Below are positions 1 through 64,000 of a stretch of 64,000 bases of DNA, one piece after another. Positions within the stretch are counted from its first letter, which is position 1. Each line of letters begins with the position of its first letter. The notes beneath the pieces were generated by a model. That model was not told where the DNA came from, made no database searches, and worked only from the letters and a program-made list of their open reading frames with translations. The DNA comes from Halothiobacillus neapolitanus c2 (GTDB lineage: Bacteria > Pseudomonadota > Gammaproteobacteria > Halothiobacillales > Halothiobacillaceae). The stretch spans positions 248,001-312,000 of the forward strand of contig NC_013422.1 of the NCBI RefSeq assembly GCF_000024765.1, read 5' to 3'. Made by a program: the position numbers and the translations under genes.

Positions 1-333
1 CAAAGCGCCGCATCCGAACTCCTGAACTGGACCGATTTTGTACTGATTCCTTCGCGCATCGAAAGCATCCCGGTCATTTTCTCAGACGCCATGCAAGCCC
101 GTCGCCCGGTGATTGCCATGCCGACCGGCGATCTTCCCGCTCTGCTCAATGAACACGGCTGCGGTGAGGTCGCCGCAGACATTTCGGCAGCCGCTTTTGC
201 ATTCGCCCTGCGCAAGGCCTTGCAATCCAACGCCAGCGAATATGCCTCCGGGACTCAAAGTGCCTGTGCACGCTTTGATATTGCTGAATCTGCTCGGCGG
301 TTTACCCGCAACATAGAACTGAGATCACAATGA
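1..333 (+). CDS. Glycosyltransferase (GT4-like), 3' part only
   Basis: The frame is open from the first base, so only the last 110 residues are visible and the start lies outside the window. The fragment looks like the C-terminal nucleotide-sugar-binding half of a GT-B glycosyltransferase: PSRIESIPVIFSDAMQAR resembles the E-x7-E signature of family 4, with Asp in place of the second Glu. The stop codon overlaps the following methyltransferase start by four bases (ATGA), so both probably belong to one surface-polysaccharide operon. The sugars it uses cannot be told from this fragment. Confidence 0.72.
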   Translation, partial: QSAASELLNWTDFVLIPSRIESIPVIFSDAMQARRPVIAMPTGDLPALLNEHGCGEVAADISAAAFAFALRKALQSNASEYASGTQSACARFDIAESARRFTRNIELRSQ

Positions 334-1076
334 GCGAATTTACAACACCAACAACCGATCCGCGCTGGGGAGCCGATAAACGCAATATAAAGGCGGAGCA
401 GATTGCGCATATTTTGGAAAATTTGGGCCGCGTCAAACTCGAACAATCAAACGTCCTTGATATTGGCTGCGGAAGCGGGGGAATAGCCGCACATTTAGCA
501 CCGCGTGTTCAGTCCATGACCGGCATGGACCCTGAACCATGGCCACGTTGGGATATATGGCTTGAGGCGCATCCCAACCTAAAATTTATGCAGGGAAGTG
601 TCGAAAGTAACAGCCTCGAACCACATTCCTTTGACGTGATTATTTGTAATCAAGTGTACGAACACGTCCCCGACCCACAAGCACTTATCCAGCTCATTGC
701 ACGGCTTATAAAACCGGAGGGCATCGTGTACTTTGCAGGACCCAATCTTCTTTTCCCCATAGAGCCGCATGTGTTTTGGCCATTCGTACATTGGATTCCA
801 AGAGAACTAGCCATAAAAATCATGAAAGCATTTAGAGCAAAATATATTGATTATCTCGATGCTTATTCAACTCATTATTGGAAGTTAAAATCATGGCTTT
901 CGCCTCAGTTTGAAATAAAAAATGCCATCCCCTTTTTAATACGAGAAACTCATCCCGTCATCAAGGATAAAAAAACACTAACAAGCCACATTCCGAGTAG
1001 TGTTTTATCCATCCTGACCCCGTTGACACCTGGCTTTGTTTTCCTGCTCAAACCCCGCGAAAATGTGATGAAATGA
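330..1076 (+). CDS. Class I SAM-dependent methyltransferase
   Basis: This 248-residue protein has the Rossmann-fold SAM-binding motif DIGCGSGG at residues 44-51, an acidic residue closing strand 2 (D67) and the post-III region FDVIICNQVYEHV at 101-113, all typical of the Methyltransf_11/UbiE-like group. It overlaps the upstream glycosyltransferase and the downstream membrane protein by four bases each, so translation is probably coupled. In this setting it most likely methylates a sugar or lipid-linked glycan intermediate, but the substrate is inferred only from context. The DNA is visibly richer in A and T than the housekeeping genes further on. Confidence 0.82.
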   Translation: MSEFTTPTTDPRWGADKRNIKAEQIAHILENLGRVKLEQSNVLDIGCGSGGIAAHLAPRVQSMTGMDPEPWPRWDIWLEAHPNLKFMQGSVESNSLEPHSFDVIICNQVYEHVPDPQALIQLIARLIKPEGIVYFAGPNLLFPIEPHVFWPFVHWIPRELAIKIMKAFRAKYIDYLDAYSTHYWKLKSWLSPQFEIKNAIPFLIRETHPVIKDKKTLTSHIPSSVLSILTPLTPGFVFLLKPRENVMK

Positions 1077-1999
1077 GCTGGAGAAAAAAACCAATCTGGT
1101 TGATCCTTGCAGCCCTAATCACGCTGGGAAGTTTTATCTGGCTAGTTCTGTTGCTTAAAGATGGCTTTATTCAAATAATGGAGCAAGGAATGAGCCTGAA
1201 TACACCAGCGCTCGCGTTGTCTTGGATTCTTGCCGTTGCTGCAACCTTCATCACATCCCAAATTTTCTTCAACATAATGCAGGCATCTGGAGCCAGGTTT
1301 TCATCATTTCATGAAGCGTGTGAGCTTAACTTTACCGCGCAAGTCATGCGGCATCTGCCAGGACGTTTTTTTGGTGTTGCTTACCAAGTTGTCAAAGCCA
1401 AACATGTCGCAAATACTGCGGAGTGGATTTGTGGAAATATCGCCATCATCCTGCTTTCAACTTGGCTTGCGCTGGTTTTTTCATCAATTATTCTGATTGC
1501 TCTGGAAAAAAACATGGCCCTCGCCTTTATGATATTGATATCCACTTTATCTGCACCATTTATTATTTACGGCATAAATTTGTTGCTAGGTCATTTCAGC
1601 TCGAAAAACCAAAAAATCGAAAAATTTATTAAAATATTCCATGCCGTGCCAAAAGCCCTTTTCTCTGCCAAGGGCCGCCGCGCTCTAGCATGGGGAACCA
1701 TTTCATGGTGTGTATATGCAATGGCTTGGGCGGCTTTCGGCGAGGCTCTACCCTTGGAAAGTTGGCACGATGGTTTAATCCTTGGCGCCCTGTACACGCT
1801 GGCTTGGGCGATTGGTTTTTTCAGCCTCATTACACCATCGGGCTTAGGCGTGCGCGAACTTGCCTTTGCCCTGCTGGCATCAAGCTATCCACCGGAAATT
1901 TTGCTCTTTGTAAGCGTTGCCGCTAGATTAGGCTTAATGCTAGCCGACTTTGTTTTGGGTATTGTGTTTTTAGTGACTGCGAAGCGTGAGATTTTATGA
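1073..1999 (+). CDS. Flippase-like integral membrane protein (LPG synthase TM / UPF0104 family)
   Basis: The 308-residue product is very hydrophobic, with about eight likely membrane helices. It carries two marks of the lysylphosphatidylglycerol-synthase transmembrane family: an LPGRFFGVAYQ-like loop near residue 95 and TPSGLGVRELAF near residue 258. Members without the soluble synthetase domain are common in glycan clusters and are thought to move lipid-linked intermediates across the inner membrane; that role is inferred here. The gene starts inside the end of the methyltransferase gene (ATGA) and ends overlapping the acetyltransferase start, so it sits in the middle of a tightly packed operon. 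Confidence 0.7.
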   Translation: MSWRKKPIWLILAALITLGSFIWLVLLLKDGFIQIMEQGMSLNTPALALSWILAVAATFITSQIFFNIMQASGARFSSFHEACELNFTAQVMRHLPGRFFGVAYQVVKAKHVANTAEWICGNIAIILLSTWLALVFSSIILIALEKNMALAFMILISTLSAPFIIYGINLLLGHFSSKNQKIEKFIKIFHAVPKALFSAKGRRALAWGTISWCVYAMAWAAFGEALPLESWHDGLILGALYTLAWAIGFFSLITPSGLGVRELAFALLASSYPPEILLFVSVAARLGLMLADFVLGIVFLVTAKREIL

Positions 2000-2550
2000 C
2001 ATTGAAAGCAGTCGAAATGACATTAAATACGCTAGGTTGCATAGCGATTAGAAACGCCATGCATCCTAAACTTCGATCATGGTTATTGCGGTTATTTGGC
2101 GCTAACGTAGGAATAAATGTCAGAATTCATTCCTGCCGTTTTATGAATTTTGAACTGGGGTTCAAAAACCTAAAGTTTGACGATGGAGTTTACATCGGAA
2201 CAGATGTTTTAATTGATTGCGCTTGCACATTAAATATCGGCAAGAACACCACTATTTCTGCTCGAAGTGCTTTAATAACGCACTCCGACCCAGGCACCCG
2301 CCAAGGTAATGCAATCGCAAAGATTTACCCTGCCAGAAAAACAGGCGTATTTATTGGTAACGATTGCTGGATTGGCGTTGGTGCCATTGTTCTTGATGGG
2401 AGCGTGATAAATGACCGGTGCTTAGTCGCAGCGGGTAGCGTTGTTACTGGAAGCACCCTCGATAAAGAATCACTTTATGCCGGGTCTCCCGCCGTATTTA
2501 AGAAAAAACTAAACTTCAATTCTGAAAAGTCGTCATCACACTCTTTATAA
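1996..2550 (+). CDS. Left-handed beta-helix acyltransferase (WbbJ/maltose O-acetyltransferase-like)
   Basis: The 184-residue protein shows the imperfect hexapeptide pattern of a left-handed beta-helix acyltransferase (for example IGTDVLIDCACTLNIG, then IGNDCWIGVGAIVLDG and CLVAAGSVVTG) and ends with the usual YAGSPAVFKKK tail. It most likely acetylates a sugar in the polysaccharide built by the upstream genes. It overlaps the previous gene by four bases and is the last plus-strand gene of the operon. Its 3' end overlaps the convergent aminotransferase gene by 35 bases, which leaves no room for a terminator between them. Confidence 0.82.
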   Translation: MTLKAVEMTLNTLGCIAIRNAMHPKLRSWLLRLFGANVGINVRIHSCRFMNFELGFKNLKFDDGVYIGTDVLIDCACTLNIGKNTTISARSALITHSDPGTRQGNAIAKIYPARKTGVFIGNDCWIGVGAIVLDGSVINDRCLVAAGSVVTGSTLDKESLYAGSPAVFKKKLNFNSEKSSSHSL

Positions 2551-3679
2551 CCCGTTCCGCAATAGCGTCATCAATTTTCGCCGATAACGGCAAACTCACC
2601 GTCTGCCTACCAATGCGCATGGCATTGGGGTAGTCCTCTGGTCGCCAGCCAAAATGCTGTTGATAATAAGGATGCTCTGGGATGCTCAGGTAATGCACGC
2701 CTACGCCTATACCGGCGTGGGTCATGTGTTCCAAAAAAGCATCGCGGCTGATTCCGGCGCGCTGTTCGTCAATCAGCAGGGTGTAGAGATGGTAGGCGTG
2801 GCGGGTGTCTGTTTCGGCGTCTTGCGGGCGGGTGACGGGTAAATCCGCGAACGCGCTTTGATAGTTTGTCCACAGCGCTTGGCGTTTTTTCCAGTTGTGT
2901 TCGATACGCGCAAGCTGGTGTATGCCAATGGCGGCCTGTATGTCCATCATGTTGTATTTGAAGCCCGCTTCGGTCACTAGGTAGTGCTTGTAGCCTGCGT
3001 CGCCAAAGCGGTGCCAGGCATCTTTGCTCATGCCGTGCAGGGCAAGCACTTTAATGCGGGCAATGTCGTGTTCATCCTGTGCCAGCACCATGCCGCCCTC
3101 GCCGGTGGTGATGTTTTTGGTGGCGTAAAAGCTGAAGCAGCCAAAATCGCCGAAGGTGCCTGCTTTTTGGCCGTGGTATTCGGTTTCGATGGCGTGGGCG
3201 CAGTCTTCGATGACTTTTAGATCATGCTTGCGGGCAATGCGCATCAAGGTATCCATGTCGCAGGATCGCCCAGCAAAATGCACGGGCAGTATGGCGCGGG
3301 TGCGTGGCGTAATGGCGGCTTCGACGGCCTGCGGGTCTATGTTCATGGTGAGTGGGTCAACATCGACCAATACGGGCGTGGCTCCGGTATGGATGATGGC
3401 GTTGACGGTCGCGCAGAAGGTAAGTGCGGTGGTGATGACTTCATCACCCGGCTTTAATCCGGCGGCCAACATGCTGATATGCAGAGCTGCGGTGCATGAA
3501 TTGGTGGCGGCAACATGATCGGGCTGCATACCTTTGTACGCGGCAAACTCACGCTCAAATCGCGCAACCTTCGGCCCGGTACCGAGCCAGCTTGCGCGCA
3601 TACTGTCGACGACTTCGTCGATTTCGTCCTGTTCGATTTGCGGCGCGCCAAAGACGATAAAGGGTTGTTTTTCAGGCAT
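2516..3679 (-). CDS. DegT/DnrJ/EryC1/StrS-family PLP aminotransferase
   Basis: At 387 residues this has the usual length and motifs of the sugar aminotransferase (SAT) family. ATNSCTAALHI binds the PLP phosphate (59-69), EDCAHA carries the ring-stacking Asp (158-163), and FYATKNITTGEGG contains the Schiff-base lysine (K188). Such enzymes aminate keto-sugar nucleotides such as UDP-4-keto sugars, giving amino sugars for O-antigen or capsule, so it fits the glycan genes next door although it is transcribed against them. The exact sugar cannot be told. The base composition is nearer to the chromosome average than that of the facing operon. Confidence 0.88.
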   Translation of the reverse strand: MPEKQPFIVFGAPQIEQDEIDEVVDSMRASWLGTGPKVARFEREFAAYKGMQPDHVAATNSCTAALHISMLAAGLKPGDEVITTALTFCATVNAIIHTGATPVLVDVDPLTMNIDPQAVEAAITPRTRAILPVHFAGRSCDMDTLMRIARKHDLKVIEDCAHAIETEYHGQKAGTFGDFGCFSFYATKNITTGEGGMVLAQDEHDIARIKVLALHGMSKDAWHRFGDAGYKHYLVTEAGFKYNMMDIQAAIGIHQLARIEHNWKKRQALWTNYQSAFADLPVTRPQDAETDTRHAYHLYTLLIDEQRAGISRDAFLEHMTHAGIGVGVHYLSIPEHPYYQQHFGWRPEDYPNAMRIGRQTVSLPLSAKIDDAIAERVIKSVMTTFQN

Positions 3680-3828
3680 GGTGATGGCTCTAGGGTTGGT
3701 TAAGGCTCGTAGCCCGGATAATCATCTGGGGCAGGTTTTGAGGTCATTATCTTCCACGGATCGCGCTGCGTTTTATCTGGGCGACGCTGCTTGTCAGCTA
3801 ACAGGCAGGCAGCGAAGAGCTTGGGTTA

Positions 3829-4313
3829 TTATGAATCCACCCCATTGGCTTTTGAGTAGGCCGATTTTAATCGGTGATAAATTGCCACCAGCAATTCTCT
3901 TCGTTCATACACTCGGTTAATTGCAGCAGACATTGGTTCAGGTTCGTTTTCGTATTGGTGCGCCAGTTCGTTTCTGTCTTCTCTTAGTGTTCGCCAGTCG
4001 TTGGCCGATTCAATCAGATGGAGTTTTTCCAGTTGATTAAGAATATCGATGAAGGGTTTGTCTTCGACATCCTCTTCGAGAAACATCAGTATGCTCTTGA
4101 ATAGTTTTTGCCCCATGCTGTCCTGTAACTTGGAAAATCGGAACAAGAATTGGTCGATATGCTCGACTTCGTCGTCCGTCAGGGCAATATATTTTTGTTC
4201 GTCCAATGGCATGAATGCTGCCTTTTCCTTGCCGCGCTGCTCATCCTGTGGCTATGGCTGTCGCATTCGAGCAGGATTTTTTCGACTCTTTCCTTGACGA
4301 TTTCGCGGCTCAT
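3829..4313 (-). pseudogene. HEPN-domain toxin of an MNT/HEPN pair, frameshifted
   Basis: An intact frame runs from ATG at 4212 to 3829 (127 residues) and holds the diagnostic HEPN motif R-x4-H-x-Y (RNELAHQY, R80/H85/Y87). The natural start, however, lies at 4313-4311, in a four-base ATGA overlap with the MNT gene. From there the frame reads MSREIVKERVEKILLECDS, a plausible HEPN N-terminus, and then hits a stop. The two frames join by a one-base shift somewhere in 4185-4252, where the downstream frame reads KEKAAF-MPLDEQKY without a good ribosome binding site. So the toxin gene is either broken, misread by one base in this assembly, or frameshift-expressed. In intact pairs the HEPN protein is an RNase and its motif Tyr is AMPylated by MNT. 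Confidence 0.72.
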
Positions 4314-4606
4314 AGCGGCACGCCTGTTTTGAGGGCGGATTTTTCTATGCTTCGTTGCTGATCTTTGGCGATGACGATGTCTATTTTTTGTTCGCCCAGT
4401 GCTTCGTACAGTTTGAGTTTAAATTGAGCTTTTCTTTCAAGCTGCTCCCTTGGGCTTAGTGGGTGGGAGAGTTGAATATACAGGTCGATGTCGCCGCCTT
4501 TTTTGTTGTCATCGACACGCGAGCCAAAGAGAAGGATGGTTCCTTCTTGAAAAACATCCTGAAAAGCTTCTTTGATGCTGCTGGCTTCTTTGTGCGTGAA
4601 TCGCAT
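4310..4606 (-). CDS. MNT-family minimal nucleotidyltransferase antitoxin
   Basis: This 98-residue protein has the pol-beta nucleotidyltransferase signature: GSR at 28-30, the acidic pair in GGDIDLYI (D39, D41) and a third acid in KIDIVIA (D76). Small stand-alone proteins of this type pair with HEPN toxins and neutralise them by adding AMP to a Tyr of the R-x4-H-x-Y motif, which is present in the neighbouring gene. The gene precedes the HEPN gene and overlaps its natural start by four bases, the standard order. All three catalytic acids are present, so this half looks intact although the partner is frameshifted. Confidence 0.82.
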   Translation of the reverse strand: MRFTHKEASSIKEAFQDVFQEGTILLFGSRVDDNKKGGDIDLYIQLSHPLSPREQLERKAQFKLKLYEALGEQKIDIVIAKDQQRSIEKSALKTGVPL

Positions 4607-4671
4607 GTCTTGTTTCCTTGTTTGAATCGCTCGCCATAGCCGGAATGATAATCTGGATAAGGTTTGGCTAT

Positions 4672-4783
4672 GGGGTACATCGAAATACCTGTGATTCGTC
4701 GTTTCCGCGAAAGCAGGAACCTAGAAAAATCATGGCGCTGGATTCTCACCAACGCGGGAATGACGGGTTTTTCGAGCTTCCCT
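4672..4783 (-). repeat. Palindromic dispersed repeat, copy 1 (diverged)
   Basis: Read on the minus strand this 112-bp stretch matches the copies at 56112-56219 and 60849-60957 over its whole length, with roughly a dozen differences. It contains two adjacent palindromes (one of the dRS3-like type ATTCCC-n8-GGGAAT, one GTTCCCGC-like) separated by a conserved spacer ATTTTTCT. In this copy both palindromes are eroded, so it is probably the oldest. It lies between the MNT/HEPN pair and the RelE/RelB-like pair. Confidence 0.85.
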
Positions 4784-4849
4784 ATGATGATCTTACTCGA
4801 ATTGCGCTTAATGCGAAGCTAACAAAGCCCGCTTCATTGGATCTGCTTG

Positions 4850-5179
4850 TTATTGACCAGATATCAGGCGATCAAGAGCCGAATGATAAGCGGCCATGTC
4901 TTCGCGTTTGTCGATGGCGAGCACGAGTACGACCAGCACATTATCTTCGACGCTGTACACAAGGCGATAGCCCTGTTTGCGTAGTTTGATTTTGTAGCAC
5001 CCGCGCAAATCACCATGCAGTTGCGCACCCGGCGTATGCGGTTCGTTGAGGCGTTTTTTGAGTAATTTGCGTAATAGTTCTTTGATGCTGCCGTCGAGTG
5101 CGTTCCATTCGTCAAGGGCTTCCGGTAGGAATTTTAGCCGGTAGCGTGTCGCACTTGGGCTTGCATCAGATTTGGTCAA
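4850..5179 (-). CDS. RelE/ParE-superfamily toxin
   Basis: The product is about 109 residues and has the RelE-like core: YRLKFLPEALDEWNALD near the start, a basic helix KLLKKRLNEP, and strands ending in GCYKIKLRKQGYRLVYSVED and VLVLAIDKRE. Proteins of this group are mRNA interferases that cleave messages in the ribosome. No ATG fits. The frame begins with TTG at 5191 or TTG at 5179; I chose 5179 because GAGGTGG sits just before it. Either start lies inside the end of the antitoxin gene, as is usual. The last residues lie just beside repeat copy 1. Confidence 0.82.
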   Translation of the reverse strand: MTKSDASPSATRYRLKFLPEALDEWNALDGSIKELLRKLLKKRLNEPHTPGAQLHGDLRGCYKIKLRKQGYRLVYSVEDNVLVVLVLAIDKREDMAAYHSALDRLISGQ

Positions 5180-5417
5180 TATCCACCTCAATAGCGCTGT
5201 CTTTGCGCATTAAACGCTGACGTGCCAATTCGAGCAGGTTTTTGTCGGATAGCTCTTCGGCGATGGCTTCAAAGAGTTTGGGGCTAACCATGTAGAACGC
5301 GGGCCGGTTGTGGTTGAGCACGGCGACCGGCTTTTCGCCTGCCGTTCGCAAGACATGGGCCGGGTTCTTTTTGAATTCGGTCATGCTGATGGAGTAGTCG
5401 GCGTAGATAGCGTCCAT
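5166..5417 (-). CDS. RelB/StbD/Phd-type antitoxin
   Basis: The 83-residue protein begins with a Phd/YefM-like DNA-binding module (YSISMTEFKKNPAHVLRTAG, then EKPVAVLNHNRPAFYMV) and ends with an acidic tail suited to wrapping a toxin. It lies directly upstream of a RelE-family toxin and overlaps its start, giving a type II pair in which the antitoxin probably represses its own promoter. An AAGGTAA ribosome binding site precedes the ATG. The toxin family makes the call firm; which sub-family of antitoxin it belongs to is less certain. Confidence 0.85.
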   Translation of the reverse strand: MDAIYADYSISMTEFKKNPAHVLRTAGEKPVAVLNHNRPAFYMVSPKLFEAIAEELSDKNLLELARQRLMRKDSAIEVDIDQI

Positions 5418-5597
5418 AATTGTTTACCTTGCAAATTTGGATACGAATATAGCTCTGTTTTAAGCGCGATTCTAACACGTCGTCACGTTGTTCGAATAGT
5501 AATCTGGGGCGGGTTTCGATGTAGTGCTTTTTCTTTAGATTGCGCTGAAGGCGAAGCGGGTTGTGTTGGCCTGTCGGTTTGCTATTCCCGCACAGGC

Positions 5598-5858
5598 TCA
5601 ATACTCATATTGGTAGCAAAGTTGGGCGATGAATAGATAATCGTTAGAGATTTTATATACCAGCCGGTGTTCATCGTTGATTCGCCGAGACCAGTAACCT
5701 GTGAGGCTATATTTTAATGGCTCGGGCTTGCCAATGCCGTCAAAAGGGTCGCGCTGAATTTCTTTGATTAAGGTATTGATGCGTTTGAGTATAGTTTTGT
5801 CGGTTTGCTGCCAATAGAGGTAATCATCCCACGCTTTGCTGGAAAAGGTGAGCTTCAT
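5598..5858 (-). CDS. yoeB: YoeB-family mRNA interferase toxin
   Basis: At 86 residues it has the YoeB length and the core GIGKPEPLK...GYWSRRINDEHRLVYKI. E46 and R65, which correspond in number to the catalytic residues of E. coli YoeB, are present. The C-terminus reads LCYQYEY instead of the usual CRYHY, so Gln stands at position 83 where the catalytic His is expected. Such a change could weaken RNA cleavage. The start overlaps the stop of the YefM gene by four bases (ATGA), so the two are translationally coupled. Confidence 0.88.
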   Translation of the reverse strand: MKLTFSSKAWDDYLYWQQTDKTILKRINTLIKEIQRDPFDGIGKPEPLKYSLTGYWSRRINDEHRLVYKISNDYLFIAQLCYQYEY

Positions 5859-6106
5859 TCAATCAATTCGCGCTCGGTTCCTTTCCCGGCTTCGAGCTCG
5901 GCCATCGATTCAAGCAAGCGCCGCGCATTGGCTGGCGCGCGAAGCAGATACGCCGTTTCTTCCATGGCTTGATAATCTTCCAGAGAGATCATGACGACGG
6001 GTGCTTCCTGCTTGCGCGTGATGATTATCGGATGGTGGTCGTTGCACACTTTTTCCATTGTTTTGGCAAAGTTGGCGCGTGCTGCGGTGTAACTGATCGC
6101 GTTCAT
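5855..6106 (-). CDS. yefM: YefM/Phd-family antitoxin
   Basis: Starting at ATG 6106 gives an 83-residue protein beginning MNAISYTAARANFAKTMEKV, the classic YefM N-terminal fold, followed by IIITRKQEAPVVMISLEDYQAMEET. A GTG start nine bases upstream is possible but less likely, since AGGTG lies before the ATG. YefM binds YoeB through its C-terminal acidic tail (here ELEAGKGTERELIE) and represses the operon. It is the first gene of the yefM-yoeB operon. Confidence 0.92.
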   Translation of the reverse strand: MNAISYTAARANFAKTMEKVCNDHHPIIITRKQEAPVVMISLEDYQAMEETAYLLRAPANARRLLESMAELEAGKGTERELIE

Positions 6107-6252
6107 GGGGAGCACCTAAAGCTTATTATGTACATTAAAACGTACAATGAGTGTAGCGGTTGATACGATGAACCGTCAATGCGTTGCGGCAAAGCTCATG
6201 ACACGAGGGACGGTGCTTTAATTGATGGTACCGGCGCCATGCTCGGTAATCA

Positions 6253-6816
6253 TCAAAACCCTTCGATATCTTGGTAGACCTCGGCCACGCTGGTGTTCAG
6301 ATCAAGGCATTCAATGGTGAACGTGCCTTCGGTGTGAACTTCCGGCAGCCAGTCGGCGCGGCGGCGGTAGATTTCGATTTGCATGTAATCCTGTGCGACG
6401 AGTACATATTCCTGCAGGCTGGGCAGGGTTTGGTAGGCCAGCATTTTCTCGCGGCGGTCGATGCGCTCGGTGGTTTCCGAGAGTACTTCGATAATTAGGC
6501 AAGGCGTTCGGCTGTAATGGCTTTCACGGTCGTCAGGATCACAGTTGAGTGCCAAGTCGGGGTAGTAGAAAATATCTTTGCCGCTGATGGTAAGTCGCAC
6601 TTTCATGTCGGCAATAAATAACTGGCATTTTTTTTCGCGGGCTTTGGGGCCGAGCAAAAGGCTGAGTGAGGTGGCGATAAGCCCATGCCGACGGCTGGCG
6701 CCGCTCATGGCATACACTTGGCCATCAATATACTCGTGGCGAATTTCGCTATGTTCTTCACCGTTGAGGTAATCGGTAACGCTAATTGTGGGCAAGTGGG
6801 CGGCTGGCGTACTCAT
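6253..6816 (-). CDS. Uma2-family (DUF820) putative restriction endonuclease-like protein
   Basis: The 187-residue protein follows the Uma2 pattern: an N-terminal HEIRHEYIDGQVYAMSGAS segment, a PD-(D/E)xK-like core (DIFYYPDLALNCD, then PCLIIEVLSETTERIDRREKM) and a C-terminal domain ending in a VYQDIEGF-like tail. The family is expanded in cyanobacteria and scattered in accessory regions; its nuclease fold is predicted and its biological role is not established. A good ribosome binding site (AGGGAG) precedes the ATG. It stands alone here, downstream of a shorter relative. Confidence 0.85.
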   Translation of the reverse strand: MSTPAAHLPTISVTDYLNGEEHSEIRHEYIDGQVYAMSGASRRHGLIATSLSLLLGPKAREKKCQLFIADMKVRLTISGKDIFYYPDLALNCDPDDRESHYSRTPCLIIEVLSETTERIDRREKMLAYQTLPSLQEYVLVAQDYMQIEIYRRRADWLPEVHTEGTFTIECLDLNTSVAEVYQDIEGF

Positions 6817-6853
6817 GGGGTTTACTCCCTGTCTGGTCGGGGTGGTGATGAGC

Positions 6854-7018
6854 TTAATTGATGTCTTGATAGACTTGTGTCAGTGACAAATTGAGCGTTT
6901 CGCCGTTCTGCCAAGGCATGCTGAGTGTGGCATCAAGCTTATGGCGGAGCGGCTCGACGGCTTCCCGGATAAGGAAATCGTCGAGCATGAACGTGTGGGT
7001 TTGTGTCGGCGGACTCAT
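6854..7018 (-). pseudogene. Remnant of a second Uma2-family gene
   Basis: The frame from ATG 7018 (AAAGGA lies nine bases upstream) codes for only 54 residues. The N-terminus (MSPPTQTHTFMLDDFL) looks like the beginning of a Uma2 protein. The last residues (GETLNLSLTQVYQDIN) match the end of the neighbouring full-length Uma2 protein (VYQDIEGF), but the catalytic middle is absent. The simplest reading is a duplicated Uma2 gene that suffered a large in-frame internal deletion. It could also be a small independent gene. Confidence 0.5.
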
Positions 7019-7149
7019 GGCGGCGGTTCCTTTGGGATTCAATGCCTTGAGTGTATCGTATTTTGCTTAAGCTGAAAGAGTGAGCTGTTTTGAATGCGCT
7101 TATGTGTGGTCATGGACGCGATGTTTGCAAAGGTGCGGTCCCTGTAAAT

Positions 7150-7216
7150 CCCCCTCGTACCCCCTTTTGACAAAAGGGGGGGGGGTTATGCGGCCTTTGC
7201 TAAAGGGGTGAGGGGG
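7150..7216. repeat. Nested G/C-tract inverted repeats
   Basis: The core at 7160-7180 is CCCCCTTTTG-A-CAAAAGGGGG, a perfect ten-base inverted repeat with a one-base centre. An outer pair of arms (CCCCCTCGTACCCCCTTT at 7150-7167 and AAAGGGGTGAGGGGG at 7202-7216) surrounds it. It lies just beyond the dapD stop codon. It could end transcription or stabilise the dapD message, though no T-run follows the hairpin on the minus strand. Confidence 0.6.
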
Positions 7217-7233
7217 AGGTATGCGCTTGAGAA

Positions 7234-8067
7234 TCAGATATCGCGCAACAGGGCGTTAATACCCACTTTGCTTAGGGTTTTCGCATCCACTTTCTTCACG
7301 ATGACTGCGCAGTAAAGGCTGTATTTGCCGCATTTGGAGGGCAAGTTGCCGGATACAACAACCGAGCCGGCCGGGATGCGGCCATAGCTGACTTCACCGG
7401 TTTCGCGATCATAAATCTTGGTGGATTGGCCGATGTACACGCCCATGGAAATCACCGAGCCTTCTTCGACGATGACGCCTTCTACGACTTCCGAGCGGGC
7501 GCCGATGAAGCAGTTGTCTTCGATGATTGTGGGCGATGCTTGCAGCGGTTCGAGTACGCCGCCGATGCCCACACCGCCGGAAAGGTGCACGTTTTTACCG
7601 ATCTGCGCGCAGGAACCGACAGTCGCCCAGGTGTCGACCATCGTGCCTTCATCGACATACGCGCCGATATTGACATACGAGGGCATCAGCACCGCGCCTT
7701 TGGCGATGAAGCTGCCGCGACGCGCAACGGCGTTGGGCACAACACGAATGCCAGCTTCTTCGAACTGGGCTTGGTTCCAGTTGGCGAATTTGGTCGGCAC
7801 TTTGTCGAAATAACGCAGGTCACCGCCTTGCACGACTTCATTCGGGTTGAGGCGGAATGACAGCAGCACCGCTTTTTTTAGCCATTCGTTGACGACCCAA
7901 TCACCCACGCCGCGGCGCTCTGCCACGCGCAGTTGGCCTGCATCGAGCATACCGAGCACGGTGTTCACGGCATCGCGCACGGCTTGAGGCGCCTCGGCCG
8001 GTGTGATGCTCGCGCGGTCTTCAAAGGCGGTTTCGATGGTGTTTTTCAGGGCGTTGAGGTCGGTCAT
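7234..8067 (-). CDS. dapD: 2,3,4,5-tetrahydropyridine-2,6-dicarboxylate N-succinyltransferase
   Basis: At 277 residues it matches DapD in length and layout. A helical N-terminal domain is followed by a left-handed beta-helix of hexapeptide repeats ([20 protein letters not shown], then [20 protein letters not shown]) and a short C-terminal cap. It succinylates tetrahydrodipicolinate with succinyl-CoA in the succinylase branch of lysine and meso-DAP synthesis in the cytoplasm. The next step, the aminotransferase DapC, is encoded about 1.3 kb upstream on the same strand with a porin gene in between, so the pathway genes are close but not contiguous. Confidence 0.96.
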
Positions 8068-8157
8068 GTGGGCACTCTCTGGAAGTTTTTTGATGCGGCA
8101 TTCTAACAGCTTGCCACTAGAATGCGGGGGGGAATGCGGGTGGAATGCGGGCGGTGG

Positions 8158-9315
8158 TTATTCAAGATGCAGGCGGACAATAGCCACCCAGGTATCGGGC
8201 TGGTTGTTTTGTTGGATGTATTGCACGTCGGGTTGTAGAAAGATGCGCGGGGTGATTTGCATAATGTAGGCCGCTTCGAGCAGCCGCTCGTGATCGCCGC
8301 CATGATTCAAATGCAGTGTGGCTGCCCCGAGCGTGAGGTAATCGTCCGGTCGATGTGCGAACGGTGCTTGCCAATTGAGGCCCGCGCCAAGGTATCGGTT
8401 GGCTCCGTTGGTTTGTGCACCCATGCCAGATGCGAAGCTGGCGCGAATAAAGCCGCTGATGTGCTGGTGTTGCTCTGAACTGAGCGGCGTTTCGGCACTG
8501 AGATAGCCGCCGCGCAGATCATGCAGGCCGTTGCCTCGTTTTTGCCAGCCGCCGAGTTTAATGGCTGTGCCTTTGCTCGGGCGCCATTGCCCTTCGGCGA
8601 TGTTCAAAACGCCTTGAGTGAATGGGTGGGTTTGTTGATTGACATCGCCCTGAATCAACCCGACCTTTAACGCGAAGGGGGCGGTATCCGGATCGATGGC
8701 GCTGGCGATGCTGGTCACGAGCCCGGTACCGTTCTTGGGGAAAGTCGATGCGGCGAAATTGTCGGTGATCGTCGGGTCGAGACCAAACGAACTGTTGAGC
8801 AATTGCGCGGCGCCATCGGTGCTATCGAATTCAGCGCTCAAATCGAATACACCCAATCGGGTGTTGAGACCGATATGAGGTGAGTTCAACCAGTCCTGTT
8901 GCCAGAACGCGGTGTTGAGCACCAGCCGATTGCGGTTGCCTTCGATATTGCTCGGGTTGGTGTCTGCTCCGATCAATTCTGCATTGGCGTCGCCCACGCG
9001 AGTCGCCATGAGTGAGAAATTGAACACGCTGTTGGGCAGGCCCAAACGATCGCCCTTGAGGGTAAAACCGCCCACCGCGACGCTGTCGAGCGCGTTGCCG
9101 CGACGAATACCGCCGGAGAGATTGTTAACCCAATCGGTATCCCAGTGGCCGTGTAAAGAAAAGATCTGTGATTCGTCGAGGGGCAGCGGATGGCTGGCTG
9201 CCGTAGGTGCTGGACGGTTCAGAATAAATTCGGTCGCCCATGCGCCCGAACCCAGTATGGGCGGGATCACAAGAACAATCAGGAGGATGGTAACGTAACT
9301 TGGGAGTCGACTCAT
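8158..9315 (-). CDS. OprB-type carbohydrate-selective porin
   Basis: The 385-residue product starts with a Sec signal peptide (hydrophobic stretch VTILLIVLVIPPILGSGAWA). It continues with alternating beta-strand sequence rich in Gly and aromatic residues and ends in WVAIVRLHLE, with the strand pattern expected of an outer-membrane barrel. Segments such as LNTAFWQQDWL, GQWRPSKGTAIKLGGWQKRG and AAYIMQITPRIFLQPDVQYI are typical of OprB porins, which let sugars or other small solutes into the periplasm. The substrate is not predictable. It is set between dapC and dapD without obvious functional connection. Confidence 0.8.
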   Translation of the reverse strand: MSRLPSYVTILLIVLVIPPILGSGAWATEFILNRPAPTAASHPLPLDESQIFSLHGHWDTDWVNNLSGGIRRGNALDSVAVGGFTLKGDRLGLPNSVFNFSLMATRVGDANAELIGADTNPSNIEGNRNRLVLNTAFWQQDWLNSPHIGLNTRLGVFDLSAEFDSTDGAAQLLNSSFGLDPTITDNFAASTFPKNGTGLVTSIASAIDPDTAPFALKVGLIQGDVNQQTHPFTQGVLNIAEGQWRPSKGTAIKLGGWQKRGNGLHDLRGGYLSAETPLSSEQHQHISGFIRASFASGMGAQTNGANRYLGAGLNWQAPFAHRPDDYLTLGAATLHLNHGGDHERLLEAAYIMQITPRIFLQPDVQYIQQNNQPDTWVAIVRLHLE

Positions 9316-9370
9316 GGATGCAAATGATAATTGATCCTATTTCTTTCTCAATGACATTTGGCTCAATCGG

Positions 9371-10576
9371 CTAGCTGAGAAACGCCCGAATCCGTTGGGC
9401 GGCATCCACGCAATCGATCAATTCGGCAACCAGCGCCATGCGCACGAAGCCGACGCCGGGGTCGTTGCTTTCGACCGGGCGTGAAAGGAAGCGACCGGGC
9501 AGTACCGTGACGGCCTGCTCCGCAAACAAATCGCGGGCGAAGCTGCGCTCGTCGCCGCCGACATCCGTCCAAAGATAAAAACCGGCATCCGGTCGCTGTA
9601 CCGGCAGAACCGGGGCAAGGATGTCCAGCACGGCATCGAATTTTTCGCGGTAGTGCTGGCGGTTTTCATGCACATGCACCTCGTCGTTCCATGCGGCAAT
9701 ACTGGTCATCTGCACCGGGAGCGAGAGCGCGCAACCATGATAGGTGCGGTATTTGAGGTAGCGCGCCAGAATCTCGGCATCACCCGCTACGAAGCCGGAG
9801 CGCAGACCGGGCAGATTGGAGCGCTTCGAGAGGCTGTGAAAGATCACCAGCCGGTTGAAGTCGCTGCGCCCCAATTCATGCGCCGCCTGAATGAAGCCGA
9901 CTGGCGGTGCATCTTCATCAAAATAAATTTCGGAATAGCATTCGTCGGCGGCAATGATCACATCATGGCGATCGGCCAGATCGAACAGCGTCTTGATGCG
10001 CGCGCGATCGATCACGGCCCCGCTCGGATTGCCGGGCGAGCAAACGTAAATCAACTGCGCGCGTGCCCAAATTTCAGCAGGAATGGCGGCAAAGTCGGGT
10101 AAAAAGTCGGTATCGCTGGTCGTTGGGTAATAATAAGGTTCGGCTCCGGCCAGCAGCGCGGCGCCTTCGTAAATCTGGTAAAACGGATTGGGCATGAGCA
10201 CCACAGGGCGCGGGGCTGCGGGGTCTTCCGGGCGCGCAACTACGGCTTGAGCAAACGAGAACAGGGCTTCGCGCGTGCCCGCTACCGGGAGCACGTGACG
10301 ATCCGGATCGACCAGCCCGGGTTCGAGCGCAAAGCGCCGCGTCAACCAGTGCCCGATGGTCTCGCGCAGGCTGCGTTCCCCCTTGGTGAGCGGGTACCGC
10401 GACAGACCGCCAAGTGAGTCGGCCATGGCGCGCATGGCAACGGCGGGCGGTGCGTGTTGCGGCTCGCCAATCGACAAGGCGATGGGTTTGTCTGAAGTGG
10501 CGGGCGAGATTCCAGCCTTGAGCTCGGCCAGTTTTTCGAACGGGTACGGGTGCAGGCGGGTCAGATCAGGATTCAT
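9371..10576 (-). CDS. dapC: Succinyldiaminopimelate transaminase (DapC)
   Basis: This 401-residue fold-type I aminotransferase has the AspAT class signature, with the PLP lysine in FHSLSKRSNLPGLRSGF and the conserved SPGNPSGAVI and DECYSEIYFD segments. The opening MNPDLTRLHPYPFEKLAEL is characteristic of the proteobacterial DapC group rather than ArgD. It transfers an amino group from glutamate to N-succinyl-2-amino-6-ketopimelate, the step after DapD. Its placement near dapD supports the assignment. Confidence 0.92.
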   Translation of the reverse strand: MNPDLTRLHPYPFEKLAELKAGISPATSDKPIALSIGEPQHAPPAVAMRAMADSLGGLSRYPLTKGERSLRETIGHWLTRRFALEPGLVDPDRHVLPVAGTREALFSFAQAVVARPEDPAAPRPVVLMPNPFYQIYEGAALLAGAEPYYYPTTSDTDFLPDFAAIPAEIWARAQLIYVCSPGNPSGAVIDRARIKTLFDLADRHDVIIAADECYSEIYFDEDAPPVGFIQAAHELGRSDFNRLVIFHSLSKRSNLPGLRSGFVAGDAEILARYLKYRTYHGCALSLPVQMTSIAAWNDEVHVHENRQHYREKFDAVLDILAPVLPVQRPDAGFYLWTDVGGDERSFARDLFAEQAVTVLPGRFLSRPVESNDPGVGFVRMALVAELIDCVDAAQRIRAFLS

Positions 10577-10616
10577 GGGGGAAGAATTGAGTAATACAAA
10601 GCAGGAAGTATACGCG

Positions 10617-11018
10617 ATGGGCGATGGGATGAATCAGACCGCAGCAATTGAATTACTGGGCGTGGATCACGTCAGTGTCGTGGTTGCCGATGTGAATGCG
10701 GCTCTGCCGTTCTATCGGCAGGTACTCGGGTTGCGGTTGATTGATCGGCCCGAACTCGGGTTCCCGGGCGCGTGGCTCAAGTTAAGCAATGGCGTGGACT
10801 TGCATTTGTTGCAGTTGCCGAACCCCGATCCGGTAGCGAACCGGCCCGCACATGGCGGTCGGGATCGGCATGTCGCACTGCAGGTGCGTGCAACGGAGCC
10901 CTTCGCGCAACGGCTGGCAGCGTTGAACTGGCCGTTTACCCGCTCTCACTCCGGACGGGATGCGTTGTTCTGCCGAGATGCCGATGGCAACGCCTGGGAA
11001 CTGGTGGCGCGGAATTGA
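10617..11018 (+). CDS. VOC-family (glyoxalase/dioxygenase fold) protein
   Basis: I place the start at ATG 10617, preceded by AGGAAG eight bases upstream, which gives 133 residues. The sequence follows the vicinal oxygen chelate fold: GVDHVSVVVADVNAALPFYR, then GLRLIDRPELGFPGAWL, HLLQLPN, RHVALQV and FCRDADGNAWELVARN. The metal-ligand positions His, Glu/Gln, His and Glu can be recognised. Substrate and reaction are unknown. It is divergent from dapC, and its end overlaps the convergent lipoprotein gene by 73 bases. Confidence 0.78.
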   Translation: MGDGMNQTAAIELLGVDHVSVVVADVNAALPFYRQVLGLRLIDRPELGFPGAWLKLSNGVDLHLLQLPNPDPVANRPAHGGRDRHVALQVRATEPFAQRLAALNWPFTRSHSGRDALFCRDADGNAWELVARN

Positions 11019-11746
11019 GCCAATTTTTTACCGTCGGCCGCAAAAAATTCAAGTGTTTCGCCCTGAATCTTCGCATCGGCCACCTTTTCCAGCATGGCTA
11101 GGAATGCGCGCTCGGGCGTAGGTTGCATGCAAGCCATGCGCGTGCCCGCCAGCGGCTTGAATGACAGCTTGCCATCCGCATCGAGCTGATAACGCCCCAT
11201 TAAACGATTGCAACCATCGAACCCAAACACCCGTTGCGCCATGTTGAAGGTCAATTCGGGCGGTTTTTGGGTTAAATCGCTTTGATCCCCGGCCAACTCC
11301 GTGAGTGTCCATTGATCGGGGAGTGCGAGTGCGGCGACGAGCGCGGGCACGTGTTTCGCCGCCCAGCCTTTGGTTGCATTGCGCAGTTGATTCTCTTGAA
11401 CGAGCCAGCGTGCGTATTCGGGCGGAGCGCCGCGCAAATCCACCTCTTTACCTTCTATCCACTTCACTTTACCCGTGTACGACTGCCGAGGAATGCCTTT
11501 GATGTTCTCAAGATCAAGCCGATAACCACCATTGGGCGCCAGCCAGAGCGAGACGGCACCGTCCGGTTGCCCGTTCGATTCCTTGGCTAGTGCGCTGTAG
11601 TAGCCGCCCGCCCAATCCAGTGCGATTTGGCTGGTGTGGTTATCCGGCGGAACTGGTTTTGAAGCGGAGCACGCCGTCAATCCAGCAAACATGCCAACGG
11701 CTAAAACCAGTACTGCTGAGATGTTCAAATATTTTTTATTCTGCAT
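10946..11746 (-). CDS. META-domain lipoprotein (HslJ-like)
   Basis: The start at ATG 11746 has a clear AGGAG ribosome binding site and gives a 266-residue protein. A lipoprotein signal ends in the lipobox LTAC, so the mature protein is probably anchored to a membrane by its first Cys. The first half resembles NlpE-like copper/adhesion-sensor proteins in pattern only (AGGYYSAL, LWLAPNGGYRLDLE). The second half contains a META/HslJ domain (PPELTFNMAQRVFGFDGCNR, then LAGTRMACMQPTPERAFLAML). Family members act in envelope stress or heat-shock responses, but a precise role cannot be stated. Its last 73 bases overlap the convergent VOC gene. Confidence 0.8.
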   Translation of the reverse strand: MQNKKYLNISAVLVLAVGMFAGLTACSASKPVPPDNHTSQIALDWAGGYYSALAKESNGQPDGAVSLWLAPNGGYRLDLENIKGIPRQSYTGKVKWIEGKEVDLRGAPPEYARWLVQENQLRNATKGWAAKHVPALVAALALPDQWTLTELAGDQSDLTQKPPELTFNMAQRVFGFDGCNRLMGRYQLDADGKLSFKPLAGTRMACMQPTPERAFLAMLEKVADAKIQGETLEFFAADGKKLAQFRATSSQALPSASRQNNASRPE

Positions 11747-11762
11747 GTTTGCTCCTGAAAAA

Positions 11763-12512
11763 TTAAAATTTAGCCAGAACATGATCGATTTGTTTCCAGA
11801 GCTTGAAAAACGCCTGTGCCGCGGGGTGGCGGGCATGGCTGAATACGACGGGTGTCTGATCCTCGCCCATCTGTTCGATGATTGCGGCATACGGAATGTC
11901 GGCGTCGAATAGTTCGGGCATGTCGATGCGATGGGCCGCATAAAAATCACGATGCAAGGAACGCCGCCTGTCGACCATAGAGAGAAAACCCGCCAATCGG
12001 CCCGGTTTAATTTTTTCTGATGCCAGATGGCTTTTCAGTTGAAACCACGTGCGCTCGGAAAGATGCGTCGGCACGACCGGCACAAGTACGAGATCGGCTG
12101 CGCGCAGCACATTGTCACCCAGCAGGGTGATGCCGGGTGGCGTATCAATCCAGATTTCGTCGAAATATTCGCTCAGGCCATCGAGGAGTTTGGCGATACG
12201 AAAGCCGGCATCCTTTTTTTCGGCCAATGCGTGCTCGATATCGTGATAACGCTGATCGGACGGCAATACACTGAGATTGCGATGCAGCGTCGGGCGAATG
12301 CCTTCGGCAATGGATTTGACCTTGAGCAGTTGCTGGAGCTTGGGCGCAGATTCCGGCTCTGCCTGAAGATACCAGGATGCCGAGCCCTGTGGGTCAAGAT
12401 CCCAGAGCAGAACTTTTCGCCCCTGCATGGCCGACAGGGCGGCTAGGTTGACGACGCTGGCCGTCTTGCCAACACCGCCTTTGACCGAATAGAGCGCAAT
12501 GATTTGAGCCAT
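11763..12512 (-). CDS. ParA/MinD-family ATPase
   Basis: From ATG 12512 the protein has 249 residues and starts with a deviant Walker A box, YSVKGGVGKTASV, whose signature lysines place it among ParA/Soj ATPases. LWDLDPQGSASWYL and IWIDTPPGITLLGDN are the A' and Walker B regions, and VPVVPTHLSERTW follows. No ParB-like partner or centromere-like repeats are nearby, so it is an orphan, probably involved in positioning a protein complex or in regulation and not in chromosome segregation. It lies between ntrC and the META-domain lipoprotein. A slightly earlier ATG (12527) is possible. Confidence 0.85.
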   Translation of the reverse strand: MAQIIALYSVKGGVGKTASVVNLAALSAMQGRKVLLWDLDPQGSASWYLQAEPESAPKLQQLLKVKSIAEGIRPTLHRNLSVLPSDQRYHDIEHALAEKKDAGFRIAKLLDGLSEYFDEIWIDTPPGITLLGDNVLRAADLVLVPVVPTHLSERTWFQLKSHLASEKIKPGRLAGFLSMVDRRRSLHRDFYAAHRIDMPELFDADIPYAAIIEQMGEDQTPVVFSHARHPAAQAFFKLWKQIDHVLAKF

Positions 12513-12588
12513 GAATGCCGTCTGCACCGAATGCGAATGTGTGCCTATGATACGGGAAATTCAGCTCAAATCAGGTGATCGTGGTCGG

Positions 12589-14061
12589 TTATTCGGTGTC
12601 GTCGTCGATATCGGCCAGTTCCTTGAGTTTGCGGGTTACGGTGTTGCGGCCCCATCCAATAAGCGCGGCAGCCTGTTGTTTGTGTCCGCCGGTGAAGTGC
12701 AAGGCGGCCTTAAGCAGAGTACGCTCGAAGGCAGGGCCCGCAATGGCCAATAGATCCTGATCACCTGCCGCAAGGCGCGCATCGGCCCAGCGCTTGAGGT
12801 CGCCTGTCCATTGGGTAAGCAGGGCGTCATCGCCGAGTGCTGCGCCGGGAGTGGATGACTGGTGAAGATTATCCGGCAGGTCTTCGATGCCGATCTCGTG
12901 TCCCGGCGCCATCACGGTGAGCCAACGGGCGGTATTTTCCAGTTCGCGCACGTTGCCCGGCCAATCGTATCGCGCGAGTTGCGCCAGTGCCTGTTGGTGA
13001 ATGGATTTGATGGGCACGCCCAACTCTTGTGCTGCGCGTTGCAGGAAAAAACGCAGCAGTTGCGGGATGTCTTCCCGTCGTTCACGCAGCGCCGGGAGTT
13101 TGAGGCGAATCACGTTCAGCCGGTGGAACAGGTCTTCACGGAACTGGCCGCTGGCCACGCGATCCTCAAGCCGTTGATGGGTGGCCGCGACAATGCGCAC
13201 ATCGGTTCGAATGAGCTGCGTGCCGCCGACGCGATAGAACTGACCGTCGGCCAGAACGCGCAACAACCGTGTTTGCAGATCCATCGGCATGTCACCGATT
13301 TCATCGAGGAAGAGCGTGCCGCCGTGGGCTTGTTCGAAGCGACCGACGCGTTGTCCGGCCGCACCCGTAAAGGCGCCTTTTTCATGCCCGAACAGTTCGG
13401 ATTCGAGCAGGTCTTTTGGGATGGCCGCAGTGTTCAGTGCAACAAACGGACCCTGGCGGCGCAGGCTGTGCTGGTGAAGCGCGCGGGCGACTAGTTCCTT
13501 GCCGGTGCCGGATTCGCCATTGATGAGTACGGTCACGTTCGAGCGGGCGAGGCGACCGATCGCGCGGAAGATCTCTTGCATGGCTGGCGCATTGCCGATC
13601 AGGTCGGTTTGGGCATCGGCGGTGGTGGAAGCTTCGGCCGTTGTCTCGGCGGCTTGCGGTTGCCGTGAACTCAGTGCGCGCTGAGCCAGGCGCACCGCAT
13701 CGTCGATATCGAATGGCTTGGGCAGATAGTCGAATGCACCGCCTTCGAAGGCCCCGACCGCACTGTCGAGATCCGAGTGCGCCGTGATGATGATGATCGG
13801 CAATTCCGGGTGACTGTTTTGCAGGGAAGAGAGCAGGCTCAGGCCATCTTCGCCGGGCATGCGGATGTCCGAAAACAGGACGTCCGGTGTGCTGGTGCGC
13901 AATCGCGCGCGGAGCATGGCCGCGCTCTCAAAGGACTCGACCGTGAATCCGGCCGACTTCAGTGCCCGTTCCAGTACCCAGCGGATGCTGTGGTCGTCGT
14001 CGACGACCCATATTTTTGCGGCGTTTTTGCTGCTTTGTTGAGAGGGATTTAAAGTCATCAT
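12589..14061 (-). CDS. ntrC: Nitrogen regulation response regulator NtrC (GlnG)
   Basis: The 490-residue protein has all three NtrC modules. A receiver domain ([17 protein letters not shown], phosphoacceptor Asp in [14 protein letters not shown]) is followed by a sigma-54 AAA+ domain with Walker A GESGTGKE and the GAFTGA loop that contacts sigma-54. It ends with a Fis-type helix-turn-helix ([22 protein letters not shown]). It activates sigma-54 promoters under nitrogen limitation. Its start overlaps the ntrB stop, so the kinase and regulator are made together. Confidence 0.96.
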
Positions 14062-15203
14062 GGCGGTGTCTCTTGATGGTGCTGCCCCTGAGTATCCTGG
14101 CCGGGTAGCGACTGGCTTAACGGTAAAATCAATGAAAATCGAACGGCTCCCGGCTTTTGTTTGAACTCGATCAAGCCTTGGTGTTGTTCGGCAATGGTTT
14201 GTGCGATGGATAGACCCAGCCCGCTGCCATGCGCCCGGCCGCTGACCATGGGCAGAAACAAGCTCTCAACCAAGGTGTCTGGCACAGGTGGACCGTTGTT
14301 TTCTACATCAATTCGGAGCACGAGCCGGTGTAAGGTTTGGTGAATCGTGAATCGCCGTAGCACCCGCGTTTTGAAGCGCAGTGTCGGGTTGTTTGTGTCG
14401 TTTTCACTCATCGCCTGAAGCGCATTGCGGCTAAGATTGAGCAATACTTGGATGAGTTGGTCTCGATCTGCCAGCACATCCGGGATACTGGGGTCGAAGT
14501 CAAAATGCCACTGCAGCGGCTCCTGCAGCAGGGTCTCTTCGGCTTCGATGCTCAGCAGTCGGCGCACTTGCTCCAGCGGTTCATGTATGTTTATCCGCTG
14601 CATCTGCGGGCGGTTGTTGGGGCCGAGCATCCGGTCGATCAGATTTTTCAATCGACTCGATTCATTGAGGATGATCTGCGTGAACTCCCGCAAGTCTGCA
14701 TTGGGTAATTCCCGTTCCAATAGTTGAGCGGCGCCTTGTAGCCCTCCCAGCGGGTTTTTCAGCTCGTGCGCCAGACCTCGGACCAATTGGCGGGTTGAGA
14801 TTTGCATGGCATGAAGTTGAGCGTCACGAGTAATGCGCATGTGGCGCTCGATATCGGCAAGTTCCAGCAGAATATCGGCCCCCGAGATATCCGGAGATGG
14901 CGTAATGGCACAATCGGCGATGTGCGTTTGTCCGTGGATTGAAACCAGTTCGGCTTCGCGCAGCGTGACAACTTGTTCCGTTAAACGTGCTTCAGCAACA
15001 GCCTTGGCCAGGATGGGGTTTTGTTCGAAAAAAGGAGCAAAGCCCTGCTTGAGCAATACGCCGTAACTCACATCCCAGAACTGTTCGCCGGCAGAATTGA
15101 TGTAAAGCAGCTTGTCCTGTGCATCCAGAACCACGATGGCGGTGGTGAGTGCGTCGGCCAGGCGTGCCGTGCGAATAGGCATTTTTATTTCGGGCTTTGT
15201 CAC
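14058..15203 (-). CDS. ntrB: Nitrogen regulation sensor kinase NtrB (GlnL)
   Basis: I choose GTG 15203, which has GAGGAG six bases upstream, over the longer frame reaching 15335; it gives 381 residues. A PAS domain (TTAIVVLDAQDKLLYINSAG) is followed by the H-box RGLAHELKNPLGGLQGAA, where His is the phosphorylation site. The N-box LSRNALQAM and G-box GSGLGLSIAQTIAEQHQG complete the kinase domain. It responds to PII signalling and controls NtrC phosphorylation. ntrC follows with a four-base overlap. A strong terminator of the preceding gene lies upstream, so ntrBC has its own promoter between 15204 and about 15336. No glnA is in the window. Confidence 0.93.
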   Translation of the reverse strand: MTKPEIKMPIRTARLADALTTAIVVLDAQDKLLYINSAGEQFWDVSYGVLLKQGFAPFFEQNPILAKAVAEARLTEQVVTLREAELVSIHGQTHIADCAITPSPDISGADILLELADIERHMRITRDAQLHAMQISTRQLVRGLAHELKNPLGGLQGAAQLLERELPNADLREFTQIILNESSRLKNLIDRMLGPNNRPQMQRINIHEPLEQVRRLLSIEAEETLLQEPLQWHFDFDPSIPDVLADRDQLIQVLLNLSRNALQAMSENDTNNPTLRFKTRVLRRFTIHQTLHRLVLRIDVENNGPPVPDTLVESLFLPMVSGRAHGSGLGLSIAQTIAEQHQGLIEFKQKPGAVRFSLILPLSQSLPGQDTQGQHHQETPP

Positions 15204-15336
15204 ATCTACTCCTCGTGCTCGTGCCCATTGCTGATTCAGTGAAAAGGCATAACGCAAAGAACATGCCGAAACGGCACTGTTTGTGTAGAAGACTTTGCTT
15301 ATTCTTTTTAAATCATTGGGTTTTTTGATTGGCATT

Positions 15337-15394
15337 AAAAAAATCCCCGTATCGGTGCACGAATTGTGTATTGACCGATAGCAGGGATTTTAAT
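15337..15394 (-). terminator. Rho-independent terminator after the DUF4124 gene
   Basis: Arms at 15337-15356 and 15374-15394 form an imperfect stem of about 18 pairs around the shared ATCGGT/ACCGAT core. On the minus strand the stem is followed directly by a run of T residues. It ends the transcript of the gene finishing at 15446 and insulates ntrBC from it. Confidence 0.78.
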
Positions 15395-15445
15395 GAAAAG
15401 CCACTTTATTGCACAAATATAGTGCTATTGGCTTTTGAGTTTGTT

Positions 15446-16270
15446 TTATTTTTGTGCATTGCCATCCGTGCCCTGCTTCAGATCAATGACCACAGGGTTG
15501 GATTGGAAGATGTTTTTACCTTTGCGCATGACAATGGCAATAATGGCGTGCGTTCCGGGGGTAAGGTCACTGATCATGAAGCGTTGCCCGGTCGAGTCAT
15601 CGACCCGTATGTTGCCATCAATGACGATGCGCATCCGGTCACCCACGCTCTGATCCAGAACGGGCGATAGTTTTGTTTGCACAAAAATGGTGCCACCGTC
15701 ACGTGCGGTGACAGGCCCCGCCTTGGGTTCGGTGATGATCAGTGATTGATAGTGTCCGTTCCGTTCTTGAGGAGGAATCGCGGGCGACGATGGCTGCGTT
15801 TCCGGTAATGACTGACGGATGATCTGTGGGGCGTTGGTTGTGGTTTTTGCCGGAGCAGGCGTGATTTGATTGTATTCAGGTGGATTTGCCGCAGCAGGTT
15901 TGCTGGGATTGGTGTCCGCGGTTGAACTAGAACCCGGTGGTTGCATCTGCAACGAAGGGATCAAAGGTGCCGGTGACTTGGACGCTTCAGTGTTTGTCGC
16001 CGGTTTCACGGATTCGGTTGCGGGCGTTGTGGTAGGTGGCAGGTTGATTGGTGTGAGCGGGATAACAGGCGGAGGGATGATGTTCAGCTTCTGGGCACCC
16101 TTGGTCGGTTGATCGGTGAAGACGACTTCCCCCTTGCTATTTGTGTATTTGTATATCGTTTCTGCTTCTGCGGCCATAGGCGCAAGCGATAGTGAGAAAA
16201 AAGCGCTCATGAGCAGAATGGTCGAAGCAAAATGGGCTGTTCGTGGTAAGTGGGCGGTTCTCATCGGCAT
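15446..16270 (-). CDS. DUF4124-domain envelope protein, proline-rich
   Basis: ATG 16270, with AGGAG five bases upstream, gives 274 residues. A signal peptide (FASTILLMSAFFSLSLAPMAA) leads into the DUF4124 motif IYKYTNSKGEVVFTDQPTKG, then a long Pro/Ser/Thr/Ala linker. The C-terminal beta-rich region (SLIITEPKAGPVTARDGG, then IVIDGNIRVDDSTGQRFMIS) resembles an Ig-like fold. DUF4124 proteins are periplasmic or outer-membrane associated and of unknown function in proteobacteria. A related but distinct DUF4124 gene is at 57082. It is transcribed toward ntrB but separated from it by a terminator. Confidence 0.75.
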   Translation of the reverse strand: MPMRTAHLPRTAHFASTILLMSAFFSLSLAPMAAEAETIYKYTNSKGEVVFTDQPTKGAQKLNIIPPPVIPLTPINLPPTTTPATESVKPATNTEASKSPAPLIPSLQMQPPGSSSTADTNPSKPAAANPPEYNQITPAPAKTTTNAPQIIRQSLPETQPSSPAIPPQERNGHYQSLIITEPKAGPVTARDGGTIFVQTKLSPVLDQSVGDRMRIVIDGNIRVDDSTGQRFMISDLTPGTHAIIAIVMRKGKNIFQSNPVVIDLKQGTDGNAQK

Positions 16271-16453
16271 CGGACTCCTTGTCTTTGAGCGGGAACGGGC
16301 GGTGATCGCTGGTGATGGGCTTGTTAGGTTCAATGATGGTCTAACGAGATGCCCCGGCTCTATATAATCGTGGGGCGGAGCCTAGTCGTGCATACGTCAT
16401 TTGGGTCTGGCGCCGGGATCTCGATTTTGACCCAGCTCAGGCGCCCCGGTTCC

Positions 16454-17569
16454 TTAGCCTATCATTTGCTCAATAAGTGTCGCGTATTTTCGGCAGGACT
16501 CTTTCGTATCGGCCACTATGTTGATGTGCCCCAATTTTCGTCCGGTGCGTGGTTCCTTGCCGTAATCATGCAGGTGAACGCCCGGCAGCGCGAGGATGGG
16601 CGCGCGTGGCGGAATGATGCCAACCAGATTGATCATGATGCTATGCCCGGTGCAAGCGGTGCTGCCAAGCGGCCAACCGAGGATGGCCCGCAGATGGTTC
16701 TCGAACTGTGAGGTGACCGCTCCGTTTTGGCTCCAGTGCCCGCTGTTGTGAACACGCGGTGCCATTTCGTTGGCAACGAGCCGACCTTGATGCTCAAAGA
16801 ATTCGATGGCGAGCACACCAACATAATCCAGCCCATCGAGCACATGGCGAGCATATTCCTCTGCCCTTTCTTGTGCGGGATCATCCATGTGAATTTCGGT
16901 GCGGTGCAGAATGCCGCTGCGATGCTGGTTCTCGCTGACGGGGTAAAACGCACATTCACCACGTGTGCTGCGCACCGAGATAATTGACACTTCGCGCGTG
17001 AAGGGAATCATCTGTTCCAGAATAGAGGGATTGCCGCGGATGGACGCCCAGGCGGGTTCTAAGTCGTCGCTGTGTCGGACGACAACTTGCCCCTTGCCAT
17101 CGTAACCGAGCCGTCGGGTCTTCAGGATGCAGGGATAACCGAGGTCCGCGACGGCCGATTTCAGGTCTTCGAAGGAGTCAATCGCGTGGTACTTGGCAAC
17201 AGGAATACCAAGCGATTCGAAAAACCGTTTCTCGTGTACTCGATCCTGTGCGATGGATAAGGGGCGTTCGCCGGGATGAATCTGATTGTGTCGCGCGATA
17301 CTGGCAACGGCGGAAACCGGAACATTTTCGAATTCGAGTGTAATGGCATCGCACTCAACAGCGAGTTGTTCCAGGGCCAACTCGTCGTCGTACTCGGCTT
17401 GAATGTGCCGCCCGAGTCGGCCTGCCGGGGCCTGCGCGGACGGGTCAAGAAAGGTGAAACTCAACCCCAGTGAAATACCGGATAAGGCCAGCATCTGACC
17501 CAGTTGACCTGCGCCGATCACGCCAATATGTGCCTGATCCGGTGTGGGGTCTGGTGATGGTGTGCGCAT
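16454..17569 (-). CDS. purK: N5-carboxyaminoimidazole ribonucleotide synthase
   Basis: The 371-residue protein has the ATP-grasp layout of PurK: an N-terminal Rossmann-like motif IGVIGAGQLGQMLALSG, the FLDPSAQAPAG loop, the ATP-binding lysine region CILKTRRLGYDGKGQ and the metal-binding NEMAPRVHNSGHWS. It makes N5-CAIR from AIR, bicarbonate and ATP in purine synthesis. It follows purE by 15 bases, the standard purEK order. No transcription terminator is obvious after it. Confidence 0.95.
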   Translation of the reverse strand: MRTPSPDPTPDQAHIGVIGAGQLGQMLALSGISLGLSFTFLDPSAQAPAGRLGRHIQAEYDDELALEQLAVECDAITLEFENVPVSAVASIARHNQIHPGERPLSIAQDRVHEKRFFESLGIPVAKYHAIDSFEDLKSAVADLGYPCILKTRRLGYDGKGQVVVRHSDDLEPAWASIRGNPSILEQMIPFTREVSIISVRSTRGECAFYPVSENQHRSGILHRTEIHMDDPAQERAEEYARHVLDGLDYVGVLAIEFFEHQGRLVANEMAPRVHNSGHWSQNGAVTSQFENHLRAILGWPLGSTACTGHSIMINLVGIIPPRAPILALPGVHLHDYGKEPRTGRKLGHINIVADTKESCRKYATLIEQMIG

Positions 17570-17584
17570 GGTGCAAAGATCCGA

Positions 17585-18127
17585 TCAGAAGGATGGCGGA
17601 GGTGTTCTAGGGTCTGTGCCGGCCAGCACGGTTTTAGTCTGGGCATGGCGATAGGCATCGAGGCGTTGCGCCAGGTCTGCATCGTGAACGGCGAGTTGAG
17701 CCGCCGCCAACAATGCAGCATTCACCGCGCCAGCGCGTCCAATCGCCAATGTGCCCACGGGGATTCCGGCGGGCATTTGTACGATGGAGAGCATAGAGTC
17801 CCAGCCCGACAGAGACTTGGATTGCACGGGTACGCCCAGAACGGGAAGTCGCGTTTTGGCGGCCAGCATGCCGGGCAAATGCGCAGCTCCGCCCGCTCCG
17901 CCAATAATCACCCGCAAACCGCGCTCAATCGCTGTTTCTGCATATTGGAACAGACGATCCGGCGTGCGGTGGGCAGAGACGACCTCCGCCTCGAAAGGAA
18001 TTTGCAGTGTGGTTAGCGTGGCACACGCATGCTGCATGGTCTCCCAGTCGGATCGGGAGCCCATGACGACGCCAACTAGGGGCGAGGGGTGGTTCGGTGC
18101 GATGGGGGCGAGGGGCTGTTCACTCAT
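17585..18127 (-). CDS. purE: N5-CAIR mutase
   Basis: The 180-residue protein has the class I PurE signature: [50 protein letters not shown] and [18 protein letters not shown], including the catalytic His of SAHRTP. It converts N5-CAIR to CAIR. The start overlaps the SirB-family gene by four bases, and purK follows by 15 bases, so all three are likely in one transcript. Confidence 0.95.
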
Positions 18128-18546
18128 CTGGCTGAAACGCTCGCGGTGGTAGTGGGTGCGCTCAAAAATGGCGTCGCAGTTTTAAGGGTGCCGGCTGCCG
18201 AGATGTAAAGAAACACCGCAATGGCCAAAACCCAGGCGCTCGCGCGAATAGCTTTGGTTTTGCCCAGCCGTAACGCGAACAAGCCCAGCACGATATAAAC
18301 AATCAGACCGACGATCATGACGGTGACATAGTCAGGATTCACGCCGTAGCGCCAGAACATCAGATAGCTGGCGATCAGGGCGCTGACCAGTAAAACGGTA
18401 TCGACAATATGCGGGGTAATTTTAACCCAGCGTGCCTTGAGCCGCGGCGAGTCTTTGAGCATCCAGATGCCGCGCAGGATAAAACCGATCAGGGAAAGGA
18501 CAACGGCAAGTCCGTGAATATGGACTGATATTTGTGCGATGGTCAT
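18124..18546 (-). CDS. SirB-family membrane protein
   Basis: From ATG 18546 the protein has 140 residues with four likely membrane helices and the SirB pattern ([20 protein letters not shown], then [20 protein letters not shown]). The name comes from a Salmonella gene linked to invasion-gene expression, but biochemical function is unknown and it is widespread in non-pathogens. It directly precedes purE with an ATGA overlap. The conserved His residues near the membrane surface are the main point of interest. Confidence 0.8.
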
Positions 18547-18633
18547 GCGCGCTCCGGCAGTGCGAGAAAACAAGCACACCATTAAACACCAAGGCTAGGA
18601 TGAATGCCAGACGATTGAATTGGCCTCATCCCC

Positions 18634-18653
18634 CCGCCCTTGCGACAGGGCGG
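18634..18653 (-). terminator. Hairpin after the SLAC1-family gene
   Basis: CCGCCCT at 18634-18640 pairs with AGGGCGG at 18647-18653 around a six-base loop, 16 bases beyond the stop codon of the SLAC1-family gene. No T-run follows on the minus strand, so it may be a Rho-assisted end or only a message-stabilising hairpin. Confidence 0.45.
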
Positions 18654-18668
18654 ATGTTGCGGATGGAT

Positions 18669-19649
18669 TTATTCGGGAACGCAGATTTCTCCTGCCCACA
18701 TGGCCCGGGCGGTTTTCACCAGAAGATAAGCGATCAGTAACGTCAGGAATACGAACAGAAACCCACCGAGATAGGCATAAAATATCAAACCGGTGATCTG
18801 GTGCATGATCAGGGTTGCAATCGTCATTGCTGCGATCGGGAAGGTATAGGCCCAAAATGGCAGACCGAAGGGAATCGTCACAAACCGCTTGGCCTGGAAA
18901 AACAGCAGCAAGGTGATGAACAAGGCAAAGTTGTAGAGGATATGCCCCATGTCATCCAGCCCGCTCGGATGCAGCGCGTGCCAAGAAATAAACCCGACGG
19001 CCGGCGGCGCAATCATGATGAATAGCGTGGGCATCAGCTTGCTGGGCGTGGGCGCATGGAAAAAATAACGGTTCATCAGGATGGTGAGCAGGACAATCCA
19101 GAAAATCACCCCGATGCTGAAAAAGAACCACGAAATCTGAATATATCCGAGCGCGGCCCCGGTGATCGGAACCAATATGTTCCCCACGATCGGAATGAAC
19201 CAGGCCGGGTTGGAGTGATGGATCTGGAATTTTTCGTGGTGAATCCAGTTGCTTAGAATAATGAGGGTAAACAGCAGCTGTAGCGGGGTGCCGATGCTCC
19301 ATAGCCACAGGGCCAGCGTCTTGTTGAAGCTAAGTGCAATGATGCTGAGCAGAATCAGGTTAATAGAAATGGCGGGAAAGAAGCTCAGGCGAACCACATG
19401 ATTGAATTCGGCGCGCACTTCACCGGGATATTTCACAAACTTTGCCAAGTAGGCCAGGGCGAGTATGCCGAACAGGCCGAAAGTGACATACGTGAATATC
19501 GTGCTGGTCGCGTGCGACCATTGCACTAATTGCTCGCCTTTATGCATGGCGATGGCGAAGCCTGCCATGCCCATGACCATGCCGAACATGGAAATCGGCA
19601 TATGGGCCAATCGGCTGTGCGCGTTGTCTGCAGTTGATGATTCGGACAT
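18669..19649 (-). CDS. SLAC1-family anion channel/transporter (TehA-like)
   Basis: ATG 19649 (GGAG seven bases upstream) gives 326 residues with about ten membrane helices. The opening LAHMPISMFGMVMGMAGFAIA and internal HFEKF-like and GHILYNFALF segments fit the SLAC1/TehA/exfoliative-toxin-like family of selective anion channels. Family members carry nitrate, chloride, malate or tellurite; in a sulfur oxidiser sulfur-oxyanion export is possible but unproven. It is divergent from a CbiM-like permease with about 145 bases between them. Confidence 0.85.
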   Translation of the reverse strand: MSESSTADNAHSRLAHMPISMFGMVMGMAGFAIAMHKGEQLVQWSHATSTIFTYVTFGLFGILALAYLAKFVKYPGEVRAEFNHVVRLSFFPAISINLILLSIIALSFNKTLALWLWSIGTPLQLLFTLIILSNWIHHEKFQIHHSNPAWFIPIVGNILVPITGAALGYIQISWFFFSIGVIFWIVLLTILMNRYFFHAPTPSKLMPTLFIMIAPPAVGFISWHALHPSGLDDMGHILYNFALFITLLLFFQAKRFVTIPFGLPFWAYTFPIAAMTIATLIMHQITGLIFYAYLGGFLFVFLTLLIAYLLVKTARAMWAGEICVPE

Positions 19650-19795
19650 CTTTTTACTCCGTGGCATAGAGCGTTGTGATTGATTGCGCGTTATTAGTGG
19701 AAAAGGGCCGGCTTGTGCCCGGACGCGGGCAATTTCATATCAATTCGATCGGATATTATGATTAAATTTACTTATGATCAATAGAGTTTTTCAAA

Positions 19796-20461
19796 ATGAA
19801 TGTTCCCGATGGTTTGATTTCATCTGATTTGCTGTGGCTCAACTGGCTGCTGTTTATTGCTCTAATGGGGTTAGGGGTTTATCGCTCACCTTGGCGCGCC
19901 TTGTTGCATGCGCCGCAGCGTTTGAATCTGATCGCTGCCAGTGTGGTTTTTCTGGCAATGCTCTGGTTGTTCTCTTCCTCTGCGCTGCCTGGTTTGTCTT
20001 TGCACTTTTTGGGATTGACCGTCGTGACTTTGGTGGTTGGTTGGCCTCTGGCATTGGTCGTTGGCGGCGTGACCTTGTTGCTCCTGTCGCTGGCTGGGCA
20101 GATGGCGTTTTCGGGCATCGGGTTGGACATGCTTGGCATGGTGGTGCCGCCTGTACTCGTGACTGCCCTGATTAATGCGGGTGCCCAAAAACTGCTGCCT
20201 GCCAATTATTTCATTTATCTTTTTGTGAACAGCTTTTTATCGGCGATCCTCGGGGCAATGGCCGCGGCGCTAGCCTCGGCGAGTTTGATGCTGGTATTTG
20301 GCATTTACACTTGGGATGTGCTGACATCGAGCTATTTTCCCCTGCTGCCGATCCAATGGGTGCCAGAGGCCATGATCAACACCATGATCATTCTCGGTCT
20401 GACATTGCTTCGGCCCGATTGGGTCATTACTTTTGATGATCAGCGCTACTTTAAAAACTAA
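19796..20461 (+). CDS. CbiM-like ECF transporter S/M component, orphan
   Basis: The 221-residue integral membrane protein resembles COG0310 (CbiM/NikM): hydrophobic helices, VPEAMINTMIILGLTLL near the end and an N-terminal metal-site-like MNVPDGLI. In characterised CbiM/NikM proteins that N-terminus is M-H-I-x-D-G, with His2 helping to bind Co or Ni. Here residue 2 is Asn, so metal binding may differ. No CbiN, CbiQ or CbiO component is nearby, making it a solitary permease. The substrate is therefore uncertain. Confidence 0.7.
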   Translation: MNVPDGLISSDLLWLNWLLFIALMGLGVYRSPWRALLHAPQRLNLIAASVVFLAMLWLFSSSALPGLSLHFLGLTVVTLVVGWPLALVVGGVTLLLLSLAGQMAFSGIGLDMLGMVVPPVLVTALINAGAQKLLPANYFIYLFVNSFLSAILGAMAAALASASLMLVFGIYTWDVLTSSYFPLLPIQWVPEAMINTMIILGLTLLRPDWVITFDDQRYFKN

Positions 20462-20700
20462 GCGTTTATTGTTTCGCATCGCGCTCGGCTTGAACCTGTT
20501 GGGATTGCAAGCCAGCGGCCGTTGGTGCAATTTGCAATTCCATTCAAGGTGAATTACTTTTGATTGGCTTTTATAACCCTTGTTTATCCGCGACTTTCCA
20601 TGGCTTGATGGGTTGGCATGAAAATTGGATTAAATTCAAGCACTGCTCGCTTGTCGCGTGTAACGTGTTTTGCAACCGTCCCTCTCAGGAGAAGATCACA

Positions 20701-21039
20701 ATGAAAAAATTGACCGTATTGATGTTGGCCGCTGGTTTGATGACTTCCGGTGCAGCGATGGCTGCTGGCGACGCGGCTGCCGGTAAGACTCTATATGATG
20801 CTTCCTGCGCTTCTTGCCACGGCATGCAGGCTCAAGGCCAAGGTATGTTCCCGAAACTGGCCGGCTTGACCTCAGAGCGCATCAAAACTACTTTGGTTGC
20901 GTTCAAGTCAGGTGATACAGCCACTTTGAAGAAAGAAGGCTTGGGTGGCCCTAACTCTGCCATCATGGCGCCAAACGCTGCGGGCCTGTCTGAGCAAGAC
21001 ATGGACAACCTGAGCGCGTACATCGCCACTCTGAAATAA
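20701..21039 (+). CDS. Periplasmic class I cytochrome c
   Basis: ATG 20701, preceded by AGGAG, gives 112 residues. A Sec signal peptide ending AAMAA is followed by a single haem-binding motif CASCH, and a Met axial-ligand candidate lies in NSAIMAPNAAGLS. The mature protein of about 90 residues fits the small soluble c553/c5-like cytochromes that shuttle electrons in the periplasm, for instance from sulfur oxidation to terminal oxidases. It is monocistronic: 240 bases of non-coding DNA precede it and a strong terminator follows. Confidence 0.9.
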   Translation: MKKLTVLMLAAGLMTSGAAMAAGDAAAGKTLYDASCASCHGMQAQGQGMFPKLAGLTSERIKTTLVAFKSGDTATLKKEGLGGPNSAIMAPNAAGLSEQDMDNLSAYIATLK

Positions 21040-21062
21040 TTTTTCAGATTCCGGTTGATGAT

Positions 21063-21089
21063 AAAAAGCCCCGATTTTCGGGGCTTTTT
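21063..21089 (+). terminator. Rho-independent terminator after the cytochrome c gene
   Basis: AAAAAGCCCCG and CGGGGCTTTTT form a perfect stem with a four-base loop, flanked by A and T runs. It can therefore work in both directions, ending the cytochrome transcript and serving the facing phoU gene from the other side. Confidence 0.95.
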
Positions 21090-21151
21090 GCTTTCCGGCG
21101 GATAGCCTGTTGAATAAATTTAAGCAGCAGGGCGGGCGCGGTGTCGGGTGG

Positions 21152-21865
21152 TCAGATTTGGGTGCGCTGTTTCTCTTTTGAGATGTTGCTGTGACGCACG
21201 TCGTCGCCTTTCTGCTGGAAGATGACATATTCGGCAATGTTGGTGCAGTGATCGCCGACGCGTTCGATGGCGCGCATACAGGAGAGAATTCGCAAACCGA
21301 CATCGGCAGAGTTGGGGTTTTCGTTCATATACTTCAGCAGGACCCGATGTACGGCGTTGTACTCCTCGTTGACGTGCGTGTCGCGGCGGATGATTTCTTC
21401 GGCGGCGATGGCGTCCAGTCGAATGAAGGCGTCAAGTGCGTCGTGCATCATGCCGCCAACGATGCGACCCATGACACGCAGATGGCCGATGAAGTCGGTA
21501 TGGCGCAGGATGGGGCCGATCTCTTCGGCAATTCGTGCCATTTTTTCGGATTTGTCGCCGATACGTTCCAGGTCGGTAATGGCCTTGACGACCGACATGA
21601 TGGTGCGCAGGTCATTGGCCATCGGCGAGTATCTCGCGATGATCTGAATGGCCAGCTCGTCAATGGATGATTCCATCCGATTGATTTCATAATCCTGTTT
21701 CAGGGCGCGTGCGCCGCGCTCGGCATCCCCGTCGAGCAGGTAAGCCAGCGCATCGGCGAAATGTTGTTCGGCGACCCCGCCCATGTTCATCAGCATCGTG
21801 CGCAATGCATTGATGTCTTCGTCGTAACGGGTCAGCGTGTGCGGCGTACCATTGTAGGAATCCAT
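21152..21865 (-). CDS. phoU: Phosphate-specific transport accessory protein PhoU
   Basis: From ATG 21865 (GGAG upstream) the protein has 237 residues with two repeated three-helix PhoU domains, each with the metal-binding E-x3-D-x3-type motif (TDLERIGDKSEKMARI and RAIERVGDHCTNIAEYVIF). PhoU links the Pst transporter to PhoR and damps phosphate uptake. Here it is without pst or phoBR neighbours. It is divergent from ppk1, so the two polyphosphate/phosphate genes share a 187-base control region. Confidence 0.93.
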   Translation of the reverse strand: MDSYNGTPHTLTRYDEDINALRTMLMNMGGVAEQHFADALAYLLDGDAERGARALKQDYEINRMESSIDELAIQIIARYSPMANDLRTIMSVVKAITDLERIGDKSEKMARIAEEIGPILRHTDFIGHLRVMGRIVGGMMHDALDAFIRLDAIAAEEIIRRDTHVNEEYNAVHRVLLKYMNENPNSADVGLRILSCMRAIERVGDHCTNIAEYVIFQQKGDDVRHSNISKEKQRTQI

Positions 21866-22052
21866 GAAAACTCTCCAGAAAAACATCAAAATATACGAAA
21901 AGGTTTGGCGAAGGCTGCACTTCACCGAAATGTCACCAATAACCGTCATAATGACGCATGTTGGCAGTACGGTTGAGGAATTTGTATTCTGACCGCGCCC
22001 GTCTGCAATTAACATCAATTGCACTATTCTATTTTATCCAAGTTGCGAAATT

Positions 22053-24128
22053 ATGACCGAAACATCTTTAACGCCCGTCGCACCAGTTTTTATCAATCGC
22101 GAGTTGAGTTTGATTGCGTTTAACCGGCGCGTGCTTGAGTTGGCTCAGGATGTTTCGTTGCCCTTGTTGGAGCGGCTGAAGTTTCTATGTATCTCGTCAT
22201 CCAATCTGGATGAGTTGTTCGAGGTGCGCATCGGATCGTTGACCCAGCAAATCAGAGTGGGGTTGAACCGCCCGGATGATTCCGGTCTGACACCGGGTGA
22301 GCAATTGGATCAAGTGTACACAGCGGCTCACAGTTTGGTGGCGGATCAATACCACACGCTGAATGATGAAGTTATTCCCGCATTGGCCGAGGAAGGAATT
22401 CATTTTCTTCGTCGCACCCACTGGAATGAAGCGCAATCCCTGTGGGTGAAGCAGTTCTTTCGCCGTGAATTGTTGCCGCTGCTGACGCCCTTGGGGCTCG
22501 ACCCATCCCATCCGTTCCCTCGAATTCTTAATAAATCCCTGAATTTCGTCGTATCGCTGGAAGGTACCGACGATTATGGGCGTGAAGCCTGGATGGCAAT
22601 TGTCCAGGCGCCTCGCGCATTGCCGCGGATCATTCGCATGGATGAAGAAGCATCGGGTACCAGCTCGAGTTTCGTGTTTTTGAGTTCAATCATTCACGCA
22701 CACGTGCATGAGTTGTTCCCCGGCATGACGGTGACCGGCTGCTACCAGTTCCGAGTAACGCGGAACAGCGATCTGGCGGTTGCCGTCGACGACGACGATG
22801 ATTTGCTCAAAACCTTGCAAGGCGGATTGTTCGAACGTAATTACGGCGATGCCGTTCGCCTGGAGGTTGCGGACAACTGCCCGCAAGAGATGATTGATTT
22901 TCTCTGTGACCGCTTCAAGTTGAACAATCAGGCGGTGTTTCAGGTGCATGGACCGGTTAATCTCAATCGCTTGATGGCACTGTATGGGTTGGTGAACCGG
23001 CCGGATCTAAAAGACGAACCGTTTACGCCGAAATTGAAGAAGGAATTCAGCAGCGAAGCCAATATTTTCGAAACCATCGAGCAGCGCGGCGCGGTCTTGT
23101 TACACCATCCGTATGAGTCGTTCATGCCGGTGGTCGAGTTTGTTCGCCAGGCGGCGAGCGATCCCAAAGTGGTTGCCATCAAGATGACGCTTTACCGCAC
23201 TGGGCGGGACTCGGCGATTGTTGATGCGCTCGAGGCCGCAGCACGCGCCGGCAAGGAAGTGACGGCAGTGGTTGAACTCCGCGCCCGCTTCGATGAAGAG
23301 GCGAATATCGATATTACGACTCGCTTGCAGAAGGCGGGGGCGTATGTGGCTTATGGCATCGTAGGGTACAAAACCCACGCCAAGATGACGCTCGTCTTGC
23401 GCCGTGACGGCTCCCGCTTAAAACGCTTCGTCCATATGGGTACAGGTAACTACCATCCTGGCACGGCTCGTATTTACACCGATTTTGGCCTGTTGACGGA
23501 CGACCGATTCCTCGGTGACGACGTGAACAAGTTGTTCATGCAGTTGACCGGATTGGGACGAGGTATGCGCCTGAAACGCATTCTGCAGTCGCCGTTCACG
23601 TTGCATAGTGGGATGCTTGATCGTATCGAACGTGAGATCGAGCATGCGCAGGCTGGGCGGAAGGCTTTGATTCGCGCCAAGATGAACGCATTGATAGACC
23701 GTCAGATCATCGAGGCACTCTACCGGGCCTCGCAGGCTGGCGTGCAAATCGATCTGATCATCCGCGGTGTGTGCTGCATTCAGCCCGGCATTGCGGGGTT
23801 GTCGGAAAATATCCGCGTGCGTTCAGTCATGGGGCGCTTTCTTGAGCACCCACGCGTGTTTTATTTTTTGAACGATGGTGACGATGAACTGTTCCTGTCG
23901 AGTGCCGACTGGATGCCGCGTAACTTTTTCGTCCGTGTGGAGACGTGTTTCCCGATCGATGCGCCTGAAATCAAAGCACGTGTCATCAATGAAGCGTTCG
24001 AGCGGTATCTGGCCGATAACACGGGTGCATGGTCACTGGAGGCCGATGGCCAATATCATCGCGTGAAGCGTCATCACAATGCCAAACCGCGCTCCGCACA
24101 ACAGTCTTTGCTGGATGATTTGACTTGA
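22053..24128 (+). CDS. ppk1: Polyphosphate kinase 1
   Basis: The 691-residue protein has PPK1 domains in order: an N-terminal helical domain (FINRELSLIAFNRRVLELAQ), a head domain, and two phospholipase D-like catalytic domains. The autophosphorylated His is in YKTHAKMTLVLRR; the second catalytic His region is VFYFLNDG. It reversibly makes polyphosphate from ATP. The adjacent phoU on the other strand suggests joint control of phosphate storage. The ribosome binding site before the ATG is weak. Confidence 0.97.
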   Translation: MTETSLTPVAPVFINRELSLIAFNRRVLELAQDVSLPLLERLKFLCISSSNLDELFEVRIGSLTQQIRVGLNRPDDSGLTPGEQLDQVYTAAHSLVADQYHTLNDEVIPALAEEGIHFLRRTHWNEAQSLWVKQFFRRELLPLLTPLGLDPSHPFPRILNKSLNFVVSLEGTDDYGREAWMAIVQAPRALPRIIRMDEEASGTSSSFVFLSSIIHAHVHELFPGMTVTGCYQFRVTRNSDLAVAVDDDDDLLKTLQGGLFERNYGDAVRLEVADNCPQEMIDFLCDRFKLNNQAVFQVHGPVNLNRLMALYGLVNRPDLKDEPFTPKLKKEFSSEANIFETIEQRGAVLLHHPYESFMPVVEFVRQAASDPKVVAIKMTLYRTGRDSAIVDALEAAARAGKEVTAVVELRARFDEEANIDITTRLQKAGAYVAYGIVGYKTHAKMTLVLRRDGSRLKRFVHMGTGNYHPGTARIYTDFGLLTDDRFLGDDVNKLFMQLTGLGRGMRLKRILQSPFTLHSGMLDRIEREIEHAQAGRKALIRAKMNALIDRQIIEALYRASQAGVQIDLIIRGVCCIQPGIAGLSENIRVRSVMGRFLEHPRVFYFLNDGDDELFLSSADWMPRNFFVRVETCFPIDAPEIKARVINEAFERYLADNTGAWSLEADGQYHRVKRHHNAKPRSAQQSLLDDLT

Positions 24129-24174
24129 GTAGAGGTTGTCCATTGTCTCAATCGAGCTCCTTGCGGCGAGCCGA

Positions 24175-25347
24175 TTAAAGAAGGATCAGATTATCGCGGT
24201 GAATCAGTTCATCCTCTTCTGCGAATCCCAGTAGCTCAGCAATCGCGTTACTGGGTTGCCGACACAGCCTTTTCGCATGAGTGGAGCCGTAGTTGATAAG
24301 GCCGCGCCCCAAATCCGTGCCCGCTTCATCGACGATGCGCACCAGATCGCCGCGAGTGAACTCACCAGTGACTTCAAGGACGCCAATGGGCAGCAGGGAG
24401 CGACCGCCTTGGCGCAGCGCGGCGGCAGCGCCCGTGTCCACGCGAACCGTACCCCGGGCGCGCAATTGCCCGGCAAGCCATTGTTTTCGGGCGGCCAGTC
24501 GAGTTTGTGCCGGTTGAAAAACCGTGCCAACGCCGGATGTTCCCGCGGCCAGTTGGAGCAGAACGTGTGGTGTAGCGCCCGAGGCGACAACGGTTGCCGC
24601 TCCTGATTGGGCGGCGCGCTTGGCTGCCATGACCTTGGTGTACATGCCGCCACGCCCCAGTCGGCCACCTTCGGGGGAAGCCATGGTTTCAAGGGCGGGG
24701 TCTCCTGCTGTTACCTCGGTGAGTAGTCGCGCTGACGGGTTCTTGCGCGGATCGGCATCGAACAGCCCGAGCTGGTCGGTCAGAATGACCAGCACATCGG
24801 CTTCGACGAGATTCGCGACGAGTGCGGCCAGCGTGTCGTTATCACCAAAACGGATTTCATCGGTAGCGACGGTGTCGTTTTCGTTGACGACCGGCACCAC
24901 GCCCAGGTCGAGGAGTGTGCGCAAGGTGCTGCGCGCATTGAGGTAGCGCTGGCGGTTTGACAGATCGTCGTGGGTAAGAAGAATCTGTGCCGTGTGGATG
25001 CCATGCCGAAGCAGTACGTCGGCATAGGCTTGCACCAAGCCCATCTGACCCACGGCAGCGGCGGCCTGGAGTTCGGGCAGGGCAGAGGGTCGCTCCGGCC
25101 ATCCCAGCCGAGCCATCCCCTCGGCGACGGCACCGGAGGTAACGATCACGACTTCCCGCCCTTCGGCGCGCATCGCCGCGATTTGTTCCGCCCAGCGGTC
25201 GATTGCGGATAAGTCGAGGCCCGCGCCGTTCCCCGTCACCATGGCCGAGCCGATCTTGATGACCCATCGACGATCGGTTTTCAGGTGGGCGCGCAAATCA
25301 ACCCCCGTATCAACCCCCATGGCAGGATTGGCGTCTCGTTCAACCAT
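24175..25347 (-). CDS. proB: Glutamate 5-kinase with PUA domain
   Basis: The 390-residue protein has an N-terminal amino-acid kinase domain ([14 protein letters not shown], then [33 protein letters not shown]) and a C-terminal PUA domain ([20 protein letters not shown]). It phosphorylates glutamate, the first step of proline synthesis. It starts six bases after the obg stop codon, with a GAGGAG ribosome binding site inside the obg end, so it is translationally coupled to obg. The extended N-terminus before VIKIGS is slightly longer than usual. Confidence 0.95.
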
Positions 25348-25353
25348 GGCGGA

Positions 25354-26487
<1,134 letters not shown>

Positions 26488-26552
26488 TTACCTTGCGAAC
26501 CGGCACACGCATTGATTTCAGCCGATAACACTAAATTGAATGGACTGGAAAC

Positions 26553-26577
26553 ACAAAAGCCCCGCTGAAACGGGGCT
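26553..26577 (-). terminator. Terminator between rpmA and obg
   Basis: AGCCCCG at 26558-26564 pairs with CGGGGCT at 26571-26577, and on the minus strand the stem is followed by TTTTGTG. It limits read-through from the ribosomal protein genes into obg-proB. Confidence 0.8.
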
Positions 26578-26633
26578 GGTGAAATCACTATTTTCCTGTA
26601 GACCTTAAAGCGCGACCAGAGTCACACTGGGCT

Positions 26634-26891
26634 TTATACAGGAACGATGCTCACGAAACGACGTGATTTGTCGCCTTTGACTTCAAACTTGACGGCACCA
26701 TCGGTCAGTGCGAACAGGGTGTAGTCGCGACCGCAACCCACATTCGCGCCCGGGTGGAACTGGGTGCCACGCTGGCGCACGATGATGCTGCCCGCGCTGA
26801 TAACTTGACCGCCGTAGCGCTTGACGCCGAGGCGCTTGCTTTCTGAGTCACGACCGTTTCGGGTCGAGCCGGCTGCTTTTTTATGTGCCAT
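26634..26891 (-). CDS. rpmA: 50S ribosomal protein L27
   Basis: The 85-residue protein begins [18 protein letters not shown] and continues [19 protein letters not shown], essentially invariant L27 sequence. The flexible N-terminus reaches the peptidyl transferase centre. It follows rplU by about 50 bases, and a terminator follows it. Confidence 0.98.
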
Positions 26892-26944
26892 GACAAAACT
26901 CCAAACTAGGCTCAGAGGCAGGCACGCGGCCTGCCAAGAGCGAA

Positions 26945-27256
26945 TTAACCATTAATGCTGGTGATTTTGATCTCGGTATACGCTTGGCGATGACCTTGAT
27001 GCTTGCGATGATGCTTACGGCGACGGAACTTGATGATGTCCACTTTCTTGCCGCGACCCTGACCGATGATTTCGGCGGTCACGCTGGCGCCTGCCAAGGC
27101 AGGGGCGCCCACTTTGATGGCATCGCCGTCGGCGATCATCAGCACGCGGTCCAATGTGACTGCGCTGCCTTCTTCGCCTTCAAGCTTCTCAACCCGAAGC
27201 CATTCGCCGGGTTCTACGCGATATTGTTTACCGCCGGTGACTACTACTGCGTACAT
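26945..27256 (-). CDS. rplU: 50S ribosomal protein L21
   Basis: The 103-residue protein has the L21 pattern [37 protein letters not shown] and the final IKITSING. It binds 23S rRNA. It is the first gene of the rplU-rpmA operon. Confidence 0.98.
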
Positions 27257-27469
27257 GATTGCATTTAACCTTTGTTCGGTTCGCGCACGCCAGCTTAATT
27301 TTAATTAAGAAAGCCAGACATTAAAGCAAGGCACGCGCTGTGATCTTATGGAAAGGCGGCGGATATTAGCGGCACATGAGTTCATCGTCAAGTTCAATTT
27401 GTCACGCCGGTGACGATAGCTGCTATGAAGGTAGTTGCAAAGTTTAGCAGGCTCATCAATACTCTATTC

Positions 27470-27892
27470 ATGAAATATCGTCGACTGATCTCCTCAATCA
27501 TGTTGCTGCTGGCTGTCTGGCTCCCGCTTGACAACGCCTTGGCGGGTGCCGTGGTGCAAGGTTGTCCGATGATGTCTCATGCCTTCGAGCGAGGCTTACA
27601 CACCACGTTCATGCCCAACGCTGACCAGTCGACAAGTGACGGGGCGACCGACGCGCCACACTGCCCGATGATGCACATGGCCACCGACAATACATCATCA
27701 TCGTCCGGCCATGACCAGTGCAGCAACGGTTGCACGCATTGCGGCTTGTGTTTGTTGCTGGGCGGTGTGGCCCTTCAGTTGAATGCACCGGCAATTCCGG
27801 TCACGCCCGTTTTGCCACATAAAATCATCTCCTCCCTGCCGGCGACGCACACTTCGGTGTCCGCTCCGCTGTTCCGTCCTCCCATCGCCTAA
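27470..27892 (+). CDS. DUF2946-like small periplasmic protein, copper-locus leader gene
   Basis: Taking ATG 27470 gives 140 residues with a signal peptide (LISSIMLLLAVWLPLDNALA). The mature part holds Cys, Met and His clusters: GCPMMSH, HCPMMHMATD and CSNGCTHCGLCLLLGG. This resembles DUF2946 proteins, small cysteine-rich envelope proteins often found beside copper-resistance genes; the His/Met/Cys clusters suggest metal binding, which is inference. It is followed by copA after 184 bases. Two ATG codons further upstream in frame (27410, 27425) are possible but lack good ribosome binding sites. Confidence 0.62.
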   Translation: MKYRRLISSIMLLLAVWLPLDNALAGAVVQGCPMMSHAFERGLHTTFMPNADQSTSDGATDAPHCPMMHMATDNTSSSSGHDQCSNGCTHCGLCLLLGGVALQLNAPAIPVTPVLPHKIISSLPATHTSVSAPLFRPPIA

Positions 27893-27906
27893 CACCAGCT
27901 GGCGCG

Positions 27907-27954
27907 ACTACCCGTGGGCTGCCTGCCTTCGGGGAAGTCGCGTGCTCGGGTAGT
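27907..27954 (+). repeat. Inverted repeat between the DUF2946 gene and copA
   Basis: ACTACCCG at 27907-27914 and CGGGTAGT at 27947-27954 are perfect complements separated by 32 bases. In RNA this would fold into a stem upstream of copA. It may be an operator, a weak terminator or a leader structure; the sequence alone does not decide. Confidence 0.45.
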
Positions 27955-28076
27955 GGGCGAGTTCCTGTTTGTTATCCATGATGGTGATTTGCTGCCCGTG
28001 AAACGGGTGCGGATCGCGCAAACACTTGTCCATTGCCTCAACCGGATTTTAATTCCAACCCACTGTTGAGGGCTTA

Positions 28077-30050
28077 GTGATGCCAATTAAAAGTGCTTTT
28101 CAAGCCAATACGCGTCCGATCAACTCGTCGCGGCGTATTTTCATTCAAGGGTTAGTCGCAGGCGGCGTTATGGCCGCGCTTGGGCTTAACCCGGCCGAGG
28201 CTGCCACGATCAATGGCCGAAGGCAGCCGCCTTCCTTGCGCGGCACGGAGTTTGACCTTGTCATCGATGAACGGCCGGTCAATTTTACCGGACAACCGCG
28301 CACGGCGATGACGATCAACGGCTCGATTCCCGGCCCCACCTTGCGCTGGCGTGAGGGCGATGTGGTGACGTTGCGGGTGACGAACAGATTGAAGGTGTCG
28401 ACCTCCCTGCACTGGCACGGCATCATCCTGCCGTTCGAGATGGATGGCGTGCCGGGGCTGACTTATGAGGGCATCGCCCCGGGCACCACCTTCACCTACC
28501 GTTTTCGGGTGGCGCAGTCTGGCACCTACTGGTACCACAGCCATACGGGCTTTCAGGAGCAGAATGCCGTATATGGAGCCATCGTGATTGATCCGGCGCA
28601 GTCGGATCGAGTGGCGTACGATCAAGATCATGTCGTGATGCTCAACGATTGGACGGATGCCAGTCCCGACTTTATCTTCAACCGACTAAAGACGGCCGAC
28701 GGCTACTACAACTACGTCAAGCCCGATCTGATGGACCTGATTCGCCAGTCTGAAAAGATGGGTTTTGGCAAAGCCGTTGAAGACCGGTTGATGTGGGACA
28801 AGATGCGGATGAGCCCGCGCGACCTTCTGGATGTGACCGGCGCCACCTACACCTATCTGATGAACGGCAACACGCCGGCGGGTGACTGGACGGCGCTGTT
28901 CCGGCCCGGCGAGCGAATTCGACTGCGCTTTATCAATGGCTCGTCGATGAGCTATTTCGACGTGCGTATTCCCGGCCTGAAGATGACCGTAGTGGCGGCG
29001 GACGGCCAGGATGTGCACCCCGTGACGGTGGATGAATTCCGCATCGGGGTGGCTGAAATCTATGACGTGATTGTCGAGCCGGTAGCCGACCAGGCTTACT
29101 GCATTTTTGCCCAGTCTCTGGATCGTTCAGGCTATGCACGCGGGACGCTCACCCCGCATGTCGATCTGCGCGCGCCCATCCCGCCGATGGACCCGGTGCC
29201 CACCCTCAGCATGGCGGATATGGGTATGGCTATGTCCGGGATGGACATGGGTGATACCGATATGTCCGCCATGCACATGGGCAATCACGCCAAAGACAAT
29301 AGCGGTGTGGGCAGCATGGGCGGCATGGATATGAGCCAGCAAAAACCCATGGCTGGTATGACTCATGATCAGACATCGCAACACGGCACTTCCGGCATGA
29401 AGATGGACAACCATGCGATGAAAGGCATGGCTGATCGGCAACCTGACGGGGCAGCCCATGGCGCGATGTCGCACAATCCCATGGATCTGCCGGGCTTGCA
29501 TAACCGCAATCTCAAAGACGGCACGCTGAAAATCGATTGGCACCCCAAGACGGAACACGGTGTCGGGGTCGGCATGAGGGCACAACAGGTTTCCATGAGT
29601 CTGAGCGACCCGGGTGCGGGTTTGCGCAATAACGGTCGCAAAGTGCTTACCTACGGTGATCTGCGCGGTATCGACGGGCCAATTAGCCAGCAAGAACCGG
29701 CACGCGGCATCGAGCTGCATCTCACCGGCAATATGGATCGGTATATCTGGGGCTTTAATGGCGTCAGTTACCGTGATGCGGCTCCGATTGAGCTCAAATA
29801 CGGCGAGACAGTCCGCATCGTGCTGATCAACGACACCATGATGAACCATCCCATTCATCTGCATGGTATGTGGAGCGAGCTCGAGAATGACCGTGGCGAG
29901 TATCTCGCGCGCAAACATACGCTCAGCGTCGCGCCCGGTCATGCGATCAGTTATCGCGTCAATGCCAACGCCATTGGCCGCTGGGCTTATCACTGTCACC
30001 TGCTCTACCACATGAACGCGGGCATGTTCCGTGAAGTTCGCGTGGTTTGA
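28077..30050 (+). CDS. copA: Copper resistance multicopper oxidase CopA
   Basis: The 657-residue protein starts at GTG 28077 or ATG 28080, with GAGGG upstream. It has a twin-arginine signal (SRRIFIQGLVAGGVMAALG), so it is exported folded. Three cupredoxin domains carry all copper-ligand motifs: HWHGIILPFEMDG, WYHSHTGFQEQ, HPIHLHGMW and HCHLLYHMNAGMF. Between domains 2 and 3 is a long Met/His-rich region (about residues 380-480, with repeats like MSGMDMGDTDMSAMHMGNH) that probably binds Cu(I). It oxidises periplasmic Cu(I). copB follows immediately. Confidence 0.96.
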   Translation: MMPIKSAFQANTRPINSSRRIFIQGLVAGGVMAALGLNPAEAATINGRRQPPSLRGTEFDLVIDERPVNFTGQPRTAMTINGSIPGPTLRWREGDVVTLRVTNRLKVSTSLHWHGIILPFEMDGVPGLTYEGIAPGTTFTYRFRVAQSGTYWYHSHTGFQEQNAVYGAIVIDPAQSDRVAYDQDHVVMLNDWTDASPDFIFNRLKTADGYYNYVKPDLMDLIRQSEKMGFGKAVEDRLMWDKMRMSPRDLLDVTGATYTYLMNGNTPAGDWTALFRPGERIRLRFINGSSMSYFDVRIPGLKMTVVAADGQDVHPVTVDEFRIGVAEIYDVIVEPVADQAYCIFAQSLDRSGYARGTLTPHVDLRAPIPPMDPVPTLSMADMGMAMSGMDMGDTDMSAMHMGNHAKDNSGVGSMGGMDMSQQKPMAGMTHDQTSQHGTSGMKMDNHAMKGMADRQPDGAAHGAMSHNPMDLPGLHNRNLKDGTLKIDWHPKTEHGVGVGMRAQQVSMSLSDPGAGLRNNGRKVLTYGDLRGIDGPISQQEPARGIELHLTGNMDRYIWGFNGVSYRDAAPIELKYGETVRIVLINDTMMNHPIHLHGMWSELENDRGEYLARKHTLSVAPGHAISYRVNANAIGRWAYHCHLLYHMNAGMFREVRVV

Positions 30051-30072
30051 TCATATCAACAGGAGCAAAAAA

Positions 30073-30897
30073 ATGAAGACGATCCCTACTTTTCTGCCGC
30101 CCGTTGCCACCTTGCTGCTGGCGGTCACGACCTCTTTGGCCCAAGCTGCCGGGTATGAGACATCAGCCAATAATTCAGGCCATTATCAGGCGCCTTCTCT
30201 GGCCCAACAGCGGGCGGATGTAGCCGCTATGGTTGCCCAGTCCGCACGCCATGAAACCCACAGTCCGCTGATCTATAAGGTTATGATTGATCGACTGGAG
30301 CGGGATTTTGGCAACAAGGGCAACTACAGCCAGTTCGAAGGCCAGGCCTACATCGGCACCGATACCAACAAACTCTGGCTCAAGGGCGAGGGCAAACGGC
30401 TCGGCGGCAAGACCGAGGATGCCGACATCGAGGCTTATTACAGCCATGCCATCGCGGCCTTCTGGGATGCCCAGATCGGTATGCGGCATGATTTTTCAGC
30501 AGGTTCCATCCCGAGCCGCAACTGGCTGGGTTTCGGGGTTCAGGGTCTGGCGCCCTACAAGTTCGATACGTCTGCCACGGCTTATGTGGGCAATGAGGGA
30601 CGCACGGCCCTGCGGCTTTCAAGTGAGTACGATTTTTTCATTACCCAGCGGCTCATTTTCTGGCCGGGCGTGGAATTGAATCTGTACGGCAAAAACGACC
30701 CGGAGCGGAATATCGGTCGCGGGTTGGCTGATTCCCGCCTCGTATTACGCCTGCGCTATGAAATCCGGCGGGAAATCGCGCCCTATGTGGGCATTCAGTG
30801 GACAAACAAATACGGCCAGACGGCCAGTTATGCCCGTACTAACGGGGAGGCGACAAGCGACATGCAGCTGATCGCCGGCCTGCGTTTGTGGTGGTAG
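30073..30897 (+). CDS. copB: Outer-membrane copper resistance protein CopB
   Basis: ATG 30073 with CAGGAG upstream gives 274 residues. A Sec signal peptide (PVATLLLAVTTSLAQA) is followed by a CopB beta-barrel: KVMIDRLERDFGNKGNYSQF, EAYYSHAIAAFWDAQIGMRHD, and a final AGLRLWW strand for outer-membrane insertion. Unlike some CopB proteins it lacks a long Met-rich N-terminal region, so metal binding must be minor. It belongs to the copA-copB operon and its product is thought to keep copper out of the cytoplasm or sequester it at the outer membrane. Confidence 0.92.
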   Translation: MKTIPTFLPPVATLLLAVTTSLAQAAGYETSANNSGHYQAPSLAQQRADVAAMVAQSARHETHSPLIYKVMIDRLERDFGNKGNYSQFEGQAYIGTDTNKLWLKGEGKRLGGKTEDADIEAYYSHAIAAFWDAQIGMRHDFSAGSIPSRNWLGFGVQGLAPYKFDTSATAYVGNEGRTALRLSSEYDFFITQRLIFWPGVELNLYGKNDPERNIGRGLADSRLVLRLRYEIRREIAPYVGIQWTNKYGQTASYARTNGEATSDMQLIAGLRLWW

Positions 30898-31021
30898 CCG
30901 GATGCAAGCATCCGGTATCGATCTGTATGGGCCGAGCAGTCGCGGGGCGGTCTGATGACGATCCACCGACATCGATCCGCTTCGCGCTGCATGACAACGT
31001 TTTTATTTGGAGGGTATCGAA

Positions 31022-31285
31022 ATGCCATTTTTTAATGAACATTGGGGAATGGGCGCTGGTTTTGGCGGCTTTGGCTTGATTTTTATGCTGCTGGGTGTGG
31101 TGGTAATGGCGCTCGTCGTCTTCGCCATTCTTCGTCTTTTGACAGGCAGCAATCGACCCGGGCCGACCGATCGGGAAGACCGTCGTGCCTTGAGTATTCT
31201 CGAGAAACGATTTGCGAACGGTGAAATCGATGAGGCGGAATACAACGAACGCCGCCGCATCCTGGAAGGGCGGGATCGGTCATGA
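31022..31285 (+). CDS. SHOCT-domain small membrane protein
   Basis: ATG 31022, with GGAGG eight bases upstream, gives 87 residues. One membrane helix (LIFMLLGVVVMALVVFAILRL) is followed by a C-terminal SHOCT motif, ALSILEKRFANGEIDEAEYN, ending RRRILEG. SHOCT proteins are short and often found beside copper and cation efflux genes, where they may help assembly or sensing; the function is not established. It sits between copB and the second multicopper oxidase, all on the same strand. Confidence 0.82.
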   Translation: MPFFNEHWGMGAGFGGFGLIFMLLGVVVMALVVFAILRLLTGSNRPGPTDREDRRALSILEKRFANGEIDEAEYNERRRILEGRDRS

Positions 31286-31330
31286 ACCAATCGCGACCGG
31301 TAAAAAATCACTTTTTAGGGGAAATGTGTC

Positions 31331-33040
31331 ATGTCTCATGATTTTTCGAACAAATATCCAAACAAACCAGTACCAGCCGCTCAGCAGGACATGGCCATCG
31401 ATTCACCCAAGCGACGGCATGCCTTGAAAACACTGGTTCAAGGGGCGGCCACCGTGCTGACCGGCGTCGCTTTAACGGAACAAATAACCACATCAGCCCA
31501 GGCACAGGCAATGGGGATGATGGGTGGCATGATGGGCGGTATGCCGGGACAGAATCAATCTGCCTCGATTTCCTCCGGCCTGTTCACTCATCCAATGCCC
31601 ATACCGCCGCAACTCAAAGGAGAGGCAGACAGCTCGGGTGTGCGCACCTATGCGCTGAATGTCATGGCCGGGCAGCACAGCGAATTGGTGCCGGGTCTTA
31701 AAACCGCAACCTGGGGTTACAACGGCGCCATCCTGGGCCCAACGATCCGTGTGCCTCAGGGGAAACCCGTTCGTTTCGATATCAGTAACGGGCTCGATCA
31801 GTCCACGACCGTTCATTGGCATGGCGCCCACGTTCCCGGTCATGCCGATGGTGGGCCGCACAACCTGATCGCGGCGGGAAAACAGACCTCGGTCTCATTC
31901 TCATTGAATCAGCCTGCGGCCACTTTGTGGTATCACCCGCACCCGGATGGCCGGACCGGGCCACAGGTCTATGCCGGTCTGGCGGGTTTTCTGCTCGTCG
32001 ACGACGGGTTGGATGCCCGACTCGGGATGCCACATACCTATGGTGTCGACGATTTTCCCGTCGTGATCCAGGATCGCCGCATCACAGAAACGGGCCAGTT
32101 GGATTACATGGATTCCATGATGGATATCATGGGGATGAAGGGTGACCGGTTTCTCGTCAATGGTGTTGAACAGCCCTTTGTCGCGGTACCGGGCCAATGG
32201 ATTCGACTGCGCCTGCTCAATGGCTCCAATGCACGTATCTACAACCTCTGCTTCGCCGATGAACGCCCCTTCCACGTGGTGGCAAGCGATGCGGGTTTGC
32301 TCGAACAACCGGTAAAACGAACTGAACTTGTTCTGGCACCCGCCGAACGCGCCGAAATCATGGTCGATCTTAACGACATGCAGGGTAAGAAACTGGTGCT
32401 GCGGAGCGATTCGGCCAAAGTGATTCCCGGGCTGAATCGCATGCCTATGGCTACGGATGGATACGATAAAGGCCGCTTTGACCTGCTGGAATTTCGTGTG
32501 GGGGCGCCCACGGCAAAAACAGGCCATTTGCCCGAACGAATGGCGTCGATCCCCACGCTCAAGGCAGATGCGCCAATACGCAAATTTACCTTGCAGGACA
32601 TGAATATGGGCAAGATGCGTCGCATGATGATGGGCGGGGGATTGCAGTCTGATAACAAGTCCACCGGCCCGGGTGGGATGAGCATGGGGATCGGTGGCCG
32701 CCATCTGTTTTCGATCAATGACCAGTACATGAACCCCAAGGTCATCAACGAGCGCGTCAAACTCGGCAGCACGGAAATCTGGCATGTAGCCAATGACGGC
32801 ATGATGGCGCACCCCTTTCATATCCACGGCATCTCATTTCAGGTGTTAAGCCGTGATGGTGCCCAACCGCCGGCTTATGAGCGGGGGTGGAAAGATGTCG
32901 TGCTGGTTCACAGTGGCCAAACGGTGCAACTGATCGCACGGTTCGACCAACCCGCCGGCGACGATCATCCCTTCATGTATCACTGCCATATTCTCGAACA
33001 CGAAGACAACGGCATGATGGGCCAATTTACCGTGAGTTGA
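31331..33040 (+). CDS. Second multicopper oxidase (CueO/SufI-like)
   Basis: The 569-residue protein has an RRHALKTL twin-arginine-like signal, then a Met-rich MGMMGGMMGGMPGQ stretch. Copper-ligand motifs are HWHGAHVPGHADGG, WYHPHPDGRTG, HPFHIHGISF and HCHILEHEDNGMM. A second Met-rich stretch (NMGKMRRMMMGGGL) lies near residue 430. It differs clearly from CopA and is closer to CueO, a cuprous oxidase. It is 45 bases after the SHOCT gene. Two different multicopper oxidases in one locus suggest layered copper detoxification. Confidence 0.92.
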   Translation: MSHDFSNKYPNKPVPAAQQDMAIDSPKRRHALKTLVQGAATVLTGVALTEQITTSAQAQAMGMMGGMMGGMPGQNQSASISSGLFTHPMPIPPQLKGEADSSGVRTYALNVMAGQHSELVPGLKTATWGYNGAILGPTIRVPQGKPVRFDISNGLDQSTTVHWHGAHVPGHADGGPHNLIAAGKQTSVSFSLNQPAATLWYHPHPDGRTGPQVYAGLAGFLLVDDGLDARLGMPHTYGVDDFPVVIQDRRITETGQLDYMDSMMDIMGMKGDRFLVNGVEQPFVAVPGQWIRLRLLNGSNARIYNLCFADERPFHVVASDAGLLEQPVKRTELVLAPAERAEIMVDLNDMQGKKLVLRSDSAKVIPGLNRMPMATDGYDKGRFDLLEFRVGAPTAKTGHLPERMASIPTLKADAPIRKFTLQDMNMGKMRRMMMGGGLQSDNKSTGPGGMSMGIGGRHLFSINDQYMNPKVINERVKLGSTEIWHVANDGMMAHPFHIHGISFQVLSRDGAQPPAYERGWKDVVLVHSGQTVQLIARFDQPAGDDHPFMYHCHILEHEDNGMMGQFTVS

Positions 33041-33208
33041 AAAAGGACTAAAGGTGTACTCGTTGGCCTCCGGTCTTGATCGCCGGGTTCGCACTTCGGT
33101 TGTCCCTCGGAAGCGCGTTGTGCGGTGCCAGCGTTCTACCGGATGGTGTTTCGACGATTTTAGTTCTTAAGGTGTTCTTGTTGTATCAAGATGTTAGGAG
33201 TATTGATC

Positions 33209-34558
33209 ATGCCTTTCTTATCGCCTTCGCCGTGGTGTTTGACCCGGTGGGTTTTGACTCGGAGCCTGATGCCGATTCAGCATTCGTTGCGCACGCTGGG
33301 CATGTTGCTGATCGTTATCCTCGCTCTGTCGGGGCTGGCACAAGCCGGTCAGAACACGTCGGGTCGTTCAGAACAACCCGTCTTTTCAATAAGTCCGGAT
33401 GCCACGCTTTCACTTCAGGAAGCCGAACAGTTGGCGGTGCAGAATGATCAGGGTTTGGCTGCTGCGGTAGCGACCGAATCGGCAGAAACCAGTTCGGCCA
33501 AGGCGGCCGATCAACTGCCCGACCCTGAGATTTCGCTCGGTGTATCGAGTCTGCCGCTCGATACCTTCAGTTTCACGCAGACGCCCATGACGACCACGGA
33601 GGTCTCGATCAGCCAGTCTTTGCCACCGGGCGACACCTTGGCGCAGCGTGCCCTGGCCGCCGACGCGAAGATACAGGCCGCAACCGCAAACATCGCCGTG
33701 CAGCAACAGATACTGCGGCGTGAAGTGGGCCGGTTCTGGTTGACCGTCTACCGCGATCAGCAAACGCTGGCGCTGCTTGCACAGGAGAAGTCGTTGTATC
33801 AGCGCCTTCTGCGCAGTGCGCAAACGGCCTACAGCACCGGACGGGCCCGAGCGACGGATCTGGTTCGATTGCAAGTGCGCTTGGCGGAACTGGATGATCG
33901 CATCGACCGCCAGCGGGGCAGTACGGCGGCGACGAAAGCACGCCTGGCCCGCTGGATCGGGGCACGGGCACAGCAAGATTGGCCCACGGCTCTGCCTTCC
34001 GCGCTGACAACCCTGCCCGAGGGGTCTGTGGAGCATCAACCTGAAATCAAAGCCTTGCAGGCGAATCTGGCCGAGGCCCGCGCGCAAACGGGCGAGGCGC
34101 GTGCCGCGTTCAAACCGAAGTTCGGTGTCTCGCTCGGGTACGGCATCAAGGCGGGCAACCAGCCGGATACGGTGAGTGTGGGGGTGAGCATGAGCTTGCC
34201 GCTCTTCACCGGTGAACGCCAGGCGCCCCTGCTGGCGGCGGCGCAAAAACGGCAACAGGCGCGGCAATTGGCGCTGGAAAGCCGTGCCGCCGATTTTCAT
34301 GCCGAGGCGCAGTCGCTCAACGCCGATGTGGACAGCCTGACGAGTCGGATCGATCGTTACGATCGGCAGATTCTGCCTAAACTCAGGCAGGTCGCGACCT
34401 TGGCGCAAAACCAGTTTGGCTCTGGCAGCGGAGATTTTACGGCCATTATCGATGCTGAACAGGCCGAAATTACCGGTCGTCAACAACGCCTCGATTTAAC
34501 GATTGATCGCGCCCAACGCTTGATCGATCTGCGTTACCTTCTGGAGAATCCCGCATGA
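33209..34558 (+). CDS. cusC: TolC-family outer-membrane factor of the Cu/Ag RND pump
   Basis: ATG 33209, with AGGAG upstream, gives 449 residues. A signal peptide (MLLIVILALSGLAQA) is followed by two OEP repeats with the helical pattern of TolC/CzcC proteins: LSLQEAEQLAVQNDQGLAAA, then VSISQSLPPGDTLAQRALAA, and VSVGVSMSLPLFTGERQAPLL. It forms the outer-membrane channel for the CusB/CusA pump whose genes follow. The start of cusB overlaps its stop by four bases. A CzcC label is equally defensible from sequence; the CusC name rests on context. Confidence 0.85.
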   Translation: MPFLSPSPWCLTRWVLTRSLMPIQHSLRTLGMLLIVILALSGLAQAGQNTSGRSEQPVFSISPDATLSLQEAEQLAVQNDQGLAAAVATESAETSSAKAADQLPDPEISLGVSSLPLDTFSFTQTPMTTTEVSISQSLPPGDTLAQRALAADAKIQAATANIAVQQQILRREVGRFWLTVYRDQQTLALLAQEKSLYQRLLRSAQTAYSTGRARATDLVRLQVRLAELDDRIDRQRGSTAATKARLARWIGARAQQDWPTALPSALTTLPEGSVEHQPEIKALQANLAEARAQTGEARAAFKPKFGVSLGYGIKAGNQPDTVSVGVSMSLPLFTGERQAPLLAAAQKRQQARQLALESRAADFHAEAQSLNADVDSLTSRIDRYDRQILPKLRQVATLAQNQFGSGSGDFTAIIDAEQAEITGRQQRLDLTIDRAQRLIDLRYLLENPA

Positions 34559-36438
34559 AATCCTCAAAGAATAAAATCAGGCTGATCGCCGTCGTGTCGA
34601 CCGGTATGGCCGCTGGCGCGGGTGCGCTGATTTGGGCGCACACGCCGATCAACTTCATTCGCCCGGTGCTGGCGGAAGCGACGCAATCGCCTTCAGCGTC
34701 CTCGTCGCAGGGAGATCAGACGCATAAAGCAACGACGGCAGGCACCGATGCCAAGTTCGTGACCAAGTACACCTGCCCGATGCATCCGCAAATCATCGAG
34801 GATCATCCGGGCACCTGCCCGATTTGCGGCATGGATCTGGTAGCGAAGCAGTTCCCGGCCAAATCATCCGATCAAAGCGCGGCACCGGCGTCAGCCGATA
34901 CATCGCACGATCATGCGGGGCATGCCGCGGCAACCGCAGCGCCTTCGTCCTCCGGGCCTAAGGCCGAGAAATCGACATCCGATGCCAAGTTCGTGACCAA
35001 GTACACCTGCCCGATGCACCCGCAAATCATCGAGGATCATCCGGGCACCTGCCCGATTTGCGGCATGGATCTGGTGGCGAAGCAGTTTCCGGCCAAATCA
35101 TCCGATCAAAGCGCGGCACCGGCGTCAGCCGATGCGTCGCACGATCATGCAGGGCATACCGAAACCGCGGCAACCGCAGCGCCGTCGTCCTCCGGGCCCA
35201 AGGCCGAGAAATCCGCATCCGATGCCAAGTTCGTGACCAAATACACCTGCCCGATGCACCCGCAAATCATCGAGGATCATCCGGGAAATTGCCCGATTTG
35301 CGGCATGACCTTGGTGCCGAAACTGTTCCCTGCCGGGACGAAAGACAATACCGGCAGCGCCGCCGCCAAAACGGAGCAGACAGCACCGGCACCCGTGGCG
35401 AGCAATTCGGCGCCGTTGCCGGAGGTGGCGGTGCCACAGCGTACTTTGCGCGACATGAACGTGGTGATGGCCCGTGCCCAGTGGCGCAACCTGACCCGCC
35501 AGATTCATAGCGTCGGGCTGGTGGCGCTGGATGAAAACCGCTTGTCGCATGTTCATCCGCGCGCAAGCGGCTGGGTAGAAACGCTGAATGTCCGCGCCCT
35601 AGGCGATACCGTTAAAAAGGGTGAAACTCTGCTGACTGTGTATTCGCCCGATATTCTCTCGGCAGAGAAGGATTTTCTGGTTGCGCAGAAAAGCGGCATG
35701 TCCGAGATGCGCGACGCGGCGCGAGATCGCCTGCGTCTGCTGAATGTCCCCGAATCGGTGATCGAGCAGATTGCCCGCACGGGCAAGGTGGCGCGCACCA
35801 TTCCGGTATTGGCACCGCAATCGGGTTATATCTCGGTCATCAATTTGCGCGATGGCATGTATGTCACCCCCAATCTGGACATGTTCACCATCGCCGATGC
35901 AAGCAAGATCTGGGTACAGGTCGAGGTGCTGCCGCGGGATATGGAGCAGGTCGCGGTGGGGCAGCCGGCCGAGATGACCGTCGATGGCGTGCCGGGCCGG
36001 GTCTGGAAGGGCACGGTTGATTTTATCTACCCCGAACTCGATCCCAAATCGCGCACACTCAAGGTGCGCCTGGTATTTGATAACCCAGATGGCGTGCTCA
36101 AACCCAACCAGTTCGCCGAAGTCGGCATTCGGGGGGTGGCGCAGGCCGATGTGCTGACCGTGCCGACGACAGCCGTCATTCCAACCCCGCAGGGCGCCCG
36201 CGTGGTGCGGAAAAATGCCGATGGCAGCTTCCAGCCGGTTCGGGTGGAGGTGGGGCAATCGGCAGATGGCTGGACGCAGATCACCGCAGGGCTGTCGCCC
36301 GACGACACGGTGGTTGCCTCCGGGCAATTCTTGATCGACTCGGAAAGCGCCATCCAGGCTTCCTTCGCCCGCATGACCGGCACCGCGCAGCCCGCTGACG
36401 ACGCGGCACCGGCAGCGTCCGGCCACCACAATCATTAA
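34555..36438 (+). CDS. cusB: RND periplasmic adaptor CusB with three heavy-metal-binding domains
   Basis: The 627-residue protein has an N-terminal anchor, then three near-identical heavy-metal-binding domains (each YTCPMHPQIIEDHPG followed by CPICGMDLV or CPICGMTLV; about residues 75-105, 153-183 and 233-263), joined by His/Ala/Ser-rich linkers. The membrane-fusion region follows (HVHPRASGWVETLNVRALGD, then SPDILSAEKDFLVA), with barrel-sandwich and beta-barrel domains. Most CusB proteins have none or one of these N-terminal domains. The domains probably load Cu(I) into the pump. It overlaps cusC by four bases, and cusA follows after 12 bases. Confidence 0.93.
   Translation: MKSSKNKIRLIAVVSTGMAAGAGALIWAHTPINFIRPVLAEATQSPSASSSQGDQTHKATTAGTDAKFVTKYTCPMHPQIIEDHPGTCPICGMDLVAKQFPAKSSDQSAAPASADTSHDHAGHAAATAAPSSSGPKAEKSTSDAKFVTKYTCPMHPQIIEDHPGTCPICGMDLVAKQFPAKSSDQSAAPASADASHDHAGHTETAATAAPSSSGPKAEKSASDAKFVTKYTCPMHPQIIEDHPGNCPICGMTLVPKLFPAGTKDNTGSAAAKTEQTAPAPVASNSAPLPEVAVPQRTLRDMNVVMARAQWRNLTRQIHSVGLVALDENRLSHVHPRASGWVETLNVRALGDTVKKGETLLTVYSPDILSAEKDFLVAQKSGMSEMRDAARDRLRLLNVPESVIEQIARTGKVARTIPVLAPQSGYISVINLRDGMYVTPNLDMFTIADASKIWVQVEVLPRDMEQVAVGQPAEMTVDGVPGRVWKGTVDFIYPELDPKSRTLKVRLVFDNPDGVLKPNQFAEVGIRGVAQADVLTVPTTAVIPTPQGARVVRKNADGSFQPVRVEVGQSADGWTQITAGLSPDDTVVASGQFLIDSESAIQASFARMTGTAQPADDAAPAASGHHNH
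34747..35330 (+). repeat. Three tandem coding repeats in cusB (units of 234 and 240 bp)
   Basis: The units begin at 34747, 34981 and 35221, each with GATGCCAAGTTCGTGACC. The first two are almost identical at DNA level, the third changes mainly after the second CPICG. Such similarity points to recent unequal duplication and makes copy number prone to change. Confidence 0.9.
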
Positions 36439-36450
36439 GGGAGCGATGTC

Positions 36451-39400
36451 ATGTTAAAAGCCGTGATTGACGCCTCGATCAATAATCGAGTGCTGGTGCT
36501 CCTGCTGGCCGCCATTCTGGCGGTGGTCGGCTGGTATTCGTGGAAAGCCACGCCGCTGGATGCGATTCCCGACCTGTCCGATACCCAGGTCATCATTAAA
36601 ACCACCTATCCCGGCCAGTCGCCCCAGGTGGTGCAGGATCAGGTGACCTATCCGTTGACGACGGCATTGCTCGCCGTGCCCGGCTCGACGGCGGTGCGGG
36701 GTTATTCGTTCTATGGCGATTCGTATATTTACGTCACGTTCAAGGATGGCACGAACCTGTATTGGGCGCGTTCAAGGGTACTTGAGTATCTCAATCAGGC
36801 ACGTTCCAGCCTGCCTGCTGGCGTGGAACCACAACTTGGCCCGGATGCGACGGGCGTAGGTTGGGTGTATGAGTACGCGCTCACCGACCCTTCGGGCCAG
36901 ATGAATCTGTCGCAACTGACGACCTTGCAGAACTGGTTCTTGAAATTCCAGTTGCAGACTGTGTCTGGAGTTTCGGAAGTTGCGACGGTGGGCGGCATGG
37001 TGCGCGAGTACCAGATCGTGGTGGATCCCGATCGTCTACGTGCGTTCGGCGTATCGCTCGCCACGCTGCGCAAGGCCGTGGCCGATGCCAACAAGGAAGT
37101 CGGCGGCGGGGTGCTGGAGCTCGGTGGCGCAGAATACATGGTCACCAGCCGGGGCTATCTCAAAAGCGTGGCCGATATCGAGCGCATTCCGGTGGGCGTG
37201 ACTCAAAGCGGCACGCCGATTCTGGTGCGGGATCTCGGTACGGTTCGCCTGGGACCTGCGCCGCGTCGAGGGGTAGCTGATCTCGATGGCAAAGGCGAGG
37301 TGGTCGGCGGCATCATTGTGATGCGCTCCGGTGAGAACGCGCGTCAGGTCATCGATGCGGTGAAGACCAAAATCGAACACCTAAAACCAAGCTTGCCCAA
37401 AGGCGTGGAAATCGTGCCGGTATATGACCGCTCCGGCGTCATCAACCGGGCGGTGGATACCCTGAGCAGCAAACTGGTCGAGGAATTCCTCGTGGTGGCG
37501 CTGGTGTGTGCGATTTTCCTATGGCATCTGCGTTCGGCGCTCGTGGCGATCATCGGCCTACCCTTGGGCGTGTTGATGGCCTTCATCGTGATGCACGCGC
37601 AGGGCATCAACGCCAACATCATGTCGCTCGGTGGCATTGCGATTGCCATCGGCGCGATGGTCGATGCCGCCATCGTGATGATCGAAAATGCCCACCGGCA
37701 TCTGGTGGCGTGGCGCGAGACGCACGGCAGCCCGCCCAAAGGTGACGATCATTGGCGCTTGATCGCCCAATCAGCGGGAGAGGTCGGGCCGGCGCTGTTT
37801 TTCTCGCTGCTCATCATCACCCTGTCGTTCATTCCTGTATTTACCCTGCAAGCACAGGAAGGGCGCATGTTCGCCCCACTGGCTTTCACCAAAACCTATG
37901 CGATGGCGGCGGCGGCGGGTCTGGCAATCACCTTGATCCCGGTGTTGATGGGCTACTTCATTCGTGGACGCATTCCACGAGAGGAAGCCAATCCGCTCAA
38001 TCGCTTCTTGATTGCGCTCTACCGTCCGGTGTTGCATACGGTGCTGCGTTTCCCCAAAACCCTGATGGCGATCAGTCTGATCTTCGTGCTATCCGCGGTA
38101 TTGCCTTTGGCCGGGGTTGGCGGGTATCTGGCCCCGCTCAAATGGGTGGGCAGCAGCGCGTGGCAGTTGCACGTCAGCGACTGGCAAAACGATTGGGCCA
38201 AGCGTTGGGCAAGCACGTTCTCGTTCGCGCCCAAAATAGCGGAACTGGGCCGGGGCTTGGGTAGTGAGTTCATGCCGACACTGGATGAAGGCGACTTGCT
38301 TTATATGCCCACCACCGCGCCGGGGTTATCCATTGGCGATGCGCGCTTGCTGTTGCAGCAGGTCGACGCGCTGATTGCCGAAGAACCGGTAGTTAAATCA
38401 GTGTTCGGCAAAATCGGCCGGGCAGACACGGCCACCGATCCCGCGCCGCTGACCATGATCGAGACCACGATTCAGTTCAAGCCCAAAAGCGAATGGCCTG
38501 CGGGCATGACGCTGCAAAAAGTGATCGACAACCTCAATCAGAAGATTCAGTTCCCGGGGCTGAACAATGCCTGGGTCATGCCGATCAAGACCCGAATCGA
38601 CATGCAGACCACCGGCATTCAAACCCCGGTTGGCGTCAAGATCACCGGGCCCGATCTTCATCAGATCGACCGCATCGGCAAACAGGTCGAGGCGGTGTTG
38701 CAGACCGTGCCCGGCACGCAGACGGCCTACGCCGACCGTACCAACGGCGGGCGTTATATCGAAATCACACCGGATCGCATCAAGGCCGCGCGTTTCGGTT
38801 TGAACATCGGTGAAATTCAGGATGTCATCAGCTCGGCGGTCGGCGGGGTGGAAGTGACGCAAACCGTCGAAGGGCTGGAGCGTTTTCCTGTGAGTATTCG
38901 TTATCCGCGCGCCGATCGGGATAGCGTGAGCAAGCTCAAGGACTTGCCGATTGTGACACCGACCGGCGCCACGGTGGCGTTGGGGCAGATTGCCACGGTT
39001 CAGGTCACCGATGGTCCGCCCATGATCCGCTCCGAGGACAGCCGCCCCGCTGGTTTCGTGTTCGTCACCACCCAAGGGGTCGATCTGGGTAGTTATGTCA
39101 ACAATGCGCGTCGGATCGTCGATGCCAAGGTGAAGTTGCCGCCGGGCTATGCCATCAGCTGGACGGGTCAATATCAGTACCTGCAACGGGCCACGGAGCG
39201 CCTCAAGCAGGTGGTGCCCCTGACTCTTGCGATCATTTTCGTGCTGTTATTCCTGATCTTCCGGCATGGCGGCAAGGCCAGCCTGATTATGGTGACGCTC
39301 CCGTTCGCACTGGTCGGCGGCTTCTGGCTGTTGTGGGCCTTGGGGTTCGAGTTGTCGATTGCGGTCGCGGTCGGCTTCATCGCGCTGGCCGGCGTGGCCG

Positions 39401-39723
39401 CTGAATTTGGCGTGGTGATGTTGATCTATCTCGATCACGCCATCGAGGATCGGCGCCGCGCCGGGCGGCTGAACACCCGAACCGATCTGCGAGATGCCAT
39501 CATGGAAGGCGCGGTGCTGCGCGTTCGCCCTAAAGCGATGACCGTGGCGGTGATTCTGGCAGGCCTGATCCCGATTCTGGTCGGACACGGTACCGGTTCG
39601 GAAGTCATGAGCCGCATCGCCGCCCCCATGATCGGCGGCATGATCACCGCCCCGTTACTCTCCATGCTGCTGTTGCCCGCCGTGTACTGGCTCTGGCAGC
39701 GACGGCATTTGCCAGCAGGATAA
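36451..39723 (+). CDS. cusA: Cu(I)/Ag(I) efflux RND pump subunit CusA
   Basis: The 1090-residue protein has the heavy-metal RND (HME) pattern: TM1 then KATPLDAIPDLSDTQVII, two large periplasmic loops, and the TM4 proton relay region GGIAIAIGAMVDAAIVMIEN with its Asp. The C-terminal half repeats the fold (AVAVGFIALAGVAAEFGVVM). Length and motifs fit CusA, which exports monovalent copper or silver from periplasm or cytoplasm through CusB/CusC. AGGGAG lies before its ATG. It is the last gene of the operon. Confidence 0.96.
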   Translation: MLKAVIDASINNRVLVLLLAAILAVVGWYSWKATPLDAIPDLSDTQVIIKTTYPGQSPQVVQDQVTYPLTTALLAVPGSTAVRGYSFYGDSYIYVTFKDGTNLYWARSRVLEYLNQARSSLPAGVEPQLGPDATGVGWVYEYALTDPSGQMNLSQLTTLQNWFLKFQLQTVSGVSEVATVGGMVREYQIVVDPDRLRAFGVSLATLRKAVADANKEVGGGVLELGGAEYMVTSRGYLKSVADIERIPVGVTQSGTPILVRDLGTVRLGPAPRRGVADLDGKGEVVGGIIVMRSGENARQVIDAVKTKIEHLKPSLPKGVEIVPVYDRSGVINRAVDTLSSKLVEEFLVVALVCAIFLWHLRSALVAIIGLPLGVLMAFIVMHAQGINANIMSLGGIAIAIGAMVDAAIVMIENAHRHLVAWRETHGSPPKGDDHWRLIAQSAGEVGPALFFSLLIITLSFIPVFTLQAQEGRMFAPLAFTKTYAMAAAAGLAITLIPVLMGYFIRGRIPREEANPLNRFLIALYRPVLHTVLRFPKTLMAISLIFVLSAVLPLAGVGGYLAPLKWVGSSAWQLHVSDWQNDWAKRWASTFSFAPKIAELGRGLGSEFMPTLDEGDLLYMPTTAPGLSIGDARLLLQQVDALIAEEPVVKSVFGKIGRADTATDPAPLTMIETTIQFKPKSEWPAGMTLQKVIDNLNQKIQFPGLNNAWVMPIKTRIDMQTTGIQTPVGVKITGPDLHQIDRIGKQVEAVLQTVPGTQTAYADRTNGGRYIEITPDRIKAARFGLNIGEIQDVISSAVGGVEVTQTVEGLERFPVSIRYPRADRDSVSKLKDLPIVTPTGATVALGQIATVQVTDGPPMIRSEDSRPAGFVFVTTQGVDLGSYVNNARRIVDAKVKLPPGYAISWTGQYQYLQRATERLKQVVPLTLAIIFVLLFLIFRHGGKASLIMVTLPFALVGGFWLLWALGFELSIAVAVGFIALAGVAAEFGVVMLIYLDHAIEDRRRAGRLNTRTDLRDAIMEGAVLRVRPKAMTVAVILAGLIPILVGHGTGSEVMSRIAAPMIGGMITAPLLSMLLLPAVYWLWQRRHLPAG

Positions 39724-39820
39724 GTAAGATGCCTTGTGTGATGGCAAAGGTGCGCGCGGTATCTCGTTTCACAAAAATTTGTTATAAGAAGCGCTCGCAC
39801 CACAATGGAGAACACGGACT

Positions 39821-40228
39821 ATGGCAACAGCAATCAATGGTTTGCGCGGCATGACGGACGCGATGCTGCAGGAATGTAAAGCACAGGGCATCAAGGATGT
39901 CGATCAACTCACAGACGCACTGGCCAGCCCGGCTGCGCGCAAACAATGGGCGGACAAATTGGGCGAAACCACACAGGATGTGCTGGCCATTGCCAATCGG
40001 GCCGATCTTTCGCGCATCAACGGCGTGGGCGGCGTGTTCAGTGACTTGCTGGAAGCATCCGGCGTGGATACGGTCAAAGAACTGGCGCATCGCCGCCCTG
40101 ACAACCTGCATGAAAAAATGGCGCAAGTGAATGCGGATAAGACACTCGCAACGCGCACCCCGACAGAGGCGGAATGCGCCGAGTGGGTCGAGCAAGCCAA
40201 GGCCCTGGGTGGAAAAATCACGTACTGA
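39821..40228 (+). CDS. DUF4332-domain protein
   Basis: The 135-residue soluble protein has helix-hairpin-helix-like repeats characteristic of DUF4332: QECKAQGIKDVDQLTDALAS, DLSRINGVGGVFSDLLEASG, and VDTVKELAHRRPDNLHEKM. The HhH pattern suggests interaction with DNA or with a protein partner, but no function is known. GGAGAA precedes the start, and a clear terminator follows at 40295-40320. Confidence 0.8.
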   Translation: MATAINGLRGMTDAMLQECKAQGIKDVDQLTDALASPAARKQWADKLGETTQDVLAIANRADLSRINGVGGVFSDLLEASGVDTVKELAHRRPDNLHEKMAQVNADKTLATRTPTEAECAEWVEQAKALGGKITY

Positions 40229-40294
40229 TTCTGTGCGTCCTCTTGGGAGGCGTACCATCGATCCGTGAACGCTTCCCTCGTCAGATTCCTTAAT

Positions 40295-40320
40295 TCCAGA
40301 CTTTATGTCTGGATTTTTTT
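40295..40320 (+). terminator. Rho-independent terminator after the DUF4332 gene
   Basis: TCCAGAC and GTCTGGA form a perfect seven-pair stem with a five-base loop, followed by seven T residues. Its end touches the 3' end of the facing toxin gene. Confidence 0.92.
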
Positions 40321-40597
40321 ATCTTTTGATATCCCGATAGAAGTTTTCATGCGGCCCAATCGCTTCGAGATAGATTAGCCGCACCGCTTCATCAAGCGTG
40401 TAACCAAGCAGATACAGCTGGTTATGGCTGTGGAATTTGTACACAAATAAATCAGCAAGATCCCCCTTCTTTCGCTCCCCGACGCTGGGATTAGCCGCCA
40501 CTACCGCTGCGGCGATATCGACATCGGCGGCCACCTGGTCATGAAGTTTCTTGTAGGCACGGGCAAAACGGCGGGTTTGTTTGAGCGCGAAGCTCAT
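40319..40597 (-). CDS. RelE/ParE-superfamily toxin
   Basis: ATG 40597 overlaps the antitoxin stop as TGATG and gives 92 residues. ALKQTRRFARAYKKLHDQ, then ERKKGDLADLFVYKFH and NQLYLLGYTLDEAVRLIYLE, follow the RelE/ParE fold. The family either cleaves mRNA or inhibits gyrase, and this one cannot be assigned further. It is the second gene of a type II pair. Two in-frame starts upstream (GTG and TTG) are less likely. Confidence 0.82.
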   Translation of the reverse strand: MSFALKQTRRFARAYKKLHDQVAADVDIAAAVVAANPSVGERKKGDLADLFVYKFHSHNQLYLLGYTLDEAVRLIYLEAIGPHENFYRDIKR

Positions 40598-40824
40598 CAA
40601 CACGACTTTCTAGGAATGAAAGCGGTAGCCTCTTCGCGAGGTTCGGCCAAGGAGACCAGTGATTCGGCAATGAAGCTAACAGGCAGATCAGGATTATCAA
40701 GTGCAGCACGCCCCACCTTTGCCCAATATTCGACTTGGCCTGCAATACTGCGGTGCTCAGTCAATGCCTCACTGCGCGCCTGCTCATAGAGAGTCTGGTC
40801 AATTCGGATCGAAGTGGATGTCAT
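40597..40824 (-). CDS. ParD/TA_TraJ-like antitoxin
   Basis: ATG 40824, preceded by GGAGG, gives 75 residues. MTSTSIRIDQTLYEQARSEA is a ribbon-helix-helix-like N-terminus, then HRSIAGQVEYWAKVGRAALD, which is typical of ParD-like antitoxins that bind operator DNA. The C-terminus (FIAESLVSLAEPREEATAFI) would bind the toxin. It overlaps the toxin start by one base. Confidence 0.82.
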   Translation of the reverse strand: MTSTSIRIDQTLYEQARSEALTEHRSIAGQVEYWAKVGRAALDNPDLPVSFIAESLVSLAEPREEATAFIPRKSC

Positions 40825-40904
40825 TTTGCTTTGCCTCCTGTGTTGCCACAATTGTAGTAGTGGGCGCTGCTGCTTTCAATTCGCGCTGCTCGACACTGCG
40901 CGAA

Positions 40905-41603
40905 TCAACTCACTTGGATATTCCAGATGGCCGAGCCGATGGTATACAGGCCAAAGCCGAGCACGGCGCCACCGGCGATCCAGCGAACCCATTTTTTACG
41001 GGTTAGGGCGGAGAGTTGCGCGGCGAACGCGCCCATCAGTAACAGGTTTGGCAAGGTGCCGAGGCCAAACCCCAGCATCAGCAGTGCGCCTTGTGTCGCG
41101 CTGCCTGCCGAAAGCGCCCAGATAAGCACGCTGTACACCAGCCCGCAGGGCAGCCAGCCCCAAACAAACCCCAGTAATAACGCCTGTTTCGGAGTTTTAA
41201 CGGGCATCAACCGGCGACCCAGTGGCTCGATGTAGCGCCACAGGCGTGAACCGACGCGTTCGATGCGCGTAAGCCCAAACCACCAGCCGCCCACGTACAA
41301 ACCCATCAAAACCATAAAGCCGCCGGCAACCATGAGCAGATAAAGCTGGGCATGTTGCATCGGGATCAGCGATAAGCCGAACGCACCGATCAATCCGGCA
41401 ATGGCACCGGCGATCACATAAGATGAGATGCGCGCAAGGTTATAGGCAAGCAGATAAGGCAATAGCTGGCCGGGCGTGGCGCGTTTTTCGGGTGGCAGGC
41501 CGAAGGTGAGTGCGCCGACAATGCCGCCGCACATGCCGATACAATGTACGCCGCCAAAAAATCCGACCAGTAAGGCCGCCCAAAATGTCATGTCTGCGGG
41601 CAT
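40905..41603 (-). CDS. TauE/SafE-like membrane protein (COG2836)
   Basis: The 232-residue protein has about six membrane helices and two Cys-containing motifs: GFFGGVHCIGMCGGIVGAL near the start and WGWLPCGLVYSVLIWALSAG near the middle. These are typical of COG2836, often annotated as a sulfite exporter but frequently linked to cytochrome oxidase assembly and copper handling, where the paired Cys could bind metal. GGAG is six bases before the ATG. It is divergent from hrpA. Its role here (copper or sulfur) is open. Confidence 0.78.
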   Translation of the reverse strand: MPADMTFWAALLVGFFGGVHCIGMCGGIVGALTFGLPPEKRATPGQLLPYLLAYNLARISSYVIAGAIAGLIGAFGLSLIPMQHAQLYLLMVAGGFMVLMGLYVGGWWFGLTRIERVGSRLWRYIEPLGRRLMPVKTPKQALLLGFVWGWLPCGLVYSVLIWALSAGSATQGALLMLGFGLGTLPNLLLMGAFAAQLSALTRKKWVRWIAGGAVLGFGLYTIGSAIWNIQVS

Positions 41604-41694
41604 GTGTGCTCCGATGGTGTTCGCGCAAAATTGAACAATTCAGACAGCGATACTGCCTCTTGATTCCCGTACGGGTATAACCAACACTGACAAA

Positions 41695-44600
41695 ATGAAT
41701 TCTACGCTAAATGAACCACAGGATGCCGCTGCCCCACAGTCGGCACCGTTATCAACTGAGCCAGCCGACATTATCGATTTTTTACGTGCGAATCTGGCCG
41801 AGCTGCCGCTTGTCGATCAACCAGCACTGTCTCGCCGGTTGGCTGGGGCTGAGCGTGCCTTGCAGCAGAATCGGCTGGATGCGGGTCGGCTGGCCGAGCT
41901 GGTCACGGCTTTCGAGGCCAGTGCGGCCTTGTTGACGGAGCGGCGTTCGGCAGAATTGAACATCGATTATCCTGCAGAGCTGCCCGTCAGCGGCCAGCGC
42001 GAGGCGATCATGGATTTGATCCGCGCGCATCCGGTGGTGATCGTGGCGGGGGAGACCGGTTCCGGCAAAACTACTCAGTTGCCCAAGATGCTGCTGGAGC
42101 TGGGCTTTGGCGTTAAAGGCCAGATTGGCCACACCCAGCCTCGGCGCATCGCGGCGCGAAACGTGGCTAGCCGATTAGCCGAAGAGCTGGGCGTGACGGG
42201 CGCGGGCGTGGTCGGCTACAAGGTGCGTTTTTCCGATCAAACCCGTGCGAGCAGTCGCGTCGCGGTGATGACTGATGGCATTTTGTTGGCCGAAATTCAC
42301 AGCGATCCTGATCTGTTGCGCTACGACGCGCTCATTATTGATGAAGCGCACGAACGCAGCCTGAATATCGATTTTCTGCTCGGCATCGTGCGCCGCTTGC
42401 TCGATCGTCGTCCTGATTTTCGTTTGGTGATTACCTCCGCCACCATCGACACCGCCCGATTTGCTCGGCATTTCGCCGGTACGGACGCGTCGGGCGAACC
42501 GCAACCCGCGCCGGTTATCACCGTGGCAGGGCGGAGTTTCCCGGTCGAATATCGCTATCGGTCATTGACTGCACCACAGAATGACAACGACACTGAGACG
42601 GAGGAAGAACGGGATCTGCCCGCCGCCGTCGTGGCTGCTGTCGATGAATTACATGCAGAGGCGCAAACCACCGGCGGGGGCGACATTCTGGTCTTCCTGC
42701 CGGGCGAGCGGGAAATCCGCGAGTGCGCCCACCGGCTGGGTCGGCATGGTTTGCGCCATACGGAGATTTTGCCGTTGTTTGCGCGCCTGTCCGCCGCCGA
42801 GCAGCAGCGCATTTTCGCGCAGCACACGGGCCGGCGCATCGTGCTGACCACGAACGTCGCCGAAACGTCACTCACCGTGCCCGGCATTCTTTATGTGATC
42901 GATTCGGGCTTGGCGCGAATTGCCCGTTACAGCCCGCGCTCACGGGTGCAAAAGCTGGCGGTGGAAGCGATTTCGCAAGCATCGGCGAACCAGCGTGCGG
43001 GCCGTTGTGGCCGAATCGCGCCGGGGGTGTGCATTCGCCTGTTTGATGAGGCCGATTACGCTGGCCGACCGGCGTTCACCGATCCCGAAATTCTGCGCAC
43101 CAACCTCGCCTCGGTGGTGTTACGCATGATCGAATTGCGTTTGGGCGAGCCGGAGCATTTCCCGTTCATTGAACCGCCCGATTCACGGCAACTCGCCGGT
43201 GCCCGCCGTTTGTTGTTCGAATTGGGCGCGCTCGACGAGCGCCAGCGCATCACGCCATTGGGGCGCCAACTGGCGCGCTTGCCGGTCGATCCGACCTTAG
43301 GCAGGATGGTGTTATCAAACTTATCGAAGGCAGACGCCACCTCGGTGGATATCCTGATCGTCGTGGCCTTCCTGTCGATACAAGACCCGCGTGAACGCCC
43401 AGCCGATCACGCGCAGGCCGCCGATCAAGCGCAACAGGCGTTCCGCTTGGCCGACTCGGATTTCGCGGGCATTCTGGCCCTGTGGGATCAATGGCATACC
43501 GTGGTGCGACACGAGAACCAGCGCAAGCGGCGCGACTGGGCGAAAAAGCATTTCCTCTCGTATAACCGGCTGCTGGAATGGCACGATCTGTTCGGCCAGT
43601 TGCGTGAACAAGCCGATGAAATCGGGCGGGTGAAATTACCCGATCCTTTGCCCTTGCCTGTGATGACAGATGGCGATGAAGCGCCACTGCGTGCGCGACT
43701 TGATGCTCTGCATCAGGCAATGCTGCCTGGTTTGCTGGCGCAGATTGGCCTGCGCGATGAAGCCACGCGAACAGATAAAAACACGCCAAAAGACAGCCGC
43801 GACCAACGCGGCAAGAAGCAGCGTACGCCGACGATCTACATCGGCGCGAACAATCGCCGCTTCCAGATTTTCCCCGGCTCCCAACTGGCCAAAACCCAGC
43901 CCAAATGGCTTATGAGCGCAGAAATCGTAGAGACGACCCGCGTCTACGCGCGCATGAACGCCACCATCAATCCGCGCTGGATCGAGGATATGGCCGCGCA
44001 TCTGACCACGCGTGAATACAGCGAACCGCGCTGGGATCAACGGGGCGGACGCGTGGCCGCCTTTGAAACCGTCAAACTGTTCGGCTTGCCGATTGTGACC
44101 AAGCGACGGATCGATTTTGGCCGCATTGATCCGCTGGGCGCGCGCGCGATCTTTATTCGTGCCGCCTTGGTTGAAGGGGAATTCGATAGCGGGCTCAAAT
44201 TTTGGCGACACAATCAAGCCCTGATCGACGAAATTCGGGAAATCGAAGCGCGTAATCGCCGCCCCGATTTGCTGATTGATGATCAAACCCTGTTCGATTT
44301 TTACGAAACCCACCTGCCTGCGGAAGTCTACGACGCGCATACGCTGGTGCGCTGGTTGAAAACCATCACGCCCAAACAGCCCGATGTGCTCTGCATGACG
44401 CGCGATGATCTGCTGGCGCGTGAGCCGGTCGAGCTCGATCCCGCGGGTTTCCCCGATCGGTTGTCGATGGGCGCGTTCAGCTTGCCGCTGGCTTATCACT
44501 TCGCGCCCGGCAGCGCGGATGATGGTGTCACCCTGCGTCTGCCGTTGGCGGCACTCAAACAAATCGATGCCGATCGGGCCAGCCACCTCATCCCTGGTTT

Positions 44601-45879
44601 GCGCCGTGAAAAGATCGAAGCGCTGATTCGCAGCCTGCCCAAAGCCGACCGCCGCCATTTCGTGCCCGCGCCGGAATTTGCAGCTTCCGTTAATGAACGG
44701 GTGTCCGTTGATCGTGGCGGCCTGCCGGCGCAAGTGGCCGAACAACTGGCCCGCATGACAGGGCACAAAATCACCGCCGATGCCTTCGATGAACGCAGGC
44801 TGGAACCACATTTGCGGATGCGATTTGCCTTGATCGACGCCAAGCAGACCGACCCGGATAAGCAAATCATCGATGCCGACCGCGATCTTTCAGCCCTGCG
44901 GGCGCGTCACGCCGCCGCAGCCGAGCGTGCCCTGGTTGAGCGCACGCGCCATCGACTGGAACGCGATGACCTCATCGACTGGTCGTTCGGCGAACTGCCC
45001 GAAAGCCTCACGGTAGAAGAGCTCGGCGCTGAACTCACCGCGTACCCCGCCTTGATCGATCAGGGCGACTGCGCCGAAGTGCGCCTGTTCGATGCGCCGG
45101 AACGTGCCGTGCTGGCGCACCGCTCCGGCGTGGTACGCTTGATGCTTATCGCCCTGGGCGAGCAGATTCGGCATTTGAGCCAATACCTCAAACAAGAGCG
45201 CAGCCTCGACCCGGCGCGGTTGCAATACAGCCAATGGTCGAACACACGCCCTTTGCCCGCTTTTGGTTTGACCTTGCCCCAACGGCGCGATGCCGCGTTC
45301 GATCAGGCGTTAATTGCTCGCAGCATCGCCAAACTCGCCGTAGACGCCTTACCCTTCATTCGAGACGAGTCCACATTCCGTGCCCGCGTCGAACGATTGA
45401 AGCCCCAACTGGATGATACGGTGCGCCGATTGGCAGCCCAAATACGCACGATCTTCGCGCAACATCAGGCCCTGCGCGCCAAACTCAAAGGCCGCCTGCC
45501 CCTGTCGCAAATCGAAGCCGCGCGCGAAATTGCCGAACAATTCGATTTATTGTTCTACCCCGGCATGATCTGGAACACCCCGCAAACCCTGCTCGACAAC
45601 CTGCCGCGCTACCTCACCGCCGCTGAAAAACGCCTAGAAAAAATCGACCGCCACCCCGAACGCGACCGCATGTTGCGCGTACAGTTCATGCCCGTCTGCG
45701 CCCGCGTCACAGACAAAATCACCGCAACCGCACCCACCCCGGAAGCGTTCGCAGCACTCAATCAATTGCATGAACAACTCGAAGAATGGCGCGTCGCCAC
45801 CTTCGCGCAAGAACTGGCCCGCAAAGGCGCACCCGGCGCCAAAGAAATCGAGCAAGCCATCAAACAACTTTCGCATTAA
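41695..45879 (+). CDS. hrpA: ATP-dependent RNA helicase HrpA
   Basis: The 1394-residue protein has the DEAH-box core: GETGSGKTTQLPKMLLELG, IIDEAHERSLNIDFLLGI, TSATID and NQRAGRCGRIAPGVCIRLF. Helicase-associated domain 2 and the long C-terminal DUF3418 region typical of HrpA (IPGLRREKIEALIRSLPKADR) follow. HrpA unwinds RNA and helps in fimbrial mRNA processing and in rescue of stalled ribosomes. It is divergent from the TauE/SafE-like gene and ends about 290 bases before the cassette boundary. Confidence 0.95.
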   Translation: MNSTLNEPQDAAAPQSAPLSTEPADIIDFLRANLAELPLVDQPALSRRLAGAERALQQNRLDAGRLAELVTAFEASAALLTERRSAELNIDYPAELPVSGQREAIMDLIRAHPVVIVAGETGSGKTTQLPKMLLELGFGVKGQIGHTQPRRIAARNVASRLAEELGVTGAGVVGYKVRFSDQTRASSRVAVMTDGILLAEIHSDPDLLRYDALIIDEAHERSLNIDFLLGIVRRLLDRRPDFRLVITSATIDTARFARHFAGTDASGEPQPAPVITVAGRSFPVEYRYRSLTAPQNDNDTETEEERDLPAAVVAAVDELHAEAQTTGGGDILVFLPGEREIRECAHRLGRHGLRHTEILPLFARLSAAEQQRIFAQHTGRRIVLTTNVAETSLTVPGILYVIDSGLARIARYSPRSRVQKLAVEAISQASANQRAGRCGRIAPGVCIRLFDEADYAGRPAFTDPEILRTNLASVVLRMIELRLGEPEHFPFIEPPDSRQLAGARRLLFELGALDERQRITPLGRQLARLPVDPTLGRMVLSNLSKADATSVDILIVVAFLSIQDPRERPADHAQAADQAQQAFRLADSDFAGILALWDQWHTVVRHENQRKRRDWAKKHFLSYNRLLEWHDLFGQLREQADEIGRVKLPDPLPLPVMTDGDEAPLRARLDALHQAMLPGLLAQIGLRDEATRTDKNTPKDSRDQRGKKQRTPTIYIGANNRRFQIFPGSQLAKTQPKWLMSAEIVETTRVYARMNATINPRWIEDMAAHLTTREYSEPRWDQRGGRVAAFETVKLFGLPIVTKRRIDFGRIDPLGARAIFIRAALVEGEFDSGLKFWRHNQALIDEIREIEARNRRPDLLIDDQTLFDFYETHLPAEVYDAHTLVRWLKTITPKQPDVLCMTRDDLLAREPVELDPAGFPDRLSMGAFSLPLAYHFAPGSADDGVTLRLPLAALKQIDADRASHLIPGLRREKIEALIRSLPKADRRHFVPAPEFAASVNERVSVDRGGLPAQVAEQLARMTGHKITADAFDERRLEPHLRMRFALIDAKQTDPDKQIIDADRDLSALRARHAAAAERALVERTRHRLERDDLIDWSFGELPESLTVEELGAELTAYPALIDQGDCAEVRLFDAPERAVLAHRSGVVRLMLIALGEQIRHLSQYLKQERSLDPARLQYSQWSNTRPLPAFGLTLPQRRDAAFDQALIARSIAKLAVDALPFIRDESTFRARVERLKPQLDDTVRRLAAQIRTIFAQHQALRAKLKGRLPLSQIEAAREIAEQFDLLFYPGMIWNTPQTLLDNLPRYLTAAEKRLEKIDRHPERDRMLRVQFMPVCARVTDKITATAPTPEAFAALNQLHEQLEEWRVATFAQELARKGAPGAKEIEQAIKQLSH

Positions 45880-46220
45880 CAATGAGCCTGCGTAACCTTA
45901 CGTGGTCAATTATCAGGGTTTCATTTAGCGAAGATCGGGCCGTTGCAGCGTTGATTATCGCAACTGGGTTGACAGATCGGGCGATCACAGTAAGCTCGAA
46001 ACAAATCACGAACCTGATTGAGTAATGTTGGCGAAGGAGTGTTTATACAAATCTATGAAGCCCTCTATTTCTTAATCAGGTATTTAAATCAAAAGGGATA
46101 GGTGAGCGGCGACAGTGTTATACATCCACCCTCAACCGAAATATACGCCTGCCAAGGCGTATATTGCTTGTTATGCGGCAGGAAAGGGCGCGGCGAAATG
46201 CTGACGGTAGAAGGTTGGTC
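45880..46220. other. Intergenic region upstream of the cassette ORF, with a perfect inverted repeat
   Basis: This stretch after hrpA has no convincing gene. It holds an 11-base perfect inverted repeat (AATATACGCCT at 46140-46150, AGGCGTATATT at 46155-46165, loop GCCA). The inferred cassette insertion point lies five bases beyond it at 46170/46171. The AT-rich segment before it may contain the promoter for the cassette gene. Confidence 0.5.
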
Positions 46221-48081
46221 ATGAATCAAGAGTGGATTCTTCAAACAAAAGAAACTCGCCGAGCGTTCTCAAACGCGACCTGGGTTCCATTGAGGGCATC
46301 CATTAATGACGAGAAGGGAAATGTTAAAAACATTGGCTACATCAGCGAATATTTTGGTTGCGGGTCTGCCGCGTTTCCACCAGAGAATCGGAAATTGGTT
46401 GAGGAGCGCCTAGGCTGGAGTGATATCGGAATAGGTCATACCGTAGCGCCTTATGCTTACGAAGATGGCTATTACGCATCCATTGATCAGTTTCAGTACA
46501 ACGATAAAGAGCCAATAGGCGTTAATCTCGTCTTTGAACATCCTCAGCCTGTTGTTGGTGGAAAACAATTGATATTGAATCCTGATCTTGTCGTTGCGCT
46601 CCGCCTGATAAAAGAAGGAACTAACTGGGTTAGACCCGAAGAGAATTTCGTTGTAGTGGCCCGCGAGAGTTTTGATGACAAAGGCGAACATCGCCTGATC
46701 GAAATCAAGCGAGAATTTCTCGTTGACTATTTGGCCGCAAGAAATCTTTCGCTTCGCCTCTCTTATTACCGCCAAAGAGTGGAGAACGTACCTCTGCTTA
46801 AAGGCAGCGAGTACGCAAACCTAAAAGAACATCGAGAGGAGCGAGACGGCGGCCGATTTGAGCTTCTAATTCGCGGCATTAATGACGTTTTCGGAGGTGG
46901 CTGGGCGATGTTCCGTGCTTGGCGAACGGACGTCGATGAAGATGAAGACGCCCCTGTGATGGGGCCAGAAGATGACCATAACACCGACCATGAAAGCTCG
47001 AAAGGGCATCGCGGCGGTTATGAAGGCGTTCGAGTTGAGGGTGAATTCTGGCGAGATGAATGGGTTGAACATCAATCTCAAAGCATCCGCGTTCGTGGAG
47101 ATACAGACATAAATCTCCCTCAGTTTATTGCCGAGACTGACGGGAAGCGCATGTCCTCTTCCGAATTGGATAACGAGGATATTGGCCGATGGCTTTGGTT
47201 TCGTTCAAGTGTAGTGACCGACCTTCTAGGCCACCGCGGCTTCGCCCTGAAGTGGTACACGGCGGAGACTGGTGCTATTTGCTCGACCTCCGGCTACGCC
47301 ACGCACTTCGGTATCAATTCTGCTGACTTGCTGACAGTCTACGCCTACGACATCGCTCGGCTCCCAGCTTGGGAGCAGCATATCTGGGCAGCCCATAACG
47401 TTGCGCCCGACGGCAAGGTCTCAGGAGAATTGCTATCAGCGCAAGTCAAGACCGAACCGGCGTCTACACATGCGGTTGAGGAGATGCTCTTTGGGAGCAT
47501 GCGACTGCTCGAGCAAGGCTTCCGCGACAAGTTCGGGATTGACTTGTTCAGCCACGATATCGATGACGAATCGGCTATGCAGCAGATTTCTCGTTTCCAT
47601 AGCAGGGACCAGGCGTCATTGCTAAGGCTGGCGAAGGAACTTGTCCGCGTATTCTCAGACCGACTCAACATTAGCGACCTTCGCAAACTTTCAACCCACG
47701 CGGAGAAGGAAAGGCTTGGTTCAAACAAGCTTCTGCAAGATGTTTTATCTCAAAAGGTTGGGGCTGATAAGGCCCGCCAAGTCTTTGCCGAAATTGCTGG
47801 GGCTTATGATATGCGCGTCGGTGATGCACATCCGACCGGATCAAAGGTTGCAGATGCCATCAAGCTTGCAGGCATTGATCAAAGCAGATCGCATCTAAGG
47901 CAAGGTGAGCAGCTTATCCACAACTTCGGGCGAGCGGTTTGGTTTATAGGTAAATGTCTCTTCGGACAACCTGAACCACGTGAAAGCTAGGCCACATGCC
48001 GCATAACATGGCGCTCAACCTCGCTCCCTTCGGTCGCTGGACGCTGCGCGATAAAGCCGCGCAGCGCCGGTTAGCTCTACG
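46171..48081 (+). mobile_element. Integron gene cassette 1
   Basis: The left edge is G|TTATGC at 46170-46176. The right end is an attC site at 48001-48087 with R'' GCATAAC, the exact reverse complement of GTTATGC. In cassettes the R' half at the 5' edge derives from the same attC, so such a match is expected if this 1911-bp DNA was once a circle. One gene (46221-47990) fills it, in the usual orientation with the attC after the stop codon. Length is unusual; most cassettes are below 1 kb. Confidence 0.78.
46221..47990 (+). CDS. Cassette-borne 589-residue protein of unknown family, possible HEPN domain
   Basis: ATG 46221 has AAGG upstream, giving 589 residues; 57 earlier in-frame bases have no good start. 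I do not recognise the family. The N-terminal half is beta-rich and ends in LVVALRLIKEGTNWVRPEEN and EIKREFLVDYLAARNLSLRL. The middle is acidic (TDVDEDEDAPVMGPEDDHNT). The C-terminal 150 residues are helical, with RVGDAH (R532-x4-H537), which fits the R-x4-6-H motif of HEPN RNases. No signal peptide or membrane helix was seen. Cargo of this kind in a cassette suggests a defence or stress function, but that is inference. Confidence 0.6.
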   Translation: MNQEWILQTKETRRAFSNATWVPLRASINDEKGNVKNIGYISEYFGCGSAAFPPENRKLVEERLGWSDIGIGHTVAPYAYEDGYYASIDQFQYNDKEPIGVNLVFEHPQPVVGGKQLILNPDLVVALRLIKEGTNWVRPEENFVVVARESFDDKGEHRLIEIKREFLVDYLAARNLSLRLSYYRQRVENVPLLKGSEYANLKEHREERDGGRFELLIRGINDVFGGGWAMFRAWRTDVDEDEDAPVMGPEDDHNTDHESSKGHRGGYEGVRVEGEFWRDEWVEHQSQSIRVRGDTDINLPQFIAETDGKRMSSSELDNEDIGRWLWFRSSVVTDLLGHRGFALKWYTAETGAICSTSGYATHFGINSADLLTVYAYDIARLPAWEQHIWAAHNVAPDGKVSGELLSAQVKTEPASTHAVEEMLFGSMRLLEQGFRDKFGIDLFSHDIDDESAMQQISRFHSRDQASLLRLAKELVRVFSDRLNISDLRKLSTHAEKERLGSNKLLQDVLSQKVGADKARQVFAEIAGAYDMRVGDAHPTGSKVADAIKLAGIDQSRSHLRQGEQLIHNFGRAVWFIGKCLFGQPEPRES

Positions 48082-48087
48082 TTAGGC
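48001..48087 (+). other. attC recombination site 1
   Basis: Boxes in order: R'' GCATAAC (48001-48007), L'' GCTCAAC (48013-48019), L' GTTAGC (48070-48075) and R' GTTAGGC (48081-48087). L'' and L' pair except for one extra base, the extrahelical base used for strand choice. The centre folds into a perfect nine-pair hairpin (CGCTGCGCG/CGCGCAGCG). This is a canonical bottom-strand attC of 87 bp. Confidence 0.82.
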
Positions 48088-48312
48088 ACTTCGGTGATTC
48101 AGGGTGTTTTCTGTCAGTGATTTGGCAGCCAATTCGGGCTACAAACTCACCCTTCAAATTTCGGCTCGCGCCTTGTCGGGCTTTCGCGCATAGTTGCCAG
48201 TAAAGGCGTGGTTTACAGGGTGGTTCCGTACATCATGAGTTCTCGGTCTTTCATGAGTTTCGCGCCTAACATCACACTCAACTCGTCCGCCCACCCGCTG
48301 CGTGCTACGTCG
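48082..48312 (+). mobile_element. Integron gene cassette 2, apparently non-coding
   Basis: It begins TTAGGC directly after the first attC, and its own attC begins with R'' GCCTAAC at 48264-48270, the exact complement of GTTAGGC. L'' CTCAAC lies at 48277-48282. The right box is degraded: GTTTGGC at 48312-48318 is the best R' candidate, one base off. No ORF with a start and ribosome binding site was found in the roughly 180 bp before the attC. It may carry a small RNA or promoter, or be a decayed cassette. Confidence 0.62.
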
Positions 48313-48318
48313 TTTGGC
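48264..48318 (+). other. attC recombination site 2, degenerate at its right end
   Basis: R'' GCCTAAC and L'' CTCAAC are well formed, but the right-hand side is imperfect, with R' candidate GTTTGGC. The site is about 55 bp. It may no longer be an efficient recombination target, or the cassette array ends here. Confidence 0.5.
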
Positions 48319-48365
48319 TCTGTACAATACGAGCATTATGTGTAAAAAATTTTGAGAAATACAAC

Positions 48366-48713
48366 ATGGCATTTAGCGAATTTGAATTAAAAAAACACGA
48401 AAAGATGTTGAAGGCTTATATCGAAAAGCACAGGCCGCCCGCCCACATTCGAAACGAAATCGATCTCGGTTACAGGCAAGCAGGACAAAGCGTCGAAATT
48501 TTCGAAATTCGTTCGCGCTGGGATAACCCAAAAGAGAAAATGGAGAACCCTGTTGCAAAAGCAACCTACGTCAAAACACAAGACATCTGGAAAATATACT
48601 GGCAAAGGGCTGATCAAAAATGGCATTCCTACGTGCCGCATCCTACCGTCAAAAGCTTGGAGGCGTTCTTGAAGGTTGTTGAGGATGACGAATGTGCGTG
48701 CTTTTACGGTTAA
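48366..48713 (+). CDS. DUF3024-domain protein
   Basis: The 115-residue protein begins MAFSEFELKKHEKMLKAYIE and continues PPAHIRNEIDLGYRQAGQSV and VAKATYVKTQDIWKIYWQRA, typical of DUF3024. Family members are frequent in Vibrio superintegron arrays and other accessory DNA; function is unknown. It directly follows the second cassette-like element and is probably a third cassette, but a good attC could not be found after it. A hairpin with GTTAAGC at 48789-48795 is the only weak candidate. Confidence 0.78.
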   Translation: MAFSEFELKKHEKMLKAYIEKHRPPAHIRNEIDLGYRQAGQSVEIFEIRSRWDNPKEKMENPVAKATYVKTQDIWKIYWQRADQKWHSYVPHPTVKSLEAFLKVVEDDECACFYG

Positions 48714-48794
48714 AACAAATCATTCCAGCCGACTCATTGCCCCACCGCACTTTTGTGGCTTTATTTCATCTATCGGCTGAGTTTAATCGTTAAG

Positions 48795-48949
48795 CCTGTA
48801 GAAAAACCTTCTCGGCAAGAAAAATCCGTGACCAAGAGCTAAAACCGACGCCGTAAAATGCTCTTTAATCGGCGATTTTCTGGTCAATAAGTGTCTCGAT
48901 ACGTCCTTTTCTATGACAGTTTTGCCGCTTAAAGAATTTTTTCTACAGG
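48795..48949. mobile_element. MITE-like element with 12-bp terminal inverted repeats
   Basis: CCTGTAGAAAAA at 48795-48806 and TTTTTCTACAGG at 48938-48949 are perfect inverted copies bounding 155 bp with no ORF. TGACCA/TGGTCA form a second internal complement. Flanks GTTAAG and GTTATT share only GTTA, so a target duplication is not proven. A transposase-free MITE is the most natural reading, but no second copy exists in this window. Confidence 0.5.
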
Positions 48950-48953
48950 GTTA

Positions 48954-49256
48954 TTAGGCGGGGAAAACAGCCTGATGAACATCCATATTTTTATGAAGCA
49001 TGCGCACCACTAGAATCTCCTCGTTTGAGAGGCACTCGTAAAATACCACATGGCTCTGAAAAGGATATTTGCGCACACCTGTTTCGATGTAATCACAGGC
49101 ATTACCAAGTGTTGGCGAATCGGCCAGTATCTTGAAAGTTTCATCCAAGCCTTTGAGGTAATGCAGGCGTTGTGCTCTCCCCCAATGTTTTTCTGTGAAT
49201 CGTGCGATTCCACGCAAATCGGCTTTTGCGGAGTGGCTAAGAGAAAATTTGCCCAT
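48954..49256 (-). CDS. parE: ParE-family toxin
   Basis: The 100-residue protein has the ParE pattern: FSLSHSAKADLRGIARFTEK, then ADSPTLGNACDYIETGVRKY, HVVFYECL and ILVVRMLHKNMD. ParE toxins block DNA gyrase. The ATG overlaps the ParD stop codon as TAATG. Its stop lies just five bases from the MITE-like element. Confidence 0.9.
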   Translation of the reverse strand: MGKFSLSHSAKADLRGIARFTEKHWGRAQRLHYLKGLDETFKILADSPTLGNACDYIETGVRKYPFQSHVVFYECLSNEEILVVRMLHKNMDVHQAVFPA

Positions 49257-49495
49257 TAACTCAATTCATTATCGAGTTCGGCCATAAACTTTTCATAGTT
49301 GTATTCAGCCGTTCCACTGGCTCGGCCTTCTGCTATTAATTGGCGCAGTGTTTCCAGTTTCTGTTCTTCATTCTCAAGCAGGCGCAAACCAGCGCGCACC
49401 ACCTCTGTCGCTGAGCCATAGCGGCCTTTCGACAGTTGAGCTGCAATAAACTGATCAAAATGGTTTCCCAAGCTGACACTGGTGTTTTTTGCCAT
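49256..49495 (-). CDS. parD: ParD-family antitoxin
   Basis: ATG 49495, preceded by GGAGAC, gives 79 residues: MAKNTSVSLGNHFDQFIAAQ, RYGSATEVVRAGLRLLENEE, and an acidic end YNYEKFMAELDNELS. The N-terminal ribbon-helix-helix binds its own promoter, the C-terminus masks ParE. It pairs with the ParE gene immediately downstream. Confidence 0.92.
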   Translation of the reverse strand: MAKNTSVSLGNHFDQFIAAQLSKGRYGSATEVVRAGLRLLENEEQKLETLRQLIAEGRASGTAEYNYEKFMAELDNELS

Positions 49496-49649
49496 TGGGT
49501 TGTCTCCAAGAAATACCAATATTTGGTAAATATTGCAAAAGGCACCTAGCAAGTCAATCCAGATTGCCTTCAACTCAGAGCGGCAGGGCGTGCACGGCGC
49601 TCAAATCAATTCAGTAAGAAACTGAACTCGCCGTGTTTTCGACATGCCC

Positions 49650-50324
49650 TCAGGATGCTTTACTCCAATCCCCCTGCCATACAACCGGGCCGACCGGCTT
49701 GTTGCCAATTGGCTTGCCGGTGGGTTCCAAGCTGATGGCGAGTTTGGTTTGTGCAATCGTATTGCTCCAGAGTGCGGGGCGTACCGTGACGCTTTCCCCT
49801 TTCTTCATCGGCAAACTGCCAACGGCCACCGTTTGTCCTTGCGGGGTAATTAACCACAGAACGGCTTGTTTGTTAATTTCTTGATCGGCATTTGTCAAAC
49901 AGGTGACTTGAAGCTGCTGTGTTGTTGTATCCGCCTTGGCTTCCCACATGGCGGATTGGCCTTGTGCCATCGGCATCATGGCGATGCTGTCGGCCTGCAT
50001 GGTTGGCTTGTTGGGCACAAAGACGCCGACGAGCAGCCCGATTCCGATCATGGCGACAATGGCTGCGGCCATGCGCCAACGTAGCAATGCGCTGCCGACA
50101 TCCTGCGCCTGATGATCGAGCTGTCGTTCGATGCGGGACCATACCCAGCCGAGCAACGGGCGCGATTCGCATTGTGACAGCAGGTGATCGGAGATGATCA
50201 GCGACCAGTTGGTGACGGCACGCCGTTGCTCGGGCGATGCTTTGATTGCCCGCTCGGTCAACCGATCGGTTGGTTCGTCCAGCAGACCGAGGACATATTC
50301 GATGTGTTCAGTGGATTCGTTCAT
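49650..50324 (-). CDS. RskA-like membrane anti-sigma factor
   Basis: The 224-residue protein has an N-terminal cytoplasmic anti-sigma domain (EHIEYVLGLLDEPTDRLTER), one membrane helix (AAAIVAMIGIGLLVGVFVP, about residues 89-108) and an RskA-type periplasmic domain ending in LEPTGKPIGNKPVGPVVWQG. It lacks the zinc-binding H-x3-C-x2-C motif of the ChrR/RsrA group. It would hold the adjacent sigma factor at the membrane until a periplasmic signal releases it. The genes are separated by one base, sigma first. The target is probably the divergent MNIO operon. Confidence 0.85.
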   Translation of the reverse strand: MNESTEHIEYVLGLLDEPTDRLTERAIKASPEQRRAVTNWSLIISDHLLSQCESRPLLGWVWSRIERQLDHQAQDVGSALLRWRMAAAIVAMIGIGLLVGVFVPNKPTMQADSIAMMPMAQGQSAMWEAKADTTTQQLQVTCLTNADQEINKQAVLWLITPQGQTVAVGSLPMKKGESVTVRPALWSNTIAQTKLAISLEPTGKPIGNKPVGPVVWQGDWSKAS

Positions 50325-50325
50325 G

Positions 50326-50949
50326 TCAGTTCACCAGGCCAAGACAGGATTTGAGATTGATTAAGGCGCGTCGAATCCAGCTTTTCACGGTGCTGAGTGA
50401 CGTGGAGAGTTCATCGGCAATTTCTTGGTAGGTATGACCGAACCAGAAAGCTTTGTGGATGGCCTGACGCGGTTCGGCACGCAGTGCTTCGAGGCACCGT
50501 GTCATGGCCTCGCGATCCATGAGTTGCCAGTCGTGTGGATCGCCGTCCGCCGATCCTCCTTGATGGCCCTCCGGGGAGAGCAGGGGGGCATCGGCCAGTG
50601 CCAGAAAATCAGCCCAGTCCGCTGTGGTAATTTCCCGGTTGAACCGGCGCAACAAGCTGATCGCACGATGGTGCGCGATGGCGGCCAGCCAAGTCATCGG
50701 CTGCGCGCGGGCTGAATCAAATCGGCCCGCTTGCTGCCAAACCGCCAGAAAAACATCCTGAACGCACTCTTGCGCGCGACCTTCCTCTTTTAGTATACGC
50801 AGGCATAACCCGTAAAGTGGTCCGGATGTGCGTTGATACAGTTTTTGGAATGCGGACCGGTCCCCCGCTGCCGTGGCTTGCAACCACTGTGTGAGCTGAT
50901 CATCGTCTTGATTACGGTCCTTGTTCGATCGATTGGGTTTCATGCTCAT
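50326..50949 (-). CDS. ECF-type sigma-70 family factor
   Basis: ATG 50949, with AGGAG before it, gives 207 residues. Region 2 is DRSAFQKLYQRTSGPLYGLC through ECVQDVFLAVWQQAGRF, with the promoter-melting MTWLAAIAHHRAISLLRR. Region 4 is PRQAIHKAFWFGHTYQEIAD followed by LSTSLSTVKSWIRRALI. Group closest by pattern is SigK/RpoE-like with RskA partners. It is divergent from the SCGANMKK peptide gene over 418 bases, and probably activates both its own promoter and that operon; no promoter consensus was identified with confidence. Confidence 0.88.
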   Translation of the reverse strand: MSMKPNRSNKDRNQDDDQLTQWLQATAAGDRSAFQKLYQRTSGPLYGLCLRILKEEGRAQECVQDVFLAVWQQAGRFDSARAQPMTWLAAIAHHRAISLLRRFNREITTADWADFLALADAPLLSPEGHQGGSADGDPHDWQLMDREAMTRCLEALRAEPRQAIHKAFWFGHTYQEIADELSTSLSTVKSWIRRALINLKSCLGLVN

Positions 50950-51367
50950 GCCGATCCGGCTCCTCTTGATTCGTTTGGAGGGGTGGTTCATCCCGTCGCT
51001 CGACACACTGCGCTGGCCATTATCCGTGGTGATTATCCCTGGGGATGTTCTTGGAAGATCGCTTGGCATGCTCATCATCGCATGCATGCGGCCCGTGTCG
51101 AGCTGTGTGCAAACCCTCATCGTTTCGTTTTTTCTGTTTGCTCACAATTCAGAATACGTGCTCAAGTCGGATTCGGTTGCATCCCGCGTTCAGTTTATTT
51201 CAGCCATAAACGATTTTTTTTGCATCCCATCGCCACTTCCGTGCGTAGATGAATTGCGAGACGAACCTGCTCGCAAACCGTCGAGCGTCGACGGGCATAT
51301 TAATTTGCCGCTCGCGCCGGTCGATGAAACTGGATTTATTTTTCAATGAGTTGATGGAGATTTTTTG
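50950..51367. promoter_or_regulatory. Divergent control region between the sigma factor and the MNIO operon, with two palindromes
   Basis: No gene is supported in this 418-bp region. Two perfect inverted repeats lie in tandem about 75-115 bases before the peptide gene: TTGCGAG/CTCGCAA (51254-51260 and 51270-51276) and CCGTCGA/TCGACGG (51278-51284 and 51288-51294). They could be operators, part of an ECF promoter, or stems in the 5' untranslated message. GGAG lies eight bases before the peptide ATG. Confidence 0.55.
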
Positions 51368-51625
51368 ATGAAAACCCGTACTTTGAAAGCTGCTGTGATT
51401 GCCTCTACCGCCTTGTCTGCTGCCTTGGTGGCAGGTACTGCCTTGGCTAATCCGTTTGTCAGTCAGCACGGTGCCTCTCTGGTGAAGGTTTCCGATGCTT
51501 CCTGCGGTGCTAACATGAAAAAGAGCGATAGTTCTTGTGGCGCGAACATGAAGAAGAGCGACAGTTCCTGTGGTGCCAACATGAAGAAGAGTGACAGTTC
51601 CTGTGGCGCGAACATGAAAAAATAA
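51368..51625 (+). CDS. Secreted repeat peptide, putative MNIO-modified RiPP metallophore precursor
   Basis: ATG 51368 gives 85 residues. A Sec signal peptide (AAVIASTALSAALVAGTALA) probably ends after A27. After a short spacer come four repeats of SCGANMKK separated by SDS, with Cys at 46, 57, 68 and 79. Secreted low-complexity Cys repeat peptides directly before DUF692 and DUF2063 genes are the bufferin/HvfA family, in which the oxidase turns Cys into oxazolone/thioamide or thiooxazole groups that bind copper. HvfA repeats are normally EGKCG; here DSSCG replaces them. The role in metal binding is inferred. Confidence 0.78.
   Translation: MKTRTLKAAVIASTALSAALVAGTALANPFVSQHGASLVKVSDASCGANMKKSDSSCGANMKKSDSSCGANMKKSDSSCGANMKK
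51500..51622 (+). repeat. 33-bp tandem repeat encoding SCGANMKKSDS
   Basis: Units begin at 51500, 51533, 51566 and 51599, the last truncated to 24 bases. Codon choices differ between units (TGC/TGT, GCT/GCG/GCC), so selection has kept the peptide while DNA drifted. Confidence 0.93.
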
Positions 51626-51956
51626 GTGCGACATGGTCGTCTCCCTTGGCTCATCTCTGGTGGGCTAAGGGCATCCGGACGTAACGAGGATCGATTGATT
51701 TTGCCTTGGCATTCGGTGTCTGCGCGAGATTGATCTATCCTTTTACCACTAGTGGCCTGACTATTCGGGCCCTGCACACTGTTTGGTCAGCCGCATGGCG
51801 TCCAAGTCATTTTTGGCGTTGCCCTTGGTTCTTGCGAGGTGTCACGTGCCGACCTGACAGTGTGGAGGGTGATTCGAAAAAGCGAATCGCGATCACTCAA
51901 TCCTGACTACCCCTGTTTTGGGTTGATGCCCCTCGATTCTGGCGAAGGAGGTTGCA
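51626..51956 (+). promoter_or_regulatory. Intergenic region with RNA hairpins between the peptide and MNIO genes
   Basis: No gene was supported. A hairpin at 51643-51671 has an 11-pair stem (with G-U pairs) and seven-base loop, without a T-run, and lies 18 bases after the peptide stop. A second one at 51871-51888 pairs GATTCG with CGAATC. The first could partly end or stabilise the peptide transcript so that more precursor than enzyme is made. GGAGG precedes the MNIO start at 51957. Confidence 0.55.
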
Positions 51957-52805
51957 ATGATTACAGATGCGAAACATGTGCTGGTCGGCGTGGGTTTGCG
52001 GCGCGGCTCGTTGATGCAGCAGATCGAAACCGATCACCCCGATCTTGATTTTTTGGAAGTCGCGCCCGAAAACTGGATGCGATTGGGGGGTGCAGTCAAG
52101 CGGCAGTTCGAGTCCCTGCTGGAACGCTATCCCTTGTATCTGCATGGACTGTCACTCTCGATCGGCGGGCCAGCCCCACTGGATGTGGATTTTCTCAAAT
52201 CGCTGCGTGCATTCATCGATCGCTATCAACCCGTCCTCTACAGCGAACATCTCTCGTTTTGTACGGACAATGCGCATCTCTACGACTTGATGCCGATTCC
52301 GTTTACCCGCGTGGCAATGCGACATGTGGTCGAGCGTATCCATCGCGCTCAGGACATTCTGGGGCAGCGGCTGACGTTGGAGAATGTGTCTTATTACACC
52401 GCGCCCGATGCCGAAATGAACGAGTTGGAATTTCTGACCGAGATTTTGCAGCAAGCCGATTGCGATTTGTTGCTTGATGTTAATAACGTGTACGTTAACA
52501 GCGTCAATCACCGCTACGACCCGGTGGCCTTTCTTGATGCGCTGCCCGTTGAGCGCGTGCGTTATCTGCATGTGGCGGGGCATTTGCAACTCAGCCCCGA
52601 TTTGATTGTGGACACGCACGGCGCTGCGGTTGCCGATCCGGTCTGGGATTTGCTGGCGCACACATACACTCGTTTCGGGGCCGTGCCCACATTGCTGGAG
52701 CGGGATTTTGATATTCCGCCGCTGGCGGATTTGATGCAGGAGGTCGCCCAGATTCGCCGTGTGGCCGCCGGTGCGCACAACAAAGTGCTGGAGCCGGTGG
52801 CATGA
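51957..52805 (+). CDS. DUF692 multinuclear non-haem iron oxidase (MNIO, BufB/HvfB-like)
   Basis: The 282-residue protein is a DUF692 TIM-barrel enzyme. Recognisable parts include VGVGLRRGSLMQQI, DFLEVAPENWMRLGG, YSEHLSF, LENVSYYTAPD, LLLDVNNVYVNSVNH, YLHVAGH, VDTHGAAV and ERDFDIPPL. These carry the His, Glu, Asp and Asn ligands of the two- or three-iron centre. MNIOs oxidise Cys residues of RiPP precursors. The next gene, DUF2063, overlaps its stop by four bases and provides the substrate-binding partner. The putative substrate is the peptide encoded 330 bases upstream. Confidence 0.92.
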   Translation: MITDAKHVLVGVGLRRGSLMQQIETDHPDLDFLEVAPENWMRLGGAVKRQFESLLERYPLYLHGLSLSIGGPAPLDVDFLKSLRAFIDRYQPVLYSEHLSFCTDNAHLYDLMPIPFTRVAMRHVVERIHRAQDILGQRLTLENVSYYTAPDAEMNELEFLTEILQQADCDLLLDVNNVYVNSVNHRYDPVAFLDALPVERVRYLHVAGHLQLSPDLIVDTHGAAVADPVWDLLAHTYTRFGAVPTLLERDFDIPPLADLMQEVAQIRRVAAGAHNKVLEPVA

Positions 52806-53551
52806 ACACGGATTTTTTGACACTGCAATCCCAGTTCACCGCTTTTATCCGCAATCCCGAGCATGCGCCGGTGCCCGAAGGCTGCGATCCCGAGCGGATG
52901 AAGCTCTACCATCAACTGTTTTTCAATAACTTTGATGGCATATTGGAAAACACCTTCGACCGCACCCGAGCCCACCTCGCCGATGAGCAATGGCAAGTGC
53001 TGGTGAAATTATTCTTTTCCAGCGTGCCGCAACATTCGCCTTATTTGGTGGATGTGCCTGCACGATTTCTCGAGTTTTTGCAGGAACAGAACACGGTACC
53101 CCTAGCCGAAGCATTATTGGAGTTGGCCGCCTTTGAGGCGACGCTGCACGAATGCCGGATGGCCGAGGATATAACGCTGCCCCAAGCCCCTCAAACGCAG
53201 GCTGAAGATGTGTTTGATGGTGCCTGGCAACCGCACCCCCAAGGCGTTTTGTTTGAAAGCGCTTATCCGGTGAATCAGGCCGATTTTCCACTGGATGAAG
53301 CGCCTGCCCAGCCGACTTTGCTCTGGATTCAGCGGGATGATGCCGGTGTGGTGCAGATCTATAATTTATCAGCAGCCAGCGCGCGTTGGCTTGTGTTGCT
53401 GGATGCTCATGCAGGTGCAACGCCAAATGTTTCACTGGCGCAACTGGCCCAAGAGCTCAATGTTGAACCAGATAGCTTGGCCGAGTTTGCGTGTGCACAA
53501 CTGGCCGATTGGATAGCCGATGGTGTTTTGATTCCCGCCTTAAGTCACTAG
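52802..53551 (+). CDS. DUF2063 MNIO partner protein (BufC/HvfC-like)
   Basis: The 249-residue protein has the DUF2063 N-terminal pattern ([58 protein letters not shown]). The C-terminal half resembles a RiPP recognition element-like winged helix ([20 protein letters not shown], ending [14 protein letters not shown]). Such partners form a complex with DUF692 enzymes and hold the precursor. Its start is ATGA-coupled to the MNIO, and the next gene follows after four bases. Confidence 0.88.
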
Positions 53552-53555
53552 GGCG

Positions 53556-56075
53556 ATGCAACGCCATCGTAACTGTTGGATAAAGGTGTTCGTCCGGCTT
53601 GCGCTGGCGAGCACTGTTCTGATCGTCCCGGTTACTGTTCCGGCAGCCAACACCCAGCCTACGCAAGCAGAACAACAAATCACGCGCCCACAGGTCGATT
53701 GGCCTGTTCTTCCAACCGCCTTGCAGAAAAAACTCAACAAGGCGTTAGCAGATCAAGCCCAGCAAAACGGGCAGAGCACCCGCGATTACCACACCCGTTG
53801 GCTCAATGCCGATGGCCTGCCGATGTTCACCAATCGCCTGATTTTAAGCGATTCGCCCTATCTGCTCGAACACGCCCACAATCCGATCAATTGGTACGCC
53901 TACGGCCCTGAAGCGCTGGCGGCGGCCAAAGCGCAAAACAAACCACTGTTTATTTCGATTGGTTATGCCAGTTGCCATTGGTGCCATGTGATGGCCCGCG
54001 AGAGTTTCGAATCGCCGGCGGTCGCGCGGGAATTGAATCGCCATTTCATTGCCGTGAAGGTTGATCGCCAACAGCAGCCAGCGCTCGATCATCGCTATCA
54101 GATCGCTGTGGCATTGGTGAATCAGGGGCAAAGCGGTTGGCCTGCCAGTGTGTTTGCGTTGCCGGATGGCCGACCTTTTTTCACCCAACTTTATCAACCC
54201 GAACCCTCTTTTTTGGCGACGCTGAATAACGTGCATCATGTATGGCAAACGAAGCGGCCAGAGGTGACAAACGATGCGGTCAAATTAACCGCATTGATGC
54301 GCCAAGTGCTCGATCAACAAGCCAAAGCGGCAAAATTGGATGATTCGGTTCTGGCAAGAACCGTCAACGCATTGACCGCTCAATTCGATCCGTTCCAGGG
54401 CGGGTTTGGTGATGGCGCTAAATTCCCACAGGCCACGCGATTACTCTTTTTGCTGGATTGGTTGGCGCGGGAGCAAGCGCATTTGTCGCATCCAAATGCG
54501 GCAGGCGGCGTTTCTACCGCACAAACAAAAGCGTTGCAAAGTGAGCTGGTGCTGACCTTAAATCACATGGCGCGCGGCGGCTTGTTTGATCAAATCGGTG
54601 GTGGGTTTTTCCGGTACAGCACCACACCGGATTGGCAGGTGCCGCATTTTGAAAAGATGGCCTACTATCAGGCCATGCTGGCGCAAACCTACCTCAAGGC
54701 TGGGCTGGTTTTGGGCAACGCCCGAGACTGGCGGGTGGCCGAACGCACGCTCGATTTTGTGATCCGCGATATGAGCGCTGCCGATGGCGGGTTTATTGCC
54801 GCCTTGAGCGCAGATAGTGCCGTCAGTCATCGGGCGGGTGCGGCAAAAGAAGAAGGTTATTTTTACACCTGGACGCCCAAGGAAATAGCCGAAGCGCTGC
54901 CACACTACGAGGCGCTTTTGGCCGAACGGTATTGGTCGATCACGGCCAGTGGCACTGTAGATGGCCGCAGCGTGCCGCATCAAGGGGATGCGGCGGTTCA
55001 AGCCACTATGGCAAAGGACGAAGGCATGAGCCTGCCTGCATTGACAGCCAAAATGGTCGCGATACGTGCCAAGCTAGAATCTGCGCGGAAACGGCGGCCC
55101 GCGCCTGGGCGTGATGACAATCGCATCCTCAGTTGGAACGGCCTGCTGATTGAAGCGCTCGCGGATGGCGGGCGAGTGCTCGGCGTGCCAAGATTCATCG
55201 CTGCGGCGCAAAAAGCCGCGGAATTTATCGACACAAACATGCGCTTGCCAGATAAGACGCTAGCGCACAGCTACAACCGCGGCGTGGCCAGCGGGCGGGC
55301 GAATTTGGCCGATCATGCCGATTTCGCGCTCGGCTTGGTGGCCTTATACGATGCCACGGGCAAAAATCATTGGTTGCGCGCGGCTCAAAAACAGGCGCAA
55401 ATCATCATGCAGGATTTTGCGGCAGCCAATGGCGGCTATTACGATCACAAAGCCTTGCACACAAAAGCCGATAGTGATGTGTTGAATTTGCCGTCCCGCC
55501 CGATTGACGACGGTGCTGAACCGGCGGGCAATGCCCAAGCACTGGCTTTGCAGTTGGCGTTGGCGGCGCGCACGGATGATGCCACCTATCAAGAAGCCGC
55601 CGAACGGATGCTGGCAAGCTTTTCCGGCTTGATCGTCCGTGACCCGACCGACTTCACCGGCCTGCTGGCGGGGCTATCTGATTTACGCCACGGCTCGGTT
55701 GGCAGTCTCGCGTTCGCCGGTAAAGGCAATGTCCGAATCGAAGCGGCGCGCACGGCAAAACACACTGCCGAAGTGCGGCTGCATTATACGGCGCCTTGGC
55801 ACAGCAACGCCCACGATGCCTCACCGGGCTTGATTCCCACGGCTATCACGGTAAGCCCCGATGCGTTTGTCCGGCAAATTGATTATCCGCAGGGTGAAAA
55901 AGTAAAACTGGCCTTCAGCGATCAACCGTTAAACCTCTATACGGGCACGCAGGTTCTGGACATAAAGTTGAATCCTCATGTGTCCGGACCGATGCGGATT
56001 AGGGTGCAAATTCAGGCGTGCAGCGATGCCACCTGCCTGGCACCGGAGGATCTGGCGATCTGGTTGCCGCTCTGA
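53556..56075 (+). CDS. DUF255 periplasmic thioredoxin-fold protein with C-terminal DsbD-like segment
   Basis: The 839-residue protein starts with a signal-like helix ([18 protein letters not shown]), so it is probably periplasmic, unlike the usual cytoplasmic YyaL. The DUF255 thioredoxin-like domain (about residues 90-260) has [20 protein letters not shown] and the Cys motif [14 protein letters not shown]. An (alpha/alpha)6 glycosidase-like domain follows ([40 protein letters not shown]). The extreme end, [20 protein letters not shown], resembles the DsbD N-terminal domain. Only four bases separate it from the DUF2063 gene, so it may handle the Cys of the peptide. Confidence 0.82.
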
Positions 56076-56111
56076 TTACTCATCCGGCACGAGACGGTTT
56101 CGACCTGAGGT

Positions 56112-56219
56112 AAGCTCGAAAAACCCGTCATTCCCGCTTAGGCGGGAATCCAGTGCCTTGATTTTTCTGGGTTCCCGCTTTCGCGGGAACGACGAATCAT
56201 AGGTATTTCGAGGTGCCCC
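56112..56219 (+). repeat. Palindromic dispersed repeat, copy 2
   Basis: This copy carries the palindromes ATTCCCGCTTAGGCGGGAAT and GTTCCCGCTTTCGCGGGAAC in full, with the same spacer as copies 1 and 3, and is about 90 percent like copy 3. It lies between two unrelated operons, a typical place for such elements. The first palindrome fits the ATTCCC-n8-GGGAAT pattern of Neisseria dRS3. Confidence 0.9.
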
Positions 56220-56265
56220 TGAATCATCCGAGGTTCATTTGTGAACTGATCGGTCGAGTTGTGAC

Positions 56266-56814
56266 TTATTTCCGGGTATAGGTCCCGAAGACGCGGTCCC
56301 AGAACGATGTGACCACACCGAAGTTGTGTTCATTGTGGCCGTAGTGATGGATCGCATGGGCGCGTTTGAGATTTCTGAACCACTTGTTGTGACCGCGCCA
56401 ATGGTGCTCGCCGTGATGCAACCAGGTGTAAATGCTGTATCCGAGCAACAGGCCCATCGCAAAGCCGCCGCCGATTTGCCAACCTGCCAGATAAACGGAG
56501 GGCAAAAAAATGATTCCAACGATCAACAGCAGGCTGAGCAGCGTGGGTGTGCCCATGGCCTCGGTCGGGTTGTGGTGGTGCTCGCCGTGCCATTCTTTAA
56601 AGGGCGAGAGGTGGTGCAATACGAAACGGTGCAGGATGTATTCCAGCAACGTCCAGCCGACAAAACCCAGCAGTGCCGCCGCCAGAATAGGAATTGCCTC
56701 TCTTTTCTCGCTGAAGTAGAACAGTGAAGCAACCGCAAGGAAGGGTGCTACGAGATAGACGGCCAGATCAACGGTATAAGCCACTTTGCCCAATTTAAAA
56801 CTCAACAAACTCAT
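56266..56814 (-). CDS. Sterol desaturase/fatty acid hydroxylase-family membrane protein
   Basis: ATG 56814 (AGGAG 11 bases upstream) gives 182 residues, four membrane helices and the His boxes of di-iron membrane oxygenases: LHRFVLHHLS, WHGEHHHNP, LHHGEHHWRG and AIHHYGHNEHNFGV. Relatives hydroxylate fatty acids or carotenoids. The substrate is not predictable here. It is short for the family but has all the His clusters. Confidence 0.85.
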   Translation of the reverse strand: MSLLSFKLGKVAYTVDLAVYLVAPFLAVASLFYFSEKREAIPILAAALLGFVGWTLLEYILHRFVLHHLSPFKEWHGEHHHNPTEAMGTPTLLSLLLIVGIIFLPSVYLAGWQIGGGFAMGLLLGYSIYTWLHHGEHHWRGHNKWFRNLKRAHAIHHYGHNEHNFGVVTSFWDRVFGTYTRK

Positions 56815-57081
56815 TCTGCAATTGACTCCTGTCAACGATGATGGGAGAGATCGGCACTCTCAAGTGGTGCGACACTGAGCAAACAATGGATTAGAGCCAC
56901 ACCCGGTTTTAAAGTTCGACTGCATACCTCAGTGAGGCAATATCATTTGCTCAGATTCGTCTTTGAGCAATGTTTTTATTTGCACCATGCTTTTTTTGCG
57001 GTGATTTACAGGTATTGGCATCTTGTGGTGGCGCACCGCTTGCCCCATATTTGTCTTATGTTGCAGGTCGGAGGGCTGGCG

Positions 57082-57684
57082 ATGAAATTCAGACAAACCA
57101 TGATAGTGGTGATCGCGATGGCACCGTTTTTCCCCATGACATCGTGGGCGGAGGATGCGACGGTTTACCAGTGCAAGGATAAAAATGGCACGGTGATATT
57201 TTCGGGTACCCCTTGCGGCAGTGACGCGAAAGAACGCGTAATTACTGCGCCGAATGCGGGCACTGGGGGCGATACGAAGGGCATCAAGGAACTGGCGAGT
57301 CAGTATGATCAGCGCCAAGCTCAAGAGCGAAAGGAAGCTGCAAAAATTGCCGCTGCCCGTGCGGCTGCCCAAGCAAGGGCGCAGGCTGAGCAGCCATTGC
57401 CAAGCAACGAGCCTGAGATTATTGGCTATCCAGTGACGGGTTACTATCCTGGCTACGTTCCGAACAATGGCGTGAGCTGGGGGTTGAATGTTTCGGGTGA
57501 TGGCTGGTCGGCGGGAATCAGCACACGGCCGCCACATGATGGCCATGCGCATCATCGTCCACCAAGGCCGCATCCGAATCCACCACCGATACCTTATGTG
57601 TATAAAAATCCCGGTATCTCAGGTCAATTCCCGGGCGGTGCGCCGGGCTCAAGCGGTTCGAATTTTCAGCCAGTTCGGCCCTGA
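57082..57684 (+). CDS. DUF4124-domain periplasmic protein
   Basis: ATG 57082 with GGAGGG eight bases upstream gives 200 residues. A signal peptide (MIVVIAMAPFFPMTSWA) is followed by the DUF4124 motif VYQCKDKNGTVIFSGTPCGS with two Cys that could form a disulfide. A charged helical segment and a Gly/Pro/His-rich tail (HDGHAHHRPPRPHPNPPP) follow. Function unknown. The last 19 bases overlap the convergent kinase gene. Confidence 0.75.
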   Translation: MKFRQTMIVVIAMAPFFPMTSWAEDATVYQCKDKNGTVIFSGTPCGSDAKERVITAPNAGTGGDTKGIKELASQYDQRQAQERKEAAKIAAARAAAQARAQAEQPLPSNEPEIIGYPVTGYYPGYVPNNGVSWGLNVSGDGWSAGISTRPPHDGHAHHRPPRPHPNPPPIPYVYKNPGISGQFPGGAPGSSGSNFQPVRP

Positions 57685-58682
57685 TCCTTCGGGCCCAACG
57701 GTGCGATCAATTCGGCCAGGCCGGATAATTCGGGTAACTGCGCCAGGGCCTTATGCAGATGTTTCCAGGTCAATGGTAAATCCTTGAGATAGCCATGCTT
57801 GACGTCACGAATGCTCAAACGGGCAAAAATGCCCAGCACTTTCAGATGCCGTTGCACGGCAACCCAAGCAAAGTCATTGCGCATCTGTTCAAGCGGCCAT
57901 ATTTCGCGCAGATCCGGCGGGCATTGCTGCCAAAAAACCGCCTGCAATTTGCTGACGAGTTCTTCCGGCCAGTCGATGTAGCTGTCCCGAAGCAGAGAAA
58001 CGAGGTCATAGGGCCGTGGGCCGCGAACGGCATCCTGAAAATCGATGGCAACGAGCCGGTCATCCTGCACCATTAAATTTCGGCTGTGGTAATCCCGGTG
58101 AACGAACCCTTGCGGCATGGTTTGCAGCCGAGCGCTGATCTCATCGCGCAGCCGTTGCCATCGGGCGGTTTGCTCGGCATTGAAAGGTGTGTCGTGGTAT
58201 TGCGCACTGTACCAGTCCACAAAGAGATCCATTTCACGATTCAACGTGGCCGTGTCGAAGCGGGGAAGGTCGGCAGTTTGGGTTTGTGCCACTGGGGCCA
58301 GAAGCCGAACGGCCTCTTCGAGTCGTGCGTTGACGGCGTCAATCGAATGACCGTGCCGCCATTGGAAGAACGTGCAATCTCCCAAATCCTCGAGCACCAG
58401 AAAACCCTGTCCAGTATCGCGTTCGAAAATGTTTGGTACGGCAACGCCCGCAACGGTTAAACGTTCCTGCATCTCGATGAACGGACGGATGTCTTCGCCC
58501 GGTGGTGGCGCATCCATAATGATACGGGTGTCGCCATTAGTGAGCCGCAAGCGCCAGTAGCGTCGGGCACTAGCATCGCTGGATGCGATTGCTGGGGGAG
58601 GCGCATCGGGAAAGTGAGAACGAACGAAGACAAGCAAGGCTAGGGTGCGTTCATCGGCAGTGTTGGGTGATCTTTGCGACAT
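57666..58682 (-). CDS. amgK: Aminoglycoside phosphotransferase-fold kinase, AmgK-like
   Basis: The 338-residue protein has the APH/choline kinase fold. RIIMDAPPPGED, then FLVLEDLGDCTFFQ, the catalytic HRDYHSRNLM and the Mg-binding DFQDAVRGPRPYDLVSLL are as in AmgK, the anomeric MurNAc/GlcNAc kinase of the peptidoglycan recycling bypass in Pseudomonas. The MurU nucleotidyltransferase usually beside it is absent here, so the assignment is by sequence. mpl at the window end is another recycling gene. It overlaps the convergent DUF4124 gene. Confidence 0.8.
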   Translation of the reverse strand: MSQRSPNTADERTLALLVFVRSHFPDAPPPAIASSDASARRYWRLRLTNGDTRIIMDAPPPGEDIRPFIEMQERLTVAGVAVPNIFERDTGQGFLVLEDLGDCTFFQWRHGHSIDAVNARLEEAVRLLAPVAQTQTADLPRFDTATLNREMDLFVDWYSAQYHDTPFNAEQTARWQRLRDEISARLQTMPQGFVHRDYHSRNLMVQDDRLVAIDFQDAVRGPRPYDLVSLLRDSYIDWPEELVSKLQAVFWQQCPPDLREIWPLEQMRNDFAWVAVQRHLKVLGIFARLSIRDVKHGYLKDLPLTWKHLHKALAQLPELSGLAELIAPLGPKDQGRTG

Positions 58683-58822
58683 GATTCATCAGAGCTGGGG
58701 GCAAAAGAGCAGCATAACGGGGTTTGCTTGAGATGTGATCTACCTGCTGCTGATTTTTGTGTAACTGCGCACCCAGGTGGCGGTGAGGAATTGTTTGTGG
58801 GCGTTGCTTATCCAATCGTGAA

Positions 58823-58890
58823 ACCCCCCTAGTAAATTGGAATTTTTGGGTATAAAATAACTAATACACCTATAAAACAGTTAGGGGGGT
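58823..58890 (+). promoter_or_regulatory. G-tract inverted repeat that covers the ribosome binding site of the persulfide dioxygenase gene
   Basis: ACCCCCCTA at 58823-58831 and TAGGGGGGT at 58882-58890 are perfect complements 50 bases apart. The right arm contains the ribosome binding site (AGGGGGG, four bases before the ATG). The AT-rich stretch between them (GTATAAAATAACTAATACAC) could hold a -10 promoter element. If both arms are in the message, pairing would hide the start; if only DNA matters, it may be an operator for a CsoR/CstR-like repressor, which favours C/G tracts. Confidence 0.6.
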
Positions 58891-58893
58891 AGC

Positions 58894-59613
58894 ATGGCTA
58901 TTTTCAAACAATTATTCGATGAAGCGACATCAACATTTACTTATCTGATCGCGGACGAACACACGCGATCCGCGTTGTTGATCGATCCGGTGCATGAGCA
59001 GTACGAGCGTGATCGTGCGTTACTGGACGAGTTGGGCTTGAGTCTTAAGTACGTTCTGGAAACGCATGTTCATGCGGATCACATCACGGGCGGTGGCCGT
59101 CTGCGTCATGAAACGGATGCCCTATTCATCGTCGGCAAAGGCACGGGGCTGGACTGCGCCGATCGACTGGTTGCCGATGGTGAGACCATCGAGATGGATT
59201 CGATCACCATCCAGGTTATCGCGACGCCGGGACACACCGATGGCTGCACCAGTTATCGCTGGGAAGATCGCCTGTTCACGGGCGATACCATTTTGATCGA
59301 TGCCTGTGGCCGTACGGATTTCCAACAAGGTTCTCCAGAGCGTCTGTATCAAAGTATCCAGAAGCTGCTCGCGTTTGCCGACGAAACCTTGATTTACCCC
59401 GCCCATGATTACAACGGCAAGCGGGTGAGCTCGGTCGGTCAAGAAAAGACCATCAATCCGTACATTGCCGGTCTCAACGAGGCGGCCTTCGTTGCGAAGA
59501 TGCGGGCACTCAATCTGCCTAAACCCAAGCGCATCGATGTCGCCGTGCCGGCCAACAGCCTCTGTGGTGGCGCCGACGTGCCTCGTCAGCCGGGCGAGAC
59601 AGAGGCGGCATGA
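58894..59613 (+). CDS. Persulfide dioxygenase (ETHE1/SdoA-like)
   Basis: The 239-residue metallo-beta-lactamase-fold protein has the iron ligand motifs of persulfide dioxygenases: THVHADHITGGGRLRHETD, TPGHTDGCTSYRW, TGDTILIDACGRTDFQQG and YPAHDYNGKRVSSVG. These enzymes oxidise glutathione persulfide to sulfite, detoxifying sulfane sulfur. The next gene, an SQR-like flavoprotein, overlaps the stop by four bases and would supply persulfide. An inverted repeat precedes the start (58823-58890). Confidence 0.95.
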   Translation: MAIFKQLFDEATSTFTYLIADEHTRSALLIDPVHEQYERDRALLDELGLSLKYVLETHVHADHITGGGRLRHETDALFIVGKGTGLDCADRLVADGETIEMDSITIQVIATPGHTDGCTSYRWEDRLFTGDTILIDACGRTDFQQGSPERLYQSIQKLLAFADETLIYPAHDYNGKRVSSVGQEKTINPYIAGLNEAAFVAKMRALNLPKPKRIDVAVPANSLCGGADVPRQPGETEAA

Positions 59614-60758
59614 ATTCGGTCGCCAATATTACCGTTATCGGCGCGGGCTTCGGTGCCGTCACTGCCATCAAGACCCTGCGTAAGAGCAATCCCTCGGCGC
59701 GTATCACCCTGATCGCGCCCGAGCCGACCATGCAGTACTACCCCAGTCTTATCTGGGTGCCGGCAGAGCTTCGAAGTCGCGACGACATCATGGTCGATTT
59801 GAAGCCGTTACTTGCTCGGCTGGATGTAATCTACCAACCGGGACGCGTCGTGGGCGTGGAAGGCTCGGGCCGTCGTGTATTGGTTGAGCAGGGTGGCGAA
59901 ACGATCGGCGTCGATAACGATGGCCTGATCGTCGCCAGCGGTGGTCGTTTCATCAAGAAACTGCCGGGTATCGAACACGCCATCACCGTATGTGAAGGCA
60001 TTGATGCAGCTGAGCGCATTCGCGACCGGCTGGCAGCAATGACCGGCGGCACCATTGCGATCGGTTTCGGTGGTAACCCGAACGAACCCTCCGCCGTGCG
60101 CGGCGGGCCGATGTTCGAAATGCTGTTCGGTATTGATCGCCTGTTGCGCAAACAGGGCCGACGCGATCAATTCAAGATTGTGTTTTTCAATCCGTCCAAT
60201 CGACCCGGTAACCGCCTGGGCGAATCTGCTGTCGACAACTTATTGGCGCGAATGAAGAAATTCAATATCGAGGCGCGTCTCGGTGCCAAGATGTTGCGGT
60301 TCGAGGCCGACAAGGTCGTGACTGAAGCGGGCGAATTTGCCGCCGACCTGATTTTGTTCATGCCAGGCATGACCGGCCCCACTTGGTTGGAACATGCGCC
60401 GTTCCCCAAGTCGCCCGGCGGCATGATACAAGCGGAAGCGACCACCCGGGTGGTCGGTTTCGAGAAGGTCTACGTGGTCGGCGATTCGGGCAGTTACCCC
60501 GCGCCGGATTGGGCACCTAAACAGGCACACATGGCCGATTTGATGGCGGTGGCCGCTGCGCATAACCTGCTGGCCGAGCAGGCAGGAAAGCCCGCGAACC
60601 AAACCTTCAAGTGGGAATTGATCTGCGTGATGGATATGCTCGATCGCGCCGTTCTGGTGTTCCGCAACGAAAAACGCCAGTTCATCACCCCGCCGTGCCG
60701 CTTGCTGCATTACGCCAAGCGTCTGTTTGAATGGTGGTATTTGCGCTCAATCCGCTGA
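59610..60758 (+). CDS. SQR-like FAD-dependent oxidoreductase
   Basis: The 382-residue protein has the sulfide:quinone oxidoreductase family fold: N-terminal ITVIGAGFGAVTAIKTLRKS binds FAD, VYVVGDSGSYPAPDWAPKQA is the second FAD contact, and a C-terminal amphipathic end (CRLLHYAKRLFEWWYL) may touch the membrane. It has only three Cys (128, 339, 363). Canonical SQR uses Cys near 128, 160 and 356, and here the region of 160 reads GGNPNEPSAVRGG without Cys. So sulfide oxidation is possible but altered. Co-transcribed with the persulfide dioxygenase. Confidence 0.85.
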   Translation: MNSVANITVIGAGFGAVTAIKTLRKSNPSARITLIAPEPTMQYYPSLIWVPAELRSRDDIMVDLKPLLARLDVIYQPGRVVGVEGSGRRVLVEQGGETIGVDNDGLIVASGGRFIKKLPGIEHAITVCEGIDAAERIRDRLAAMTGGTIAIGFGGNPNEPSAVRGGPMFEMLFGIDRLLRKQGRRDQFKIVFFNPSNRPGNRLGESAVDNLLARMKKFNIEARLGAKMLRFEADKVVTEAGEFAADLILFMPGMTGPTWLEHAPFPKSPGGMIQAEATTRVVGFEKVYVVGDSGSYPAPDWAPKQAHMADLMAVAAAHNLLAEQAGKPANQTFKWELICVMDMLDRAVLVFRNEKRQFITPPCRLLHYAKRLFEWWYLRSIR

Positions 60759-60791
60759 TCCGCCATCAGGTTTTCGTGATCGATAATGTAC

Positions 60792-60817
60792 AAAGCCGCA
60801 GCAAACTGTGGCTTTTT
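60792..60817 (+). terminator. Rho-independent terminator after the SQR-like gene
   Basis: AAAGCCGCAG and CTGTGGCTTT pair over ten positions (one G-U) around a four-base loop and are followed by T residues. It lies 34 bases after the SQR stop codon and just before repeat copy 3. Confidence 0.85.
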
Positions 60818-60848
60818 GTTTGTTTGAATTGAGTTCGTGAAGACTTAA

Positions 60849-60957
60849 GGGAAGCTCTAAAAACTCGTCATTCCCGCGTAGGCGGGAATCCAGCCCCTTG
60901 ATTTTTCTGGGTTCCCGCTTTCGCGGGAACGACGAATCACGGTATTTCGAGGTGCCC
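60849..60957 (+). repeat. Palindromic dispersed repeat, copy 3
   Basis: This copy holds ATTCCCGCGTAGGCGGGAAT and the same GTTCCCGCTTTCGCGGGAAC palindrome as copy 2. It ends one base before the recQ stop codon (60958-60960), so the element lies right against that gene. Confidence 0.92.
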
Positions 60958-62787
<1,830 letters not shown>

Positions 62788-62899
62788 CTGTTCATTAAAA
62801 CACAACCGCGCGCCCGATCGGTTGCGTTGCGCAGCGGTGCGCGCGGTGTACCATTTCGATCTGGATGCGGGTTGTTCGAAAAATAATAGAGAGAAATAT

Positions 62900-63427
62900 A
62901 TGGCGTGGCTTTCGTACCTGCAATTGGTGATTTTTCGTGTCGGGCCAGAGGATATGCCTGCAGGTTGGCATGCGACCACTTGGGCGTTTATTTGGTTTTT
63001 AGTGACCGGTTCGATGATGGTGTTCGCCGATCGGGCAGCGGGTGAATCCTTGCAAGCAGCGCTTGGACAGAGCTTTTTCGACAATGTGCTTAATGCTGTT
63101 CTTGTGGCTGGGTACGCCTGGGGTTGGCTTGTTATTCGCAAACATCCCGAGCGTCTGGCGCAGTTGCTGACCGCTTTGTATGCTGCCCTGGGTGTGTTGA
63201 GCCTGGTGTTGGCCGCACTGTGGTGGTTGATGCCGATCACACCCGGCAAAGCACCCACAAACGGTTGGTGGATCATTGTGCTGTTTGTGTGGGATGTGTT
63301 GGTGGTCGGGCAGATTTTTCGCCGGGCGCTGGATTGGGGTGCCGCGCTCGGCGCATTGATTTCATTGGGTTATTTTATTCTGGCCGGTGTGGGTGTGGTT
63401 TGGGCGCATGCGTTGGTGTTTGGTTAA
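62900..63427 (+). CDS. Small multi-helix inner membrane protein, unknown
   Basis: ATG 62900 (AGAGAG upstream) gives 175 residues with four or five membrane helices, for example [20 protein letters not shown] and [21 protein letters not shown] recognise no characterised family; it loosely resembles DUF-type YIP1-like proteins. It precedes mpl by 66 bases on the same strand and is divergent from recQ. Confidence 0.7.
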
Positions 63428-63493
63428 GGAACCTCTGATCACCTATTGGCAACGATTCTGGCAATTCTGAAGATCTAATTTGGGGCGTTTTGA

Positions 63494-64000
63494 TTGAAAA
63501 AAATTCACATTCTGGGCATTGCGGGCACGTTCATGGGGTCGCTGGCGCAATTGGCGAAAGCGATGGGTTTTGAAGTGTCCGGTCGCGATCTTGCCATTTA
63601 TCCCCCGATGAGCGACCAGTTGGCGCAGGCCGGTATCCCCGTGCAAACGGACATGAATGCCCCGTTGCCGCAGGATGCGGAGATCATCGTCGGCAATGTG
63701 ATGCGGCGGGATATGCCCGTCATCGACGAGCTGCTTTCCGGCTTTTTTCGTTACCGTTCCGGTCCGCAGTGGCTCGGAGAAGAAGTGCTTTGCGACAAAT
63801 TCGTGTTGGGCGTTGCCGGTACGCACGGCAAAACGACCACCAGTTCGATGTTGGCCTGGATTCTGGAGCAGGCGGGCATGGCGCCCGGCTTTTTGATTGG
63901 CGGCGTGCCCGGTAATTTCGGGGTGAGTGCGCGGCTCGGTGAAACGCCCTTTTTCGTGATTGAAGCCGACGAATACGATACGGCATTCTTCGATAAGCGC
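63494..64000 (+). CDS. mpl: UDP-N-acetylmuramate:L-alanyl-gamma-D-glutamyl-meso-diaminopimelate ligase, 5' part
   Basis: The start is TTG 63494 (GGGG about nine bases upstream), since the frame reads KKIHILGIAGTFMGSLAQLA, the typical Mpl opening, and no ATG fits. The visible 169 residues include the Mur-ligase ATP site VLGVAGTHGKTTTSSMLAWI and FFVIEADEYDTAFFDKR. The protein attaches recycled murein tripeptide to UDP-MurNAc. The gene runs off the end of the window. Confidence 0.93.
   Translation, partial: MKKIHILGIAGTFMGSLAQLAKAMGFEVSGRDLAIYPPMSDQLAQAGIPVQTDMNAPLPQDAEIIVGNVMRRDMPVIDELLSGFFRYRSGPQWLGEEVLCDKFVLGVAGTHGKTTTSSMLAWILEQAGMAPGFLIGGVPGNFGVSARLGETPFFVIEADEYDTAFFDKR

Follow-up and report, generated by a model that had tools for sequence, protein, structure and literature searches.

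The locus studied here lies in a stretch of 64,000 nucleotides from the sulfur bacterium Halothiobacillus neapolitanus c2 (the window) and raises the question of whether a secreted peptide with four SCGANMKK repeats, encoded ahead of an MNIO and its DUF2063 partner, represents a new class of cysteine-modified chelator or a variant of a known one. A preliminary description of this DNA had recognized an MNIO/DUF2063 RiPP operon related to the HvfA and bufferin metallophores, which our analysis supports, and had thought a new class plausible, which it does not support. We conclude that the window system is a variant of the HvfABC/captophorin type, not a separate class, and the locus is, in our judgment, likely explained as a stress operon of the HvfABC (captophorin-like) type whose precursor has diverged. 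The precursor itself is not filed as HvfA proper; in our view, the system functions as captophorin systems do. The features of the operon and its flanks are collected in Table 1.

Table 1. Features of the hvfABC-type operon and flanking genes (positions in the window)
Feature	Position	Strand	Evidence or remark
RskA-type anti-sigma factor gene, likely regulator	49650..50324	-	PF10099, 34.2 bits against 29.4
ECF sigma factor gene, divergent from hvfA	50326..51120	-	Sigma70_r2 and Sigma70_r4_2; true start probably further in
hvfA-like precursor peptide gene, 85 aa	51368..51625	+	ATG 51368, stop 51623-51625; Sec-like N terminus, then NPF
Precursor core, four 11-residue units SD[A/S]SCGANMKK	51491..51622	+	Repeat spacing, codon comparison
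Structured spacer RNA between precursor and MNIO genes	51626..51956	+	z -4.46 sense, -0.98 antisense
MNIO, HvfB family	51957..52805	+	NF003818, 406.9 bits against cut-off 360; PF05114, E 1.4e-107; R15, R16, D250, F251
DUF2063/PME1 partner, HvfC family	52802..53551	+	NF050145, 175.3 bits against cut-off 142; PF09836 and NGO1945_C
DUF255 (Thioredox_DsbH) protein	53556..56075	+	Starts 4 nt past hvfC; DsbD_N match just below cut-off

The SCGANMKK repeat is under purifying selection

The precursor is as previously described, with 85 residues, four copies of SCGANMKK, and cysteines at positions 46, 57, 68, and 79; its secretion signal, judged by eye, has a basic N terminus and a hydrophobic stretch, with ALA ahead of NPF. 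One unit reads SDASCGANMKK and three read SDSSCGANMKK, at a spacing of 33 nt in the DNA. Pairs of units within the precursor show 4 to 6 synonymous and 0 to 1 nonsynonymous codon differences, and 24 synonymous and 1 nonsynonymous differences separate the 44 core codons of the window from those of a second Halothiobacillus genome, G009. Because synonymous differences dominate, although only 17% of single-base changes in the window core are synonymous, the repeat is not due to chance and the repeat peptide is under purifying selection; the selection that the preliminary description had read from the differing codons thus holds. The Cys-Gly and the acidic residue at -3 are invariant across the tandem precursors of the window genome, G005, and G009. 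All four SCGANMKK precursors that we found (window, G005, G009, and G003) adjoin an MNIO, and the idea that the repeat peptide is unrelated to MNIOs was rejected for this reason.

Cores without lysine before cysteine are uncommon, not unique, beside HvfB

HvfB scored over its cut-off in 10 of 10 Halothiobacillus genomes (including that of the window), 10 of 11 genomes of the sister genus, and 20 of 27 genomes of the order. The precursors can be arranged as a series that runs from EGKCGEGKCGANK in G025 (same family; its MNIO match, split in two, stays below the cut-off) and EGKCGGSMNKSS in Chromatiales, through the EMACG type of the sister genus (EMACG[A/S]G[Q/K]CGS[S/N]M at 10 of 10 loci) and the EMxCGG type (EMxCGGxxxCGG, the two-Cys precursors of the other six genus members), to SDSSCGANMKK. 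The precursors of G005 and G009 contain four such units each, and that of G003 contains two SCGANMKK and one SCGGSMK.

We surveyed HvfB in 275 genomes of the class, of which 92 have HvfB over the cut-off, giving 95 HvfB places and 90 examined loci; G111 and G233, for which upstream DNA was lacking, were excluded, and a separate count was kept for the window and two sister-genus genomes. A precursor was obtained at 67 of the 90 loci, and the 23 loci without a precursor by our filter were dropped from the motif counts. Among the 454 cysteines of the 67 precursors, the preceding residue was Lys in 357 cases, Ser in 26, and Arg in 15, with Glu at -3 in 398 and Met at +4 in 45; a few odd cysteines stem from over-long ORF starts. 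Gly followed Cys in 429 cases, a count that is biased upward because the filter requires Cys-Gly. EGSCG accounted for 20 of the 454 contexts, 11 of the 67 precursors lack any EGKCG, and 4 lack Lys before any Cys, and EGSCG and EGACG units occur mixed with EGKCG inside single precursors.

A scan of a public genome set (84,980 species) for MKK-x-CG[A/G][N/S]MK, which requires this codon set and at least two units, returned 12 loci. Six are real precursors (three from Halothiobacillus and one each from Chromatiales bin20021, HyVt-414, and Methylophaga NORP33), and the other six look like chance. These loci bear on a question raised in the preliminary description, whether the repeat commonly occurs without DUF692: five of the six real precursors adjoin an MNIO, and the sixth, a pair of tandem precursors in Methylophaga, lies apart from that assembly's HvfB. 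The precursors from outside Halothiobacillus (L073, L075, and L080 in the order given) are of an EGKCGGSMNK type. Like the window precursor, they consist mostly of single-Cys CGxxM units, and in L073 and L075 an MNIO adjoins; unlike it, they are longer, carry EGK or EAK before most cysteines, and pass the cut-off of the EGKCG/HvfA motif model NF050137. With mostly EGKCG or EAKCG ahead of CGxxM, they therefore bridge the canonical repeat and the window repeat.

The window precursor does not reach the NF050137 cut-off (14.7 bits against 19.5), nor do the precursors of G009 (13.6) and G003 (16.3); the G007 precursor and the orphan precursor described below were not listed as matches in this search. 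Those tested from Chromatiales, HyVt-414, Methylophaga, and G025 score above the cut-off. We also built a leader profile from the 44 of 67 surveyed precursors that had EGKCG, N/S/T-PF, and a fitting length, with the core removed, and used it to search 4413 ORF segments of the window and 20 loci. Ranks 1 to 18 were taken entirely by precursors that are either MNIO-associated or orphan, and two of these adjoin a second MNIO type. The window precursor ranked 15th (E 0.27, which alone is not significant) and came out first among the 920 segments of the window, and the genus precursors L089 and L086 and the window genome's orphan (L083) scored below unrelated segments. This result is consistent with, and no proof of, a leader that the window precursor shares with the EGKCG precursors.

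The enzyme and its partner belong to the HvfB and HvfC families

The MNIO gene and the DUF2063 gene overlap by 4 nt. Between the precursor stop and the MNIO ATG there are 331 nt, compared to a median gap of approximately 26 nt in the 67 surveyed loci; the gene order had been described correctly, and the earlier statement that the peptide lies directly before the MNIO needs this qualifier. The MNIO is the only match of its kind in the window genome. The comparison with the HvfB and BufB families that the preliminary description proposed places it with the former: it passes the HvfB cut-off and misses that of the BufB model NF050167 (294.7 bits against 310). The MbnB model is far off (64.4 bits against 325). 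We compared the window MNIO with 32 relatives picked from the available loci. It keeps 55 of the 56 columns with at least 97% conservation among them, together with the selectivity residues R15, R16, and F251 and the catalytic D250 ahead of the latter; 31, 30, 32, and 26 of the 32 relatives agree on R15, R16, D250, and F251, respectively. In a tree of 55 rows, 34 far-side rows split off with support of 95/74 (not starred). The MNIO groups with its genus and the sister genus, and a recent import from outside the family was rejected. The G003 SCGANMKK type and the other three formed one group in 4% of bootstrap trees.

In the sections of Gadgil et al. (PMC13097082) available to us, Arg15, Arg16, and Phe250 of the captophorin enzyme FonB serve selectivity, and R15, R16, and the D-F pair are tied to the selectivity of Lys-Cys enzymes. 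According to the same sections, FonBC processes DGKCG fully, accepts Ala, Arg, and Thr for Lys and takes Phe and Glu badly, modifies variants with the natural motifs AKCGA, GKCGT, and NVCGG once only, and favors a small residue after Cys; it left a one-repeat peptide unmodified, and the two tested repeats were 5 residues apart. Neither Ser at the Lys position nor DSSCG is among the FonBC variants named in those sections. By analogy, DSSCG would lie within or near the range that FonBC tolerates because the acidic first residue, Cys, and Gly are kept. The preliminary description had taken DSS before Cys as a different recognition context for the oxidase; the DSS is there (DAS in one unit), whereas a different type of enzyme is not supported, given that R15, R16, and the D-F pair are kept.

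The HvfABC systems, or captophorins, with EGKCG repeats include oxazolin, fontiphorin, gonophorin, and bulbicupramide. The window system shares with them an HvfB-family MNIO, an HvfC-family partner, the gene order A-B-C, and a precursor with an acidic -3 residue, Cys-Gly, and repeats; the putative Sec-like leader of this precursor, with its NPF, resembles theirs with the N/S/T-PF motif. It differs from them in having DSS or DAS for EGK, 11-residue single-Cys units with Met at +4, a structured spacer of 331 nt, an orphan precursor elsewhere, and no DoxX found in the genome, although DoxX (HvfX) is frequent, not universal, in HvfABC operons. Bufferins (Buf1 with DUF2282, and Buf2) also combine an MNIO, PME1, and a Sec-type precursor. 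The window precursor, however, has no DUF2282 match up to an E value of 1, and bufferin identity was rejected on this and the unmet BufB cut-off. Methanobactin (MbnABC) has an MNIO enzyme and a copper peptide in common with the window system, with the MbnB score far from its cut-off; its partner and product differ.

A new class is not supported because the enzyme and partner pass the HvfB and HvfC cut-offs (Table 1), the selectivity residues are kept, and EGSCG and EGKCGGSMNK units bridge the cores. A separate class would mean that the HvfBC of this lineage yields a different product, by way of Ser for Lys and 11-residue units with Met. The precursor score under the EGKCG model cut-off would fit this, as would HvfB positions such as 106, 125, 139, 163, and 270, which are common to Halothiobacillus and the sister genus and unlike the 32 relatives, and in type-1 EGKCG precursors as published, each repeat spans 17 residues and holds two motifs (PMC12452194, in the part available to us). 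We nevertheless consider a different product very unlikely: the catalytic and selectivity residues are unchanged, non-Lys units occur side by side with EGKCG in the mixed precursors mentioned above, and, according to PMC13097082, 5-thiooxazole is what every characterized MNIO-PME1 case installs.

The operon probably occupies a new genomic place

In seven examined loci (five from the genus and two from the sister genus), the gene order is ung-radC-hvfC-hvfB-hvfA, and in five of the seven a thioredoxin-like gene and hemC lie beyond. The window genome, G005, and G009 lack hvfBC at this site and carry a two-Cys hvfA on its own after radC, located in the window genome at G000:C1:2316575-2316802 on the minus strand; by eye, a stem and T run follow this orphan in all three genomes. 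The orphan differs between the window genome and G005 by 12 synonymous and 10 nonsynonymous codon differences, and between the window genome and G009 by 14 and 11, with 24% synonymous expected. Only 1 (G005) and 2 (G009) of the nonsynonymous changes fall in the core, and the linker holds more. As far as sequence can tell, the orphan hvfA probably remains in use, in which case it would be served in trans. Antoine et al. (PMC12452194, in the part available to us) report precursor genes that stand alone or in tandem, and also several hundred small precursors with Cys that belong to none of the named families.

In G001 and G008, the neighboring helicase gene and the DUF255 gene stand in the same order as in the window, and no match to RskA, ECF, or hvfABC was found in the 2871 nt (G001) and 1655 nt (G008) between them. 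By eye, this stretch contains a gene resembling a SAM methyltransferase, and an extra ORF in G001. Since both genomes carry these flanks but lack the module, the place that the module occupies in the window genome, G005, and G009 is probably new. The simplest history would be that the sigma pair and hvfABC moved or were copied, that the older hvfBC were lost, and that the older precursor stayed; we infer the direction, with the radC site as the older one, because the sister genus shares that site. The G003 operon lies in a third place, ahead of a gene for an MsrA-Trx-MsrB fusion.

The presence of two precursors also bears on another reading, in which the tandem SCGANMKK peptide binds copper through unmodified Cys and Met, and HvfBC acts on the orphan, or poorly on the tandem peptide. 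The orphan keeps the older-type core and persists in three genomes, and units with Cys and Met could bind Cu(I) without modification. It is the tandem peptide and not the orphan, however, that stands in the operon in four of four genomes, and the invariance of its Cys-Gly and acidic -3 residue in the window genome, G005, and G009 also speaks against an unmodified binder, which we regard as highly improbable.

A structured spacer separates the precursor and enzyme genes

The spacer between hvfA and hvfB is approximately 280 to 335 nt long in the window genome, G005, and G009. Compared to shuffled sequences, the sense strand folds with z scores of -4.46 (window), -5.36 (G005), and -5.35 (G009); a second estimate gave -4.37, -4.95, and -4.86, respectively, and -1.79 for the window antisense strand. 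Among 100 control segments of 334 nt over the 64 kb (sense strand only, 20 shuffles each), the mean z was -0.44 (SD 1.17), with one of 100 at or below -4 (at -5.4), and nine other spacers of the family (111 to 193 nt) had z scores from 0.7 to -2.9. The window and G005 spacers are 86% identical. Of 105 predicted pairs, 13 are changed on one side between the two, 1 on both, and 0 are broken, in a structure fitted to these same two sequences. The G009 spacer has no match to the other two and was missed by a covariance model of one domain; therefore, it is either unrelated or too diverged. Because the model scored the reverse strand of the sequences behind it as well (37.3 and 28.1 bits), the domain alone does not fix the strand.

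With one genomic copy, and its DNA present in 2 of 10 genus genomes, the spacer was rejected as a multicopy mobile repeat, and with no Rfam match up to an E value of 1 in 51000-52300, it was rejected as a known RNA family. Our best guess is that it is an mRNA element that would raise the amount of precursor above that of enzyme; a structure placed between the two kinds of RiPP gene suggests how a single transcript could yield plenty of peptide but little enzyme.

Flanking genes and possible regulation

An RskA gene lies near hvfA in G005 and G009, at the window-type place, and in G004, G007, and partly G002, at the older place. An ECF gene is found near hvfA in G005, G009, G004, and G007, with a mere fragment match in G006 and none in G001, G008, G010, and G017. 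No ECF promoter could be settled, and the upstream regions align well only between the window and G005. In the literature as available to us, nothing usable was found on expression in Halothiobacillus.

The DUF255 gene stands in the same order in G005 and G009. Because G001 and G008 have it between the same flanks while lacking hvfABC (55 to 56% identity to that of the window), it is probably an older resident of the window site, and its recruitment for the operon was rejected. Neighbors with a thioredoxin fold recur: Thioredoxin_7 close to the older site, DUF255/DsbH downstream of the window operon, and MsrA-Trx-MsrB behind hvfC in G003.

The same chemistry could serve redox or oxidative-stress buffering rather than copper, as this recurrence may hint. 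We think such a role unlikely, since DUF255 lies between the same flanks even where the operon is absent and the products known so far generally bind Cu (PMC13097082, in the sections available to us).

DoxX has 0 matches in the window genome and scores over the cut-off in 2 of the 27 genomes of the order. In G025, which carries EGKCG repeats, it lies right behind hvfC; in G008, it lies beside a second MNIO, which falls below the HvfB cut-off. Loss of DoxX and loss of EGKCG coincide in the order, on few independent events. Genes 3' of hvfC were inspected by eye in 18 of 30 loci of the survey. The fon cluster consists of A, B, and C only, without DoxX, in the available text of PMC13097082.

A proposed mechanism and its implications

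In the mechanism that we propose, the Sec signal of the peptide would double as its leader, and HvfC (RRE/DUF2063) would present the peptide to the iron enzyme HvfB. In every DSSCG unit, HvfB would then oxidize the Cys so that it forms a 5-thiooxazole with the carbonyl of the Ser before it, at a loss of 4 H per Cys, or about 16 Da for the whole peptide. The modified peptide would reach the periplasm and bind Cu(I) via its ring thiolates, and the Met four residues past each Cys may join in this binding. The ECF/RskA pair would probably induce the operon, and the spacer probably keeps the precursor in excess of the enzyme. Within Halothiobacillus, the module would have left its older place beside radC, where the two-Cys precursor survives alone. 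Perhaps the window operon, whose MNIO gene is the single one found in the genome, supplies the proteins that modify this orphan in trans.

The captophorin-like reading of the locus is favored by the HvfB and HvfC cut-offs, the single MNIO match, the conserved columns and selectivity residues of the enzyme, the precursor series, the leader ranks, the tolerance of FonBC for small non-Lys residues (PMC13097082, as available to us), the flanks without the module in G001 and G008, and the orphan at the radC site in three genomes. Against it stand the precursor score under the HvfA motif cut-off, the leader match that is not significant alone, the low leader ranks of L089, L086, and the orphan, the DoxX not found in the genome, and, from the same sections of PMC13097082, the lack of DSSCG among the reported substrates and the need of FonBC for two repeats, 5 apart, whereas the window units are 11 apart. 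In addition, mmrABC of Microbulbifer, with the canonical motif, was not observed in proteomes under copper, and its authors hesitate on copper protection (PMC12538549, in the part available to us).

We also put forward a more detailed picture, tentatively and with much less confidence than the operon type itself. One relocated HvfBC pair may serve a four-fold DSSCG-xxM peptide in cis and the older two-Cys peptide in trans; the spacer, found only where the repeat has expanded, may set the ratio of precursor to enzyme; and the units may form thiooxazole-plus-methionine Cu(I) sites unlike those of the EGKCG captophorins.

Captophorin enzymes are very numerous, and the determinants of their substrate range are an open question. 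Here, a close series of genomes places EMACG, EMSCG, and DSSCG cores beside enzymes with EGKCG-type selectivity residues. Together with a precursor left without its enzyme, this series makes genes of a harmless chemolithotroph available for testing substrate choice in cis and in trans.

Structured RNA in the precursor-MNIO spacer

Each of the three genomes that encode a four-unit precursor has a strongly structured intergenic RNA separating the precursor gene from the MNIO gene, with fold scores (z) of -4.4 to -5.4 relative to shuffled sequences. Among the 334-nt control windows tiled over the 64 kb, a single one, at 60801-61134, had an RNA fold score comparable to that of the spacer. The translation of an open reading frame in that control window contains the string DSRLRGND, which is known from palindromic repeats.

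Coordinates of the spacer, the orphan precursor and neighboring genes
Feature	Location	Strand	Remark
Structured spacer RNA, precursor to MNIO	window 51626-51956; L091:8614-8946; L090:9440-9716		fold z
Orphan two-Cys hvfA paralogue	L083:8576-8803; L084:2560-2787; L085:8201-8428	- (L083, L085)	adjoins radC
radC-to-orphan-precursor stretch	L084:2788-3083; L085:7903-8200
ParD-type antitoxin gene	window 49256-49573	-	PF03693; adjoins anti-sigma factor gene
MsrA-thioredoxin-MsrB fusion gene	L092:10319-11650		G003; start directly 3' of hvfC

Precursor genes and their surroundings

The orphan paralogue is separate from hvfBC at all three loci, and downstream of the gene comes a stem resembling a terminator, with a T tract. 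Its spacing from radC is 154 nt in the window genome versus 296 to 298 nt in G005 and G009.

Methylophaga NORP33 carries two HvfA-type precursors in tandem (L080:6946-7728); we found no MNIO in the L080 stretch around them, and the HvfB of this organism (L159) has no adjoining precursor.

Unusual precursors were observed at other HvfB-type loci, L125, L142, L154, and L157: repeated KCGNICGG/CGTFCGG units and also two-Cys DPAVCG-type peptides. At L123 and L156, the precursors adjoining the HvfB enzymes are built of EGSCG (and EGGCG) repeats, and Cys is never preceded by Lys.

In the precursor units of G003, Met lies close to the Cys motif.
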